Assembly (NCBI GenBank): GCA_026196875.1
Contig: JAPHTP010000078.1
Location: 1-50,375, forward strand
DNA from: Kangiellaceae bacterium
Lineage (GTDB): Bacteria > Pseudomonadota > Gammaproteobacteria > Enterobacterales > Kangiellaceae
DNA: 50,375 nt
Direction of reading: 5' to 3'
Shown: one piece after another, positions 1-50,375 of the stretch
Position numbering within the stretch: the first letter of the stretch is position 1
Layout of the letters: every line of letters begins with the position of its first letter
Program-made: the position numbers and the translations under genes
The notes under the pieces: model-generated
What the model saw: the letters and a program-made list of their open reading frames with translations, nothing else
What the model was told of the DNA's origin: nothing
Databases searched by the model: none

Positions 1-161
1 AAAGCATTCAATGGGCACCAGGACTTCCAAAGACTCGCTCTGGAAAAATCATGCGCAGAATATTGCGTAAGATAGCAGCTAATGAGTTTGATAACTTAGG
101 AGATACATCCACGTTAGCTGACCCCAGTGTGGTCAATCATTTAATCGAAAACCGAAAATAA
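1..161 (+). CDS. acs: Acetyl-CoA synthetase, C-terminal end (partial)
   Basis: Only the last 52 codons lie in the window, read in the frame starting at base 3 and ending with TAA at 159-161. The peptide contains [17 protein letters not shown], the conserved C-terminal motif of AMP-forming acetyl-CoA synthetases. Its lysine in SGK is the catalytic residue that Pat/GCN5-type acetyltransferases acetylate in this family. The enzyme converts acetate, ATP and CoA to acetyl-CoA in the cytoplasm. A propionyl-CoA synthetase is less likely, because the tail fits Acs better. A strong hairpin follows directly, so this gene ends its transcription unit. Confidence 0.9.
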
Positions 162-172
162 GGCAGATCGAA

Positions 173-199
173 GCGGCTTAATTTTAGTGATTAAGCCGC
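173..199 (+). terminator. Hairpin terminator after acs
   Basis: A perfect 9-bp inverted repeat, GCGGCTTAA (173-181) and TTAAGCCGC (191-199), has a 9-base loop and starts 11 bases after the acs stop codon. The 3' flank is only moderately T-rich (AAATTTAACTTTATT). Function as an intrinsic terminator is likely but not textbook. Confidence 0.65.
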
Positions 200-466
200 A
201 AATTTAACTTTATTAGGTGATAATTTAACCAATTCTTTTTGAATATTTGTTGTCACGCAGCATCTGATCGGGTTACACTCAAAGCGCTGATAAATCAAAT
301 AATAAAAATACTTAAGCACAACAATAGGCAACTCTTTGGCATCAACCGAGTTAGGTAATAACCAGGAAAGGTATTAACTAAGTAAGGTGTTAGCCAAAAA
401 TAGGCATCAGCCAAGTGAAGATCAGCTAATTGTGCGATAACTCATAAAAACAACAGGATCAAAATT
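200..466. other. Intergenic region upstream of phaR-like gene
   Basis: The interval from acs to the PhaR-like gene (162-466) is 305 bases. Apart from the acs hairpin I see no ORF, RNA gene or long repeat. It contains loose partial repeats of AT-rich 'gttaggtaataacc'-like words at about 350-420. The promoter for the downstream regulator should be here, but I could not assign -35/-10 boxes with conviction. Confidence 0.4.
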
Positions 467-940
467 ATGTCTGAAATGAGAGTTATTAAGAAGTACCCCA
501 ACCGAAGATTGTACGATACACAAATTAGCAGTTATATAACTCTCAACGACATTAAAGAACTTGTCATGTCCTATAGTGACTTCAAAGTTGTTGATGCTAA
601 AACCAACGAAGACCTTACTCGTTGCACTCTTATGCAAATTATCGCAGAAGAAGAAACCAACGGACACCCGATAATGACAGCTGAAATTCTAAAGGAATTT
701 GTGCGCTTTTACGGTGATTCGATGCAAGCGATGATGAGCCGGTTTCTTGAACATAGCATTAAGCATTTCATGGAACGACGCGCCGGCTTGAAGAGCCCAC
801 TCAATACAATTCTTGGTGCCAATCCTGTTTCAATGATGCAAAATATTGCAGAACAAAATATGGATTCATGGCATTCGAAAGTTTCTACCATTGAAGAGTC
901 TGAGACTAGTGTTACTCAAATTCCAGTTGGAAGACACTAA
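467..940 (+). CDS. phaR: Polyhydroxyalkanoate synthesis repressor PhaR-type regulator
   Basis: The 157-residue protein begins with the PHB/PHA accumulation regulator DNA-binding domain. The signature VIKKYPNRRLYDTQISSYITL lies at about residues 5-26, and the domain runs to about residue 65. A PHB_acc domain follows (about 68-110). Family members bind PHA granules and repress phasin and PHA genes in the cytoplasm. The start at 467 (MSEMR) is preceded by AGGA about 14 bases upstream; ATG 476 is the alternative. The length is slightly short for the family (often 150-200). No pha biosynthesis genes are in the window, so the targets are elsewhere. The proximity to acs fits carbon-storage control from acetyl-CoA, but the acs hairpin separates the two units. 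Confidence 0.85.
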   Translation: MSEMRVIKKYPNRRLYDTQISSYITLNDIKELVMSYSDFKVVDAKTNEDLTRCTLMQIIAEEETNGHPIMTAEILKEFVRFYGDSMQAMMSRFLEHSIKHFMERRAGLKSPLNTILGANPVSMMQNIAEQNMDSWHSKVSTIEESETSVTQIPVGRH

Positions 941-955
941 ATAGAATTTTCAGTT

Positions 956-1699
956 TTAAAGTTTGTTAGCGACGACCTTAAGTATCTGGATCAAAAGATC
1001 CCAGTACAGACTTTTTGCAAATATTGCGAAACAAACTAACGCTATAGCCCACCATAGCACCACAAGATAGAGTGGCCGTTTCTTGCCTTTTCGGTAAGTT
1101 GCTTCCCAGTATTGCTTACTTTTATTTAGCGCGATAGTGACAGTAAATATCACGACACAACAAATAAAAATCAAGTGATAAGCGGTTTCTTTATTTAAAT
1201 TAAAAGCAGCACCAACTAAAATCCCCGGGATCAAATATAGTGGCGCCCATATCAAACCTGATACTAGATTAACCCAAGCAAAAGTAAATCGATTCATTTC
1301 TGCAATCCCCGCCGCAAGCGGAATTACTGCTCGCGTCGGACCAAAAAAACGACCAACGAATACTCCTCCAATGCCGTGTTTTTCAAAAAATGTTTTAGCT
1401 GATGTGATTAATTTGTCATGTTTGGCGACAAATGGCCACTGTAGAATTTTTTCATGGTAGTGGTATCCAGCAAGGAAGCTTAAGTATTCTCCAATAACAG
1501 CCCCTAAATAGGCGGCGAATACTATAGGATAAAAAGATAGCGCGTCGGCCCCAATCAAAGTCCCGAATCCAACTAAAAGCAGCCAGCCAGGAATTAATAA
1601 CCCAACGATTGCCATAGACTCTAGAAAAGCTACTATAAAAATAATTAGCCAAGCCCAATGACTATTGTTTTCAACAAAAAGCAGTATTGATTCGATCAT
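956..1699 (-). CDS. DedA family membrane protein (SNARE-associated domain)
   Basis: A 247-residue polytopic membrane protein with the DedA/VTT core. Glu27 lies in the first membrane segment (FLESMAIVGLLIPG), the re-entrant region GEYLSFLAGY is at 70-79, and the hallmark GRFFGPTRAVIPLAAG is at 116-131 with the two conserved arginines (117 and 123). These match the acidic and arginine residues known to be needed in E. coli YqjA/YghB. Family members are flippase-like inner-membrane proteins, several shown to recycle undecaprenyl phosphate or translocate phospholipids. Two extra hydrophobic segments follow at the C-terminus. The gene starts 2 bases after the DUF3667 gene stop, so the two are probably co-transcribed. 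The specific lipid substrate cannot be told. Confidence 0.88.
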   Translation of the reverse strand: MIESILLFVENNSHWAWLIIFIVAFLESMAIVGLLIPGWLLLVGFGTLIGADALSFYPIVFAAYLGAVIGEYLSFLAGYHYHEKILQWPFVAKHDKLITSAKTFFEKHGIGGVFVGRFFGPTRAVIPLAAGIAEMNRFTFAWVNLVSGLIWAPLYLIPGILVGAAFNLNKETAYHLIFICCVVIFTVTIALNKSKQYWEATYRKGKKRPLYLVVLWWAIALVCFAIFAKSLYWDLLIQILKVVANKL

Positions 1700-1701
1700 T
1701 T

Positions 1702-2754
1702 TTAGATTTGGTAAGCACTAATTAGTAAAGTAGAAAGAAATCCAAGCAACAGTAAAATCATGTAAATAGTAGACAGTATTCCCCCTTTAATAACGGTCGC
1801 TGTCCAACTTTGCTGGAAGACTTTTTTAAGCGACAAAAAGATATATATGACCATCCATAAGGAAAGCAATCCGCCCACCACATCTAAGGCCGATGTGACT
1901 AAACTCGAAAACACATTCTCTGATGGCTTAATGAATTCAACAACGACCCCAAACACTATTTGTAATATCAATACTACATAAATAAAGCAATGGTTGTGCA
2001 GTAATAAGATTAAATGCTCAATATAAAGGCGCTTGGCAAACAAATAAAACAATTTCATGATGAGAGCAAACACCGGCAAGAGTACAAACATCATGTATGG
2101 AAGAACGTCAAAAATTTGTTTAACCAAAGGCTCGGGATTTTTCAGCCAGTCTCGCCAGTTGTCATTGATCTTTTTTACCAGCTCCTTTGCAAAAGGAATA
2201 TCTTCAACTTCCTCAGCAGCAAGATCAATATTCGCATCCTCTATGTTGATATCCGTTGCTAAATTGGTACTCTCTTCTGGCGGCTTAACTTCCTTCGTTT
2301 CTCTTGTTTTAGAATCAATTTCATTTTTGTTTTTCTGTTGCTCACTTTGCTCAACTTGATTATTGAGTTTAGCGAGCTCAGATGTATCCGTATTAAATTG
2401 CAAAAAAACAATAAGAACTAGACTAGTGATTAAGTAGAGTCGCAAAGGAAGTACATAATGGAATCGTTTATCCCGAATATAATCTAACGTGATCTGCCCT
2501 GGCTTGAAGATCAATGGCCAAATTGTGTGTTTGATCCTAGAGTCGTATCCGAGCACGTCTTCGGTAAGCTCTTTCATTAATTCCCGAAAGACTTTAATCA
2601 TGCTTTTCGCCGACTGACCACAGTTATGACAGTAAGGTCCTGCCAACCCGGTGCCGCAATTTGCGCATCGTGAATCGCTCGCTTCTGAATCAGAGCCATT
2701 GGTAACAGCAAGCGTTTTTTCGGCTGGATTTTCTAGCGTTTTATTGTCACTCAT
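1702..2754 (-). CDS. DUF3667 zinc-ribbon membrane protein
   Basis: A 350-residue protein with an N-terminal zinc ribbon of four cysteines (30, 33, 42, 45 in CANCG...CHNCG). The DUF3667 core follows (LTEDVLGYDSRIKHTIWPLIFKPGQ and then YIRDKRFHYVLPLRLYL, about residues 63-108). Next come a hydrophobic segment, a charged, acidic low-complexity stretch at about 125-190, and a block of four or so membrane helices at 215-345. DUF3667 proteins have no established function. It lies just upstream of dedA on the same strand, probably as a two-gene unit. The charged insert (runs of EQ, KE and EE) makes it longer than the basic DUF3667 architecture. Confidence 0.75.
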   Translation of the reverse strand: MSDNKTLENPAEKTLAVTNGSDSEASDSRCANCGTGLAGPYCHNCGQSAKSMIKVFRELMKELTEDVLGYDSRIKHTIWPLIFKPGQITLDYIRDKRFHYVLPLRLYLITSLVLIVFLQFNTDTSELAKLNNQVEQSEQQKNKNEIDSKTRETKEVKPPEESTNLATDINIEDANIDLAAEEVEDIPFAKELVKKINDNWRDWLKNPEPLVKQIFDVLPYMMFVLLPVFALIMKLFYLFAKRLYIEHLILLLHNHCFIYVVLILQIVFGVVVEFIKPSENVFSSLVTSALDVVGGLLSLWMVIYIFLSLKKVFQQSWTATVIKGGILSTIYMILLLLGFLSTLLISAYQI

Positions 2755-2884
2755 TATTCGCTATTTTGGATTATAAGATTTTCGGTCAATCATACGACAA
2801 CCTGGCATGATCGACTAGCCTGAAATTTTTAAACAATGGGAGATATTGGCCTGGTGCTCAGAGTATGCATACCAGGCATAAAAA

Positions 2885-3292
2885 TTATGCGTCTATAAAA
2901 ACACTTGGGGATACTTTAAATTTCTTAGAAAGTTCTCTCACATGCCTGAGAGTTAATGAGCGTTTGCCACTAAGTACCTCTGAGACAACACCTTGGCTAC
3001 CGATTTCTTTAAGCTCGGACTGTTTGATACCATGTAGCTTTATCAAATAACGCAACGCTAACAAGGCTCCTCCTTGACGCTCGGCCAGGTAATTCCCCTC
3101 ATACTCCTTAGCGGCACGTGCCATCGCTTTAATTAATCCAGCCAAAGGACTATTAGTTTGGTTCTCGACTAGCTCAATAGCGTCCCTAAGATTTTGCAAA
3201 AGTACTTCATAATCTTCCGTTGATTTGGGCGTATCAACTACCGGCGCAACATTGCCCCAATGTTGTACTGCCCTTTGAAGTGCATCGTTCAT
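2885..3292 (-). CDS. HigA-type antitoxin (XRE-family HTH)
   Basis: The 135-residue protein has an N-terminal dimerisation region with helical content and a C-terminal helix-turn-helix (about 85-125: IKQSELKEIGSQGVVSEVLSGKRSLTLRHVRELSKKF). This is the layout of HigA antitoxins of the longer, 'transcriptional regulator' class. It starts 15 bases after the stop of the HigB-like gene. Toxin-first order is typical of higBA. It should bind and neutralise the toxin and autorepress the operon. The family match is clear; pairing with the upstream toxin rests on adjacency. Confidence 0.82.
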   Translation of the reverse strand: MNDALQRAVQHWGNVAPVVDTPKSTEDYEVLLQNLRDAIELVENQTNSPLAGLIKAMARAAKEYEGNYLAERQGGALLALRYLIKLHGIKQSELKEIGSQGVVSEVLSGKRSLTLRHVRELSKKFKVSPSVFIDA

Positions 3293-3307
3293 TCATTTAA
3301 CTCCTTT

Positions 3308-3571
3308 TTAGTGAGCACCCGGTCTAATGTCTTCAATAAAAGCCACTTGCGATTCAAAATTAATTAATGTGTGAACCAAAAGCGTGGTATCGGGGATTGG
3401 AAATTTAAAATGCAAATTGAACCCCCGCATATCGCCAAAGGTTGCACGAAGATCCTGCTCGGAATAAAAATCTCCCTGACTCAGAATTTGGTACCAACCA
3501 ATCAAATGATTATGCGCGGCAGGATAGCGAATCCCCGCTTCAGAGATTCGATTTGTTGCGACAACTTTCAA
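3308..3571 (-). CDS. HigB-type toxin, probable TTG start
   Basis: The coding frame extends up to 3688, but the upstream part encodes a hydrophobic stretch (MAIFIFVIVITVSFF) foreign to the family. I place the start at TTG 3571-3569, because GGAGG sits 6 bases upstream and the product (MKVVATNRISEAG..., 87 residues) then has HigB length. The body resembles RelE/HigB mRNA interferases: an N-terminal helix pair with HNHLIGWYQI, then FYSEQDLRATFGDM, then beta strands ending in a short basic/histidine tail (EDIRPGAH). HigB cleaves translated mRNA on the ribosome. It would be held in check by the adjacent HigA. Catalytic residues cannot be assigned confidently by eye. Confidence 0.7.
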   Translation of the reverse strand: MKVVATNRISEAGIRYPAAHNHLIGWYQILSQGDFYSEQDLRATFGDMRGFNLHFKFPIPDTTLLVHTLINFESQVAFIEDIRPGAH

Positions 3572-3621
3572 TGACAACCTCCATGTTTTGCGTTTAGTTG
3601 TGCGATTTGAGTGACTAACAA

Positions 3622-3771
3622 TATCATTATTCAACTCATTGCGAAAAAAAGAAACCGTTATAACAATTACGAATATAAAAATAGCCAATCAATAATGATA
3701 GGTCAAATAACTAGGTCTCAAAACTGGTATTTATCTACTAAAACCGTATTTTATCTAGCTCAGGTTCCAAA
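3622..3771 (-). promoter_or_regulatory. higBA promoter/operator region
   Basis: A 10-bp inverted repeat flanks this region: TATCATTATT at 3622-3631 and AATAATGATA at 3691-3700. An 8-bp palindrome GTTATAAC (3657-3664) lies between the arms. On the minus strand TTGACC and TATTTT are separated by 17 bases (about 3682-3710), a possible sigma70 promoter. HigA-type antitoxins autoregulate through such repeats. Operator function is inferred. Confidence 0.4.
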
Positions 3772-3888
3772 TTAAACGGTATTATTGCCTTCTGATTTTA
3801 TAATCTTACTCTGAATCGTTGACATTACGTTGCGTTAGAGTAACTTAGCCCTGTTGTAATCAATTTCTAAAAATAAGAATTTGTCATT

Positions 3889-4647
3889 ATGTACCCTTAC
3901 TTATTAAAAGGCGACAGCTTTACTATCGGCACTTACGGTGTGATGCTTGCCATAGCATATTTAACTGGCCGATATTTATATATTAAACAGCTAAATGCTG
4001 CGTCTGAATCCCCAATCAACACTGAGTTGTTAATTATTTCTTTGCTTGTTTTTGGGGTTATTGGTGCCAAAATCATGTTTTTGATTAAAAACCCTGACCA
4101 GCTAAGCAACGATCTAACGACCGGGCTACTAAATGGGAGCGGTTTTTCAAGCCAAGGCGCAATCTTAGCCGCAGTGATAGTCACTGTAGCCTTCGCCAAA
4201 TTTACCCACACGAAACTCAGCTTGCTACTCGATAACGCTGCGGTTCCTGCAATTATTGCCTACTTGCTAGCAAGAATAGGCTGTTTCCTGGCTGGAGACG
4301 ATTGTTACGGAATTGCCTCGGATTTACCGTGGGCTATGAGTTTTCCGGAAGGCGTAGCAGCAACCCATGAAGAAGTACATCCAGTCCCTCTATACGAGAT
4401 TGCTTACTCATTAATAATTTGGCAGCTAATTGTTCGGTATCAAAAGCAACCACGTAAGCCTTTCGAAACGTTCTTTTTGCTTTTCTTTTGTTGGGGATTG
4501 TGCCGGTTTTTAGTTGAGTTTATAAGTGCCAATCCTGTGAAACTCTTGGGAATGTCCGGCTCCCAATTTGGCGCACTAGTAATGTTTTTGATAGCTTCTG
4601 CGTTTTTTACAAAATCATTTTTATCAGATAAAAAAAAGCCGGGATAA
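3889..4647 (+). CDS. Divergent prolipoprotein diacylglyceryl transferase (Lgt)-like membrane protein
   Basis: A 252-residue protein with about seven membrane segments and Lgt landmarks. The phosphatidylglycerol-binding-type segment ARIGCFLAGDDCYG (128-141) keeps the essential arginine (129), and HPVPLYEI (164-171) matches the HPSQLYE-like motif. RFLVEF near the C-terminus matches the second conserved arginine region. However, the catalytic-loop histidine of Lgt (HGG motif) is replaced by SSQG (87-90), and the Asn and Glu of the signature are Cys132 and Asp137. True Lgt transfers diacylglyceryl to lipobox cysteines. This protein is more likely a paralogue with altered chemistry. No thyA follows, unlike the usual lgt-thyA pair. 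The stop codon overlaps the hairpin terminator of the opposing ribosomal operon. Confidence 0.7.
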   Translation: MYPYLLKGDSFTIGTYGVMLAIAYLTGRYLYIKQLNAASESPINTELLIISLLVFGVIGAKIMFLIKNPDQLSNDLTTGLLNGSGFSSQGAILAAVIVTVAFAKFTHTKLSLLLDNAAVPAIIAYLLARIGCFLAGDDCYGIASDLPWAMSFPEGVAATHEEVHPVPLYEIAYSLIIWQLIVRYQKQPRKPFETFFLLFFCWGLCRFLVEFISANPVKLLGMSGSQFGALVMFLIASAFFTKSFLSDKKKPG

Positions 4648-4658
4648 TAATCCCGGCT
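4631..4658 (-). terminator. Intrinsic terminator of the alpha operon (after rplQ)
   Basis: The 9-bp stem AGCCGGGAT / ATCCCGGCT (4637-4645 with 4650-4658) has a 4-base loop and, read on the minus strand, is followed by seven Ts (complement of 4631-4637). It lies 22 bases past the rplQ stop. The stop codon of the convergent Lgt-like gene (4645-4647) falls at the stem/loop boundary, so the terminator also encodes the last residues of that protein. Confidence 0.9.
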
Positions 4659-4679
4659 CAAAAAATTCGTCTGAAAATT

Positions 4680-5075
4680 CTACTCTTCAGTTTCTTCGAT
4701 TTCGTCTTCTTCAATGATAGGACGATCAACTAGTTCAACATATGCAATTGGCGCTTTATCGCCTGCACGGAAACCAGCCTTGATGATTCGTAGATAACCA
4801 CCTGGACGATCTTGGTAACGAGGACCAAGCTCATCAAATAATTTACCCACAGCCGCTTTATTACGAGTACGTGAGAAAGCCAAACGACGGTTAGCAACAG
4901 AGTCTTCTTTTGCTAACGTGATTAATGGCTCAACAACGCGACGTAATTCTTTAGCTTTTGCAACGGTTGTTTTTATCAACTCGTGCTCAATTAAAGAAAC
5001 TGACATGTTGCGAAACATAGCCTGACGATGGCTAGAGTTTCTGTTTAATTGGCGACCACTATGACGATGACGCAT
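4680..5075 (-). CDS. rplQ: 50S ribosomal protein L17
   Basis: The 131-residue protein [20 protein letters not shown]... matches bacterial L17, which binds 23S rRNA near the peptide exit tunnel. The frame extends to a TTG at 5081, but ATG 5075 gives the family N-terminus and has AAAGG upstream. The tail is acidic ([10 protein letters not shown]), a common extension in this lineage. It is the last gene of the alpha operon. Unlike in E. coli, a large hairpin and 167 bases separate it from rpoA, so it may be expressed at a different level. Confidence 0.97.
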
Positions 5076-5173
5076 TTTCAATTACCTTTCATGTTACTAC
5101 CAGCCTGCAATAGTACTGATATTTTTTGATTTATGTTATTTAGCCTTTGAAACAGTTCATAAGGCTTAGTTAA

Positions 5174-5218
5174 TAATAAAACCCTAATCCCATGAAATAG
5201 GGTATTAGGGTTTTATTA
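5174..5218 (-). terminator. Strong hairpin between rpoA and rplQ
   Basis: A 14-bp perfect inverted repeat, AATAAAACCCTAAT (5175-5188) and ATTAGGGTTTTATT (5204-5217), extends by a T-A pair outside and a CCC/GGG stem inside. On the minus strand the 3' arm ends in TTTTATTATTAA. It could be a leaky terminator or attenuator, or an RNase/mRNA-end boundary. Which of these cannot be told from sequence. Confidence 0.6.
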
Positions 5219-5242
5219 ATTCTTTTCAGTATTCTAGCGGGC

Positions 5243-6229
5243 TTACGCGTCGTCCAGAATACTTGACGGTGGCCAGTTTTCTAATCTCATACCTAGAGAC
5301 AAACCACGTGAAGCAAGAACATCCTTGATTTCAGTAAGTGATTTCTTACCAAGATTAGGCGTCTTAAGTAACTCAACTTCAGTACGTTGGATAAGGTCAC
5401 CGATGTAATGAATATTTTCAGTTTTCAAGCAGTTAGCGCTTCGAACTGTCAATTCTAGATCATCAACTGGACGAAGAAGAATTGGGTCAACTTCCGGCTC
5501 TTCTTTCTCTGGCTCTGCTTGTTTCTCATCTTTCAGATCAACAAACGCCGCCAGCTGCTGCTGAAGGATAGTCGCACAACGACGGATCGCTTCTTCAGGC
5601 TCGATAGTACCGTTAGTTTCCAAATCAATAACCAGCTTGTCCAAGTTAGTACGCTGCTCAACACGAGCGGAGTCTACAACATAAGAAACACGTCTGATTG
5701 GACTAAATGAAGCATCAAGTTGTAAACGCCCGATGCTCATATCTTCTTCGTCATTGTTTTTGCGCAATGCAGCAGGCTCATAACCACGTCCCTTCTTGAC
5801 GTAGAGACGCATGCTCAATGAGCCCTTTTTAGTTAATGTCGCAATGTGATGGTCTGGATTAACGATCTCAACACCAGCTAGCTCTTCGATGTCTGCCGCA
5901 GTAACAGGGCCTTCACCTTCTTTTTGCAAAGTTAGTGTAGCTTCGTCTTTATCTTCCAATTTGATTGCTAAACCTTTGATGTTTAGCAATATATCGATTA
6001 CGTCTTCTTGAACACTCTCGATCGTAGTGTACTCATGAAGAACACCATCGATTTCCACTTCTACAACTGCACACCCAGGCATAGATGAAAGTAAAATTCT
6101 TCGTAGCGAATTACCTAAAGTGTGCCCGAAACCTCTTTCGAATGGCTCTAGCACAACTTTTGCTTTTCGCTCGCCCTGATTTTCCACTTTAATCTGACGT
6201 GGAGTCAGAAGCTCAGTGACATTGCCCAT
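5243..6229 (-). CDS. rpoA: DNA-directed RNA polymerase subunit alpha
   Basis: The 328-residue RNA polymerase alpha subunit has an N-terminal assembly domain (about 1-230, with [21 protein letters not shown] at 29-49). An acidic linker ([15 protein letters not shown]) follows, then the C-terminal domain (about 250-320) containing the [22 protein letters not shown] and [18 protein letters not shown] segments that contact UP elements and activators. The length is typical of gammaproteobacteria (329). AGAGGA lies 8-13 bases upstream of ATG 6229. It sits in the alpha operon between rpsD and rplQ. Confidence 0.98.
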
Positions 6230-6248
6230 ATATAGTCCTCTTCAAGTG

Positions 6249-6869
6249 TTACTTAGAGTATAATTCCACTATTAGATTTTCGTTGATATCTGATGGTAAA
6301 TCAGAACGCTCAGGAGCATTCTTAAAAGTCCCTTCCATCTTCTTTTCATCAACTTCGATCCAAACTGGACGATCTTTCTGAGATGCTAGCTCAAGAGCGC
6401 CAACAATACGCGCTTGAGTTTTAGATTTCTCACGAACAGAAATCACATCAGAAGCTAATACTTTGTACGAAGGAATGTTCACCATTTTACCGTTTACCAA
6501 GATAGCTTTGTGGCTAACAAGCTGGCGAGCTTCGGCGCGAGTTGAGCCAAACCCCATACGGTAAACAACATTATCCAAACGCGATTCTAATAATTGAAGC
6601 AGGTTTTCACCTGTTGCTCCTTTTAAACGAGCAGCTTCTTTATAGTAGTTACGGAATTGCTTTTCAAGTACTCCGTAGATACGACGTACTTTTTGCTTCT
6701 CACGTAACTGTAATCCGTAGTCAGAAAGACGTGGGCGACGGGCTCCGTGGAAGCCTGGTGCTTGGTCGATCTTACATTTATCTTCGATAGCACGAACACC
6801 GCTTTTCAGCATCAGATCGACGCCTTCGCGACGTGCTAACTTTAATTTAGGTCCAATATATCTTGCCAT
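6249..6869 (-). CDS. rpsD: 30S ribosomal protein S4
   Basis: The 206-residue S4 has the N-terminal [16 protein letters not shown] motif and an S4 RNA-binding domain at about 94-155 ([34 protein letters not shown]). S4 nucleates 30S assembly on 16S rRNA. In E. coli it is the translational repressor of the alpha operon, binding the rpsM leader; a compatible leader exists here (see 7647-7821). TGGAG lies about 10 bases upstream of ATG 6869. The gene follows rpsK by 28 bases. Confidence 0.98.
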
Positions 6870-6897
6870 CTGTCAATTCTCCAGCTGTACCTAATCG

Positions 6898-7284
6898 TTA
6901 CACGCGGCGCTTTTTAGGCGGGCGACATCCGTTATGCGGGATTGGAGTAACATCAGTGATGTTAGTAATCTTAAATCCAGCATTATTTAAAGCACGAACA
7001 GCAGACTCACGGCCTGGTCCGGGGCCCTTGACGAATACTTCCATACTCTTCATGCCCATTTCTTTTACCATTTCGGCAACGCGATCAGCGGCAACCTGAG
7101 CAGCAAAAGGAGTGCTTTTACGAGAACCACGGAAACCGGAACCACCAGCAGTAGCCCAAGCCAACGCGTTTCCTTGACGGTCAGTTACTGTCACGATGGT
7201 GTTGTTGAAAGACGCGTGGATGTGCGCCATTCCGTCAACTACGTGCTTTTTGACCTTTTTACGAGAACGAGGTGATTTTGCCAT
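6898..7284 (-). CDS. rpsK: 30S ribosomal protein S11
   Basis: The 128-residue S11 carries the conserved segments [20 protein letters not shown] and [16 protein letters not shown], and ends in the basic tail CRPPKKRRV. It forms part of the 30S platform near the E site and the mRNA exit. It is spaced 5 bases from rpsM, with AAGAGA about 10 bases upstream of the start. Confidence 0.98.
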
Positions 7285-7289
7285 AGCTA

Positions 7290-7646
7290 CTATCTCTTAA
7301 TTGGTTTACGTGGGCCCTTACGGGTACGTGCGTTTGTTTTAGTACGCTGTCCGCGGACAGGTAAGCTTCTTCTGTGACGAATGCCACGGAAGCAACCAAG
7401 ATCCATCAAACGTTTGATATTCATTGACACTTCACGACGCAAGTCACCTTCTACGGTGAACTTCGCTACTTCGCCACGAAGTGATTCGATTTCCGCTTCG
7501 CTTAAATCGCGAATTTTGCGGCTTGCTTCAACGCCTGCATTACTACAGATCTGTTGAGCACGAGTTCGGCCAATTCCGTAGATCGATGTCAACGCAATTA
7601 CCGAATGCTTATTAACTGGAATGTTAATACCAGCGATACGGGCCAT
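7290..7646 (-). CDS. rpsM: 30S ribosomal protein S13
   Basis: The 118-residue S13 has [26 protein letters not shown] at the N-terminus and the conserved [23 protein letters not shown] near the C-terminus. It contacts 16S rRNA in the 30S head and the bridges to the 50S. It is the first gene of the alpha operon, and GGGAG lies about 9 bases upstream of ATG 7646. In E. coli this start is the S4-regulated site. Confidence 0.98.
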
Positions 7647-7728
7647 TTAACTAACTCCCAAATTTCAGTTTCAAGTACTTATATCGTGTCAATTTTGAAC
7701 TTTTGCTGTCAAAACGACTAACGCGGTA

Positions 7729-7771
7729 CAAAAAGGCGCGACATAATAGCCTTGAAACGATTAAAAATCAA
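7729..7771 (-). promoter_or_regulatory. Alpha operon promoter
   Basis: On the minus strand TTGATT (7771-7766) and TATTAT (7748-7743) are separated by exactly 17 bases. A GC-rich discriminator GTCGCGCC follows. Transcription would start near 7736, giving an approximately 90-base leader before rpsM, the position where E. coli folds its S4-binding pseudoknot. The rpsM-rpmJ gap (7647-7821) contains nothing else except a weak ATCTCT/AGAGAT hairpin at 7783-7800. Confidence 0.7.
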
Positions 7772-7821
7772 CCTGTTAATTAATCTCTCTCAATAGAGAT
7801 ATGATAAGGGGGTATTTGATA

Positions 7822-7935
7822 CTAACCTTGACGCTGTTTATGGCGAGGGTCAGAACAAATTACTCTTACACTACCGTTGCGACGAATGACTTTACATTCA
7901 CGGCAGATTTTCTTAACAGAAGCTCGAACTTTCAT
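7822..7935 (-). CDS. rpmJ: 50S ribosomal protein L36
   Basis: This 37-residue gene encodes [20 protein letters not shown]..., ending PRHKQRQG. The zinc-binding set Cys11, Cys14, Cys27 and His32 of the C-plus (zinc-bound) L36 type is intact. L36 is the smallest 50S protein and completes late assembly near domain V of 23S rRNA. It follows secY by 35 bases, as in E. coli, and is the last gene before the alpha promoter. Confidence 0.96.
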
Positions 7936-7970
7936 AGTCTTACTCCAAATTCAATGTCACTTCCGGCACC

Positions 7971-9308
7971 CTAGCGGATACCAGTCGTTCCATAATTTTT
8001 GAAATTGGCCTTTTTCAATACTGATTCGTAATCGCGAGAGATTAAATGTGCTTGAACTTGCGACATGAAATCCATAATTACAACTACGATAATCAATAGT
8101 GAAGTTCCACCGAAGTAGAAAGGCACTTGCCAGAACAAAATCATAAACTCAGGAAGTAAACACACTGCAGTAATATACAGAGCACCTACTAATGTTAAAC
8201 GAGTCATAACTTTGTCGATATATTTGGAGGTTTGCTCTCCAGGACGTATCCCAGGAATAAACGCTCCAGATCTCTTCAGTTGGTCTGCTGTATCACGAGG
8301 ATTGTAGACCAATGCTGTGTAGAAGAAACAGAAGAACATGATACCCGCGCCATAAATTAAAATATAAAGCGGGTTACCAGGTTGCATTTGCTGTGCAACA
8401 TTTTGCAACCATAACCAATCTTCACCTTTGCTAGCACCAACCCATTGAGCGATCGTGCCCGGAAATAAGATGATACTTGAAGCAAAGATTGCAGGGATAA
8501 CACCAGCCATATTAACTTTCAATGGCAAATGCGACGATTGCGCTTGATACATGCGACGACCTTGTTGCTTCTGGGCATAGTTGACAACGATACGCCGTTG
8601 CCCACGCTCCATAAATACAACAAATGCAGTAACTAAAAGAACAACAGCTAAGATTATCAATAACCCTAATATGCTCGTGTCACCTTGACGCGCTTGTTCA
8701 AAAGTCTGACCAAGTGCAGTTGGTAACCCAGCTACGATACCGATAAAGATAAGTACTGAAATCCCGTTACCAATTCCTCGTTCGTTAATTTGCTCACCCA
8801 ACCACATCAAGAACATAGTACCTGTTACCAAACTGACAATAGCGCCAAAGTAGAAGCTAAAACCAGGGTTTGGCACCAAACCAGGCATTAAGTTAGGAAA
8901 GTTGGTTGCTATACCAATAGCCTGCAAACATGCCAGACCAAAAGTTAAGTAACGAGTATATTGATTGATTTTTCGTCTTCCTGCTTCGCCTTCCTTCTTA
9001 ATTTCTTGAAGTTTAGGCTCTACAAAGCTCATCACCTGTATGATGATGGAGGCAGTAATATAAGGCATGATACCAAGAGCGAAAACACTCGCTCTCTCCA
9101 GCGCACCACCAGAGAATACGTTGAATAACGCCAAAATTGTACCAGATTGCTGGTCCATCAATTGCGCAAGCACATTTGAATCGATTCCCGGCACAGGAAC
9201 AAATGAACCTAAACGGAAAATAACAATAGCAGTAAGTACAAACAGCAAGCGCTGCTTGAGTTCGCCAAGACCGCCACCTGATTTTTTTTCTACTGGAGCT
9301 TTAGCCAT
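7971..9308 (-). CDS. secY: Preprotein translocase subunit SecY
   Basis: The 445-residue, ten-helix pore of the SecYEG translocon inserts and exports proteins across the inner membrane. Hallmarks include [11 protein letters not shown] in helix 1 and the plug region, [11 protein letters not shown], and the cytoplasmic loop motif [24 protein letters not shown]. The frame opens further up to 9362, but family members begin at MAKAPVEKK, so ATG 9308 is preferred. The rejected extension corresponds to the intercistronic hairpin. SD complementarity is weak (TAAAG), which suggests translation coupled to upstream events or modest initiation. Confidence 0.97.
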
Positions 9309-9347
9309 CTTTAGTAAAAACCCTATACATTTAGTTGAGAATACCCA

Positions 9348-9376
9348 AAAGGGTAGTCTCAACCAGACTACCCTTT
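9348..9376 (-). terminator. Intercistronic hairpin between rplO and secY
   Basis: A perfect 12-bp stem, AAAGGGTAGTCT (9348-9359) and AGACTACCCTTT (9365-9376), with a 5-base loop lies two bases past the rplO stop. On the minus strand the 3' arm continues as TTTTGGGT, a short T tract. It looks like an attenuator, partial terminator or processing barrier in the middle of the spc operon. Confidence 0.65.
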
Positions 9377-9378
9377 AA

Positions 9379-9816
9379 TTAAGCTTGAACAGTTCCACCA
9401 GCAGCTTCGATTGCTGCCTTAGCACCTTTAGTTACCTTAACACCGTCGCCGACTGTTACTTTACGATCAATCGAACCAGACAACATTACTTTAACTTGCA
9501 AGATGTTCTTATTAATAAGGCCTGCTGCACGTAAAGACAAGAGATCAATTGTCTCACCTTCAACTTTTGCCAACTCACCTAAACGAACTTCTGCAGAAAC
9601 TAAAGATTTTCTTGAAGTGAAACCAAACTTTGGTAAGCGTTGTTTCAAAGGCATTTGACCACCCTCGAATCCAGCTTTTACTTTACCGCCAGAACGAGCT
9701 TTCAAACCTTTGTGACCGCGACCACAGGTTTTACCTAAGGTAGAACCAATACCACGACCAACACGTTTCGCTTTTTTATTTGACCCTTCAGCAGGACTTA
9801 ATGTATTTAAACGCAT
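9379..9816 (-). CDS. rplO: 50S ribosomal protein L15
   Basis: The 145-residue L15 starts [22 protein letters not shown] and contains the conserved [15 protein letters not shown]. It organises 23S rRNA domain II and takes part late in 50S assembly. A GTG at 9834 would add six residues (MWRTNL), but GGAGG lies inside that extension, 9 bases ahead of ATG 9816, so the ATG is the start. The gene begins 4 bases after rpmD ends. Confidence 0.97.
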
Positions 9817-9820
9817 TAGA

Positions 9821-10006
9821 TTAGTCCTCCACACGAACCATATAATTAATGGTGTTTACCATACCACGAGTCGAAGGAGTGTCCTCTACTTCAACGGTGT
9901 GACCTATACGACGTAAACCTAATCCCATCAAGCAAGCCTTGTGATTTTTCAATCGGCCATTTGATGATTTGGTTTGAGTAACTTTCATGATTTTTTTCTT
10001 AGCCAT
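9821..10006 (-). CDS. rpmD: 50S ribosomal protein L30
   Basis: The 61-residue protein carries the L30 consensus ([19 protein letters not shown]...[20 protein letters not shown]). The E. coli protein is 59 residues; this one has an extra KKKIM at the start. It binds 23S rRNA at the 50S base. ATG 10006 has TGGAG about 10 bases upstream, overlapping the rpsE 3' end. Confidence 0.96.
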
Positions 10007-10011
10007 GATAT

Positions 10012-10518
10012 TTACTCCATAATTTCCGCAACAGACTTACCACGCTTAGCTGCAACAGATTCTGGAGAGAACATGTCGCCTAAACCGCGGATAGTCGCGC
10101 GAACGATATTGATTGGGTTAGTCGAACCGATGCTTTTTGCCAGTACGTTTTCAACACCAACAACTTCAAATACAGAGCGCATCGCGCCACCAGCAATGAT
10201 CCCAGTACCTGGAGACGCTGGTTGCATGTAAACTTTAGATGCACCGTGACGAGCGTTGATTGGATGCTGAAGCGTGTGACCATCTTTCAGTTCCACTTGA
10301 ACCATATTTCGACGAGCTTGCTCCATTGCTTTTTGAATCGCAGCAGGTACTTCACGTGCCTTACCTCGACCAAAACCAACTTTACCATTGCCATCGCCAA
10401 CTACCGTCAGTGCTGTAAAAGAGAAAATTCGTCCACCTTTAACCACTTTAGAAACACGGTTAACGTTTACTAATTTTTCTACCAGCCCTTCGGTGTTATT
10501 TGCTTCTTGTCTAGCCAT
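10012..10518 (-). CDS. rpsE: 30S ribosomal protein S5
   Basis: The 168-residue S5 has the double-stranded RNA-binding-like N-terminal domain ([29 protein letters not shown] at about 25-53). The C-terminal fold includes the [15 protein letters not shown] segment. S5 lies at the mRNA entry channel and influences fidelity; mutations here give spectinomycin resistance in other bacteria. GTG 10527 is in frame, but AAGGGTG lies ahead of ATG 10518, which I take as the start. Confidence 0.97.
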
Positions 10519-10529
10519 TTGTTTCACCC

Positions 10530-10883
10530 TTAAAACTGAAGACCATTTTCGCGTGCAGAATCAGCTAACGCCTTAACACGACCATGGTATTTAAAACCAG
10601 AGCGATCAAAAGCAACTTTTGAAACGCCCGCTTCAGTAGCTCGCTTGGCAACCAATGCGCCAACTGCTTTAGCAGTCTCAACATTGCCGGTTGCGTTGCT
10701 GCTTGCTTTAATGTCCTTTTCGACACTTGAAGCAGTTGCCAGGATTTTCCCGCCTTCAGCAGAAATCACCTGAGCATAGATATGGCGAGGTGTACGATTA
10801 ACAACTAAACGAGTGGCACCTAGCTCTTTCATTTTCATTCGACCCTTAGTCGAACGACGAATTCTAGCTTGTTTCTTATTCAT
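10530..10883 (-). CDS. rplR: 50S ribosomal protein L18
   Basis: The 117-residue L18 ([39 protein letters not shown]...) ends [14 protein letters not shown], as in other gammaproteobacteria. It binds 5S rRNA and carries it into the central protuberance with L5. TAGGG sits about 10 bases upstream of the ATG, and it lies 9 bases from rplF. Confidence 0.98.
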
Positions 10884-10892
10884 GACGCTGCC

Positions 10893-11426
10893 CTACTTTT
10901 TCTTAGCTTCTTTACGACGGATATGCTCATCCGCGTATTTCACACCTTTACCTTTATAAGGCTCTGGTGGACGATAAGCTCTGATGTTCGCTGCTACCTG
11001 ACCAACTAATTGCTTGTCGATCCCCTTAACTACGATCTCAGTGTTAGAAGGAGTTTCAACAGTAATTCCTTCTGGTAGTTCGTAGACTACTGGGTGCGAG
11101 AAACCAAGTGTTAAGTCAAGCTTCTTACCTTGTGCTTTAGCACGGTAACCAACACCAACAAGTTGCAGCTTCTTTTCGAAACCAGCAGATACACCATTTA
11201 CCATATTGTTAACCAGTGAACGCATAGTTCCAGACATCGCCTTAGAACCTGCGAAGCCTTCACGGCCAGCAAATGTAACTTGGTTATCTTCAACATTTAC
11301 GTCAACTGAAGCATGAATGTTTTGCTTCAATTCACCTTTACCACCCTTTACAGAAATAGTTGCACCGTCAAGATTGACAGTAACACCTGAAGGAATGGCA
11401 ACCGGATTTTTTGCTACTCTAGACAT
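10893..11426 (-). CDS. rplF: 50S ribosomal protein L6
   Basis: The 177-residue L6 is built of two homologous domains. The N-terminal half begins [17 protein letters not shown], and the C-terminal signature [24 protein letters not shown] matches the family. L6 lies near the factor-binding site of the 50S. AAGGAGA is placed about 9 bases before ATG 11426. Confidence 0.98.
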
Positions 11427-11439
11427 CTTCTGGTTCTCC

Positions 11440-11835
11440 TTATGACACGATACAGAGAACTTCGCCGCCGTGCCCTGCTTTACGTGCTGCGCGATCAGTC
11501 ATTACGCCCTTAGACGTAGAAACGATAGCAACACCTAAGCCATCAAGAACACGAGGTAGCTCGGTAGATTTCTTATAAATACGCAAACCAGGACGACTAA
11601 CACGCTTAATGGTGTCAATTACCGGCGTACCTTGGTGGTATTTAAGTTCGATAGTAAGTTCACTCTTACCTGCTTCTTCTGACTTAGCAACGTCAGTAAT
11701 ATAACCTTCAGCTTTCAATACTTGTGCGATTGAAGCTTTTAGTTTAGAAGAAGGCATAGAAACAACTTTTTTGCCTGCTGATTGTCCGTTACGGATGCGA
11801 GTCAGCATATCTGCAATAGGATCTTGCATGCTCAT
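11440..11835 (-). CDS. rpsH: 30S ribosomal protein S8
   Basis: The 131-residue S8 begins [18 protein letters not shown] and ends with the conserved [26 protein letters not shown]. It is a primary 16S rRNA binder. In E. coli it represses the spc operon by binding mRNA around the rplX-rplE junction. That junction here is a 28-base gap with an AT-rich palindrome, but I could not model the S8 fold in it. GGGAG is upstream of the ATG. Confidence 0.98.
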
Positions 11836-11854
11836 ATTGTGATTCTCCCAACAA

Positions 11855-12160
11855 TTACCAGCTAGCTTTCACTAGGCCAGGAACATTACCCTTCATCGCT
11901 TGCTCACGTAATTTGTTACGGCATAGACCGAATTTACGTAAATAAGCGTGAGGACGTCCAGTTACTCGACAACGATTACGTTGACGAACCGGGCTCGCGT
12001 CACGAGGAAGTTTTTGCAGGGCAACCTGCGCTTCCCAACGCTCTTCTTCACTTTTGTTGAGGTCAGCAATAGTCGCTTTAAGCTCAGCACGTTTTTGCGC
12101 GTACTTTGCTACTGTGCGAGCGCGCTTTGCTTCGCGCTGTACCATGGATACTTTAGCCAT
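11855..12160 (-). CDS. rpsN: 30S ribosomal protein S14
   Basis: The 101-residue S14 is of the long, zinc-free type: the region [40 protein letters not shown] lacks the CxxC pairs of the short form. It helps assemble the 30S head near the P site. AAGGGG lies about 10 bases upstream of ATG 12160. The spc-operon order rplE-rpsN-rpsH is preserved. Confidence 0.98.
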
Positions 12161-12170
12161 TATTTACCCC

Positions 12171-12710
12171 TTAACCTTTAAGCGGGAAGTTAAACGCGTT
12201 TAATAACTCGCGTCCTTCTTCATCTGAAGTCGCCGTAGTAGTGATAGTAATATCCATACCACGAATCTTGTCGACTTTGTCGTAATCAATCTCAGGGAAA
12301 ATGATTTGTTCTTTCACACCCATTGAATAATTGCCACGACCATCAAACGACTTAGGATTTAGGCCGCGAAAGTCACGAATACGAGGAATCGCAATCGAGA
12401 TCAAACGCTCCATAAACTCCCACATGCGTTCGCCGCGAAGAGTAACTTTTGCGCCAATAGGGTAGTCATCACGAATTTTAAAACCAGCAATTGATTTGCG
12501 AGCTTTTGTAACGACAGGCTTTTGGCCCGAGATTGCTGTCAGGTCACCACAAGCGTTCTCAAGAACTTTTTTATCCCCTACAGCTTCACCCAGACCCATA
12601 TTTAATGTGATCTTGGTAATCTTAGGGACTTGCATGACTGACGCGTAGCCGAACTTTTCAATCAAAGCACTGACTACGTTTTCTTTATAGTGGTCTTGCA
12701 GTTTCGCCAT
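12171..12710 (-). CDS. rplE: 50S ribosomal protein L5
   Basis: The 179-residue L5 carries [23 protein letters not shown] near the N-terminus and the [26 protein letters not shown] block. It binds 5S rRNA and contacts P-site tRNA and S13 across the subunit interface. The start is preceded by GGTGA about 8 bases upstream. The gene is flanked by rplX and rpsN. Confidence 0.98.
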
Positions 12711-12738
12711 TTTTTCACCAATTAATAAGAAAATTCGA

Positions 12739-13056
12739 TTAATCGATTAATTCACCGTTCGATTTAAAAATACGAACGCGTTTACCGTCTTCTTGCACTT
12801 TAATTCCAACACGGTCAGCTTTGCCCGTTGAAGGATTAAAGATTGCAACATTTGAAATATCCATTGCAGCTTCTTTTTCTACGATGCCACCTTGGATACC
12901 TGCTTGTGGATTTGGTTTAACATGCTTTTTCGCCATGTTAACGCCTTCAACCACAATACGGTTCTTATCAGTAAGGATTTTAGAAACCTTACCGCGTTGG
13001 CCGTTGCTCTTGCCTGTAAGTACGATGACCTCATCGCCAGTTTTTAGCTTTTGCAT
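12739..13056 (-). CDS. rplX: 50S ribosomal protein L24
   Basis: The 105-residue L24 has a KOW motif at the N-terminus ([28 protein letters not shown]) and the conserved [28 protein letters not shown]. It initiates 50S assembly by binding the 5' domain of 23S rRNA. AGGAGAGA lies about 8 bases before the ATG, and the gene sits 11 bases from rplN. Confidence 0.98.
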
Positions 13057-13067
13057 GTCAATCTCTC

Positions 13068-13436
13068 CTACAGTACTTCAGGAGCCAAAGATACGATTTT
13101 CATGAACTTGTCGCCACGTAACTCACGAGTAACAGGTCCAAAAATACGCGTACCAATTGGCTGCAAGTTTGCATTCAGAAGAACAGCAGCATTGCCATCA
13201 AAACGGATCAAAGAACCGTCTGGACGACGTACGCCTTTTCTGGTGCGAACAACAACCGCGTTAAGAACATCACCCTTTTTCGCTTTACCGCGAGGGATTG
13301 CTTCTTTAACACTTACTTTAATCACATCACCGATTCTTGCGTAACGGCGGTGTGATCCTCCAAGAACCTTAATACATTGAACTCGACGTGCACCGCTATT
13401 GTCAGCTACGTCAAGCTGAGTTTGCATCTGGATCAT
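13068..13436 (-). CDS. rplN: 50S ribosomal protein L14
   Basis: The 122-residue L14 ([39 protein letters not shown]...) is the first gene of the spc operon. It forms an intersubunit bridge and is the docking site for the silencing factor RsfS in other bacteria. TTGGAGA precedes ATG 13436. Its own promoter lies in the 126-base gap before it. Confidence 0.98.
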
Positions 13437-13465
13437 TGGTAATCTCCAATAGTTCCCGCTCTAAA

Positions 13466-13514
13466 TTGCGACAGATTTATATGCTGCCGCGCAAAAAGGA
13501 GCGGGAGTATACCA
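13466..13514 (-). promoter_or_regulatory. spc operon promoter and structured leader
   Basis: The minus strand has an extended -10 element, TG-G-TATACT (13514-13506), directly followed by the GC-rich discriminator CCCGCTCC, with no good -35. Transcription would start near 13499. The leader (about 63 bases to rplN) can fold TTGCG/CGCAA with an inner CAG/CTG pair (13466-13494). The -10-proximal CCCGCTC also matches GAGCGGG at 13455-13461, which would enclose the same hairpin in read-through RNA from the S10 operon. Confidence 0.6.
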
Positions 13515-13562
13515 TCATTCAATTGATTCAGCTAATGAAAAGATAAAGAAATTTCTTAATCT

Positions 13563-13823
13563 TTAGCTAGCCTTTTCAACAACTTCAACTAACTGCCAAG
13601 TTTTGCTTTTTGAAAGCGGGCGGCTTTCAACAACAGTGACAGTATCGCCTATTCTGCACTCATTGGCTTCATCGTGAGCATGAACCTTGGTAGAACGCTT
13701 TATGAACTTCCCGTAGATAGGGTGTTTTACCTGACGCTCTACTTTAACAGTGATGGTTTTATCCATCTTATCGCTAACGACTTTACCAGTCAGAGTACGC
13801 TTAATTACTTTCTGCTCACTCAT
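13563..13823 (-). CDS. rpsQ: 30S ribosomal protein S17
   Basis: The 86-residue S17 has an OB-fold with the conserved [26 protein letters not shown] and [18 protein letters not shown]. It is a primary binder of the 5' domain of 16S rRNA. Its ATG overlaps the rpmC stop by one base (TAATG), so translation is coupled. It is the last gene of the S10 operon. Confidence 0.98.
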
Positions 13824-14026
13824 TAGTTCTGCTCTCCGCTAGAAGCTTTCTGGTTTAGTACAGTTTTAACGCGTGCAATATCACGACGTACATTTTTCAA
13901 TGTGTGAGTTTCGTTTGATTGACCAGTTGCTTTCGCCATACGCAGGTTGAACTGCTCTTTGCGAAGTTCTAACAACTCGTTGTTCAACTCCTCAACACTT
14001 TTATCTTTCAACTCTGAAGCTTTCAT
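13823..14026 (-). CDS. rpmC: 50S ribosomal protein L29
   Basis: The 67-residue helical L29 ([36 protein letters not shown]...) sits by the exit tunnel, where it helps form the SRP and trigger-factor docking site together with L23. Its ATG follows the rplP stop with no spacer, which implies translational coupling. Confidence 0.98.
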
Positions 14027-14434
14027 TTACAGTACCGTCCGCTTAACAAAAGTTGTTTTAAAAGGAAGTTTTGCCGCAGCCAACGCAAAAGCGTCTCGCG
14101 CCAAATCTTCATCAATACCTTCAACTTCGAACAACATGCGTCCTGGTTGAATTTGTGCAACCCAATATTCCACAGAACCTTTACCTTTACCCATACGTAC
14201 TTCTAAAGGCTTCTTAGTAATCGGTTTGTCAGGGAAAACTCGGATGTAAACTTTACCTTGACGACGCATATGACGAGTCATAGCACGACGAGCAGCCTCA
14301 ATTTGACGAGCAGTCATACGCCCGCGCGCAGCAGACTTAAGACCAAACTCACCAAAGCTTACGCTGTGGTTTACAACGCCACGGTTACGCCCTGTGTGTT
14401 GCTTACGAAATTTCGTTCTTTTTGGTTGTAACAT
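14027..14434 (-). CDS. rplP: 50S ribosomal protein L16
   Basis: The 135-residue L16 starts [20 protein letters not shown] and contains the [29 protein letters not shown] block. The [28 protein letters not shown] segment is also conserved. L16 organises the A-site tRNA region of the 50S. AGTAGGGG is placed about 9 bases before the ATG. Confidence 0.98.
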
Positions 14435-14445
14435 GGTCTATTCCC

Positions 14446-15138
14446 CTACTGTTTCTTAGCTCGGGAAGGCTTCTTTTTTGGCTTTTCTTCAACTACCGCA
14501 GCAGGTTGATCACCAAATACCTCACCTTTGAAAATCCAGACCTTAACACCAATAATTCCGTAGGTGGTTGCCGCTTCTGCAGTTGCATAGTCAATATCTG
14601 CACGCAGTGTATGTAGAGGTACACGACCTTCACGATACCATTCGGCACGTGCGATATCGGCACCGCCTAAACGACCACTTACTTGAACCTTGATACCTTC
14701 AGCACCAACACGCATAGTGTTTTGAACAGCGCGCTTCATCGCACGACGGAACATAACACGACGTTCTAATTGAGACGAAATGCTGTCTGCAACTAGTTGC
14801 GCGTCTAATTCTGGCTTGCGAACTTGCTCAATATTGATTTGAGTTTGTACGCCAGTCATTTGCGAAACTTTTTTGCGAAGTTTTTCGATGTCTTCGCCTT
14901 TCTTACCAATCACAATACCCGGACGAGCAGTGTGGATGGTAACGCGAAGTGCTTTAGCAGGACGCTCGATGTCAATTTTAGAAACTGACGCGCGTGCTAA
15001 TTCTTTCATCAACCATTCGCGAATCTGGATGTCGCTTGCTAAGAAATCCGCATATTCACCGCGCTCTGCATACCAAATAGAGCTATGCTTTTTGACGATG
15101 CCAAGACGGATACCATTTGGATGTACTTTTTGACCCAT
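14446..15138 (-). CDS. rpsC: 30S ribosomal protein S3
   Basis: The 230-residue S3 starts [24 protein letters not shown]. It has a KH type II domain at about 40-107 ([20 protein letters not shown]) and the conserved C-terminal domain with [30 protein letters not shown]. It lines the mRNA entry channel with S4 and S5. A short lysine-rich tail ([14 protein letters not shown]) ends it. AGGAGA lies ahead of the ATG. Confidence 0.98.
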
Positions 15139-15149
15139 GGATCTATCTC

Positions 15150-15482
15150 CTAGTTATCCGATACTTTAACGGTGATATGACAAGATCGCTTAAAGATACG
15201 ATCCGCTCTCCCCTTCGCTCGCGTTTTGATACGCTTAAGCGTTGGGCCTTCATCAACAAAAATTGTTGATACCTTAAGTTCGTCGATATCTGCACCATCG
15301 TTATGCTCAGCATTAGCGATAGCAGAATCTAAAACTTTCTTGATCAGTTCAGCAGCTTTTTTGTTACTGAATTTCAGTACGTTTAAAGCTTTCTCAACTT
15401 GCATTCCTCTAACTTGATCAGCCACTAAGCGAGCTTTTTGAGGAGAAATACGTGCATGACGTAAAACAGCTTGAGTTTCCAT
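15150..15482 (-). CDS. rplV: 50S ribosomal protein L22
   Basis: The 110-residue L22 begins [27 protein letters not shown]. Its beta-hairpin region includes [31 protein letters not shown]. The hairpin reaches into the peptide tunnel, where macrolide-resistance changes map in other species. A GTG directly precedes the ATG, but GGAG is better spaced (7 bases) for ATG 15482, and the length then equals that of E. coli. Confidence 0.97.
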
Positions 15483-15491
15483 CACTTTCTC

Positions 15492-15767
15492 CTATCGCTT
15501 CGCTTTCTTGTCAGCAACATGACCTTTGTAAGTACGAGTTGGTGCAAATTCACCCAACTTGTGACCTACCATGTCTTCATTTACTAAGACAGGTACATGT
15601 TGACGACCATTGTGAACGGCAATTGTCAATCCAACCATTTCAGGAAAAACAGTTGAACGACGTGACCAGGTTTTAATCGGCTTTCTGTTATTTGAGGCCA
15701 CTGCTTCTTCAACTTTCTTAAGAAGGTGAAGATCAATAAATGGGCCTTTTTTAAGTGAACGTGGCAC
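15492..15767 (-). CDS. rpsS: 30S ribosomal protein S19 (GTG start)
   Basis: The 91-residue S19 ([25 protein letters not shown]...[18 protein letters not shown]) forms a complex with S13 in the 30S head. The initiation codon is GTG at 15767-15765, with GAGG about 9 bases upstream. This is the only GTG start I accept among the ribosomal genes here. The family N-terminus is exact at that codon, so an alternative is unlikely. Confidence 0.97.
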
Positions 15768-15778
15768 GATTGATTCCT

Positions 15779-16606
15779 CTATTTACGGTTACGGCGACGG
15801 ACAATTAGCTTGTCTGTGCGCTTGTTACTACGAGTCTTCTTGCCCTTAGTTGGTACACCCCATGGAGTTACAGGATGTCTACCACCTGAGGTACGTCCCT
15901 CACCACCACCATGTGGATGGTCGACTGGGTTCATAGCAACGCCTCGAACAGTAGGTCGTACACCACGCCATCTAGTTGCACCCGCTTTTCCGAGTGAACG
16001 TAGCATATGTTCTGCGTTACCAACTTCCCCAACTGTTGCGCGACACTCGGCCAAAATTTTACGCATTTCACCACTTCTTAAACGAAGTGTCGCGTAAGCG
16101 CCTTCACGTGCAACTAGTTGAACGTAAGTACCAGCACTACGTGCGATTTGAGCGCCTTTACCAGGCTTCATTTCGACACAGTGAATAGTGGTACCTACTG
16201 GAATATTTCTCATCGGTAAAGTGTTACCCGCCTTGATTGGCGCATCTTCACCAGATTGAATTTGATCACCAGCTTTAATGCCTTTAGGAGCGATGATGTA
16301 ACGACGCTCGCCGTCTGCATATAAAACAAGTGCAATGTTCGCGCTACGATTTGGATCGTATTCAAGACGCTCAACCTTTGCAGGAATACCGTCTTTATTG
16401 CGCTTAAAATCGATAATACGATAATGTTGCTTGTGACCACCACCAACGTGACGAACTGTGATTCGACCGTTGTTATTGCGACCACCGCTTTTAGATTTTT
16501 TGTCCAACAAAGGCGCGTGTGGAGCACCTTTATGCAAGTCTGGATTTACCACTTTGACGACAAAGCGACGACCTGGCGATGTTGGTTTAGCTTTCATTAG
16601 AGCCAT
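15779..16606 (-). CDS. rplB: 50S ribosomal protein L2
   Basis: The 275-residue L2 has the OB-like and SH3-like RNA-binding domains. The catalytic-centre region includes [29 protein letters not shown], with the conserved histidine near the peptidyl-transferase centre. It is needed for subunit association. AGGGG lies about 10 bases upstream of ATG 16606, and it is 17 bases from rplW. Confidence 0.98.
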
Positions 16607-16622
16607 TGTTTTACCCCTTCGC

Positions 16623-16916
16623 TTACTCGGCGCCTACAAAGTCGATGTCCTGACCTTCTTGCAGAGACACGTAGGCTTTTTTCCAATCGGAACGACGTCC
16701 AGAAACCTGACCGGTACGCTTAGTTTTACCTTTTGCTACCGCAGTAGTTACACGCTCAACTTTAACGTCAAACATTTGTTCTACAGCTTTTTTGATTTCT
16801 AACTTAGTCGCGTTTATTGCAACTTTGAAAACGAACTCGCCTTTTTCAGCAGCGATGCTTGCTTTCTCAGATACGTGTGGAGCCAATAAGATGCTCATGA
16901 TTCTTTCTTGGTTCAT
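16623..16916 (-). CDS. rplW: 50S ribosomal protein L23
   Basis: The 97-residue L23 ([32 protein letters not shown]...) is the main docking site for trigger factor and SRP at the tunnel exit. The frame extends to a GTG at 16922, but ATG 16916 gives the family-like N-terminus. That ATG overlaps the rplD stop as ATGA, so the two genes are translationally coupled. The start choice between these two codons is the only uncertainty. Confidence 0.95.
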
Positions 16917-17530
16917 CCCCACATCTCCTCAAATTTTTTCACTGCGTCAACAGTCATGATGACTTTATCGAAAGCGATTAAGCTAACGGGGTCACATGCC
17001 TGCACGTCGCGAACGTCAACTTTGTGTAAGTTGCGAGCTGCTAGGTACAAGTTTTCTTCAACGTCAGTGGTAACGATTAATGCGTCTGATATACCAAACT
17101 CGCCTAACTTACTAACAAGTTCTTTAGTCTTAGGAGCTTCCACCGAGAAAGACTCAACAACTAATAAACGATCTTGACGAATCAGTTCAGATAAGATGCA
17201 CTGCATAGCACCGCGGTACATTTTGCGGTTAACTTTTTGTGAGTGATCTTGTGGACGGGCAGCGAAAGTTGTACCACCAGTACGCCAGATTGGGCTTCGG
17301 ATAGTTCCAGCACGGGCGCGACCAGTGCCTTTTTGACGCCATGGCTTAGCACCGCCACCGCTTACTTCGCTACGAGTTTTTTGCTTACGAGTACCAGCAC
17401 GAGCGCCTGCCATGTATGCAACAACTACCTGATGAACCAACGCTTCGTTGAATTCACGACCAAAAGTCGCTTCAGATACTTCTACTGCAGAGCCTTTACC
17501 ACTACCAGCAACAGCTAAATTAATTTCCAT
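16913..17530 (-). CDS. rplD: 50S ribosomal protein L4
   Basis: The 205-residue L4 starts [24 protein letters not shown]. Its internal extended loop ([40 protein letters not shown]) reaches into the exit tunnel. In E. coli free L4 represses the S10 operon by attenuation and translational control through the rpsJ leader. The long structured leader at 18605-18806 is a candidate target. GGGGG lies upstream of the ATG. Confidence 0.98.
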
Positions 17531-17542
17531 TCTCTAATCCCC

Positions 17543-18175
17543 CTAAACCTTGACCGCTGGACGAACAATAACGTCGCCGCCAGTAGCCCCAGGTACGGCA
17601 CCTTTAATTAGAAGAATATTGCGCTCAGCATCAACACGAACTACTGCTAAGTTTTGAGTAGTTGTTTGCTCAGCACCCATGTGACCAGACATTTTCTTGC
17701 CTTTGAATACTTTACCTGGCGATTGGTTTTGACCAATCGAACCATTTGCTCTGTGAGCCAAAGAGTTACCGTGAGTCATGTCTTGAGTTTGGAAGTTCCA
17801 ACGCTTAACACCACCTTGGAAACCTTTACCCTTAGAAGTACCGGTTACATCGACGATTTGGCCAGCTTCAAAGATATCTACTTTGATTTCGCCGCCAGCT
17901 TCAAAACCGTCTAAAGAATCAGTAGTGAACTCCCAAAGACCACGACCGGCTTCTACACCAGCTTTTTTGAAGTGACCAGCTTCAGGCTTAGTCACGCGAT
18001 TTGCTTTGCGTGCGCCAGTTGTCACCTGAACTGCTTGGTAGCCGTCGTTTTCTTGTGTCTTAACCTGAGTAATTCGATTTGGGTCAACTTCAATCACAGT
18101 AACTGGAGTTGAAACACCGTTTTCATCGAACACTCGGGTCATGCCGCATTTGCGACCAACAATTCCGATTGCCAT
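17543..18175 (-). CDS. rplC: 50S ribosomal protein L3
   Basis: The 210-residue L3 starts [20 protein letters not shown] and has the conserved [56 protein letters not shown] region that reaches the peptidyl-transferase centre. The glutamine methylated by PrmB in E. coli lies in this loop. GAGGG is upstream of the ATG. A 117-base gap to rpsJ contains two small hairpins (for example GTTGCG/CGCAAC at 18195-18211). Confidence 0.98.
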
Positions 18176-18292
18176 TTTAAAAACCCTCTAAATACGTTGC
18201 GACTAACGCAACCAATATTTATTAACCTACGGCGCGTGGTTTGTACTAAACAAGTTTGCGCCAAATAAACTTACAAACGTTATCCGCGAGTC

Positions 18293-18604
18293 TTACGACA
18301 AGCTGATCTGAACGTCTACACCTGCAGCCAAGTCCAGCTTCATCAAAGCATCAACTGTCTTTTCTGTAGGCTCTTCAATATCTACCATTCGTTTGTGAGT
18401 TCTAATTTCATATTGATCACGCGCGTCTTTGTTAACGTGCGGAGAGATCAAAACCGTGTAACGCTCTTTGCGAGTCGGTAACGGGATAGGACCACGAACT
18501 TGTGCACCGGTGCGCTTTGCAGTATTTACGATCTCAACTGTTGATAAATCAATCAGCTTGTGATCAAACGACTTTAAGCGTATTCGGATTCGCTGCTTAG
18601 CCAT
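18293..18604 (-). CDS. rpsJ: 30S ribosomal protein S10
   Basis: The 103-residue S10 ([47 protein letters not shown]...) is the first gene of its operon. It also acts as NusE in antitermination complexes. The frame opens to 18619, but ATG 18604 gives exactly the family start and length and has TTGGAG upstream. The str operon (fusA/tuf) is not adjacent here; the upstream genes are unrelated HD-GYP-like genes. Confidence 0.98.
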
Positions 18605-18806
18605 GCAAAGAATCTCCAAAGTTAAAAATTAAACATATAAAATCCGCCTCTCCTGACCACTTCAGGAGTGCGGTTTGAATTCTTTTCAGCCAAAATTAGG
18701 CCGATTGTCGAAGGTCTAAGTCGCTTATTCAATGCGCCAAGACCCGCTTGAAACCTTGTATGTCGAGGAGTTCAAGCAAAACCAACTTGGTTTCATCCAA
18801 ATTGGG
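18605..18806 (-). promoter_or_regulatory. S10 operon leader RNA (candidate L4-type control region)
   Basis: This is a leader of about 200 bases between the S10 promoter and rpsJ, close in size to the E. coli S10 leader. It can form GCTTGAA/TTCAAGC (near 18735-18775) and AAACC/GGTTT hairpins. The strongest one is CTCCTGA/TCAGGAG (18650-18656 with 18662-18668), enclosed by CCGC/GCGG (18644-18647 with 18670-18673). On the minus strand it is followed by ATTTTATATG. Similarity to the E. coli L4 target is by position and general form only. Confidence 0.5.
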
Positions 18807-18841
18807 AGCGCGATTATAAAGAAAAGGTATGGAGATTACAA
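18804..18841 (-). promoter_or_regulatory. S10 operon promoter
   Basis: On the minus strand TTGTAA (18841-18836) and a consensus TATAAT (18818-18813) are separated by exactly 17 bases. A GC-rich discriminator CGCGCTCCC follows, as in stringently controlled ribosomal promoters. It lies inside a spurious plus-strand ORF. Confidence 0.75.
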
Positions 18842-19016
18842 CTTTATTTTGGGCGTACAATCAGAGTGCATTTTTAAACTCGGTGATCTGTGGGTTTTGC
18901 TAACTATCATTGGGCTTTTTATAATCATGCTAACCACTGGCTCTTAAGTGAACACTTACAGAGCCAGAATCACCTCGGTGGCGTTAAGGCTAAACTAGTG
19001 TTATTGGTAAGACCTC
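18842..19016. other. Gap upstream of the S10 promoter
   Basis: The stretch between rpsJ and the next minus-strand gene (18605-19016, 412 bases) holds the S10 leader and promoter. The remainder up to 19016 contains the half-matching words AACCACTGGCTCTTAAGTGAACACTTACAGAGCC: GGCTCT (18939-18944) and AGAGCC (18960-18965) pair around an AGTG/CACT core. This makes a plausible terminator hairpin for the gene ending at 19017. No T tract follows on the minus strand. Confidence 0.4.
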
Positions 19017-20339
19017 TTATTTGAAAACTCCGGTCAGTCGATAGAAGAAAGCCATAAAAAATCCGTATTGATATCTTAGAATCGCGTGGTTGTAGCGATG
19101 ATATTCAGCCTTAGTCAAGCGTTTTGACCCCACCTCTTTTTGCACGATGACATCTTCATACTCAGACTTTCCTAACCTGGCAATAACCGTTTTATGTACC
19201 TTGTTACCGTTTCCATCTTCTGTAAGAAGCACCGAAGGTCTGATCCGTCGTTTTTTACTAGCCTCTATAACGACTCCTTTTTCGCCTGAAGAAAGCTCTA
19301 CTAAACTACCAGGAGGATAAAGCCCGACAGCCTGAATTAGTTCTTCAATCAATTCGCCATCAAATAATGAATCTCTGCACCAATAAAGCCTCGCCAATGA
19401 CTCTCCGACACTTCGCTTCTTCTTTTTAGTTATTGGATTCATGCTCAACTCAAAAGCTTCCGCTAGAGAGGCGATTTGCGCAAGATACGGGATCCCTTTT
19501 TTCATCTTTTGGTGCGGAAACCCGGTTCCATTTAAACGTTCAGTCATGTTTGCGAGTATGGTTAGTACCTTGGGCTCAATTTTTGAGTGACTTAATTTCC
19601 TAATCGCATAATTAGACCAAGCCGCAAAATTTCGATCAATTTCTAACGAATCGCAATTAGCCCAGTCTTTTTTCTTTAAACATATTTTTCCGACTCCTGA
19701 GAGCAATATAGCTTCATTCATTGCCTGCAAACTCGATTTGAGGAGCCCCATGTTTCGTCCTATTAAGGTTGCCCACACTGCCGTTCTTAACGTGTGATCA
19801 TATATTACACTTCCGCAGGAACGTACTTTACTGAGCCAGACTAATGCGTCAGGGTTACCCATCATAGAATCAACTATGGCTTCGCTTATTGACTCCAATT
19901 CGCGAGTATTTTTTAACCTGTTAAGCTCTGGATCTCGGTGTAAACAGCTGATGATTTTGCCTATTCGGTCAAATAGTTTGTTAGCACTCATTAACTCTTT
20001 GCTCAAGGAGCGGCAAGTTTTATAACGTCGAGACGAGAATTTTTGCCAAGGCTTAGGCTCTTTTTTGTCGTCACGAACTATTTTGAGACGGGATCGCTGA
20101 TAAATGTCAGCCAGAAGATTCGGCATTCCCAAAGTTAAACTTCTAGTCTCATCGATTACAAAGTGCTGGCCATATTTAGTCAAGCACTCGATATCAGCGT
20201 GATTTCGAATTAATACACCTTCTAATGGAAAAGGAGTGGCACTCCAAGGAACGGGAAGTTGGCTTACATACATACCAACACACAATTCATTTGCTTCGAC
20301 TCTTCTTGAGTGAATAACTTTTGTTTCTCTAGCTCTCAT
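19017..20339 (-). CDS. DUF3391 plus degenerate HD-GYP-domain protein (copy 1)
   Basis: A 440-residue protein from ATG 20339 (the frame extends to GTG 20366, but this start matches the length of the neighbouring paralogue). A DUF3391 domain is at the N-terminus (VGMYVSQLPVPWSATPFPLEGVL, about 22-75), followed by an HD-GYP-like core. The first histidine survives (YDHTLRTAVWA). The HD pair is SGVGK, the HHE motif is TE within NMTERLNGTGFP, and GYP reads GFP. Most metal ligands of c-di-GMP phosphodiesterases are therefore missing, so hydrolysis is unlikely and a sensing or binding role is more plausible. A KOW/PilZ-like beta tail follows (PGSLVELSSGEKGVVIEAS). It is preceded by a GEMM riboswitch. 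Confidence 0.8.
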   Translation of the reverse strand: MRARETKVIHSRRVEANELCVGMYVSQLPVPWSATPFPLEGVLIRNHADIECLTKYGQHFVIDETRSLTLGMPNLLADIYQRSRLKIVRDDKKEPKPWQKFSSRRYKTCRSLSKELMSANKLFDRIGKIISCLHRDPELNRLKNTRELESISEAIVDSMMGNPDALVWLSKVRSCGSVIYDHTLRTAVWATLIGRNMGLLKSSLQAMNEAILLSGVGKICLKKKDWANCDSLEIDRNFAAWSNYAIRKLSHSKIEPKVLTILANMTERLNGTGFPHQKMKKGIPYLAQIASLAEAFELSMNPITKKKKRSVGESLARLYWCRDSLFDGELIEELIQAVGLYPPGSLVELSSGEKGVVIEASKKRRIRPSVLLTEDGNGNKVHKTVIARLGKSEYEDVIVQKEVGSKRLTKAEYHRYNHAILRYQYGFFMAFFYRLTGVFK

Positions 20340-20561
20340 AAGGATCACATCTATTTTTGTAAGCACTATAAAAGGCTAACTGGTGAAAACTTAGATGCTC
20401 ATCCTGATAAAAATCTATTCCTTTAAAATTCTAATTCTCCACACTAATAGCCGAACTAATATCGAAGGGAAACAAAAGAAAGGAGAAATGGAAGTGACGC
20501 GCGCATACCAGTTCAAAGAAAAAAACTTGTTCTTCAACCCGAGAATGCTGTTTTTAATACC

Positions 20562-20660
20562 ACTTTAGGTAACCCCGCTATCTTAGACTAAATGACTTAG
20601 TCCTTAGACCGGAGGCTTTGCGTCCACTAGCTTTCACTAATGTTTGCCCTTATCAAAACC
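20562..20660 (-). ncRNA. GEMM-I cyclic di-GMP riboswitch 1
   Basis: Read on the minus strand it contains the GEMM core in order: GGGCAAAC, a P2 stem CATTAGT/GCTAGTG capped by a GAAA tetraloop, GGACGCAAAGCCTCCGG, a P3 arm with an inner GACTAA/TTAGTC hairpin, and AGCGGGGTTACC. The guanine before GCAAAC (G20 in Vc2 numbering) and the intercalating adenine (A47) are both present, fitting c-di-GMP rather than cGAMP preference. P1 is weak. About 220 bases separate it from ATG 20339. A U7 run about 40 bases downstream might belong to a terminator, but its stem is poor, so the control mode is unclear. Confidence 0.88.
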
Positions 20661-20826
20661 TGTAATATTCAGCCTACGCCTCAGTTCAAAAAGTGTCCAG
20701 CGTCGCACAGATTTTTTACAAGAACTTATGCACTTTGAGATAAATATTGTTAAACGCGGTAAAATAAATATTTACTGGTAGAGATTTGGAAAAGGAGAAA
20801 TAAGAAATTATTTTTTTATTATGGGT

Positions 20827-22143
20827 TTAACGTGAAACAATATTTCGAAAAGAAAGTCCTATTTTAGACACTAATCCCTGCTGATAACTAGCAATCAACT
20901 GGTTTATTTGAGCCAGATCTTCTTCATTAATATCTGTTTCGAGTGATTCTTTTTTAACGATGACATCCTTAAAATCAGACTCACCTAAACGTACTATTTT
21001 GTAATTAAACAAGCGGTAACCATCTTCATCATGAGTTACTGCCACAGTGCCTCGGATACGCCTTTCAACGGAATGCTCAACGACTATGCCCCGCGAACCA
21101 TTAGATAGTTCTACATGTGTTCCCGGAGGATAAAGCCCAACAGCACTAATCAGAGCCTCAATCAACTCACCATCAAATAGCATATCCCGATAACAATATA
21201 AGCGCGATAGTGCCTGCCCTACACTCTTACGAGATTTGGACAGCATTGGCCACATGATCAGGTCAAATGTTTCGACTAATGATGCAATTTGCGCTAAATA
21301 AGGGATGGCACGTCCTACTTTTCCACTTGGATATCCGATCCCGTTAACTCGTTCATTCATATTAGCAAGAGTGTTAATGACTCTAGAATCGAGATTACTA
21401 TGGGCTAGCCTTTCTATGGCTAGTTGGGTCCAGCGGGCGTACTCTTCCCCCATCTCAGGCAATTTACAGCCCAGCCAATCTTTTTTCCCCAGGCTCATTT
21501 TACCAACGCCTGATAAAAAGATAGCCTGCACCAACACTTTAAACGCGGACTTTTGCAATCCCATTGAACGCGCCATAAGACTAGCCCATATGCTTGTGCG
21601 GACCAAGTGATTAAAAATTGTTTTGCGAGTCCGCTCAATTTTACACACCCAAACTAAGGCATCAGGGTTATCAGCAATAGATTCAGCAATTGACTCACTC
21701 GTTTGGGTAAGTGCCTGCAAACTCTTAATTGAGCTCAGTTGCGGATCTCTTCTTAGTAGCTCTAAAGATTCATCAACCCTTTTGAGAATGTCGCGGGCGT
21801 TGGCCATTTCTTGAGCGATTGGTTTGTTGACCGTATAACGCTGAGTACAGAACTTTTTCCAAGGGCGAAAACTGCTATTCGACTGTAGATTTTGTTTAAA
21901 GTAATCAGGCTTTTCCGCAATGCTTAGCAGCAAATTCGTCATTCCAACCGATAGGCTCTTTGATTCATCAACATAAACAAATTTAGTGAATCGAGAGAGC
22001 TTAACGATATCATCGTTGTCTTTAACCAACACCCCTTCCAATGGAAAGCTAGTTGCGCTCCAAGGAATATCCAGGCGAGTTACGTACATGCCGACCCTTA
22101 GATCAGCAATGGAAATTTTTCTCGTAACTATCGATTTGGACAT
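20827..22143 (-). CDS. DUF3391 plus degenerate HD-GYP-domain protein (copy 2)
   Basis: A 438-residue paralogue of the downstream gene, aligned along its whole length. DUF3391 is at about 8-66 (LRVGMYVTRLDIPWSATSFPLEGVLV). The HD-GYP-like core keeps His179, has SGVGK (211-215) where HDxGK is expected, and MNERVNGIGYP (262-272) where HHExxxGxGYP is expected. The metal ligands are thus mostly lost while the GYP loop is retained. The C-terminal beta region is PGTHVELSNGSRGIVVEHS. Cytoplasmic, with no membrane segments. The SD is weak, as in copy 1, which fits riboswitch or leader control of translation. The gene, leader and riboswitch appear to have been duplicated together. Confidence 0.8.
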   Translation of the reverse strand: MSKSIVTRKISIADLRVGMYVTRLDIPWSATSFPLEGVLVKDNDDIVKLSRFTKFVYVDESKSLSVGMTNLLLSIAEKPDYFKQNLQSNSSFRPWKKFCTQRYTVNKPIAQEMANARDILKRVDESLELLRRDPQLSSIKSLQALTQTSESIAESIADNPDALVWVCKIERTRKTIFNHLVRTSIWASLMARSMGLQKSAFKVLVQAIFLSGVGKMSLGKKDWLGCKLPEMGEEYARWTQLAIERLAHSNLDSRVINTLANMNERVNGIGYPSGKVGRAIPYLAQIASLVETFDLIMWPMLSKSRKSVGQALSRLYCYRDMLFDGELIEALISAVGLYPPGTHVELSNGSRGIVVEHSVERRIRGTVAVTHDEDGYRLFNYKIVRLGESDFKDVIVKKESLETDINEEDLAQINQLIASYQQGLVSKIGLSFRNIVSR

Positions 22144-22313
22144 TAGCTTGATTCAACAAATAAATACTTTTGATGATGCCCGACGCTTTGTTCGGACAAA
22201 CCACGACCATCACTGCTTGGCAGAGTACAATACTGCACACCGGGCATACGGACGCAAATGCAATTAAGAGAAGAGATAACTAGGCTAGAAAAATTGTGAG
22301 GTAGGATCCTTCC
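22144..22313 (-). other. Leader between riboswitch 2 and its gene
   Basis: The gap between HD-GYP-like copy 2 and the response regulator (22144-22535, 392 bases) holds riboswitch 2 and this 170-base leader. The leader can pair GCCCG (near 22240) with CGGGC (near 22180) over a long range, which could hide or release the start region. No ORF is supported. Bases 22439-22535 probably contain the promoter, which I could not assign. Confidence 0.4.
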
Positions 22314-22438
22314 AGTTTCGGTAACCCCGCTGTCATAGGCAAGTCAATAACCTGACTGTTACTGACTATGATTTAAACCTTTAGACCGGTGGTTTTGCGC
22401 ATACCTACTTTCGTTAGGTATTTGCCATTATCAAAACT
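22314..22438 (-). ncRNA. GEMM-I cyclic di-GMP riboswitch 2
   Basis: On the minus strand a P1 stem AGTTTTG/CGAAACT (22438-22432 with 22320-22314) encloses TGGCAAAT. P2, ATACCT/AGGTAT, carries a GAAA tetraloop, followed by GCGCAAAACCACCGG, an extended P3 arm with a 10-bp AGTCAGTAAC/GTTATTGACT helix, and AGCGGGGTTACC. G20 is kept, but the base equivalent to A47 of Vc2 is G. It lies 170 bases upstream of copy 2. A U5 run about 30 bases downstream, after a GGATCC palindrome, could be part of the expression platform. Confidence 0.83.
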
Positions 22439-22535
22439 CTAACAATTAGCATAACCATTAGCGCGGGACTTGTCCAGCGCTCTGAGGATAAGCGTCGGAA
22501 ATCGTTGAATAAGGGGGAAAATCTTGGCTCAGCGC

Positions 22536-23144
22536 TTACAACCATCCATTTTGATGGGCGATACGGGCCGCTTCTATTCGATTTTTTGCATCTAACTTGC
22601 TGGCAGCGCTTGAAAGATAGTTTCTCACGGTCCCGGCAGATAAATGCAACTTACCGGCAATTTGCTCGGTGGTATCGCCATCTTTAGCGAGCCGAAGCGC
22701 TTGTCTTTCCTTCTCGGTTAATGGATCTTGCTCCATCCATGCATCGGCCATCAGTTCCGGTGCAACAACCTTTCCCCCAGAAGCAACTTTTCTAATCGCC
22801 ACAACCAGTTCATCAGACGGCGAATCCTTTAACAAATACCCTTTCACTCCCGCGTCCATTGCTCTCCGCAAATATCCCGAGCGTGAGAAAGTCGTTAATA
22901 TAATCGTACGCACATTTAGCTTTTCTTCTTTTATGCGCTGCGCCAGCTCTAGCCCCGTTAACTTCGGCATTTCGATATCGGTGATAAGAATATCAGTTTG
23001 AGCCCGATATTTTTGGATATAGTCTAACGCCTCTCTGCCATCAGCCGCTTTAAATAACACCTCAATATCTTCTTCAAGCTCAAGCAAAGCCGCTAACGCG
23101 CCCAAAATCATTCCTTGATCTTCTGCAATAACAACTCTAATCAA
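22536..23144 (-). CDS. NarL/FixJ-family response regulator
   Basis: The 202-residue regulator has a receiver domain (1-120) with acidic pair Glu8-Asp9, phospho-acceptor Asp56 (DILITDIEMPK) and Lys in GYLLKDSP. A LuxR-type HTH follows at about 138-195 (LTEKERQALRLAKDGDTTEQIAGKLHLSAGTVRNYLSSAASKL). Its ATG overlaps the kinase stop (ATGA), so the pair is translationally coupled. The layout resembles DesR/LiaR-type systems that control a neighbouring ABC transporter. The likely targets are the palindromes upstream of this operon at 28006-28033. Confidence 0.92.
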   Translation of the reverse strand: MIRVVIAEDQGMILGALAALLELEEDIEVLFKAADGREALDYIQKYRAQTDILITDIEMPKLTGLELAQRIKEEKLNVRTIILTTFSRSGYLRRAMDAGVKGYLLKDSPSDELVVAIRKVASGGKVVAPELMADAWMEQDPLTEKERQALRLAKDGDTTEQIAGKLHLSAGTVRNYLSSAASKLDAKNRIEAARIAHQNGWL

Positions 23145-24268
23145 CTAAGTGACTCCTCTGGTACAGAAACGGTGAAAGTAGCTCCCTTGCCTAAAGTCGA
23201 TGATTCGGACGATATAGAAAAAGTTCCTTTAAGCTTTTCGACCCTTTCACCAATCCCTTTTAGACCAAAGCCTTTTTTAGCTTTATCGCCAGTATTAATA
23301 CCAACACCGTTATCTTGAACTTCTAAAGTAATGCGGTCTTTTATCTTAGACAAGGTCGCACTAACTTTGGAAGCATGTGCATGTTTTAAAATATTGGTAA
23401 TCAGTTCTTTTAAAATAATGGCCAATTCCTTATTGGTATTATCATCTATTTCAATATCCTCAAATTGATATTCAAAATTTATGTCGTTAGATTCCAAAGT
23501 AAATTTTGCATGTGCGAATTCGTCGTTTAGATCGCTGGCTCGAAACCCTGTAACAACTTCACGAACTTGCTTTAGTGCATCTCGAGAAATATTTTCGAGT
23601 TGTTTAATTTCCCCTTTTGCGCGCGGTAAATCTTTATCGACAAGCTTTCCAGCCAACTCTGCTTTTAAAGTTATTACCGAAAAAGTATGACCTATTAAAT
23701 CGTGTAAGTCTCGCGCGATTCTTTCTCTTTCTGCGGTCCTCGCAAGGGTTCTGACTTCCTCTTGCGATAAGAGTAGTTGTTTTCTTTTTTTCTCAATTTC
23801 GGCTTGGAAAATGTTGACCCCGCCAACCATCAAAGTAAACATGATCGCCGGAATATAAAAATAGGGAGACAGTTGATAAGACCAACTCAGCGTTAAAGTC
23901 GACAAGGTAATAAATGCCAACCCAGCCATCGCCCTCTTGGGATTGCCCAGTCGGCAACAAAATGCCCCCGCGTAAACAAAAAACACATTCGCACCGGGAG
24001 TCACAGTTCCAAAATAACTGCCCAACAACATTATTCCCAAAATAGCTTTGTATACATTCCACCCCCTTAACCAATATGCCCAGAAGTAGAGGGCTAAAAA
24101 CACTATACTCCCTAAGGTAGCAGCTAGATATTCACTCCCGGAATGTTTGCCGAAAGCCATGCTAAAATAGAAAATGGAAAGATAGATTAGCCACACATAG
24201 GGTGCCAGCCTATTCTCCTCAGAATCAGGAAGTAATCTCCTATCGATCTTTTTGATAAAGCTCTTCAT
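23141..24268 (-). CDS. HisKA_3-type sensor histidine kinase (DesK-like)
   Basis: The 375-residue kinase has about six membrane helices (25-150) and a short coiled linker. The HisKA_3 dimerisation motif RERIARDLHDLIGH carries phospho-His189. The ATPase domain has the N box (ELITNILKHAHAS) and the G1 region DNGVGI. There is no large periplasmic domain, so the stimulus is probably sensed in the membrane, as in DesK-like kinases. It phosphorylates the regulator encoded 4 bases overlapping downstream. It is the fourth gene of the ABC operon. Confidence 0.92.
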   Translation of the reverse strand: MKSFIKKIDRRLLPDSEENRLAPYVWLIYLSIFYFSMAFGKHSGSEYLAATLGSIVFLALYFWAYWLRGWNVYKAILGIMLLGSYFGTVTPGANVFFVYAGAFCCRLGNPKRAMAGLAFITLSTLTLSWSYQLSPYFYIPAIMFTLMVGGVNIFQAEIEKKRKQLLLSQEEVRTLARTAERERIARDLHDLIGHTFSVITLKAELAGKLVDKDLPRAKGEIKQLENISRDALKQVREVVTGFRASDLNDEFAHAKFTLESNDINFEYQFEDIEIDDNTNKELAIILKELITNILKHAHASKVSATLSKIKDRITLEVQDNGVGINTGDKAKKGFGLKGIGERVEKLKGTFSISSESSTLGKGATFTVSVPEESLS

Positions 24269-24319
24269 TATTTATGCTGGATTAACTCTTCATTCAACTT
24301 TTAATTAAGCCTTCTTCTT

Positions 24320-26215
24320 TTAATTAAACCGAAGCTCGTCTATTGCAAAACTAAATTTCTTCGGACTGCCTGTCACAACGAAAGATAAATTATTGACAAT
24401 TGTCAGATCAACACCTTTGAAGTTAGAGAACTTTATCTCAAACTCCCTGAAGTTCTTATCCAATTGTATCGTTTGTGAAATAGGTTGGAAACTCCCTTCT
24501 TGAAAAAGCATGATGGTTAACTCAGCCGCGTTACTAATATTTTTGGCGTTGAATGAAATCGATTGCAGTTTACTTAAATCCGCGCCTTGCGAATAGTCTT
24601 TGCCAGGAAGATAAGCTAATCCACTCCAAGCGTACATGAATCCAGGTTTAATTTCTCCGTAAACTTTGAGTGCTTGGCCGTTCGCTCCATTTGTATCCAA
24701 CTGTTCAAAAAACACTTCTGACTTACCCCCTGCATATGAATCGGTCGTTTGACCAATCCCCGCGCCAATCCGGGTAGAAATATTTTTTAATTCGCCAGTT
24801 AGATTATTAAAATCGGCAATTAAATTGGGACCAATTTCTGGATTCGTTTTTGCGTTCGGATCAAACGTTTTTCTCAGATAATAATTACCGTTCTTCCAGA
24901 TGGCGACTATCTTACTGGTGGCCGATATGTCTTCCAATGGATTTGCCTCTAACAACACCATTGAAGCTAACAAGCCTTCTTTAATATTGCCACGGCCACC
25001 AATATCGAAAAACTTTGCGGCCGCTCCGGTTGCACTATGCAAAGCCTGCTCATTGGTTAAGCCTGCTTTAACCAGCAAAGCAAGTTCCGAGTGAATACTG
25101 GCGCCATGCGTTGTTCCAGGGTTGGGCGCGTCCGTTCCGGCGAGAACCGCTACACCAGCACTGGACAATATTGATACGCTCCGCATAGCTCGCTCAAATG
25201 CTTCGCGAGGGATCCCAAAGTCCGCGAATTGAGCTTTTAATTGTTGTCTTTGCTGTTTTGCCAAAAAAGCGTCGAACTGCTTATACGCCAAAGTTTCTTG
25301 ACCAGGCGCTAATCCAGCAATTGAAGCCTCTACTAATAACGTTGGGACAATAAAAGCATTGTTTTTCAACATGAGATCAACCAACGCCTGATCCGCAAGC
25401 TTGTCCATAAAGCTATGAATGATCCCATCGGCTCCGGCAGATATTGCTTGTTTAGCCGATTGTAAATTGTCGACATGCACTACCAGCAATTTATTGTGTT
25501 TTTTAGCAGACTGGCTCAGCGCTTCCAGGATCTCAAGGCTGATAGATGGGAAGTGTTTTCTCGGATTTTCAGGATGATCATAAACCGCTTTAATATAATC
25601 AGCACCTTGTTCAATGCGTTGAACGACAAAAGGCTCCACTTCTTCCACTGATTGTAAAACGGGAATTTCAAATCCATATTCTGTACCATGGCCGCCGGGT
25701 GCAGTTGCCAGAATTGTTGAGGAGAACAGATCGGCCTCTCTAAAGTTATGGATCTGATTTCGCTGCGTCTGATGCTTGTTGGCAGAATCTGGCATAGTGA
25801 ACATATCAAGCTCAGTGGTTACGCCGAAATTGAGTGCTTGCTCAAGTGCATCTCCCCAAGTGTGCGTGTGCGCATCAATCAACCCAGGGATCAGTGTTTT
25901 GCCGGCAGCATCAACTTCGTCGACCATTTTGTCGTTGGGTAAATTTTCCCCTATTTGGGCCACTTTAAAATTGGTGACCTGTACATCCATATTGGTATGA
26001 AAAATTTCACCATCATATAAATTGACATTTCGTAAGATAAAATTTTGTGAAACATCAAATCCCAATATTTTGTTTTTTGCAACTAGCGCCTTCTTTTCCC
26101 CACTGCGCTTTTCGACGTCGGGTTCCGGTAATAGGAAAAAAAATGCAACCAAAAATAAAGTCGCTAACGCAAAATAACTGATCGACTTGATGTTCATTGT
26201 GGCATTATTACTCAT
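24320..26215 (-). CDS. Exported or membrane-anchored amidohydrolase with C-terminal CIA30 domain
   Basis: A 631-residue protein with an N-terminal signal/anchor segment (ISYFALATLFLVAFFFLLP, about 10-29). The amidohydrolase-superfamily barrel has metal motifs GLIDAHTHTWGD, LLVVHVDN, GIIHSFMD and AGTDAPNPGTTHG. The composite beta-sandwich strands follow the barrel (ASMVLLEANPLEDI). Residues of about 460-631 resemble the CIA30/galactose-binding-like domain (NLIADFNNL...SFAIDELRF). Family members hydrolyse cyclic amides or peptides (imidazolonepropionase- and Xaa-Pro-type). The ATG shares its A with the permease stop (TAATG), with AAAGGA upstream. The substrate is unknown; the context suggests processing of something the ABC system handles. 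Confidence 0.82.
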   Translation of the reverse strand: MSNNATMNIKSISYFALATLFLVAFFFLLPEPDVEKRSGEKKALVAKNKILGFDVSQNFILRNVNLYDGEIFHTNMDVQVTNFKVAQIGENLPNDKMVDEVDAAGKTLIPGLIDAHTHTWGDALEQALNFGVTTELDMFTMPDSANKHQTQRNQIHNFREADLFSSTILATAPGGHGTEYGFEIPVLQSVEEVEPFVVQRIEQGADYIKAVYDHPENPRKHFPSISLEILEALSQSAKKHNKLLVVHVDNLQSAKQAISAGADGIIHSFMDKLADQALVDLMLKNNAFIVPTLLVEASIAGLAPGQETLAYKQFDAFLAKQQRQQLKAQFADFGIPREAFERAMRSVSILSSAGVAVLAGTDAPNPGTTHGASIHSELALLVKAGLTNEQALHSATGAAAKFFDIGGRGNIKEGLLASMVLLEANPLEDISATSKIVAIWKNGNYYLRKTFDPNAKTNPEIGPNLIADFNNLTGELKNISTRIGAGIGQTTDSYAGGKSEVFFEQLDTNGANGQALKVYGEIKPGFMYAWSGLAYLPGKDYSQGADLSKLQSISFNAKNISNAAELTIMLFQEGSFQPISQTIQLDKNFREFEIKFSNFKGVDLTIVNNLSFVVTGSPKKFSFAIDELRFN

Positions 26216-26982
26216 TATGCTTTGTCCTTTCTGTAATAGGCTTTCATTGCTAGCCCGGTAAATACAATCAAGTACCCAGTCAATACTCCAATATGTATCC
26301 ACACATTTTGCGACTGATCCATCCCCACGACTTTAAGACCAAGCTGAGCAAGATGATAAGCGGGTAAAAAGTTGGCAACCGATTGCATCATTTCAGGAAA
26401 AAAACTGATCGGCACCCAAAGCCCGGACAGAAATGCCATCGGTAGATAAATTAAGTTGACTACAGCTGGAGCGCTATTCGACTTTAAAAATAAGCCTAAT
26501 GCCAAGCCGATTGCACAAAAAGGAACACTGCCCAATATCAAAACGACAGCTAGCAACAACCAGTCAAGTCTTGGCAGTCTTACATCTCCTACAGCTGCGC
26601 CTAAAGTAAACAGCAAAACGATAATGGCAATTGAAAACACAACGGTCGTGCAAACTCTTCCTAAAACATAAGCGGAAGCCGGCATCGGCGAAACCTCTTT
26701 TAAATCAAACCATCCCTGCCCTCGTTCAATGGCCACCCCCACGCCAAACGAAAATAATGCTGGCCCAATCACGCCGAATGTCCCATAAGTTGCTAAAAGA
26801 TAGGTTGGCATACTCGATGACATTGTGAATATCACGCCGAAAAAAAGATAAAACATCACCGGAAAAAGAAGAGATGGCAGAGTGAATCCTGGAGATCGTA
26901 AGACTTTTAATACTTCCATCTTAGATTCTAATAAATAGATCTTTAACAAGTTCGGCTTTAATGGCTGGGCTATAGAATTCAT
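26215..26982 (-). CDS. ABC-2 type transporter permease
   Basis: A 255-residue permease of about six membrane helices in the ABC-2/DrrB style, with a long cytoplasmic first part and FLSGLWVPISFFPEMMQSVANFLPAYHL, the conserved loop of the family. ATG 26982 is chosen over an upstream in-frame start at 27009 because AGGA lies 9 bases upstream. Together with the ATPase it forms an exporter for a small hydrophobic or peptide substrate. The stop codon overlaps the amidohydrolase start. Confidence 0.88.
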   Translation of the reverse strand: MNSIAQPLKPNLLKIYLLESKMEVLKVLRSPGFTLPSLLFPVMFYLFFGVIFTMSSSMPTYLLATYGTFGVIGPALFSFGVGVAIERGQGWFDLKEVSPMPASAYVLGRVCTTVVFSIAIIVLLFTLGAAVGDVRLPRLDWLLLAVVLILGSVPFCAIGLALGLFLKSNSAPAVVNLIYLPMAFLSGLWVPISFFPEMMQSVANFLPAYHLAQLGLKVVGMDQSQNVWIHIGVLTGYLIVFTGLAMKAYYRKDKA

Positions 26983-27008
26983 GGCTTTATTCCTGTAACG
27001 ATTGTGCA

Positions 27009-27926
27009 TTAAATATTTTGAATTGTTTTTTCTTGCTGTTGGTGAGACTCATTAAGCGCAATAAATGCATCTTCTAAAAGAGCTCCACTCACCGATAAAT
27101 TCGCTATATCTGAGGTAATGCTAAATATTTCACGTAAAGTTTTTTCTGGCGTATTCGATTGAACTTCGATCAGATCTTTAGCTTTTTCAACCTTTATTAC
27201 GCCGACTAAAGCAGCAAATTGATGGGGCTCAAGATTACTCGTAAAACGTATTTTTTTATGTTGAGTTTTTGCTTTAATAGATTCAGGCGTACCTTGATGA
27301 ATAATACGGCCTTGATTAAGCATTATGATTTCGTCGGAAAGCTGATCTGCCTCTTCCAAATAGTGCGTGGTTAAAACAATACTTGTGCCTTCCTTTTTTA
27401 AGGATTCAATTGCCAACCACAGCGATTTTCTCGCTGATACATCCATACCTACACTGGGCTCGTCCAAAAAGAGTAATTTAGGATTTCCACATATTGATAG
27501 GGCAAAAAGTAACCTTTGCTTTTGCCCTCCGGATAAGTCTTTACTTTTGCGGTTTTCAATATTCTCCAGCCCTGCTAATGAGATAACTTTTTGATACGAC
27601 ATCGGCTCCGCATAATAGCTTTGGAATAACTCAATATGCTCTCTAATCGTAAGGGTTTCAGGTAAATTGGAAATCTGCAGCATAGCTCCACAGAGGCGCT
27701 TAAGATTTATATCGCCAGGTTGGTATCCAAAAATATCAATCTCGCCTTGATCTGGAGCCAATCGGCCTAACATTAGATTAATTAATGTCGTCTTACCGGC
27801 TCCATTAGGCCCCAAAACTGAAATAACCTTGCCCGCCTGCAATTGCATAGAGATAGAATTGAGAGCTTTTAGTTTGACAAATGATTTACTCAGATTTTGG
27901 ATCTTTGCTATCGTTAAACCAGACAT
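27009..27926 (-). CDS. ABC transporter ATP-binding protein (ABC-2/DrrA type)
   Basis: The 305-residue ATPase has Walker A GPNGAGKTT, signature LSGGQKQR, Walker B LLFLDEP and the switch histidine in TTHYLEE. The frame opens to 28190, but the first 88 codons have no family likeness. ATG 27926 starts MSGLTIAKIQNLSKSF and has AAAAGG upstream. It is the first gene of the five-gene operon that ends with the two-component system. Such ABC plus DesKR-like groupings are common and are often induced by the exported compound. Confidence 0.9.
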   Translation of the reverse strand: MSGLTIAKIQNLSKSFVKLKALNSISMQLQAGKVISVLGPNGAGKTTLINLMLGRLAPDQGEIDIFGYQPGDINLKRLCGAMLQISNLPETLTIREHIELFQSYYAEPMSYQKVISLAGLENIENRKSKDLSGGQKQRLLFALSICGNPKLLFLDEPSVGMDVSARKSLWLAIESLKKEGTSIVLTTHYLEEADQLSDEIIMLNQGRIIHQGTPESIKAKTQHKKIRFTSNLEPHQFAALVGVIKVEKAKDLIEVQSNTPEKTLREIFSITSDIANLSVSGALLEDAFIALNESHQQQEKTIQNI

Positions 27927-28005
27927 AATAGGTAACCTTTTAGCTGCTTCCGTTAATTGATGTAGAATCATTATGTGGTTTGTTAAAGAGCAATCGAATA
28001 GAGCA

Positions 28006-28033
28006 ATGTCATGGATTATGATGACAAATGTCA
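28006..28033 (-). promoter_or_regulatory. Candidate response-regulator operator upstream of the ABC operon
   Basis: A perfect 12-bp palindrome TGACAAATGTCA (28022-28033) is adjoined by TGTCAT (28006-28011), which forms a second inverted pair with ATGACA (28021-28026) across 9 bases. It lies 80-107 bases before ATG 27926, in the divergent gap shared with the zinc-ribbon gene. LuxR-type regulators often bind such dyads. Assignment to the local regulator is inference. Confidence 0.45.
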
Positions 28034-28133
28034 CACATCCCAAACATGCGGAAGTAGAACATACACAAGTTGAATTTGCGGATGTCGCTAAATCTCGGCA
28101 CAATACCTTGTAAACCGTTACAGGAAACACTCT

Positions 28134-28757
28134 ATGTCTGAAAACATCGCTGATAAATACAATGTGATCTTTGAAGGCACCATTCAACAAGGTCGAACAC
28201 GCTACAAAGTTATTGGCGCGTTAGCTGAATTATTTGCAAAAGACAGGGATACTATAGAAGAGCTATTTGCCAAAGCTCCGGTCATAATAAAGCCAGGAGT
28301 TGATCACAAGTCTGCCTATCAGTTTCAGCAACAGGTTATCAAAACCGGGGCCGGCGCTAAATTACAAAGAATTGCCACTCAAGAAATAGATCCAGAATAC
28401 AGCTTAGTCCCAGAAGGCGAAGAAAACACACCATTTGAAGAACTGGAGAAACGCCTGTCAGAAGGCGAGGAAGTTATCTGTAAGCAATGTAATAGTTTTC
28501 AACCACTCGCCCCATACTGCAGTAACTGTGGCGCTCAGTTAGTTGCAAGCAAAATGCAGACTCCTCCTGAGCAACCATCCCCTTCAAAATCAAATTCAGT
28601 AGTTTTGATCTTCGGGATCTTATTTCTGATTTTTGCGGTGGTTGACTTTGGGTTAAATTACTTCGATATTTATACACTCCTAGATATTAGTTGGACACCT
28701 TACGCCTCGGCTTCGGTAGGAGTGGCACTACTGGTATTCTCGAAGTTGAAGAATTAG
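28134..28757 (+). CDS. Zinc-ribbon membrane protein of unknown function
   Basis: A 207-residue protein. Residues 8-82 (YNVIFEGTIQQGRTRYKVIGALAELFAKDRDTIEELF...VIKTGAGAKLQRI) form an N-terminal alpha/beta domain seen in several gammaproteobacterial membrane proteins. A zinc ribbon follows with cysteines 116, 119, 129 and 132. Two membrane helices sit near the C-terminus (about 155-175 and 186-203). The function is not known. ATG 28134 has CAGGAAA about 10 bases upstream. It is transcribed divergently from the ABC operon, and the shared 207-base gap contains the candidate operators. Confidence 0.7.
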   Translation: MSENIADKYNVIFEGTIQQGRTRYKVIGALAELFAKDRDTIEELFAKAPVIIKPGVDHKSAYQFQQQVIKTGAGAKLQRIATQEIDPEYSLVPEGEENTPFEELEKRLSEGEEVICKQCNSFQPLAPYCSNCGAQLVASKMQTPPEQPSPSKSNSVVLIFGILFLIFAVVDFGLNYFDIYTLLDISWTPYASASVGVALLVFSKLKN

Positions 28758-28926
28758 AGTCCCTACCAGCATAATCTAAATGGCTCCCTTTTATATGCTA
28801 AATAACAATAAAAAATATAATTATTAGAATTTATTCAAATAGTCAACATTCAACATTCGACCGCCCACCTTTCAACAGTTTTCTTGTCTAAACTTTAATA
28901 AAGCTTAAGTATTAAAGGATTAGGTA

Positions 28927-30855
28927 GTGTTTAACCTTACAATAAGAAACCTGTTAGTCGGCGCTATGGCAATCGCCCTTTTGATAACAGCTATCGTTTC
29001 CTCTTTGGTGAACAATCAACAATTTTCCAGTCTGTTTTCAGATTTGAACAAAGACAAGTACTTTCCCAATTTGCTTGAAAAACTTGAGGCTAAAATAAGA
29101 GCTGAATTGAACGTACCGATTTCACTTTCCAGAGGAATGGCTCAAAATCATTATTTAACCCAGTGGTCAGCAGAAGGCGAGCCAGCTGACAGGCTCCCCG
29201 TCATCCAAAATTACTTTAGACAGTTAAAGCAACAAAATAATGCTGCAGCCGTATTCTGGGTATCTGACGTTTCTTCACAATATTACACCGAACAAGGTAG
29301 TGTGAAGTCAATTTCAAAAAGTGCAGCAAGGGATCAATGGTTTTACAATTTTTTGTCGAGCGGCAAAACCTTCGAAGTGTCGGTCGATCTCGACGAGAAC
29401 ACCAATAAATTAACCGCTTTTATCAATTATCGGGTAGAGCTAAATGGTCAGGCCGTCGCAGCGACGGGACTCGGCTATGACGTTTCTGAAATAAGTAAAA
29501 TAGTTACCGCCAATAAAGTCGGAGACTCCGGCTATGCGATGTTGGTTGACCAAAACGGTACTATTACCGCGCACAATAATAGGGGATTGTTGGAAAAGAA
29601 ACTCTCAGATTTAGAACAGTATCGATCATTACCCCAACTCTTAACAAATAACTCTGATACTCAAATAATAACCTTCGAACAAAATGGTGAAGAATATTAT
29701 GCCGCGAGCTATCCGCTAAAATCATTGAACTGGTTTGTAGTCGCAATTTTACCGACTTCTGAGATCACAGAACCCGTTAGAGACGCGATATTTTTCTCTG
29801 TCAGTTTCAATATTATTATTGCCCTGATCTCGTTGGTTTTGATTTTTATCTCCGTCTCTAAAATTACCCGCTCGATTAAAGATGTAGGCGACAGGCTGAT
29901 CAGAATGTCCGGGCAAGGTGGAGATTTAACCCAAAAATTAGACGAGAGTCGCGGCGATGAATTAGGAGAGTTGGCTAAGGGCTTCAACGCTATCATTGCT
30001 AAAGTCGGCAGGTTAGTGGCTGAAATAAAGCAAGCCCAGCAACAATTATCCAGTAGCATTTCGGAATTAATCGAGACTTCAGATAAAACTGTTCGTTTCG
30101 CTTCTTCACAACGTGAACACACTGATCAGGTCGCGACGGCGATAACCCAAATGGGACAAACAATCGGCGAAGTATCGTCAGTTGCGCAATCAACGGCTAA
30201 CGAAACGGAAGAAGCGGTCAACGAATCTAATCGAACCTCCGCAAAAGTAGCCCAAACCACTCAAGTAATGGATTCGTTATCTCAGTCGATGCAGCAGACC
30301 GAGTCGGTCATAAACGATTTAACCGTCAAAACTGAGTCAATCAATTCAGTGGTAGACGTAATTAGCAGCATTTCCGAACAGACCAATCTGCTGGCATTAA
30401 ACGCCGCCATTGAAGCGGCCCGTGCGGGTGAGCAAGGCAGAGGTTTTGCGGTAGTCGCTGACGAAGTGAGAAGTTTAGCGAGCAAAACCAAAGAATCGAC
30501 CGAAGAAATTAGAGAACAGATTGAACAACTCCAACAAGCGGCGGCAAAATCTCGAAATTCGGTTGAACAAGCGTCAGAATCTAGCGTCGGTGTTGCTCAG
30601 AGTGCAGAAGAAGCATCAAGCGCCCTACTGGCAATTAGGGATAAATTTGAAAATATCAGAAGTAGAAACTTTCAAACCGCGACATCGACTGAAGAGCAAT
30701 CACAAGTTATCAATCATATAAACGAATCTGCGGTGAAAATTTCTGACTTGGCTAATCAACTGCACCAAGTTTCGGAACAAGACCAAAGAGAGATAGCGAA
30801 CTTGAAAGAGTTGTCGGATATGATGTCTGAGCTGGTAAACCAATTTAAGCTTTAA
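28927..30855 (+). CDS. Methyl-accepting chemotaxis protein with dCache-type sensor (GTG start)
   Basis: The 642-residue chemoreceptor has a first membrane helix at about 9-28, a large periplasmic Cache-like domain (about 35-275, with [33 protein letters not shown]), and a second helix at about 283-305. A HAMP domain and the cytoplasmic signalling hairpin with [45 protein letters not shown] follow. No C-terminal NWETF-like CheR pentapeptide is visible. The initiation codon is GTG with AAGGA 7 bases upstream. It is an isolated gene without neighbouring che genes, so it signals to a chemosensory array encoded elsewhere. The ligand is unknown; Cache domains often bind amino acids or organic acids. 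Confidence 0.93.
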
Positions 30856-30892
30856 GGCCTTCTAGTACAAAGCCGCATTGTAGGTAAAGCCC

Positions 30893-31558
30893 CTAAACTT
30901 CTCTTCCCTGCTGAGACGAATCGATTGCTTCACCTTCCCGTACGAGCATCGCCGGATTAACTACAGCAACAATTGCATGCATGAAATCAATATCAGATAG
31001 TGAGCGTACGATGCGGTTTTGCTTAGCTGCCAATGGGGCCATAGTTATTTCTTGGGCGCGCCGACTAATCAAGTTAAAGACTCCCCTCTCACCGCTAGCA
31101 AATTCCACAAATATCTCACTCCCAGGGGATATTGGATAACCGGGACTAATTAAAAGAACGTCTCCTTCGTACATGCGCGGCGCAAGCTCCGCACCTTTGA
31201 CCATAAGCGCGTAGCAATCGCTTGGAATATTGACACGTGGGTTGGTAGCATCAAAAACAGCGTCTTTTACACTAACTAAAATATCACCGACCATCTGAAA
31301 ACTGAGGGAAAGCTCTTTCTGGTAAACGGCACCTCCCTCTTCAACGGTCTTGCTCCCACTTCCGAACTGCAACCACGCGGGATTAAGCCCGAGTGTGCGG
31401 GCAATAACCTCCAGTTGCCCGAGATTTGGCTTTCGCCTCCCAGCAAGATAATGGCCCACTGCACCGCGGGTACAGCCCAATGCACGCGCCAGATCACTTT
31501 GAGTAATCCCGCTTGCGCGCATCTGAGCTTTTGTCCTGCTGATCCACATCTGATTCAT
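30893..31558 (-). CDS. Phage-type repressor with non-cleavable S24-like domain
   Basis: The roughly 221-residue protein has an N-terminal XRE HTH (ITQSDLARALGCTRGAVGHYLAGRRKPNLGQLEVIARTLGL) and a C-terminal LexA/CI-like domain (YALMVKGAELAPRMYEGDVLLISPGYPISPGSEIFVEF). The catalytic serine of S24 proteases (in GDSM) is replaced in GAEL, and the lysine region reads RGVFNLIS without lysine. Self-cleavage and SOS induction are therefore unlikely. Candidate starts are ATG 31558 and ATG 31549; TTG 31564 is also in frame. The nearest operator begins 4 bases upstream of the first ATG, so it would block its own initiation region. Confidence 0.85.
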   Translation of the reverse strand: MNQMWISRTKAQMRASGITQSDLARALGCTRGAVGHYLAGRRKPNLGQLEVIARTLGLNPAWLQFGSGSKTVEEGGAVYQKELSLSFQMVGDILVSVKDAVFDATNPRVNIPSDCYALMVKGAELAPRMYEGDVLLISPGYPISPGSEIFVEFASGERGVFNLISRRAQEITMAPLAAKQNRIVRSLSDIDFMHAIVAVVNPAMLVREGEAIDSSQQGREV

Positions 31559-31561
31559 ACC

Positions 31562-31639
31562 CAAATGATACAGGTTGTATCATTTGTGGCAATGACACAA
31601 TTTGTATCTTATCATTAACCGCGAGATACGATTTGTATC
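31562..31639. promoter_or_regulatory. Three operators of a repressor/Cro switch
   Basis: Three 15-bp dyads follow the pattern GATAC-N5-GTATC: 31567-31581 (GATAC AGGTT GTATC, extending to 10-bp arms over 31562-31586), 31594-31608 (GACAC AATTT GTATC, one mismatch) and 31625-31639 (GATAC GATTT GTATC). Their centres are 27 and 31 bases apart. They lie between divergent repressor and Cro-like genes, as in lambdoid OR regions. Confidence 0.85.
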
Positions 31640-31697
31640 CACAAATCAGTATTAACCTCAATTAATATCAAAAACTCGATAAACAGAGAGGTTTCAA

Positions 31698-31970
31698 ATG
31701 GAGTTGCTCGAATATATTAATAGCTTCACTCGTAGCGAGCGCATGTCTGTACGCCAAGAACTTGCTTGTCAGCATGGTGTAAGTGAAGTCACCGTACGTG
31801 CCTGGGCAAACGGTACACGTAAACATCCCTGCACACTAAGTGCCATAGAAGTTACTGAAAGAGCAACCAGTGGCAAAGTCAGTCGTCATGAGCTACGGCC
31901 GGATATATTTGGCCCGGCAAAAAGCTCCGGTACATCCGCAAGACGCCCTTCAACACCAAAGAACAAATAA
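31698..31970 (+). CDS. Cro/YdaS-like DNA-binding protein
   Basis: The 90-residue protein has an HTH (RQELACQHGVSEVTVRAWANGTRKHPCTLSAIEVTERATSGKVSRHELRPDIFGP). This is the YdaS/Cro-like layout, and the RHELRPDIF ending is a hallmark of that group. GAGAGG about 10 bases upstream supports ATG 31698. It is divergent from the repressor across the three operators and 14 bases upstream of the GGDEF gene. It is the presumed counter-repressor of the switch and first gene of the cyclase operon. Confidence 0.85.
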   Translation: MELLEYINSFTRSERMSVRQELACQHGVSEVTVRAWANGTRKHPCTLSAIEVTERATSGKVSRHELRPDIFGPAKSSGTSARRPSTPKNK

Positions 31971-31984
31971 AAAGTGAGTGAGTA

Positions 31985-33097
31985 ATGAAACACCCGCAAG
32001 CAGAAGGAGCAAATACAAACAATCAAGCGACATTTTCAGCAGTCCGGTCAACCTCCTCTGATGACTGGCCCAGTTCAGCTTATATATTGACGCGCCAAGG
32101 ATCGATACTGATGCTCGCTGCCCTCGCTGGTGGCACGATGCTAACCACCTCCCAATTCACTCTGGACAGACATTCCTTTGGTATAGGGTCAGTTATTTTG
32201 CTTTGTTTCATACTCTCGATTCATCTAGCCATCACGAGTCGCCTTTTCAAAAGTAACAACAAACTCGTGGTGAACTTTTTAGTAGGCCTGTTTGCCAGCT
32301 TGGTGGTGGTGGTGAGCTTTTGGGGAAGCAATGCGGGTGCAGTGTTAACGCTGTTCTTCATATTCTGGCTATACCACATGACGTTGTTGTCTATACGCAC
32401 CGCAGCAATGATAGGAATTATAATCAGCCTGATTTGTTGCACAGCAAGTTTCCTTAATCAACCACTGACTTATAGCTTTAGCTGGCTAACGCTGTTAGCC
32501 ACAGCCAATATCATGTCGATTTTAACCCTCAAGTATCGGGAAAAAGTAACCACAGAGTTTAGCCGGCAGATTAATCAACTCGAAAAAATTTCCGGTACAG
32601 ATGAGTTAACCGGTCTGCTTAATCGGCGACTAGTAGTAGATCTCGGCCAGCGCGAATTACAACGAGCAAAGCGAACGCATCAACCGTTAAGCGTAATGAT
32701 GGCCGACTTAGACTCGTTTAAGCTCATCAACGACAACTACGGCCACCTAACAGGTGATCGGGTGCTACAAAAAGTTTCACGGGCATTTCTGTCGTCCCTG
32801 AGGGCTACAGATTTGGTAGGACGCTTCGGCGGCGACGAATTCCTAATCATACTGCCTCAGGCAAACCTGATAACAGCCCGCAAGCTGGCAACAAGATTGT
32901 TGCAAGCCCTCGACAGCCAAGAAATTGCTGTCTCAAACAACCGTATCAAACCTGGCATGAGCGTTGGCATAGTGGCCATCGAACCCAGCGCTAAAGTGAA
33001 ATTCAGCCAACTCGTCTCACTGGCTGACGATGCGCTTTACTGTGCTAAAAACAACGGGCGCAATAAGATTGCAGTCCAATTTTTTGAGAATAGCTAG
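31985..33097 (+). CDS. Membrane diguanylate cyclase (GGDEF)
   Basis: The 370-residue protein has a soluble N-terminal tail (1-33) and about six membrane helices (35-182). The GGDEF domain at 205-368 has the intact active site RFGGDEF (280-286) and the inhibitory I-site RATD (273-276) five residues upstream. It should make c-di-GMP and be feedback-inhibited. GTGAGTGAGTA precedes the ATG, with only weak SD likeness. It lies 14 bases after the Cro-like gene and so is predicted to be under the phage-type switch. The product would feed c-di-GMP receptors such as the two GEMM riboswitches at 20.6 and 22.4 kb. Confidence 0.92.
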   Translation: MKHPQAEGANTNNQATFSAVRSTSSDDWPSSAYILTRQGSILMLAALAGGTMLTTSQFTLDRHSFGIGSVILLCFILSIHLAITSRLFKSNNKLVVNFLVGLFASLVVVVSFWGSNAGAVLTLFFIFWLYHMTLLSIRTAAMIGIIISLICCTASFLNQPLTYSFSWLTLLATANIMSILTLKYREKVTTEFSRQINQLEKISGTDELTGLLNRRLVVDLGQRELQRAKRTHQPLSVMMADLDSFKLINDNYGHLTGDRVLQKVSRAFLSSLRATDLVGRFGGDEFLIILPQANLITARKLATRLLQALDSQEIAVSNNRIKPGMSVGIVAIEPSAKVKFSQLVSLADDALYCAKNNGRNKIAVQFFENS

Positions 33098-33592
33098 ATG
33101 ATTCCAGGCATCCTCATAAATGTCAGCTCTAATCTTCTAGTTAAAACCGCTGGTGTCGCCTTGGTATTTTTAGCATTTCTCCTCTTTTTGGATTCTCTCT
33201 TACCAAGAGATAAACCAATATCGGTCAATGTGCGAGAAGACGTTATTCTGTCCAGAAATTTTACCAATCCAACGGTCAGATTAAGTTACACGCTTGCAAT
33301 AACCAACGAGGTCAATCGGATTCGTTCGCAAAATATTGTATTCGAACGTAGTGGTTTTATTCCCAAATCAGAACAGTTGGAGTTTTGCCATCAGCAAAAT
33401 AACTTTCATATATGTACGGATAATAATTACCCGGTAATTTGGAATAAAGATGGAACGATCGAAGTTCAGGAGGCTTCCAGAAATACCGATCTATGGCTGA
33501 CAGATGAACTGCCAGCGCAACAAAATATAGAGGTCGATACCGACGAGCTTTGTTACGCTAGTTATATCGCGTGCCATATGCAAAATTATTGA
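33098..33592 (+). CDS. Hypothetical single-pass protein following the cyclase
   Basis: This 164-residue protein is not recognised. One membrane helix at about 15-32 (AGVALVFLAFLLFLDSLL) is followed by a probable periplasmic beta-rich domain with four cysteines (in FCHQQNNFHICTD and LCYASYIAC), possibly two disulfides. Its ATG follows the cyclase stop with no gap, so the two are translationally coupled. A partner or signal input for the cyclase is a reasonable inference, nothing more. The DNA composition is like its neighbours. Confidence 0.7.
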   Translation: MIPGILINVSSNLLVKTAGVALVFLAFLLFLDSLLPRDKPISVNVREDVILSRNFTNPTVRLSYTLAITNEVNRIRSQNIVFERSGFIPKSEQLEFCHQQNNFHICTDNNYPVIWNKDGTIEVQEASRNTDLWLTDELPAQQNIEVDTDELCYASYIACHMQNY

Positions 33593-33602
33593 CTAGATAT
33601 CC

Positions 33603-34109
33603 TTACAGCAGCGTAAACAACCGACTCGGTTCCCCTTGTTCTGGCAAAGAGATTTCTTTGTCATAGCGGAAACCGATTTTTTCAAGTACGCGTATAGAGC
33701 TGGCATTGTTCATTGATGTAATTCCCAAAACCTGAGCGATCCCCAGTGAGTTTTGCGCATACTCAAGGGTTGCTCTTGCGGCTTCTGAAGCCAGCCCTGC
33801 TCCCCAAAAGTCGGGCATTAACGCATACCCGATATCCGGATGTTCCAACCCTTCTCTTTTAACTAAACCACATAAACCGACAGGGTACTTTTTTAGTTTA
33901 AGCTCAGCTAGATATAGCCCAAATCCATTTTCTTGATAACTTTTTAAAGGTCCTTCATTTAGATATCTTTCTGCATCAGCTATCGAATTCACATTTTTAT
34001 CACCAATATTTTCCAACCAGGAAGGCTCATTGACTAGTTTTAAAATGAAAGGGGCATCGTCTAAATCTAGCTCTCTTAAAATTAACCTGTCAGTTTCTAT
34101 CAATGTCAT
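33603..34109 (-). CDS. GNAT-family N-acetyltransferase (RimJ/RimL-like)
   Basis: The 168-residue protein starts TLIETDRLILRELDLDDAPFILKLVNEP, the usual RimJ/RimL opening. It continues to the acetyl-CoA-binding segment (about 95-130: GYALMPDFWGAGLASEAARATLEYAQNSLG) and SIRVLEKIGFRYDKE. Family members acetylate amino groups of ribosomal protein N-termini, antibiotics or small metabolites; the substrate here is unknown. AAAGGA lies about 10 bases upstream of ATG 34109. It is convergent with the preceding gene. Confidence 0.88.
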   Translation of the reverse strand: MTLIETDRLILRELDLDDAPFILKLVNEPSWLENIGDKNVNSIADAERYLNEGPLKSYQENGFGLYLAELKLKKYPVGLCGLVKREGLEHPDIGYALMPDFWGAGLASEAARATLEYAQNSLGIAQVLGITSMNNASSIRVLEKIGFRYDKEISLPEQGEPSRLFTLL

Positions 34110-34216
34110 ATAGTGGTCCTTTTTTGTTATTTATCTTTCCAGCTTAGCAAAATAGCTCAACTAAAACCGCTATATCTCAAAAACGTCACTAAATTTTCAC
34201 TTTGATAACAGGTAGC

Positions 34217-34681
34217 TTAATCTTGCCGACGCTTAGGTTTTTGGCGGATATAGAGCTGTTTGATGACTTTCGCCACAAGCTGATCATCAGGATCGAGAAC
34301 ATCAAGAGTAAATTCAGGCAAATATTTTTCACCCTGTGCAGTGTGAGACTTTATATCTTGGATTTGTTGCTCACTTATTCTTACATGCGCCCGAACCTGA
34401 GACCTACAGGGGGCGATATACTCAATCGATGCGCTTTTATCCCACACATAATAATCTCGTCCAAGTATCTGCATCAGCATCAACATAAGATGCGGATCTA
34501 CCATGGAATAAAGACTTCCTCCGAAATGGCTTCCCACCGCATTTCGGTTGTACCAACGCAAATTCATCACCACGTCGAGTGATTTCCAATCGTCACTGAC
34601 GTTGGTGATTTTAATTCCGGCACCAATATAAGGCGGGTAAAAATTGAGAAGAAATTTCAGTTTCTTTGGGCTTAGATACAT
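34217..34681 (-). CDS. DUF4442 hotdog-fold (thioesterase-like) protein
   Basis: A 154-residue protein with the DUF4442/acyl-CoA thioesterase-like hotdog core. NRNAVGSHFGGSLYSMVDPHLMLMLMQILG (45-74) corresponds to the thioesterase active-site helix region, followed by the YVWDKSASIEYIAP strand. Hotdog thioesterases hydrolyse acyl-CoA, and DUF4442 members are mostly uncharacterised. No operon partner is evident; the nearest same-strand genes are 94 and 107 bases away. Confidence 0.78.
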   Translation of the reverse strand: MYLSPKKLKFLLNFYPPYIGAGIKITNVSDDWKSLDVVMNLRWYNRNAVGSHFGGSLYSMVDPHLMLMLMQILGRDYYVWDKSASIEYIAPCRSQVRAHVRISEQQIQDIKSHTAQGEKYLPEFTLDVLDPDDQLVAKVIKQLYIRQKPKRRQD

Positions 34682-34784
34682 GACCTTACATACGAGTTAA
34701 TAACCATCCACCCTTTTTACCACACTGGTCTTACCAGATCCACTTTAGGTTATTAGTTGATGCTCAGGTTTAGGCTTAATAGCT

Positions 34785-35333
34785 CTAGAACTCAACGATC
34801 CCCAAGTTAGTTGGCGCTTCGTCCCGTTTAATGTTAGATCCGGTAAACTTTTTCTTCTTTCGCTTCTCTTTCAAGAGCTTGGCGATATCGATAGGCTTAT
34901 ATTGCATGTCAATTCTAAGCCCTCCCGGCATTATTGAAGCTAACAAGGTGTAAGCGGAAGACGCCATTGCTCGCTGTTCTTCGGTTAACTTAGCACCAAT
35001 GTTGGCGGCAAACTCAGCTCTTTTACGGCTCTTAACATAGTGATTGGCATACTTCGCCCACACATAAGAATGTACTAGATTTGGCTCTAGCTCTCCCTTA
35101 ATTCCAGTATCAAAATACTGGGCAATTTTAAATTGAGCTCGATAGTCTCCTTGAATAGCTAAATGGCAATATATGTCGAATGCTTTTTTATGCTCGCCCC
35201 GCTTTTCTACTTTGACGCCGGCTTTATATGGAACAAACTCGGACAACGGCTTGCAACTGCTTCCCTCAGCCATAGACAGCTCAGGAGTCAGGAGGGCTCC
35301 GATAATACAAAAAATTAAAACTAGTTTATTCAT
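34785..35333 (-). CDS. Secreted Sel1-like repeat protein
   Basis: The 182-residue protein starts at ATG 35333 with a signal peptide (MNKLVLIFCIIGALLTPELSMAEG). It contains a Sel1/TPR-like helical pair (AFDIYCHLAIQGDYRAQFKIAQYFDTGIKGELEPNLVHSYVWAKYANHYV) and ends in a lysine-rich segment (KEKRKKKKF). An upstream start at 35366 is in frame but lacks signal-peptide character. The ATG overlaps the lipoprotein stop (ATGA), with a run of G bases (GGGGGG) about 11 bases upstream. Its function is unknown; Sel1 repeats mediate protein contacts. It is probably periplasmic. Confidence 0.78.
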   Translation of the reverse strand: MNKLVLIFCIIGALLTPELSMAEGSSCKPLSEFVPYKAGVKVEKRGEHKKAFDIYCHLAIQGDYRAQFKIAQYFDTGIKGELEPNLVHSYVWAKYANHYVKSRKRAEFAANIGAKLTEEQRAMASSAYTLLASIMPGGLRIDMQYKPIDIAKLLKEKRKKKKFTGSNIKRDEAPTNLGIVEF

Positions 35334-35797
35334 ATTTTGCAATTCCCCCCAATATATTGCTCGCATATTTCGGGATGATCTTTACGGAGCAGTCGAAGGT
35401 AGTGGGGAAAATTGGGGTGGCTATTAGTCACCGGATCTCTGACAATGAAATGGCCAAAGTAATTCACTTCGCCTGCCTCTACGTATGTGCAAAAACCTCT
35501 ATCAGTAAAATCTACGCGTAGGTTATAAACGTCAAATCCGACAAAGCAATATTCCCCTTCTTCTAATCTAAGGGTGATCTGGGTGAACCCCTTGCCGGCA
35601 TTTCCTACATAAAATTCTTCATCTTTATCCACATTTCGGATCTGAATCGAACGCAAAGAGTCGAGTGAGTCGATAACCAGTCCTAAGTAGCCTTCGTTTT
35701 CTTTTAGGGGCTTAAAAGATTCGCCAGTCTTAACTCGCTGCTTAGCGAAACAACCAGTTAACAGTAAAAGTAAACTGGCCAGAGTAATTATCCTCAT
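35330..35797 (-). CDS. Lipoprotein of unknown function
   Basis: The 155-residue protein has a type II signal peptide and lipobox LLTGC, with lipidation predicted at Cys16. The mature part is beta-rich (FYVGNAGKGFTQITLRLEEGEYCFVGFDVYNLRVDF) and has five further cysteines. The residue after the lipidated Cys is Phe, not Asp, so outer-membrane sorting is expected. It is co-transcribed with the following Sel1-like gene through a 4-base overlap. Confidence 0.8.
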   Translation of the reverse strand: MRIITLASLLLLLTGCFAKQRVKTGESFKPLKENEGYLGLVIDSLDSLRSIQIRNVDKDEEFYVGNAGKGFTQITLRLEEGEYCFVGFDVYNLRVDFTDRGFCTYVEAGEVNYFGHFIVRDPVTNSHPNFPHYLRLLRKDHPEICEQYIGGNCKI

Positions 35798-35987
35798 ATC
35801 TCTACATCCCTAACTTATTATTTTTGTGAGCTTTTTGTTTTTTAACATAGCAAATACTAAAACAACACGCGTTCTTGGAGCAAGTTAGTACATACCAAGC
35901 CACGTGCTCGGTAAACCTAAATAATAGCGGACACCTATTATTCGTTCATATTATGCTAATTGAACTGATTTTCGACCGAATCTGGTC

Positions 35988-36030
35988 TATAATCCGCGAC
36001 TTTTTAAAAGCCACCTATACTTAAGGTGGC
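35988..36030 (+). promoter_or_regulatory. rapA promoter -10 and 5' hairpin
   Basis: A consensus TATAAT at 35988-35993 is followed by a GC-containing start region. No strong -35 is visible at 16-18 bases. The presumed leader contains a 7-bp hairpin GCCACCT/AGGTGGC (36010-36016 with 36024-36030) preceded by TTTTT. Confidence 0.5.
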
Positions 36031-36065
36031 GCCTAATGAATAGATCTAGAGAAACTTAGTAGAAT

Positions 36066-38924
36066 ATGAGCAATTTTGCCGTCGGCCAGCGCTGGCTAAG
36101 CGAGAACGAAACAGAATTAGGTTTGGGCATTGTACAAGATGTTGATCATCGCCTGGTTACTATGTTTTATCCGGCCGTTGAAGAACAGCGAACTTACGCA
36201 AAATCCAATGCACCGCTTTCGCGCATGGCTTACCAGCCAGGTGAGCAGATAGAGACTTCACATGGCGAACTGCTGACAGTTGAAAGCGTTGAGCCGCTTA
36301 ATGATATTTTGGTTTATATGGCGAAAGATCCATCAAGTGGTGATGTTTTGCCAGTCCCTGAAACCCAGCTCAGCCACCACTTGCAGCTCAATAAGGCGTC
36401 TGATCGGTTATTTTCGGGTCAAATAGATTCTCTACGTTGGTTCGAACTGCGCTATGCAGCGATGAAAGCTAAAGAACAACAACAACGATGTGAAGTTAAT
36501 GGCTTACAAGGACCACGTATCGATTTAATTGGCCATCAACTGTTTATCGCATCAGAAGTCGGTAGCCGGCATGCCCCACGAGTATTGCTTGCTGACGAGG
36601 TGGGCCTCGGTAAAACCATCGAAGCAGGCATGATTATTCATCAGCAGCTACTCAACCACCGCGCCCAGCGCGTCCTGATCGTTGTGCCGCAGCCATTGGT
36701 CAATCAGTGGTTTGTGGAAATGATTAGGCGTTTTAATCTACACTTCAGCATTTTTGATCAAGAACGAATTGACTCGTTAACAAGTCTAGATGATCTCGGT
36801 TTAGATGCAGACGTTGATACTTCCCAAATCGAAATTGAAAATCCCTATCTATCAGAACAGCTCGTTTTGTGTAGTACCGAGTTCCTAGCCGAATGTGACT
36901 TAAATCTAATTAAAGACGGCGAGTGGGAACTACTGGTTGTCGATGAGGCTCACCATCTTGAATGGATGCCAGATAACCCAAGCAAAGAATATTTAAGAGT
37001 GGAAGCGATTTCCCAAGATACTCCGGGATTATTGCTCCTCTCTGCAACGCCGGAACAACTGGGCCAAGAGAGTCATTTCGCTCGTTTACGCTTGCTCGAC
37101 CCGGATCGCTTTCATAGCCTTGAAGCATTTGTCGATGAACAAAAAGCCTATCAACCTGTTGCAGAACTTGTCAGCGAGCTAGCAGATTCTGACGATTGGA
37201 ATACCGAATTAAAAGCCAAAGTTGCAGAACATCTAGATGACGTTGAAATAACAGAATCTAACAAAGAACAAATCCTGGCCGAGTTGCTCGATAGAAACGG
37301 CACCGGGAGAGTACTTTATCGAAATACCAGAAAAAATATCAAAGGATTCCCACAAAGAAAAGTCATCGCTCATCCTGTAGAGAGCTGCGAAAAATATCAT
37401 GACGATGTGGGTGACACTTTAGAAGAAACAATCAGCTTCTTACTCCACCCTGAAACGCAATATGCCGATGAGTCCTGGACTCAATTCGACCCAAGAATAG
37501 ATTGGCTAAAAGATTTTCTCAAATCTAATCGAAACGAGAAAATTCTGATTATTTGTGCGCACAAAGATACCGCAATTGCGCTTGATTTACACTGCCGATT
37601 TAAACTCGGTATCAATTGCTGCACTTTCCATGAAGACATGGATATTATCAGCCGTGATCGAGCCGCGGCCCACTTTGCTGATATGGAGGATGGCGCGCAA
37701 GCCATGTTTTGCTCCGAAATCGGTAGTGAAGGAAGGAATTTTCAATTTAGTCATAAATTAGTTTTAATGGACCTCCCTATTAATCCTGACCTTTTGGAAC
37801 AACGTATTGGTCGATTGGATAGAATTGGGCAAAGCCAGAACATCGAAATTCATATTCCATTTATGCAACAGACAGCGCAAGAAATTATTTTTAATTGGTA
37901 TCATCAAGGAATGAATGCTTTTGAAAAAACCAATGCAGCTGGCGCAGCCATTTTCAAGCAAACTAAAGCAAAATTAATTGATGCTCTAATCGAATACAAA
38001 GATAACAAGCTTCAGGAAGAATTAATTAAACTAACTCAAGATACTGCCAGCGAAGTTAACAGTATGATGGAATCGGGCCGTGATAAATTATTGGAACTAA
38101 GCTCCTTCAATCAACAGCGCGCCGATGAACTTGTCGAATTCGTTGCCGAACGCGATAGCCTTGCCCCCCGCTCATTTATGGAATCTTGCTGGGATCGTTT
38201 TGGGGTTAATCTCGAAGATCATTCAGAAAAAACTTACGTGATCACACCCGGCGATCATATGTATATTGGTTCTTTTCCCGCGCTGCCGGAAGATGGTCTT
38301 ACCGCAACCTATGACCGTCAAACAGCACTTTCTCGTGACGATGTTCATTTTTTGAGTTGGGAACATCCTATGGTCAATGGAGCAATTGACTTAGTACTTT
38401 CTGAAGATAAAGGAAACGCGAGTTTTTGTATCATAAAGAACAAAGGAATCAAAGCAGGTACTATATTGATGGAAGTGCTTTATCACGTTGAGTGTGTTGC
38501 ACCTAAATATTTACAAGCGCAACGCTTTTTACCATTTACTTCGATACGAATATTGGCTGATGTAAACGGCAACAACCTGGCACCAAAAGTGTCGCATGAA
38601 GCGCTAAGCAAACAGTGTCAAAAAGTTCCTAAGACTACCTCTCGACAGGTATTAAAAAGTGAAGAAAAGACTTTAAGAAAAGTACTCAAAAGTGCAGATA
38701 GCAAAGCCGAGATACAAGCAAAAGAAATTTTAGATGGCGTAATTGATACTATGAAAGCCTCGCAGCAAGATGAGCTAAATCGATTGCTTTCACTGCAAAA
38801 GAAAAACCCTAACATTCGTCAGGATGAAATTGAGTTTATCCAGAATCAAACGCAACTTTTAGAAAAGTATCTTGCTGATACGCAATTGCAACTTGAAGCA
38901 GTAAGAGTAATAATTGCAGTTTAG
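36066..38924 (+). CDS. rapA: RNA polymerase-associated ATPase RapA (HepA)
   Basis: The 952-residue protein matches RapA in length and architecture: tandem Tudor/KOW-like N-terminal domains (MSNFAVGQRWLSENETELGLGIVQ...), then the SWI2/SNF2 ATPase. The ATPase has Walker A in DEVGLGKTIEAG, Walker B in VVDEAHHLEW, SATP motif III and motif VI QRIGRLDRIGQ. The long RapA-specific C-terminal region follows. It recycles RNA polymerase from stalled post-termination complexes. The basal transcription role fits its solitary placement. Confidence 0.97.
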   Translation: MSNFAVGQRWLSENETELGLGIVQDVDHRLVTMFYPAVEEQRTYAKSNAPLSRMAYQPGEQIETSHGELLTVESVEPLNDILVYMAKDPSSGDVLPVPETQLSHHLQLNKASDRLFSGQIDSLRWFELRYAAMKAKEQQQRCEVNGLQGPRIDLIGHQLFIASEVGSRHAPRVLLADEVGLGKTIEAGMIIHQQLLNHRAQRVLIVVPQPLVNQWFVEMIRRFNLHFSIFDQERIDSLTSLDDLGLDADVDTSQIEIENPYLSEQLVLCSTEFLAECDLNLIKDGEWELLVVDEAHHLEWMPDNPSKEYLRVEAISQDTPGLLLLSATPEQLGQESHFARLRLLDPDRFHSLEAFVDEQKAYQPVAELVSELADSDDWNTELKAKVAEHLDDVEITESNKEQILAELLDRNGTGRVLYRNTRKNIKGFPQRKVIAHPVESCEKYHDDVGDTLEETISFLLHPETQYADESWTQFDPRIDWLKDFLKSNRNEKILIICAHKDTAIALDLHCRFKLGINCCTFHEDMDIISRDRAAAHFADMEDGAQAMFCSEIGSEGRNFQFSHKLVLMDLPINPDLLEQRIGRLDRIGQSQNIEIHIPFMQQTAQEIIFNWYHQGMNAFEKTNAAGAAIFKQTKAKLIDALIEYKDNKLQEELIKLTQDTASEVNSMMESGRDKLLELSSFNQQRADELVEFVAERDSLAPRSFMESCWDRFGVNLEDHSEKTYVITPGDHMYIGSFPALPEDGLTATYDRQTALSRDDVHFLSWEHPMVNGAIDLVLSEDKGNASFCIIKNKGIKAGTILMEVLYHVECVAPKYLQAQRFLPFTSIRILADVNGNNLAPKVSHEALSKQCQKVPKTTSRQVLKSEEKTLRKVLKSADSKAEIQAKEILDGVIDTMKASQQDELNRLLSLQKKNPNIRQDEIEFIQNQTQLLEKYLADTQLQLEAVRVIIAV

Positions 38925-39506
38925 TTGATCACTTTTGATTTTCTTCTCGCGCTTAATAAAATCCAGGTTGCGTCAGACTACAGTCAATATGTATCTGACG
39001 CACTTGAAACAAAAAAACGAAAAGTAGCTCACCGCCACGAAAACCCGCGTAAACATATCAGTAACTATCTACTAAGCCATCGCTAAATTCATCAGGCACT
39101 CAATAAATTTTCAGACCTTAAAATTTAAGACTAATTAATGGCTAAATTAACTCTGTTTTTCTAGCATATCTTGAATTCCTTCCAGAGATAAAAACGCATT
39201 TAATTTTGATTAATCCAACTCTTTCACCTAATTTAAGATCGCTTATGTTTTACGCAGATTATTCTAGGCAAATTATTTCGGGCCGAATTTTTAACAAGTT
39301 ACCGTCAGCATTTATCAATTGCGAATAAACACTGCTCTGCTTAATTCCATTTCAATTAAGTGAATAACAAAGCTTATAAAAGAAAACTTTGGTAGCGACC
39401 ATTCAAGAAAGCAAAGATCCCCACCTGCTGAGCTCTTACGAAAACTGGTCGTTAATTGGATGTTTCTAAATTAATGGATCTATTTTTTTGAAGAGGGATA
39501 TTGAAA
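38925..39506. other. Intergenic region rapA to oxidase operon
   Basis: This 582-base AT-rich gap has no supported ORF. It contains a strong hairpin at 38969-39002: TGCGTCAGA/TCTGACGCA with an inner TACA/TGTA helix and one bulge, no T tract. It may end rapA transcription. Closer to the oxidase operon, GCGACCA near 39390 and TGGTCGT near 39450 form a spaced inverted repeat that could be regulatory. I see no CueR-type copper operator. Confidence 0.45.
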
Positions 39507-41225
39507 ATGTTCGCCGTCAACCTAAACAACCTTTCGTTCTTATTGCTAATCAGCGCGGCCGTTAGCTCAACGGTCCATGCAGACACTAAAAATTATTACG
39601 ATATTCTTAAGAAAACAGGAAAGAGCCAATTAAAAACGGAGGTGCCAGCAAAGCCCGGTTGCGAATTCCAAACGATTAATATTAAAAAATATGGACTCAA
39701 ACCATTTAAGAACCCCAAAGTTATTCAATCCGATAAAGGGGAGCTTAACACCACCCTTACAGTTAAATATGCAGAGCACAATATTGCCGGTTGTGACACT
39801 CATTTAAGAACTTATAACGGTGAACTTGTTGGCCCGACACTAAAGCTGAAACCAGGCGATACGTTACGTGTAAAACTGCGAAACCGGATGCCGCCGTGCG
39901 ACCCCAAGTTTCCCGAAAGGTGTACTCACGGAAATGGAGAAATGAACAATCCGGGTAATTTTAACGTAACTAACTTACATACTCATGGATTCCATGTTTC
40001 CCCCGCGGGCAATAGTGATAATGTGCTGCTGCAGATTCAGCCAGGAACTGATTTTGATTATGAAATCAAAGTTCCTCCCAACCATCCATCCGGCACTTTC
40101 TGGTATCACGCCCACGTTCATGGTTCAACCGCACTTCAAGTGTCCAGTGGTATGGCTGGCACACTAATTGTCGAGGGTGGTCTCGATGACGCGCCTGGAA
40201 TAAAAGAAATGGAAGAGAAAACTTTTGTCTTCCAACAGATCGCCTATGACTGTCGCGGCGTTATTGAAAGTTATGTTAGTCAGTGTGCCGACGGTATAGG
40301 CGGTTTCGGTCCAGGAGAATGGGAAAAAACCAAACGTCACATTCTCATCAATGGTGATATCACTCCCACTATCACCATGCGACCAGGGGAAATACAGCGC
40401 TGGCGATTCATTCACGCCGGTGTTCGAGAATCGATTATGCTCCGCGTAGAAGACACTCGTGGTTACGCTCGGGAAAAGTTAAACGAAATTGCGGTTGATG
40501 GTCTGGCAACCGGACGACTAGACGCCTGGCCCATAATCGAATTACAACCCGGTTACCGCAGTGACGTACTTTACCGCGCGCCTTCAAAAGAGGGCGAATA
40601 CTGGTTAATGGATACAGAAACCAGCGCCGACCTAGCACTTCACGGAGTAACCGAGCCAGCCAAAAAACTTGCGCGCATCATTGTAGAAGGAAACACTGTT
40701 TCGATGAATATGCCGAAACCGGAAGTGTTAGCAAAATTAAAGGCCATGCAAGATTTCACACCACAAGAAATTGCTAAATTGCCGCCAACCAAAGAGCCAA
40801 TGATGTTTTATTTAGGTTCCACCAAAGACATCCCAGAAAAAGCTTGCGGGGATTTTACCAATACAAATAATGATGACCTGATCTTTACTGTAAATGGCAT
40901 CCCATTTAACAACGATAACATCAGGGAGCTCACCCTAAATCATGCAGAAAAGTGGACCTTGTGCACACGCGGCCTGGCATCTGCTCACCCTTTCCATATC
41001 CATGTTAACCCTTTCCAGTACGAACGAATAGGTCCCGACGGAAAACCTCAAAATGTCTGGAGAGACACCTTACTAGTGCGCAGTCGAAGAGATTTAGAAA
41101 TCTATACTCGGTATGAAGACTATATCGGAGACTTCGTACTGCACTGTCATATCCTCGACCACGAAGACCAGGGCATGATGCAAATTGTAAGAATCAATCC
41201 CGAAGGCACGACTAGTCATCATTAG
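39507..41225 (+). CDS. Exported multicopper oxidase (laccase-like)
   Basis: A 572-residue protein from ATG 39507 (AGAGGGA 8 bases upstream; TTG 39501 is in frame). A signal peptide ends at about Ala25 (STVHA), so it is periplasmic or extracellular. Three cupredoxin domains carry all copper motifs: LHTHGFH (158-163), WYHAHVHG (200-206), HPFHIH (494-499) and HCHILDHEDQGM (546-557), with Cys547 the type 1 ligand and Met557 the likely axial ligand. Such enzymes oxidise phenols, amines or Cu(I) with four-electron O2 reduction. It leads the six-gene operon; the tyrosinase starts 11 bases downstream. The substrate is unknown. Confidence 0.92.
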   Translation: MFAVNLNNLSFLLLISAAVSSTVHADTKNYYDILKKTGKSQLKTEVPAKPGCEFQTINIKKYGLKPFKNPKVIQSDKGELNTTLTVKYAEHNIAGCDTHLRTYNGELVGPTLKLKPGDTLRVKLRNRMPPCDPKFPERCTHGNGEMNNPGNFNVTNLHTHGFHVSPAGNSDNVLLQIQPGTDFDYEIKVPPNHPSGTFWYHAHVHGSTALQVSSGMAGTLIVEGGLDDAPGIKEMEEKTFVFQQIAYDCRGVIESYVSQCADGIGGFGPGEWEKTKRHILINGDITPTITMRPGEIQRWRFIHAGVRESIMLRVEDTRGYAREKLNEIAVDGLATGRLDAWPIIELQPGYRSDVLYRAPSKEGEYWLMDTETSADLALHGVTEPAKKLARIIVEGNTVSMNMPKPEVLAKLKAMQDFTPQEIAKLPPTKEPMMFYLGSTKDIPEKACGDFTNTNNDDLIFTVNGIPFNNDNIRELTLNHAEKWTLCTRGLASAHPFHIHVNPFQYERIGPDGKPQNVWRDTLLVRSRRDLEIYTRYEDYIGDFVLHCHILDHEDQGMMQIVRINPEGTTSHH

Positions 41226-41236
41226 GAGGAAAGCGA

Positions 41237-43252
41237 GTGAGCACAAGTGACAAATTATCGCGTTACCAACAGGTAAAAAAGATCCTGGACAAAACCTACC
41301 TCGAAACGAACCCGCCTAGCTATCAGGGATTGGGACCTTTCTGGCGGAGTCTCTCTCACACCGACTTTTTATCCTTTAGTCTATATGGTGAAAAACTCAT
41401 CGCCGATAAACCTGAAAAAAGTTGCTGTGGCACTCCCCCAAAAACTACTCGTGCGGAAGCATCCGGACTTATCAAGGGATTAAAAGGTTTATTTCCATTT
41501 GATGGAGAGCAGTTTCCTCCTTTGCCGTGGGACTCAACTCGTTTAGAACATGTGGATATTGAATTTATCGAGTCCTGGATCAATGACGACTGCCCCGAAT
41601 TTGATACTAAAGTTGATGGTCAAAGCCGGAAAAAGAGTGACAAAGCCTTACTGACAAACAAAAGCGGCGTGGTAGAAAAAAGCAATATCAACCAATACAA
41701 ACGAGAGATAAAAGAGCCCAAGCAGCGAAAGAATGTTGATCAACTAAACGATGAAGAAATTTGCAAATTGCGTGAGGCTTTTCGTTGGGCAAAAAGTTTG
41801 AATGCCTGGCCGCGAGACAGACGCAGTTTGTATTCGTGGGGTAAATTACATGGAGATGTTTGTGCCCATGGCTTCGAGCAGTTCTTAACCTGGCACCGAA
41901 TGTTCCTTTATGATTTCGAAAAAAACCTCCAGGATTTTGACCCGGATGTCACCCTTCCTTATTGGGACTGGACGACTTCGCTATACAACGAAAACCGAAC
42001 AGACAACGGCAGTATTATCCCTAAAATATTCCGTTGTTTTATCACTGAGGAGGCCATTGAGAAACTGCAAGCCAACTACGGCCTGTCAAAGGCTTTGGCC
42101 GACAAATTAAAAACCGTGATCGATAAAGATTTTAACTCCGGTGTAGAACTATTTGAGGCCGCCAAAATTGAAGGGGAGGAATATCGGCAGAATGCCGCTG
42201 TTATTATCAACATGTTAGAAGAGCTTAACCCGCTTTGGTATAACATGCGATACCCAAATATGTTCTTTGAAAGGGAAGCTAACGGCGATTATAAACGTGA
42301 CGCAAACGGAAAACCGATCCCCGTAGAAAACGGCCTCCGTCAATTTCATCATCACTTCCCAACCGAAGCTGATGTTAACAACTTGCTTTCGCTCAGTTAC
42401 TGGCGCGACTTCGCCGGAGGACCGTCTTACAACCAGGCATTTGGGTTGGTCGACATGGAGCCACACAATACAATCCATATATGGGTTGGTGGCTTTAATC
42501 CTAATTACGACAAAAATAAAGCCGACAATGATAATCCTAAAGATCTGATCGATACAAACCAAGTCGGCGATATGCTGGCTAATTTAACCGCCGGGTTTGA
42601 CCCGATTTTCTGGCCGCATCACGTCAATATTGATCGTATTTTTCATCTCTGGCAACTTACTCATCCAAATCAAACTCCTTATGATCCGGATGCAGCACTA
42701 GTCGGACTTGGCTACAACACCCGTGACGCTTTAAATGTCGAAGCACTGGGTTACGAGTACATCGATGCTTCTGAGTGCTATGTTGTCGATTCCGAAAAAC
42801 ATCAAGGCATAATTTCACTTCAGCCGGAAGCAATCAACACCTTGGCACTGGAAACCAGCCGCCGGGTTGAACTACGCCTGCACCGTATTACACAGCCGGT
42901 AGAATCAGTTTACATTCATGCCTTTATCAATCAGCCGGATCTGACATTCGACACTTCGCTGGACGACAATACCAGATTCGCCGGTCATGCAAGCCTATGG
43001 GGACACGGAGAGTGCGTCGGAGGTCCCGGGCACTGTAAAGTGCCGGAAGATAATGTCGACTATTATGATCGACGTGGCCCAAATCACAATGCCAAACGTA
43101 ATGTCATTCTAGATATTACAGAAGCGCTCAAAGCAGCCGTTGCGCGAGGAGAAACACAAGCGCAAATAACCTTAAGACTTCTCAACATCACTTTAACTGA
43201 CTTAGCTGAGTCACTTCAAATTGAAGCGATATCGATTAACTACGTGAACTAA
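41237..43252 (+). CDS. Tyrosinase-family copper oxidase (GTG start)
   Basis: A 671-residue type 3 copper protein without a signal peptide. The CuA site is His205, His211 and His220 (KLHGDVCAHGFEQFLTWHR). The CuB site is His410 and His414 (MEPHNTIHIWVGG) plus His461/462 in DPIFWPHHVNIDR. Cys209 stands two residues before His211, as in tyrosinases with a Cys-His thioether. About 195 residues precede the CuA site and about 190 follow the CuB site (beta-rich C-domain). It could hydroxylate monophenols or oxidise diphenols to quinones. The GTG start has GGAGG 7 bases upstream, overlapping the oxidase stop region. No separate tyrosinase chaperone gene is seen. Confidence 0.9.
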   Translation: MSTSDKLSRYQQVKKILDKTYLETNPPSYQGLGPFWRSLSHTDFLSFSLYGEKLIADKPEKSCCGTPPKTTRAEASGLIKGLKGLFPFDGEQFPPLPWDSTRLEHVDIEFIESWINDDCPEFDTKVDGQSRKKSDKALLTNKSGVVEKSNINQYKREIKEPKQRKNVDQLNDEEICKLREAFRWAKSLNAWPRDRRSLYSWGKLHGDVCAHGFEQFLTWHRMFLYDFEKNLQDFDPDVTLPYWDWTTSLYNENRTDNGSIIPKIFRCFITEEAIEKLQANYGLSKALADKLKTVIDKDFNSGVELFEAAKIEGEEYRQNAAVIINMLEELNPLWYNMRYPNMFFEREANGDYKRDANGKPIPVENGLRQFHHHFPTEADVNNLLSLSYWRDFAGGPSYNQAFGLVDMEPHNTIHIWVGGFNPNYDKNKADNDNPKDLIDTNQVGDMLANLTAGFDPIFWPHHVNIDRIFHLWQLTHPNQTPYDPDAALVGLGYNTRDALNVEALGYEYIDASECYVVDSEKHQGIISLQPEAINTLALETSRRVELRLHRITQPVESVYIHAFINQPDLTFDTSLDDNTRFAGHASLWGHGECVGGPGHCKVPEDNVDYYDRRGPNHNAKRNVILDITEALKAAVARGETQAQITLRLLNITLTDLAESLQIEAISINYVN

Positions 43253-43267
43253 TTTTGGAGAGAAAAA

Positions 43268-45592
43268 ATGCATTCATCAAAACTGGCGACCTTCAAAATT
43301 CACCCTGCAATCGGTATTGCAAGAGTTGGAGAAAGCAAGGACTCTTTTTATCTGGCCCCAGAGTCTCAAGATGCACTGCCGATTAAGTGCAACCAAAACG
43401 GAACGCCCATCGATCTTGACGGATACCCGGTAAAAGATGGTCAAACAGTGGAGGAGCGACAATTTCGCGATGATAGCGGATATATAAAGCGACAAGCAGC
43501 CCGCTTTAAGATCTATCAATACGATGAGCAAAATCCCGATGGCCGAGAACTTAAGATTGGCGATCACATAGAAGGAGTTACTGGTCATGGACCACTAAAA
43601 CGAATTGAATGGTCTGTTTATCTGGCGAATAAAAAGTCCAGTTGGTATCAATTTAAGCAGCTCCAAGGTGAACATGGCTTCGAGCCCGATCATCCGTTGA
43701 GAAACGCGGATATCACGGACCCAGAAAGCCGCATGAGATTAGTTACGGATCCTGGCGCCTATCTAATTAATTCTACCGGAGAAGCGACAGAGGCGATCGA
43801 TTTTGCACGTCATCAGAATCCCGATTTCACCCAAAATTTCCCACCGGAAGACCTCGCTCCCTTCTCGATTGATTCATTAGGTAGAGCGATGATTAACGAC
43901 GACCAACATCTGGTAGTTTTAGGCGGCGCAGGCCGTTCCGGTAGTTTTAAAAAAGATTTTGGTCATCCGCAAATTAGTCATTATGCTAACAATGACGGCT
44001 GGTTCGATGACGTTGCTGATGGACCAATTTCAGCAATCCTCTATTACTTCGATGAAGTAAACGATGAACTCCGCCAAATTGAAATCAGCGATCCAGCCTG
44101 GCTTATTGTAGGTCCCCCTGCCTATGCGCCGCAAATCCCCAATATGATCACTATGGATGATGTGGTTTACGACTTGTCCATCAAACAGTTCGGCTATAAT
44201 CCTTATCTATATGGCCCCAATAATTTTGATAACCCAGAAGCGGTTGACTATAACGATTCCGACGCGCTACTGCGCTGGCGCCAAGCTAAAAAGAAATTCA
44301 ATCCCGACTATCTCCCGTACTTTCAATCTGAAATTCTCTCGATCTTAATACGCCCTTTTATGTATCAGTGGGTAACCGACTTTTTACAAATTTCAAATGA
44401 TGCCCATCAGGTTGGTAAACGCGGGGACTTTGATTTAAGCAAAATTTCCAAGCCGCCAAAATGGATCAACATAACTGAAAAGTCAAAACAGCTGGAAGAA
44501 GTCGAAGCGTATCTGCGTGACGCAAAAGAAAAAGATTTTCAGTTGAACGCCAAAGAGCAATCAATAACGCCGGATGCAGTTCAGCAACTGGAGCAAGAGC
44601 TGTCTGCATTAAACCATGCCCGCCATTCCGGCAAGCACTTACTCAAGGAAGAAAATGGTAATACTTTTATCATGTATGATCCTTATCGCAACGAACGTGC
44701 TTTTATTTATGAATCTTTACGCCAGGACGGCGAGGAAAATATACTTCGCAACCACCGCTCCGATCCGAAAAATTTGATATACGGGCGCAGCCTGATGCCC
44801 GCGCTTTGTGGCGACAATCCAATTAGTAACACTTTACCAAGAAAATTCCTGCGTTTAACCGATACTCAACTGTTTATCTTGCATCAGTGGGCACTCGGGA
44901 GATTTATCAATGAGGATGAAGAAAAGATCAACTCGGAAAAATTGGAACGCCCCCTATTGCCAAAAGGCGACGGAGTTAAACTTGACCGAGGCGTATTAGC
45001 TAACTTGACAGGTGGCGCTTTTTGCCCTGGTGCTGAAGCGGGTTGGATCATGCGTAACCCGGGGATCTATGCCAAACCCTATCGCATTTTTGGTAATCGA
45101 AATTACTTTCCGATCGGCACAGGACGTTTGCCAGGTCGAGCTCCGTTCCAGCCACCGGCACTAACTTTAAAAGGCGATATATCAGGAGGTTTAGAACCCG
45201 GCGACATCACAAAATTTTCAGCGCTTCCATGGCAAGCCGACTTCAACGAATGCTCGACTCAAAACATAAATGTCAGTTACTCCTCCTGGAACGTGACCTA
45301 CGGAAATACCACCAATAATACTACCAGTAAAAATGATGAAATATCCGAAACGCTTTGGTGGCCTGCTTATCGGCCTATGCAGGTTTATCAAAAAAATAGT
45401 GACGGAAAGGTCCAGCAACTCAATTGGTCCCGAGGGATCCCTGCGACAAACGCTGGTGATTTGAAAATGGTTAGCGCCTGGCGCGATTTGGGTTTTGTTC
45501 TTGGGGAAATCCCCACACAAGATCAAGAGCCCTACGAGCTCAGTTATTTTGAAGTGGAAAGAAAAATACTTTCGGATAATTCAGACGATTGA
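43268..45592 (+). CDS. LodA-like cysteine tryptophylquinone oxidase
   Basis: The 774-residue protein starts IHPAIGIARVGESKDSFYLAPE, the LodA-family opening, and is homologous along its length to L-lysine epsilon-oxidase/glycine oxidase (LodA/GoxA). These enzymes deaminate amino acids to aldehydes or ketoacids with H2O2, using a quinone made from Cys and Trp. Candidate cofactor residues are Cys586 (GGAFCPGAEAGW) and Trp655 (LPWQADFNEC), 69 apart; in LodA the pair (516/581) is 65 apart. There is no signal peptide. The ATG has GGAGAG upstream, 15 bases after the tyrosinase gene. The next gene encodes the LodB-like flavoprotein required to form the cofactor. The amine substrate is unknown. Confidence 0.88.
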   Translation: MHSSKLATFKIHPAIGIARVGESKDSFYLAPESQDALPIKCNQNGTPIDLDGYPVKDGQTVEERQFRDDSGYIKRQAARFKIYQYDEQNPDGRELKIGDHIEGVTGHGPLKRIEWSVYLANKKSSWYQFKQLQGEHGFEPDHPLRNADITDPESRMRLVTDPGAYLINSTGEATEAIDFARHQNPDFTQNFPPEDLAPFSIDSLGRAMINDDQHLVVLGGAGRSGSFKKDFGHPQISHYANNDGWFDDVADGPISAILYYFDEVNDELRQIEISDPAWLIVGPPAYAPQIPNMITMDDVVYDLSIKQFGYNPYLYGPNNFDNPEAVDYNDSDALLRWRQAKKKFNPDYLPYFQSEILSILIRPFMYQWVTDFLQISNDAHQVGKRGDFDLSKISKPPKWINITEKSKQLEEVEAYLRDAKEKDFQLNAKEQSITPDAVQQLEQELSALNHARHSGKHLLKEENGNTFIMYDPYRNERAFIYESLRQDGEENILRNHRSDPKNLIYGRSLMPALCGDNPISNTLPRKFLRLTDTQLFILHQWALGRFINEDEEKINSEKLERPLLPKGDGVKLDRGVLANLTGGAFCPGAEAGWIMRNPGIYAKPYRIFGNRNYFPIGTGRLPGRAPFQPPALTLKGDISGGLEPGDITKFSALPWQADFNECSTQNINVSYSSWNVTYGNTTNNTTSKNDEISETLWWPAYRPMQVYQKNSDGKVQQLNWSRGIPATNAGDLKMVSAWRDLGFVLGEIPTQDQEPYELSYFEVERKILSDNSDD

Positions 45593-47085
45593 AACATACC
45601 TCAAAACATCACTATGACGTATGTATTATTGGCGGTGGACCGGCAGGACTAGCCACCGCATTAATGCTACGCCAGCACAACAAAGCACTCACAATCGCGG
45701 TTGTCGAAAAGAGTAATTACAACGATCATCGTGTAGGCGAGTCGGTTGCGCCAGGACTGGAAGCCGTATTAAAAGCCCTGGGGGCGGAAGAATTACTTAA
45801 TGCCAACAAACATCAAATCAGCGCTGGCGTTATTAGTTACTGGGGGACAGTTCACCCGCAATATCAAGACTATCTGCTCTACCCAAGAGGTAAAGGCTGG
45901 CACCTAAATCGAACGCGTTTTGACGCTGATCTTGCAGCCCTTTGCGTTACTAATGACATCGATGTTTATTGTGGTTATCGTTTTCAAAACTCACATAGTA
46001 ACCAGGGCGAAAGACGGTTATTTTTTAACTCTACGAATGATACGGCCGAATTTGTGCTCGGGGAAAAAGCGCGAACAAAGCAACTGGAACTAACCACAAA
46101 ATTTACCATTGATGCTAGCGGCAGAGCCGCAAAATTTACTTTGCAGCAAGATAGCCGCACTCGACATCTGGATTCGATGCTCGCTATTTATGGTATTTTC
46201 GACGACGAGCCTAGCCCAATACCATACTCAACAATCCTACCAATTGAGAATGGTTGGTGGTATAGCGCTCCGCTTCCAGAAGACAAAAAAATTATTGCCT
46301 TAATGACTGACCGGGATTTGGCTAAAGAACATCAACTGACCAATCAGGCTCACTGGTTCGATTTACTGCAAAAAAGTCCACAGGTTTCACTTTTCAAACA
46401 AAGTCTTAACTCAGCTGATGGACTGCAGATCTGGCCCGCCTATTCATTATTTCGAGACAAAATTATCGGTCAAGACTGGCTTTCCGTCGGCGATACTGCG
46501 ATGTGTTTTGACCCGCTATCATCGCAAGGGATTTTAAAAAGTATGTTGCACGGTTGTTATGCCGCTCATGCAGTACATGATTACTTTTTAGCGAAAAACG
46601 ATCCTGACAAGGCGATTAGCGCTTTAAAAAAATACAACTTGAGTTGCGGCGCGGCCTTTAACAGCTATTATTCAACCTGGTGCGAATTTTATCGGAGTGA
46701 AAGACGTTGGCCAGAAAGTAGCTTCTGGAAAAGACGCTACAATCCACTGGTGCAACTTTCCCCCTATGACACATTACTTGTCAATTCAGATAGACAGAGT
46801 GTCACAACGCCTTTTTGTGATAAAAAGCTGATTCAGCAGTTACTTTCAACATGCTATTCAGAGAAACAAGTGTGGCGCATCGTTAATAAACTTAAGAGCC
46901 TCTGGAATCAAGCTGAGCGCTTTGAACTATCTGGGAATTCTGAACTACCCGAACATTTTAAAATACCTGACGAACTAATTATCAACCAACTCCAAGCATT
47001 AGTCAGCAATGGTATGTTAACTCAGGTGGCAGATAGTTCTGATCGACAAGAAAACTCTAACTCTCAAATTTCAAGCCATGTCTAA
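45589..47085 (+). CDS. LodB-like FAD-dependent flavoprotein (TTG start)
   Basis: The 498-residue flavoprotein is of the tryptophan-halogenase/monooxygenase type. It has an FAD GxGxxG motif (VCIIGGGPAGLATAL, 11-25), RVGESVAPGLEAVL (48-61) and the GDTAMCFDPLSSQGI second FAD motif. LodB proteins post-translationally install the CTQ cofactor in their LodA partner, so LodA modification is the first expectation. Initiation is at TTG 45589, which overlaps the lodA-like stop as TTGA. No in-frame ATG precedes the FAD motif, and the SD is weak, indicating translational coupling. A role as true halogenase is less likely, because the lysine/Trp motifs of halogenases were not found. Confidence 0.86.
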   Translation: MKHTSKHHYDVCIIGGGPAGLATALMLRQHNKALTIAVVEKSNYNDHRVGESVAPGLEAVLKALGAEELLNANKHQISAGVISYWGTVHPQYQDYLLYPRGKGWHLNRTRFDADLAALCVTNDIDVYCGYRFQNSHSNQGERRLFFNSTNDTAEFVLGEKARTKQLELTTKFTIDASGRAAKFTLQQDSRTRHLDSMLAIYGIFDDEPSPIPYSTILPIENGWWYSAPLPEDKKIIALMTDRDLAKEHQLTNQAHWFDLLQKSPQVSLFKQSLNSADGLQIWPAYSLFRDKIIGQDWLSVGDTAMCFDPLSSQGILKSMLHGCYAAHAVHDYFLAKNDPDKAISALKKYNLSCGAAFNSYYSTWCEFYRSERRWPESSFWKRRYNPLVQLSPYDTLLVNSDRQSVTTPFCDKKLIQQLLSTCYSEKQVWRIVNKLKSLWNQAERFELSGNSELPEHFKIPDELIINQLQALVSNGMLTQVADSSDRQENSNSQISSHV

Positions 47086-47749
47086 CTTGATGGTGTCTCT
47101 TCAGACAAAACCTGTGCCTTCAATTCGTTCGGGAATGGTTTTCTTACTAATACTCTTACCATTAATCATTCAGTGTTGGCTTCTCAAGTCTTACTTTAGT
47201 ATCAATATTTTCCAAATCCTATTTTACTATACGCCTTTAGCTCTTTTATTAATCGCTGCTTCCCGATACTTGTTATCCTACAAACTCGTCTGCGCGCTAA
47301 TTCTTGGTGTAACTTTCGGCGGAGCTGGAATGTTAATAGGAGAAATTCTTGACGCTAATAGTTTAGAATCGTTAAAGCCTATTCCTCACCTTGAATCCGA
47401 TATTGCCAACACACACTCTAACCATTCAGTCATTAATCACTCACATAGTGCTTTTAGTCTTGCAACACTCCTTATGATAGTTGGCTGCTACTTTCCCTGT
47501 GTCACAGTATCTCTAGTTTTTCATCGAATAAAAGCTTCGCTCTTGCTATTTCTTTCTCACGCGCTTCCCATTCCTTTTATGGTTATATCAAGTGCGCATC
47601 TTAAACTTTCAACAACAGCATCAGCCTCAGCATTATCTAGTCATCTACATATGCTATTAACCATGAGTATAGGAATTTTAGTCGGTGCAATTGTGCTCAA
47701 TATTTTTGCCGCAAGATTAACGAAGCGCTTGCTATTAAATAGCCAATAA
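47078..47749 (+). CDS. Polytopic membrane protein in the oxidase operon
   Basis: This 223-residue protein is not recognised. About six membrane helices (roughly 18-36, 43-62, 68-88, 125-148, 152-170, 188-210) are visible. A polar histidine-rich stretch lies between helices 3 and 4 (THSNHSVINHSHS, about 111-123), which could bind copper. It overlaps the LodB-like gene by 8 bases, so it is clearly part of the unit. Export, copper supply or integration of the product are all possible; nothing in the sequence decides between them. Some LodAB loci are known to carry extra genes, but I cannot place this family. Confidence 0.7.
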   Translation: MSNLMVSLQTKPVPSIRSGMVFLLILLPLIIQCWLLKSYFSINIFQILFYYTPLALLLIAASRYLLSYKLVCALILGVTFGGAGMLIGEILDANSLESLKPIPHLESDIANTHSNHSVINHSHSAFSLATLLMIVGCYFPCVTVSLVFHRIKASLLLFLSHALPIPFMVISSAHLKLSTTASASALSSHLHMLLTMSIGILVGAIVLNIFAARLTKRLLLNSQ

Positions 47750-47784
47750 AAATGAATTGATGGAAACACAATAAAGGTAAAAAT

Positions 47785-48468
47785 ATGACGACTAACAGCG
47801 ATTCGAAATACAATATTGTTATCCCCGTCTATGATGGCGTCGATTTAATGGATGTCACCGCGCCCTACGAAGTTTTCTCCTGGTTAAAGTCAAAATGTCT
47901 AAAATCAAAAGACAGGGAACAAGAGTTCAACGTAATTATTACTGCAGAACAGAACAAGACAATAATCAGTCGTGATAATTTTAAAATGCTCCCTGACATG
48001 GATTTTGATGAGTTTAATCGTAATGAGTTGTTTAGCAATCTCATATGGATTCCAGGCGGAAGTCCGGAAGCGCTGATTAAAATGCAAAACAATCATCAAT
48101 ATATGGAATTTATTAAGCGCCAAAGCGCAACAGCAGAATATGTCACTTCAGTTTGCGAAGGCGCTTTGCTATTAGCTTATGCAGGATTGTTGGACGGATA
48201 TACTGTTACAACGCACTGGGCATTTATTCCGTGCTTGCAGGAATACCCCGAGATAAAAGTCGCAGATGGTTATCCAAGATATGTTCAAGACAGAAATCGA
48301 ATAACCGGCGGTGGAATTTCTTCAGGGCTTGATGAGTCTATAGCGATTGTTAAGCTGCTTGTGGGTGAAGCGATTGCGGAAGAAATACAATTGAGTATGC
48401 AATATTTTCCTGATCCGCCTGTTCAGGCAAGCATACCTAAAGTAGTAAAAGGTTGTCCATTGGATTAA
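47785..48468 (+). CDS. DJ-1/PfpI-superfamily protein, isonitrile hydratase-like
   Basis: The 227-residue protein has the class I glutamine-amidotransferase-like fold. VYDGVDLMDVTAPYEVF (15-31) is the N-terminal isonitrile-hydratase-like motif. Nucleophile Cys124 lies in VCEGALLLAYAGLL and His144 in TTHW, with a YFPDPP ending typical of the cyclohexyl-isocyanide hydratase group. That enzyme has Cys-Thr at the elbow; here the threonine is Glu125, so the reaction may differ. No AraC HTH is attached. AAAGGT sits about 9 bases before the ATG, 35 bases after the membrane gene. It is the last gene of the operon. A detoxifying role for carbonyl, isonitrile or quinone products is an inference. Confidence 0.82.
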   Translation: MTTNSDSKYNIVIPVYDGVDLMDVTAPYEVFSWLKSKCLKSKDREQEFNVIITAEQNKTIISRDNFKMLPDMDFDEFNRNELFSNLIWIPGGSPEALIKMQNNHQYMEFIKRQSATAEYVTSVCEGALLLAYAGLLDGYTVTTHWAFIPCLQEYPEIKVADGYPRYVQDRNRITGGGISSGLDESIAIVKLLVGEAIAEEIQLSMQYFPDPPVQASIPKVVKGCPLD

Positions 48469-48577
48469 TTGTTTCTGAGTTAACAGCCTTTGGATTAATA
48501 ATCTTACTAATGTGCGGTGACAAATAAGTTCGCAAATGAGCTGTCGCGAAACCAACCGCTGATTATGATTTTTCCAC

Positions 48578-48805
48578 CTAACTTTCTTTTGCTTGTTTAG
48601 CTTTAAGCTCTGAATTTTCTTTTTTTAGTTCTTTAATTTGCTTTTTTAACACAGCTAAATCAGACTCGATTCTAGTAAGGGAACTGTTTGTTTTATCTAT
48701 TTTATCGACAATCTCAATAGACCTTGCATTACCGAAAATTAATACAATTAAGGCAATAACAAACAATGTACCACCAGTTAATTTTGACTTACTAATTGAT
48801 TCCAT
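48578..48805 (-). CDS. Small membrane/coiled-coil protein (cassette ORF)
   Basis: A 75-residue protein with one membrane helix (about 11-28) and a C-terminal coiled coil rich in Lys/Glu (VDKIDKTNSSLTRIESDLAVLKKQIKELKKENSELKAKQ). CAAGGAATACA precedes ATG 48805, a good ribosome-binding site. Its function is not known. It is the first small gene left of the clear attC-like sites, and no convincing attC lies downstream of it (48470-48577), so it may be the terminal or decayed cassette. Confidence 0.7.
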   Translation of the reverse strand: MESISKSKLTGGTLFVIALIVLIFGNARSIEIVDKIDKTNSSLTRIESDLAVLKKQIKELKKENSELKAKQAKES

Positions 48806-48820
48806 TTGTATTCCTTGAGT

Positions 48821-48868
48821 TTATAACGCTTCAATCACCTTGCAGTCGCCTGCATTGATTGGTTAAGC
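48821..48868 (-). repeat. attC-like recombination site 1
   Basis: Ends: GCTTAAC (minus, 48868-48862) and GTTATAA (minus, 48827-48821), matching RYYYAAC and the GTTRRRY core approximately. Inner arms CAATCA/TGATTG and TGCAG/CTGCA make the folded hairpin. The 3' end of the adjacent gene is encoded in it. Confidence 0.7.
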
Positions 48869-49302
48869 AACTTTGTCGATGTTTTTCGCTTTACCAATAT
48901 AATAATGAAATACACTAACCCGAAAACTGTCCCGACTGGAAATGAAACAATCCAGAATATAGAGACCATAATCGAGTATCTAAAAAGCCATTTACTACGG
49001 TATGAAGATATAAACAGCGATATTATTGATATTATTAGACCCGGTATAGATATCAACGCCCCTATAATAAGAAATGAAAGGGCGGCACTTATTCCACCAG
49101 CCATGACTTTTGGGTCACCCTCTCCATATAAAGTGATTGACTGAAACGTTTGTATTAGGTCTATCAGTCCGATAAGAAAGTAAACAACTATTGGTGCCTG
49201 GAGAATACCACCGGTGATAGATAGAACCTTGCCAAGCTTTGGTCGCTTATTGATATCTAATTTCAGTTCACTCTTAGGAGATTCGTAAATGTTTTGATTC
49301 AT
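48835..49302 (-). CDS. Cassette-encoded membrane protein with attC-derived tail
   Basis: The 155-residue protein begins MNQNIYESPKSEL, a style common in cassette genes, and has four membrane helices with a short basic C-terminus. The last codons (LLNQSMQATAR) and the TGA stop lie inside the attC-like site 48821-48868; a tail of this kind is a recurring by-product of integron cassettes. ATG 49302 is chosen over upstream in-frame codons because the extension reads into the preceding attC. Its function is unknown. Confidence 0.75.
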   Translation of the reverse strand: MNQNIYESPKSELKLDINKRPKLGKVLSITGGILQAPIVVYFLIGLIDLIQTFQSITLYGEGDPKVMAGGISAALSFLIIGALISIPGLIISIISLFISSYRSKWLFRYSIMVSIFWIVSFPVGTVFGLVYFIIILVKRKTSTKLLNQSMQATAR

Positions 49303-49310
49303 AATTGTTC

Positions 49311-49382
49311 GCTTAACGCCCGTAGCTGTGGAAATCATGTAGCGCCAGCGGAATGGTTTTCCACAGCCTACGTTTGTTAAGT
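49311..49382 (-). repeat. attC-like recombination site 2
   Basis: Ends: ACTTAAC (minus, 49382-49376) and GTTAAGC (minus, 49317-49311), both fitting the integron consensus. The inner arms, cgtaggctgtgg with its complement ccacagctacg, are imperfect with extrahelical bases, as expected for attC. The stop codon of the upstream cassette gene falls in the first box. Confidence 0.82.
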
Positions 49383-49769
49383 GATTGTAGATACCGACAC
49401 ATAATGTTTTTCTGTATTGCCATCTTCAGCTTGCCAACTAACGCAGGTGCTAAGATCTTTTTTAACTGCATACAGAGGCTTTCGCTCAATGCTACTACAG
49501 CCCTCTATATACTGAATATATTTTTCCAAATTACTGTCAAACAGGCACGAATCCCTGCCATTTTCATAGTAGACGTAGCATTCACTAAATGTATTCACAT
49601 CTAATTCGCTAATTTCAATCCATCCACTATGCGCAATTAAATTTGCCCATATAGGGCCATGTGTTTCGATCTTACTTTTATCAAACTCAACTCTAAACTT
49701 TTCAACAAATTCCCTGTGAAACTTCCTACACTCTTCGTTTGAAAGCAATGCCCCTAATTCTGACTTCAT
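49377..49769 (-). CDS. Hypothetical cassette-encoded protein
   Basis: This 130-residue soluble protein is not recognised. It has no membrane helix or signal peptide, is acidic to neutral, and includes a segment with six cysteines in the whole chain (ECRKF, FSECYVYYENGRDSCLF, EGCSS, TCVSW). ATG 49769 is preferred to GTG 49787, since the GTG lies in the flanking attC site and AAAGAG is well placed for the ATG. TAA lies in attC site 2. It is a single-gene cassette. Confidence 0.68.
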   Translation of the reverse strand: MKSELGALLSNEECRKFHREFVEKFRVEFDKSKIETHGPIWANLIAHSGWIEISELDVNTFSECYVYYENGRDSCLFDSNLEKYIQYIEGCSSIERKPLYAVKKDLSTCVSWQAEDGNTEKHYVSVSTIT

Positions 49770-49785
49770 ATCAAGCACTCTTTTC

Positions 49786-49851
49786 ACTTAACGCCTGCCT
49801 CAGTTGAGGCGCTTTTGATTTATAGCCTTCAATTGCAGGCCCTGGCTAGGT
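49786..49851 (-). repeat. attC-like recombination site 3
   Basis: Ends: ACCTAGC (minus, 49851-49845, one deviation from RYYYAAC) and GTTAAGT (minus, 49792-49786). Inner arms: CCTGCAATTGAAGGC and GCCTCAACTGAGGCAGGC pair imperfectly. The cassette gene upstream ends three bases before it. Confidence 0.75.
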
Positions 49852-49854
49852 GAC

Positions 49855-50262
49855 TCAAACTGGTTTCAACCAAAGTAAAGCCACAAAAGACAGAACTAAC
49901 ACACCCCATACAGCCTGAGCAGTTACGCTAACCTTGTTTGATTGTTTATAGCTAATTACTAAAAAAGGAATCAATCCCAAAACAAAAACGCTTAACACAC
50001 TTCCCATGACAAGACCAAGGTCGAGCATATAGAAGAAAATGTTTGAACGTCCAATACCTGCTGGGTCATCTCCTTGCTTCTCGATATAGTTGATCATATC
50101 GAAATACGACTTCAACCACAGCTGAACAAAATTCAGTAACACTAGAGATAAAATGAATTTTTTTGAAACTAAATCCCAAGCTTTCTTGAAGTCCCATCGC
50201 TTTGCAATACCGCCTTCACTTTGAAGCACTTCAGATTCTGGAGTTCCATAAATTTCATCCAT
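49855..50262 (-). CDS. Cassette-encoded four-helix membrane protein
   Basis: The 135-residue protein begins MDEIYGTPESEVLQSEGG, resembling the N-terminal style of the other cassette product (IYESPKSEL). It has about three or four membrane helices (35-50, 70-100, 112-133). Its function is unknown. TTAGGTGA, the end of the neighbouring attC, sits about 9-14 bases upstream of ATG 50262 and can serve as ribosome-binding site. TGA is at 49855. Confidence 0.75.
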   Translation of the reverse strand: MDEIYGTPESEVLQSEGGIAKRWDFKKAWDLVSKKFILSLVLLNFVQLWLKSYFDMINYIEKQGDDPAGIGRSNIFFYMLDLGLVMGSVLSVFVLGLIPFLVISYKQSNKVSVTAQAVWGVLVLSFVALLWLKPV

Positions 50263-50273
50263 ACGCTAATTTC

Positions 50274-50330
50274 ACCTAACGCCTCAAGCAGAATTGCGTA
50301 TTTTGCATATGCTGCCTTGACTGGTTATAT
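50274..50330 (-). repeat. attC-like recombination site 4
   Basis: Ends: ATATAAC (minus, 50330-50324) and GTTAGGT (minus, 50280-50274). Inner arms CAGTCAAGGCAGCATATGC and CTGCTTGAGGC pair imperfectly. It separates the cassette gene from the partial ORF at the window edge. Confidence 0.72.
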
Positions 50331-50333
50331 TTT

Positions 50334-50375
50334 TTATTGCTCATATACTTCCATGAACTCATTGAACTCCTCAAA
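50334..50375 (-). CDS. Partial cassette ORF at the window edge
   Basis: The last 13 codons of a minus-strand frame (FEEFNEFMEVYEQ) end with TAA at 50336-50334, just ahead of attC site 4. Its position matches the gene slot of the next cassette. Too short to identify; it is supported by context only. Confidence 0.5.
   Translation of the reverse strand, partial: FEEFNEFMEVYEQ

Follow-up and report, generated by a model that had tools for sequence, protein, structure and literature searches.

A contig from a Kangiellaceae bacterium (JAPHTP010000078.1; the whole stretch of 50,375 nucleotides is hereafter called the window) carries a multicopper oxidase (MCO), a tyrosinase, a LodA/LodB pair, a membrane protein and a DJ-1-like protein in consecutive genes. 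An earlier note, made from the sequence alone, had proposed that these genes form one oxidative pathway in which three oxidases act on one compound or its polymer. This raises the questions of which of the six genes belong together in other bacteria, and what function could join them.

Gene content and catalytic residues

The locus consisted of six plus-strand open reading frames separated by gaps of 11 and 15 bases, overlaps of 4 and 8 bases and a gap of 35 bases, all of which agreed with the arrangement given in the earlier note (Table 1). Pfam and NCBIfam backed five of the six families, the exception being the membrane protein. The upstream neighbour, rapA, ended 576 bases before the TTG start of the MCO gene, and the next open reading frames 3' of the DJ-1 gene were on the minus strand. 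The earlier note had regarded promoters or terminators splitting the locus as evidence against it; our scan predicted nothing that splits the operon, and no plus-strand terminator-like site was found in its junctions. These scans were set aside as uninformative, their counts being near chance (23 promoter-like sites versus 19.9 in shuffled sequences, s.d. 5.0; 13 terminator-like sites versus 9.4, s.d. 3.4).

Table 1 Coordinates of the six-gene operon and of other features named in the text. Positions refer to the window unless a locus is given.
Feature	Position	Strand	Family or remark
Multicopper oxidase (laccase/CueO-like)	39507 (ATG) or 39501 (TTG)-41225	+	PF07732, PF00394, PF07731
Long tyrosinase	41237-43252 (GTG)	+	PF00264
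LodA-like CTQ amine/amino-acid oxidase	43268-45592	+	PF17990, PF18417
LodB-like flavoprotein, predicted LodA maturase	45589-47085	+	NF038171 below cut-off
C-terminal extension of LodB	46740-47082		
Orphan multi-span membrane protein, 223 residues	47078-47749	+	no family
DJ-1/PfpI protein, isonitrile-hydratase-like	47785-48468	+	PF01965
rapA	36066-38924		upstream neighbour
Alpha operon ribosome-binding site	7614-7702	-	in ribosomal protein operon
DUF3391/HD_5 gene	19017-20366		HD-GYP-like
c-di-GMP-I riboswitch	20565-20658	-	5' of a DUF3391/HD_5 gene
DUF3391/HD_5 gene	20827-22143		HD-GYP-like
c-di-GMP-I riboswitch	22317-22436	-	5' of a DUF3391/HD_5 gene
Stand-alone MCO	L177:8889-10580		genome G1584
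Single-CxxCH lipoprotein	L127:5631-7214		directly 3' of lodB
Radical SAM gene	L174:17057-18439		Mesorhizobium cluster
Radical SAM gene	L186:13034-14416		Mesorhizobium cluster
Nif11-like precursor with radical SAM epimerase	L175:4692-6734		Mesorhizobium cluster

The motifs described as intact in the earlier note were indeed retained, both in the copper ligands and in the predicted CTQ Cys and Trp of the LodA-like protein. In the MCO, all four copper motifs were present (HTHG, WYHAH, HPFHIH and HCHILDHEDQGM); its best solved relatives were laccases, such as 6wcn and Thermus 2xu9, and an apparent Sec signal peptide was recognized by eye. The tyrosinase scored 122.5 bits against PF00264 (cut-off 22.6) and comprised an orphan N-terminal domain (residues ~1-160), the type-3 copper core and a C-terminal domain with a GGPGHC motif. 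Its copper-binding His205, His211, His220, His410, His414 and His462 were identical in 13 of 13 aligned sequences, the window's included, as were Cys209 of the CxH motif and Asn411, which follows the first CuB histidine. The same held outside the core for Cys63, Cys64, Cys119, Cys593, Cys600 and His599. Neither flanking part was assigned by Pfam, the N-terminal one having no match and the C-terminal one none that reached its cut-off. Hemocyanins, multi-domain chains over which scores add up, and tyrosinases were the best solved matches. An AlphaFold model from an alignment of four sequences had a mean pLDDT of 46.3 and was not used for a fold search.

The LodA-like protein aligned to 2ymw and 3weu, placing Cys662 and Trp698 at the positions of C516 and W581, the CTQ residues of LodA (PMC4417212), although the part containing the Trp scored weakly. 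Both residues, together with Asp658, were kept in all 10 sequences reaching them, and the WWP motif was kept in those reaching it. Since the lysine 6-oxidase model NF038172 gave 306 bits and its curated cut-off of 600 was not reached, the protein is classed by profile as LodA-like and not as LodA proper. The adjoining LodB, whose gene overlaps lodA by 4 bases directly downstream, likewise gave 236 bits against the curated cut-off of 400 for NF038171. It matched the peptidyl-tryptophan dihydroxylase QhpG (7ctq, E 3.2e-10) and, more strongly, flavin halogenases. Its C-terminal extension of ~115 residues had no counterpart in the 11 other LodB sequences and gave nothing over the Pfam cut-off.

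The DJ-1 protein (PF01965, 64.9 bits) had the isonitrile hydratase InhA (3non, E 1.7e-25) among its closest solved structures. The catalytic residues of InhA are Asp, Cys and Thr. The nucleophile Cys is common to both proteins and likely corresponds to Cys124, but it is followed by Glu125 where InhA has Thr, and Asp23 fell in a stretch that aligned to InhA without a significant score.

A conserved and mobile linkage of tyrosinase and LodA

To place the operon among its relatives, we compared stretches around LodA matches and full-length tyrosinases, together with four plasmid loci. Thirteen loci continued past a long tyrosinase (the window, L002, L003, L081-L084, L115, L127, L174-L176 and L186), sampled by their tyrosinase or by their LodA, with L115 and L127 entering through LodA. 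LodA followed the tyrosinase on the same strand in all 13, although its gene was split in L174 and, in L175, interrupted by an insertion sequence; L001 lacks LodA because its contig ends inside the tyrosinase. None of the 29 other LodA loci, from 24 genomes, had a match to the tyrosinase, MCO, small gene (described below) or DJ-1 protein (phmmer, E up to 1e-3; at least 4 kb on both sides in 21 loci and at least 2 kb in 24). With LodA following every one of the 13 long tyrosinases, and a linked tyrosinase at none of the 29 other LodA loci, the pairing is not due to chance.

The co-occurrence of all six families suggested by the earlier note was confirmed for its core only. Tyrosinase, LodA and LodB formed a recurring set, and an MCO was present in 11 of the 13 loci, on the opposite strand in L082 and absent from the stretches examined around L003 and L127. 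DJ-1 proteins were found in five, one of them from another subfamily, and the membrane protein in the window alone. Among same-genus genomes, G1584 carries a stand-alone MCO that resembles the window's and adjoins a single-CxxCH lipoprotein. Another single-CxxCH lipoprotein gene lies next to lodB in L127, from the phylum of L002's genome; Pfam assigned it to no family at E up to 0.01, and kinship between the two lipoproteins was not detectable.

A combination of LodA, tyrosinase and multicopper oxidase genes has been in print since 2015 as the LodA group ID operons of Campillo-Brocal and colleagues (PMC4417212) and is not new. Group ID operons such as that of Bradyrhizobium japonicum USDA6 resemble the window in having LodA-like, LodB-like, tyrosinase and MCO genes in one operon. 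The window operon is of the group ID kind, a placement made by gene content, with a tree built from sequences other than those the paper names as group ID. It differs in its orphan membrane protein, its DJ-1 protein, its LodB extension and the lack of a small gene, the last as in Saccharophagus degradans; the small gene is described as typical of the group and not as defining it (PMC4417212). That paper reports no activity for group ID, and lysine oxidase activity was not detected in Saccharophagus cultures.

LodA-family matches occurred in 8 of 303 genomes of the window's class, 11 of 337 of the class of G251, 7 of 247 of the phylum of L002's genome and 2 of 129 of the phylum of L003's genome. 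Full-length long tyrosinases were found in one of 148 genomes of the order (the window's own, which has one tyrosinase and one LodA), in 3 of 398 genomes of the phylum, and, within the genus of G251, in 3 of 117 genomes, the centre genomes being counted. A phylogenetic tree united the 10 tyrosinase-linked LodA sequences in one clade (support 100/99), with 27 others outside it. This clade spans at least three phyla, and some of its members lie on plasmids. The sequence nearest to the window's LodA was that of L002, a Bacteroidia MAG (57% identity; pair support 100/99). The tree omitted the short sequences of L134 and L141, the split or cut ones of L174 and L175, and the duplicates L146-L148; L186 was in no tree. 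It carried warnings of long branches (L145, L133 and L139) and of unusual letter make-up (the window, L002, L127, L133 and L145), so the pairing of the window with L002 could partly reflect composition. The mixture of phyla in one clade, together with the plasmid copies, points to transfer. Tyrosinase and LodA distances were correlated over 10 loci (rho 0.85, L001, L174 and L175 left out; kinship and co-transfer uncontrolled), more closely than those of LodA and its true LodB partners (rho 0.57).

In 40 relatives, the seven candidates scored per genome included none that matched the part spanning tyrosinase and LodA at nucleotide level; protein-level searching within the genus covered the membrane gene. 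The genes downstream of rapA in six same-genus genomes (L178-L182 and L184, with 2 kb only in L182) differed from those of the window, where this stretch runs from position 38925 onward. YD-repeat-like proteins were seen by eye in two of the six, and the stretch after rapA looks as if it were a variable insertion site.

Kinship with a melanin cluster and proposed copper partners

Of the 12 loci having both lodA and lodB, 10 had a small gene between the two, the window and L082 being the exceptions. Its product had no Pfam family, and an HMM built from nine tyrosinase-LodA loci had no match in the window. An AlphaFold model of the L002 and L003 proteins (alignment of two) reached a mean pLDDT of only 41.0 and was not used for a fold search. 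The same HMM detected, at 186.7 bits, a hypothetical protein on plasmid pRmeGR4b of Sinorhizobium meliloti GR4, which was 40-59% identical to the small protein in all nine comparisons. This protein is encoded between the MCO gene mcoA and the tyrosinase gene mepA, ending 66 bases before the latter with the stop codon included (three records, by eye), and of 107 plasmid records matched by it, 100 were from Sinorhizobium or Rhizobium. The GR4 MCO was 47-52% identical to the MCOs of L115 and L174-L176 and 35% to that of the window. MepA was only 23% identical to the window tyrosinase over 326 residues; of the parts compared, the tyrosinase is thus the one that differs. Single mutants of mcoA or mepA produce less copper-induced melanin and the double mutant none, and their deletion modestly raised sensitivity to Myxococcus predation (PMC7010606). 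As in the window, the MCO and tyrosinase genes of GR4 are neighbours; unlike the window, the cluster has no LodA or LodB, a shorter tyrosinase and the additional hypothetical protein. By sequence, then, the operon is related through its group ID relatives to a module with a tested melanin function. At 23% identity to MepA, a melanin product is not certain for the window.

The membrane protein is multi-span with a His-rich loop, as judged by eye. It matched nothing in Pfam or NCBIfam and had no match in 148 other genomes. PpoB2, which passes copper to the tyrosinase in Marinomonas mediterranea (PMC2855505), was considered for it and rejected, since its family (PF09948) did not match the protein and was found nowhere in the window's whole genome. 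The membrane gene adjoins the DJ-1 gene, in a place held elsewhere by PpoB2 or by a weakly MerC-like protein. PpoB2-family genes were located near the clusters L115 and L082, beside a second tyrosinase in the latter, and they adjoined the window's DJ-1 subfamily in L176 and L185, two rhizobial plasmids of which one lacks LodA. In R. ruizarguesonis, the plasmid-borne operon was flanked by PpoB2 (in two pieces) and DJ-1. Plasmid pRL9b4 of R. leguminosarum, which was not one of the 34 plasmids that gave a match to LodA, bears a tyrosinase remnant, PpoB2 (DUF2182), a DJ-1 protein and a small-protein homologue together; an MCO and another tyrosinase lie on the opposite strand. Its DJ-1 protein belongs to the same subfamily and was the best plasmid match (45% identity). 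A DJ-1 tree grouped the window with the cluster-linked L002, L083 and L176 (support only 83/94), which is a hint only, as only one of 10 inner branches was starred, long branches met and only eight outside sequences were included. Because this DJ-1 subfamily adjoins PpoB2 in two rhizobial plasmids, one of them LodA-free, both the orphan membrane protein of the window and its DJ-1 protein probably serve the copper and tyrosinase side by analogy. The membrane protein would be a predicted copper-delivery partner by its gene place, and not by its sequence.

The small protein, the DJ-1 protein and the membrane copper partner thus go with the tyrosinase and MCO, leaving LodAB as the other half of the operon; since neither the small protein nor PpoB2 is present in the window, two of these links apply to it by analogy. 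The putative associations of the small protein with the melanin cluster and of the DJ-1 subfamily with PpoB2 appear to be new here, no earlier report having been found in the open-licence literature, though others may report them. Together with the predicted part of the membrane gene in copper delivery, they provide one half of the group ID operon with a concrete, testable function that is set apart from the LodAB half.

Candidate functions of the operon

The reading we consider probable is that a copper-fed, phenol-oxidising module has been combined with a LodAB pair that oxidises an amine and makes peroxide. The membrane protein, perhaps with help from the DJ-1 protein, would bring copper to the tyrosinase, which together with the MCO would convert a phenol to quinone and polymer. 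LodB would complete the CTQ of LodA, which may then act on an amine or amino acid by deamination, yielding aldehyde, ammonia and H2O2, and the products of both halves might react together or act jointly as a defence. The single oxidative pathway of the earlier note is supported in part, namely as far as the operon is one conserved unit; the membrane and DJ-1 proteins are better read as copper and tyrosinase partners. Mutants of the GR4 cluster (PMC7010606) lend support to the melanin-like product, while a compound common to all three oxidases, which we infer from their linkage, is the weak step of the modular reading.

The fixed order of the two genes may also be explained by the maturation of LodA. 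Its first Trp hydroxylation appears to depend on copper ions (PMC7876137), which allows the order to be read as copper-assisted maturation, in which either the copper supply of the operon or the tyrosinase itself would perform this step before LodB finishes the CTQ. LodA is directly preceded by the tyrosinase in every one of the 13 loci while the MCO, small gene and DJ-1 gene move or drop out, and the distances of these two proteins correlate most closely, as such a role would predict. However, the hydroxylation is called autocatalytic in the same source (PMC7876137), the 29 other LodA loci do without a linked tyrosinase, two genomes with tyrosinase-linked LodA (G764 and G620) also carry an unlinked one, and the MCO, small protein and tyrosinase cluster without LodA as well. 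LodA of group IA is reportedly produced together with LodB in a heterologous host, which also counts against this explanation, and we consider it unlikely. Its stronger form, in which the long tyrosinase is a dedicated CTQ builder and a tyrosinase-LodB relay replaces the autocatalytic step in the tyrosinase-linked clade, is very unlikely; if true, a dinuclear-copper enzyme acting as quinoprotein maturase would represent a novel mode of cofactor assembly. A possible contribution of copper enzymes to the quinone of LodA becomes directly testable.

A shared copper regulon, in which enzymes with unrelated substrates are grouped by their copper need or response, would fit the recurrence of membrane proteins with copper ties near the clusters. 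M. mediterranea has the same kinds of enzymes (PpoA, PpoB1-PpoB2 and LodAB) at separate loci, and its tyrosinase has a membrane copper partner, of a family not found in the window's genome (PMC2855505). These had been described in the earlier note as studied separately, whereas co-regulation of the unlinked tyrosinase, MCO and LodA is described in PMC4417212. Yet a fixed tyrosinase-LodA order in three phyla exceeds what co-regulation needs, and we give grouping by copper regulation little chance. Slimmer still is the prospect of peptide or protein cross-linking or RiPP tailoring, with the tyrosinase making DOPA and LodA allysine on one polypeptide. In line with it, radical SAM genes lie near the Mesorhizobium clusters L174 and L186, and L175 has a radical SAM epimerase together with a Nif11-like precursor, but the LodA gene of L175 is interrupted by an insertion sequence, and no such genes were seen by eye among open reading frames of at least 80 residues in the window, L002, L003, L081-L084, L115 and L127.

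Elsewhere in the window, an ordinary alpha operon ribosome-binding site was found. Two minus-strand c-di-GMP-I riboswitches each lie 5' of one of two paralogous HD-GYP-like genes, indicating possible c-di-GMP-sensing control of likely c-di-GMP-degrading genes.
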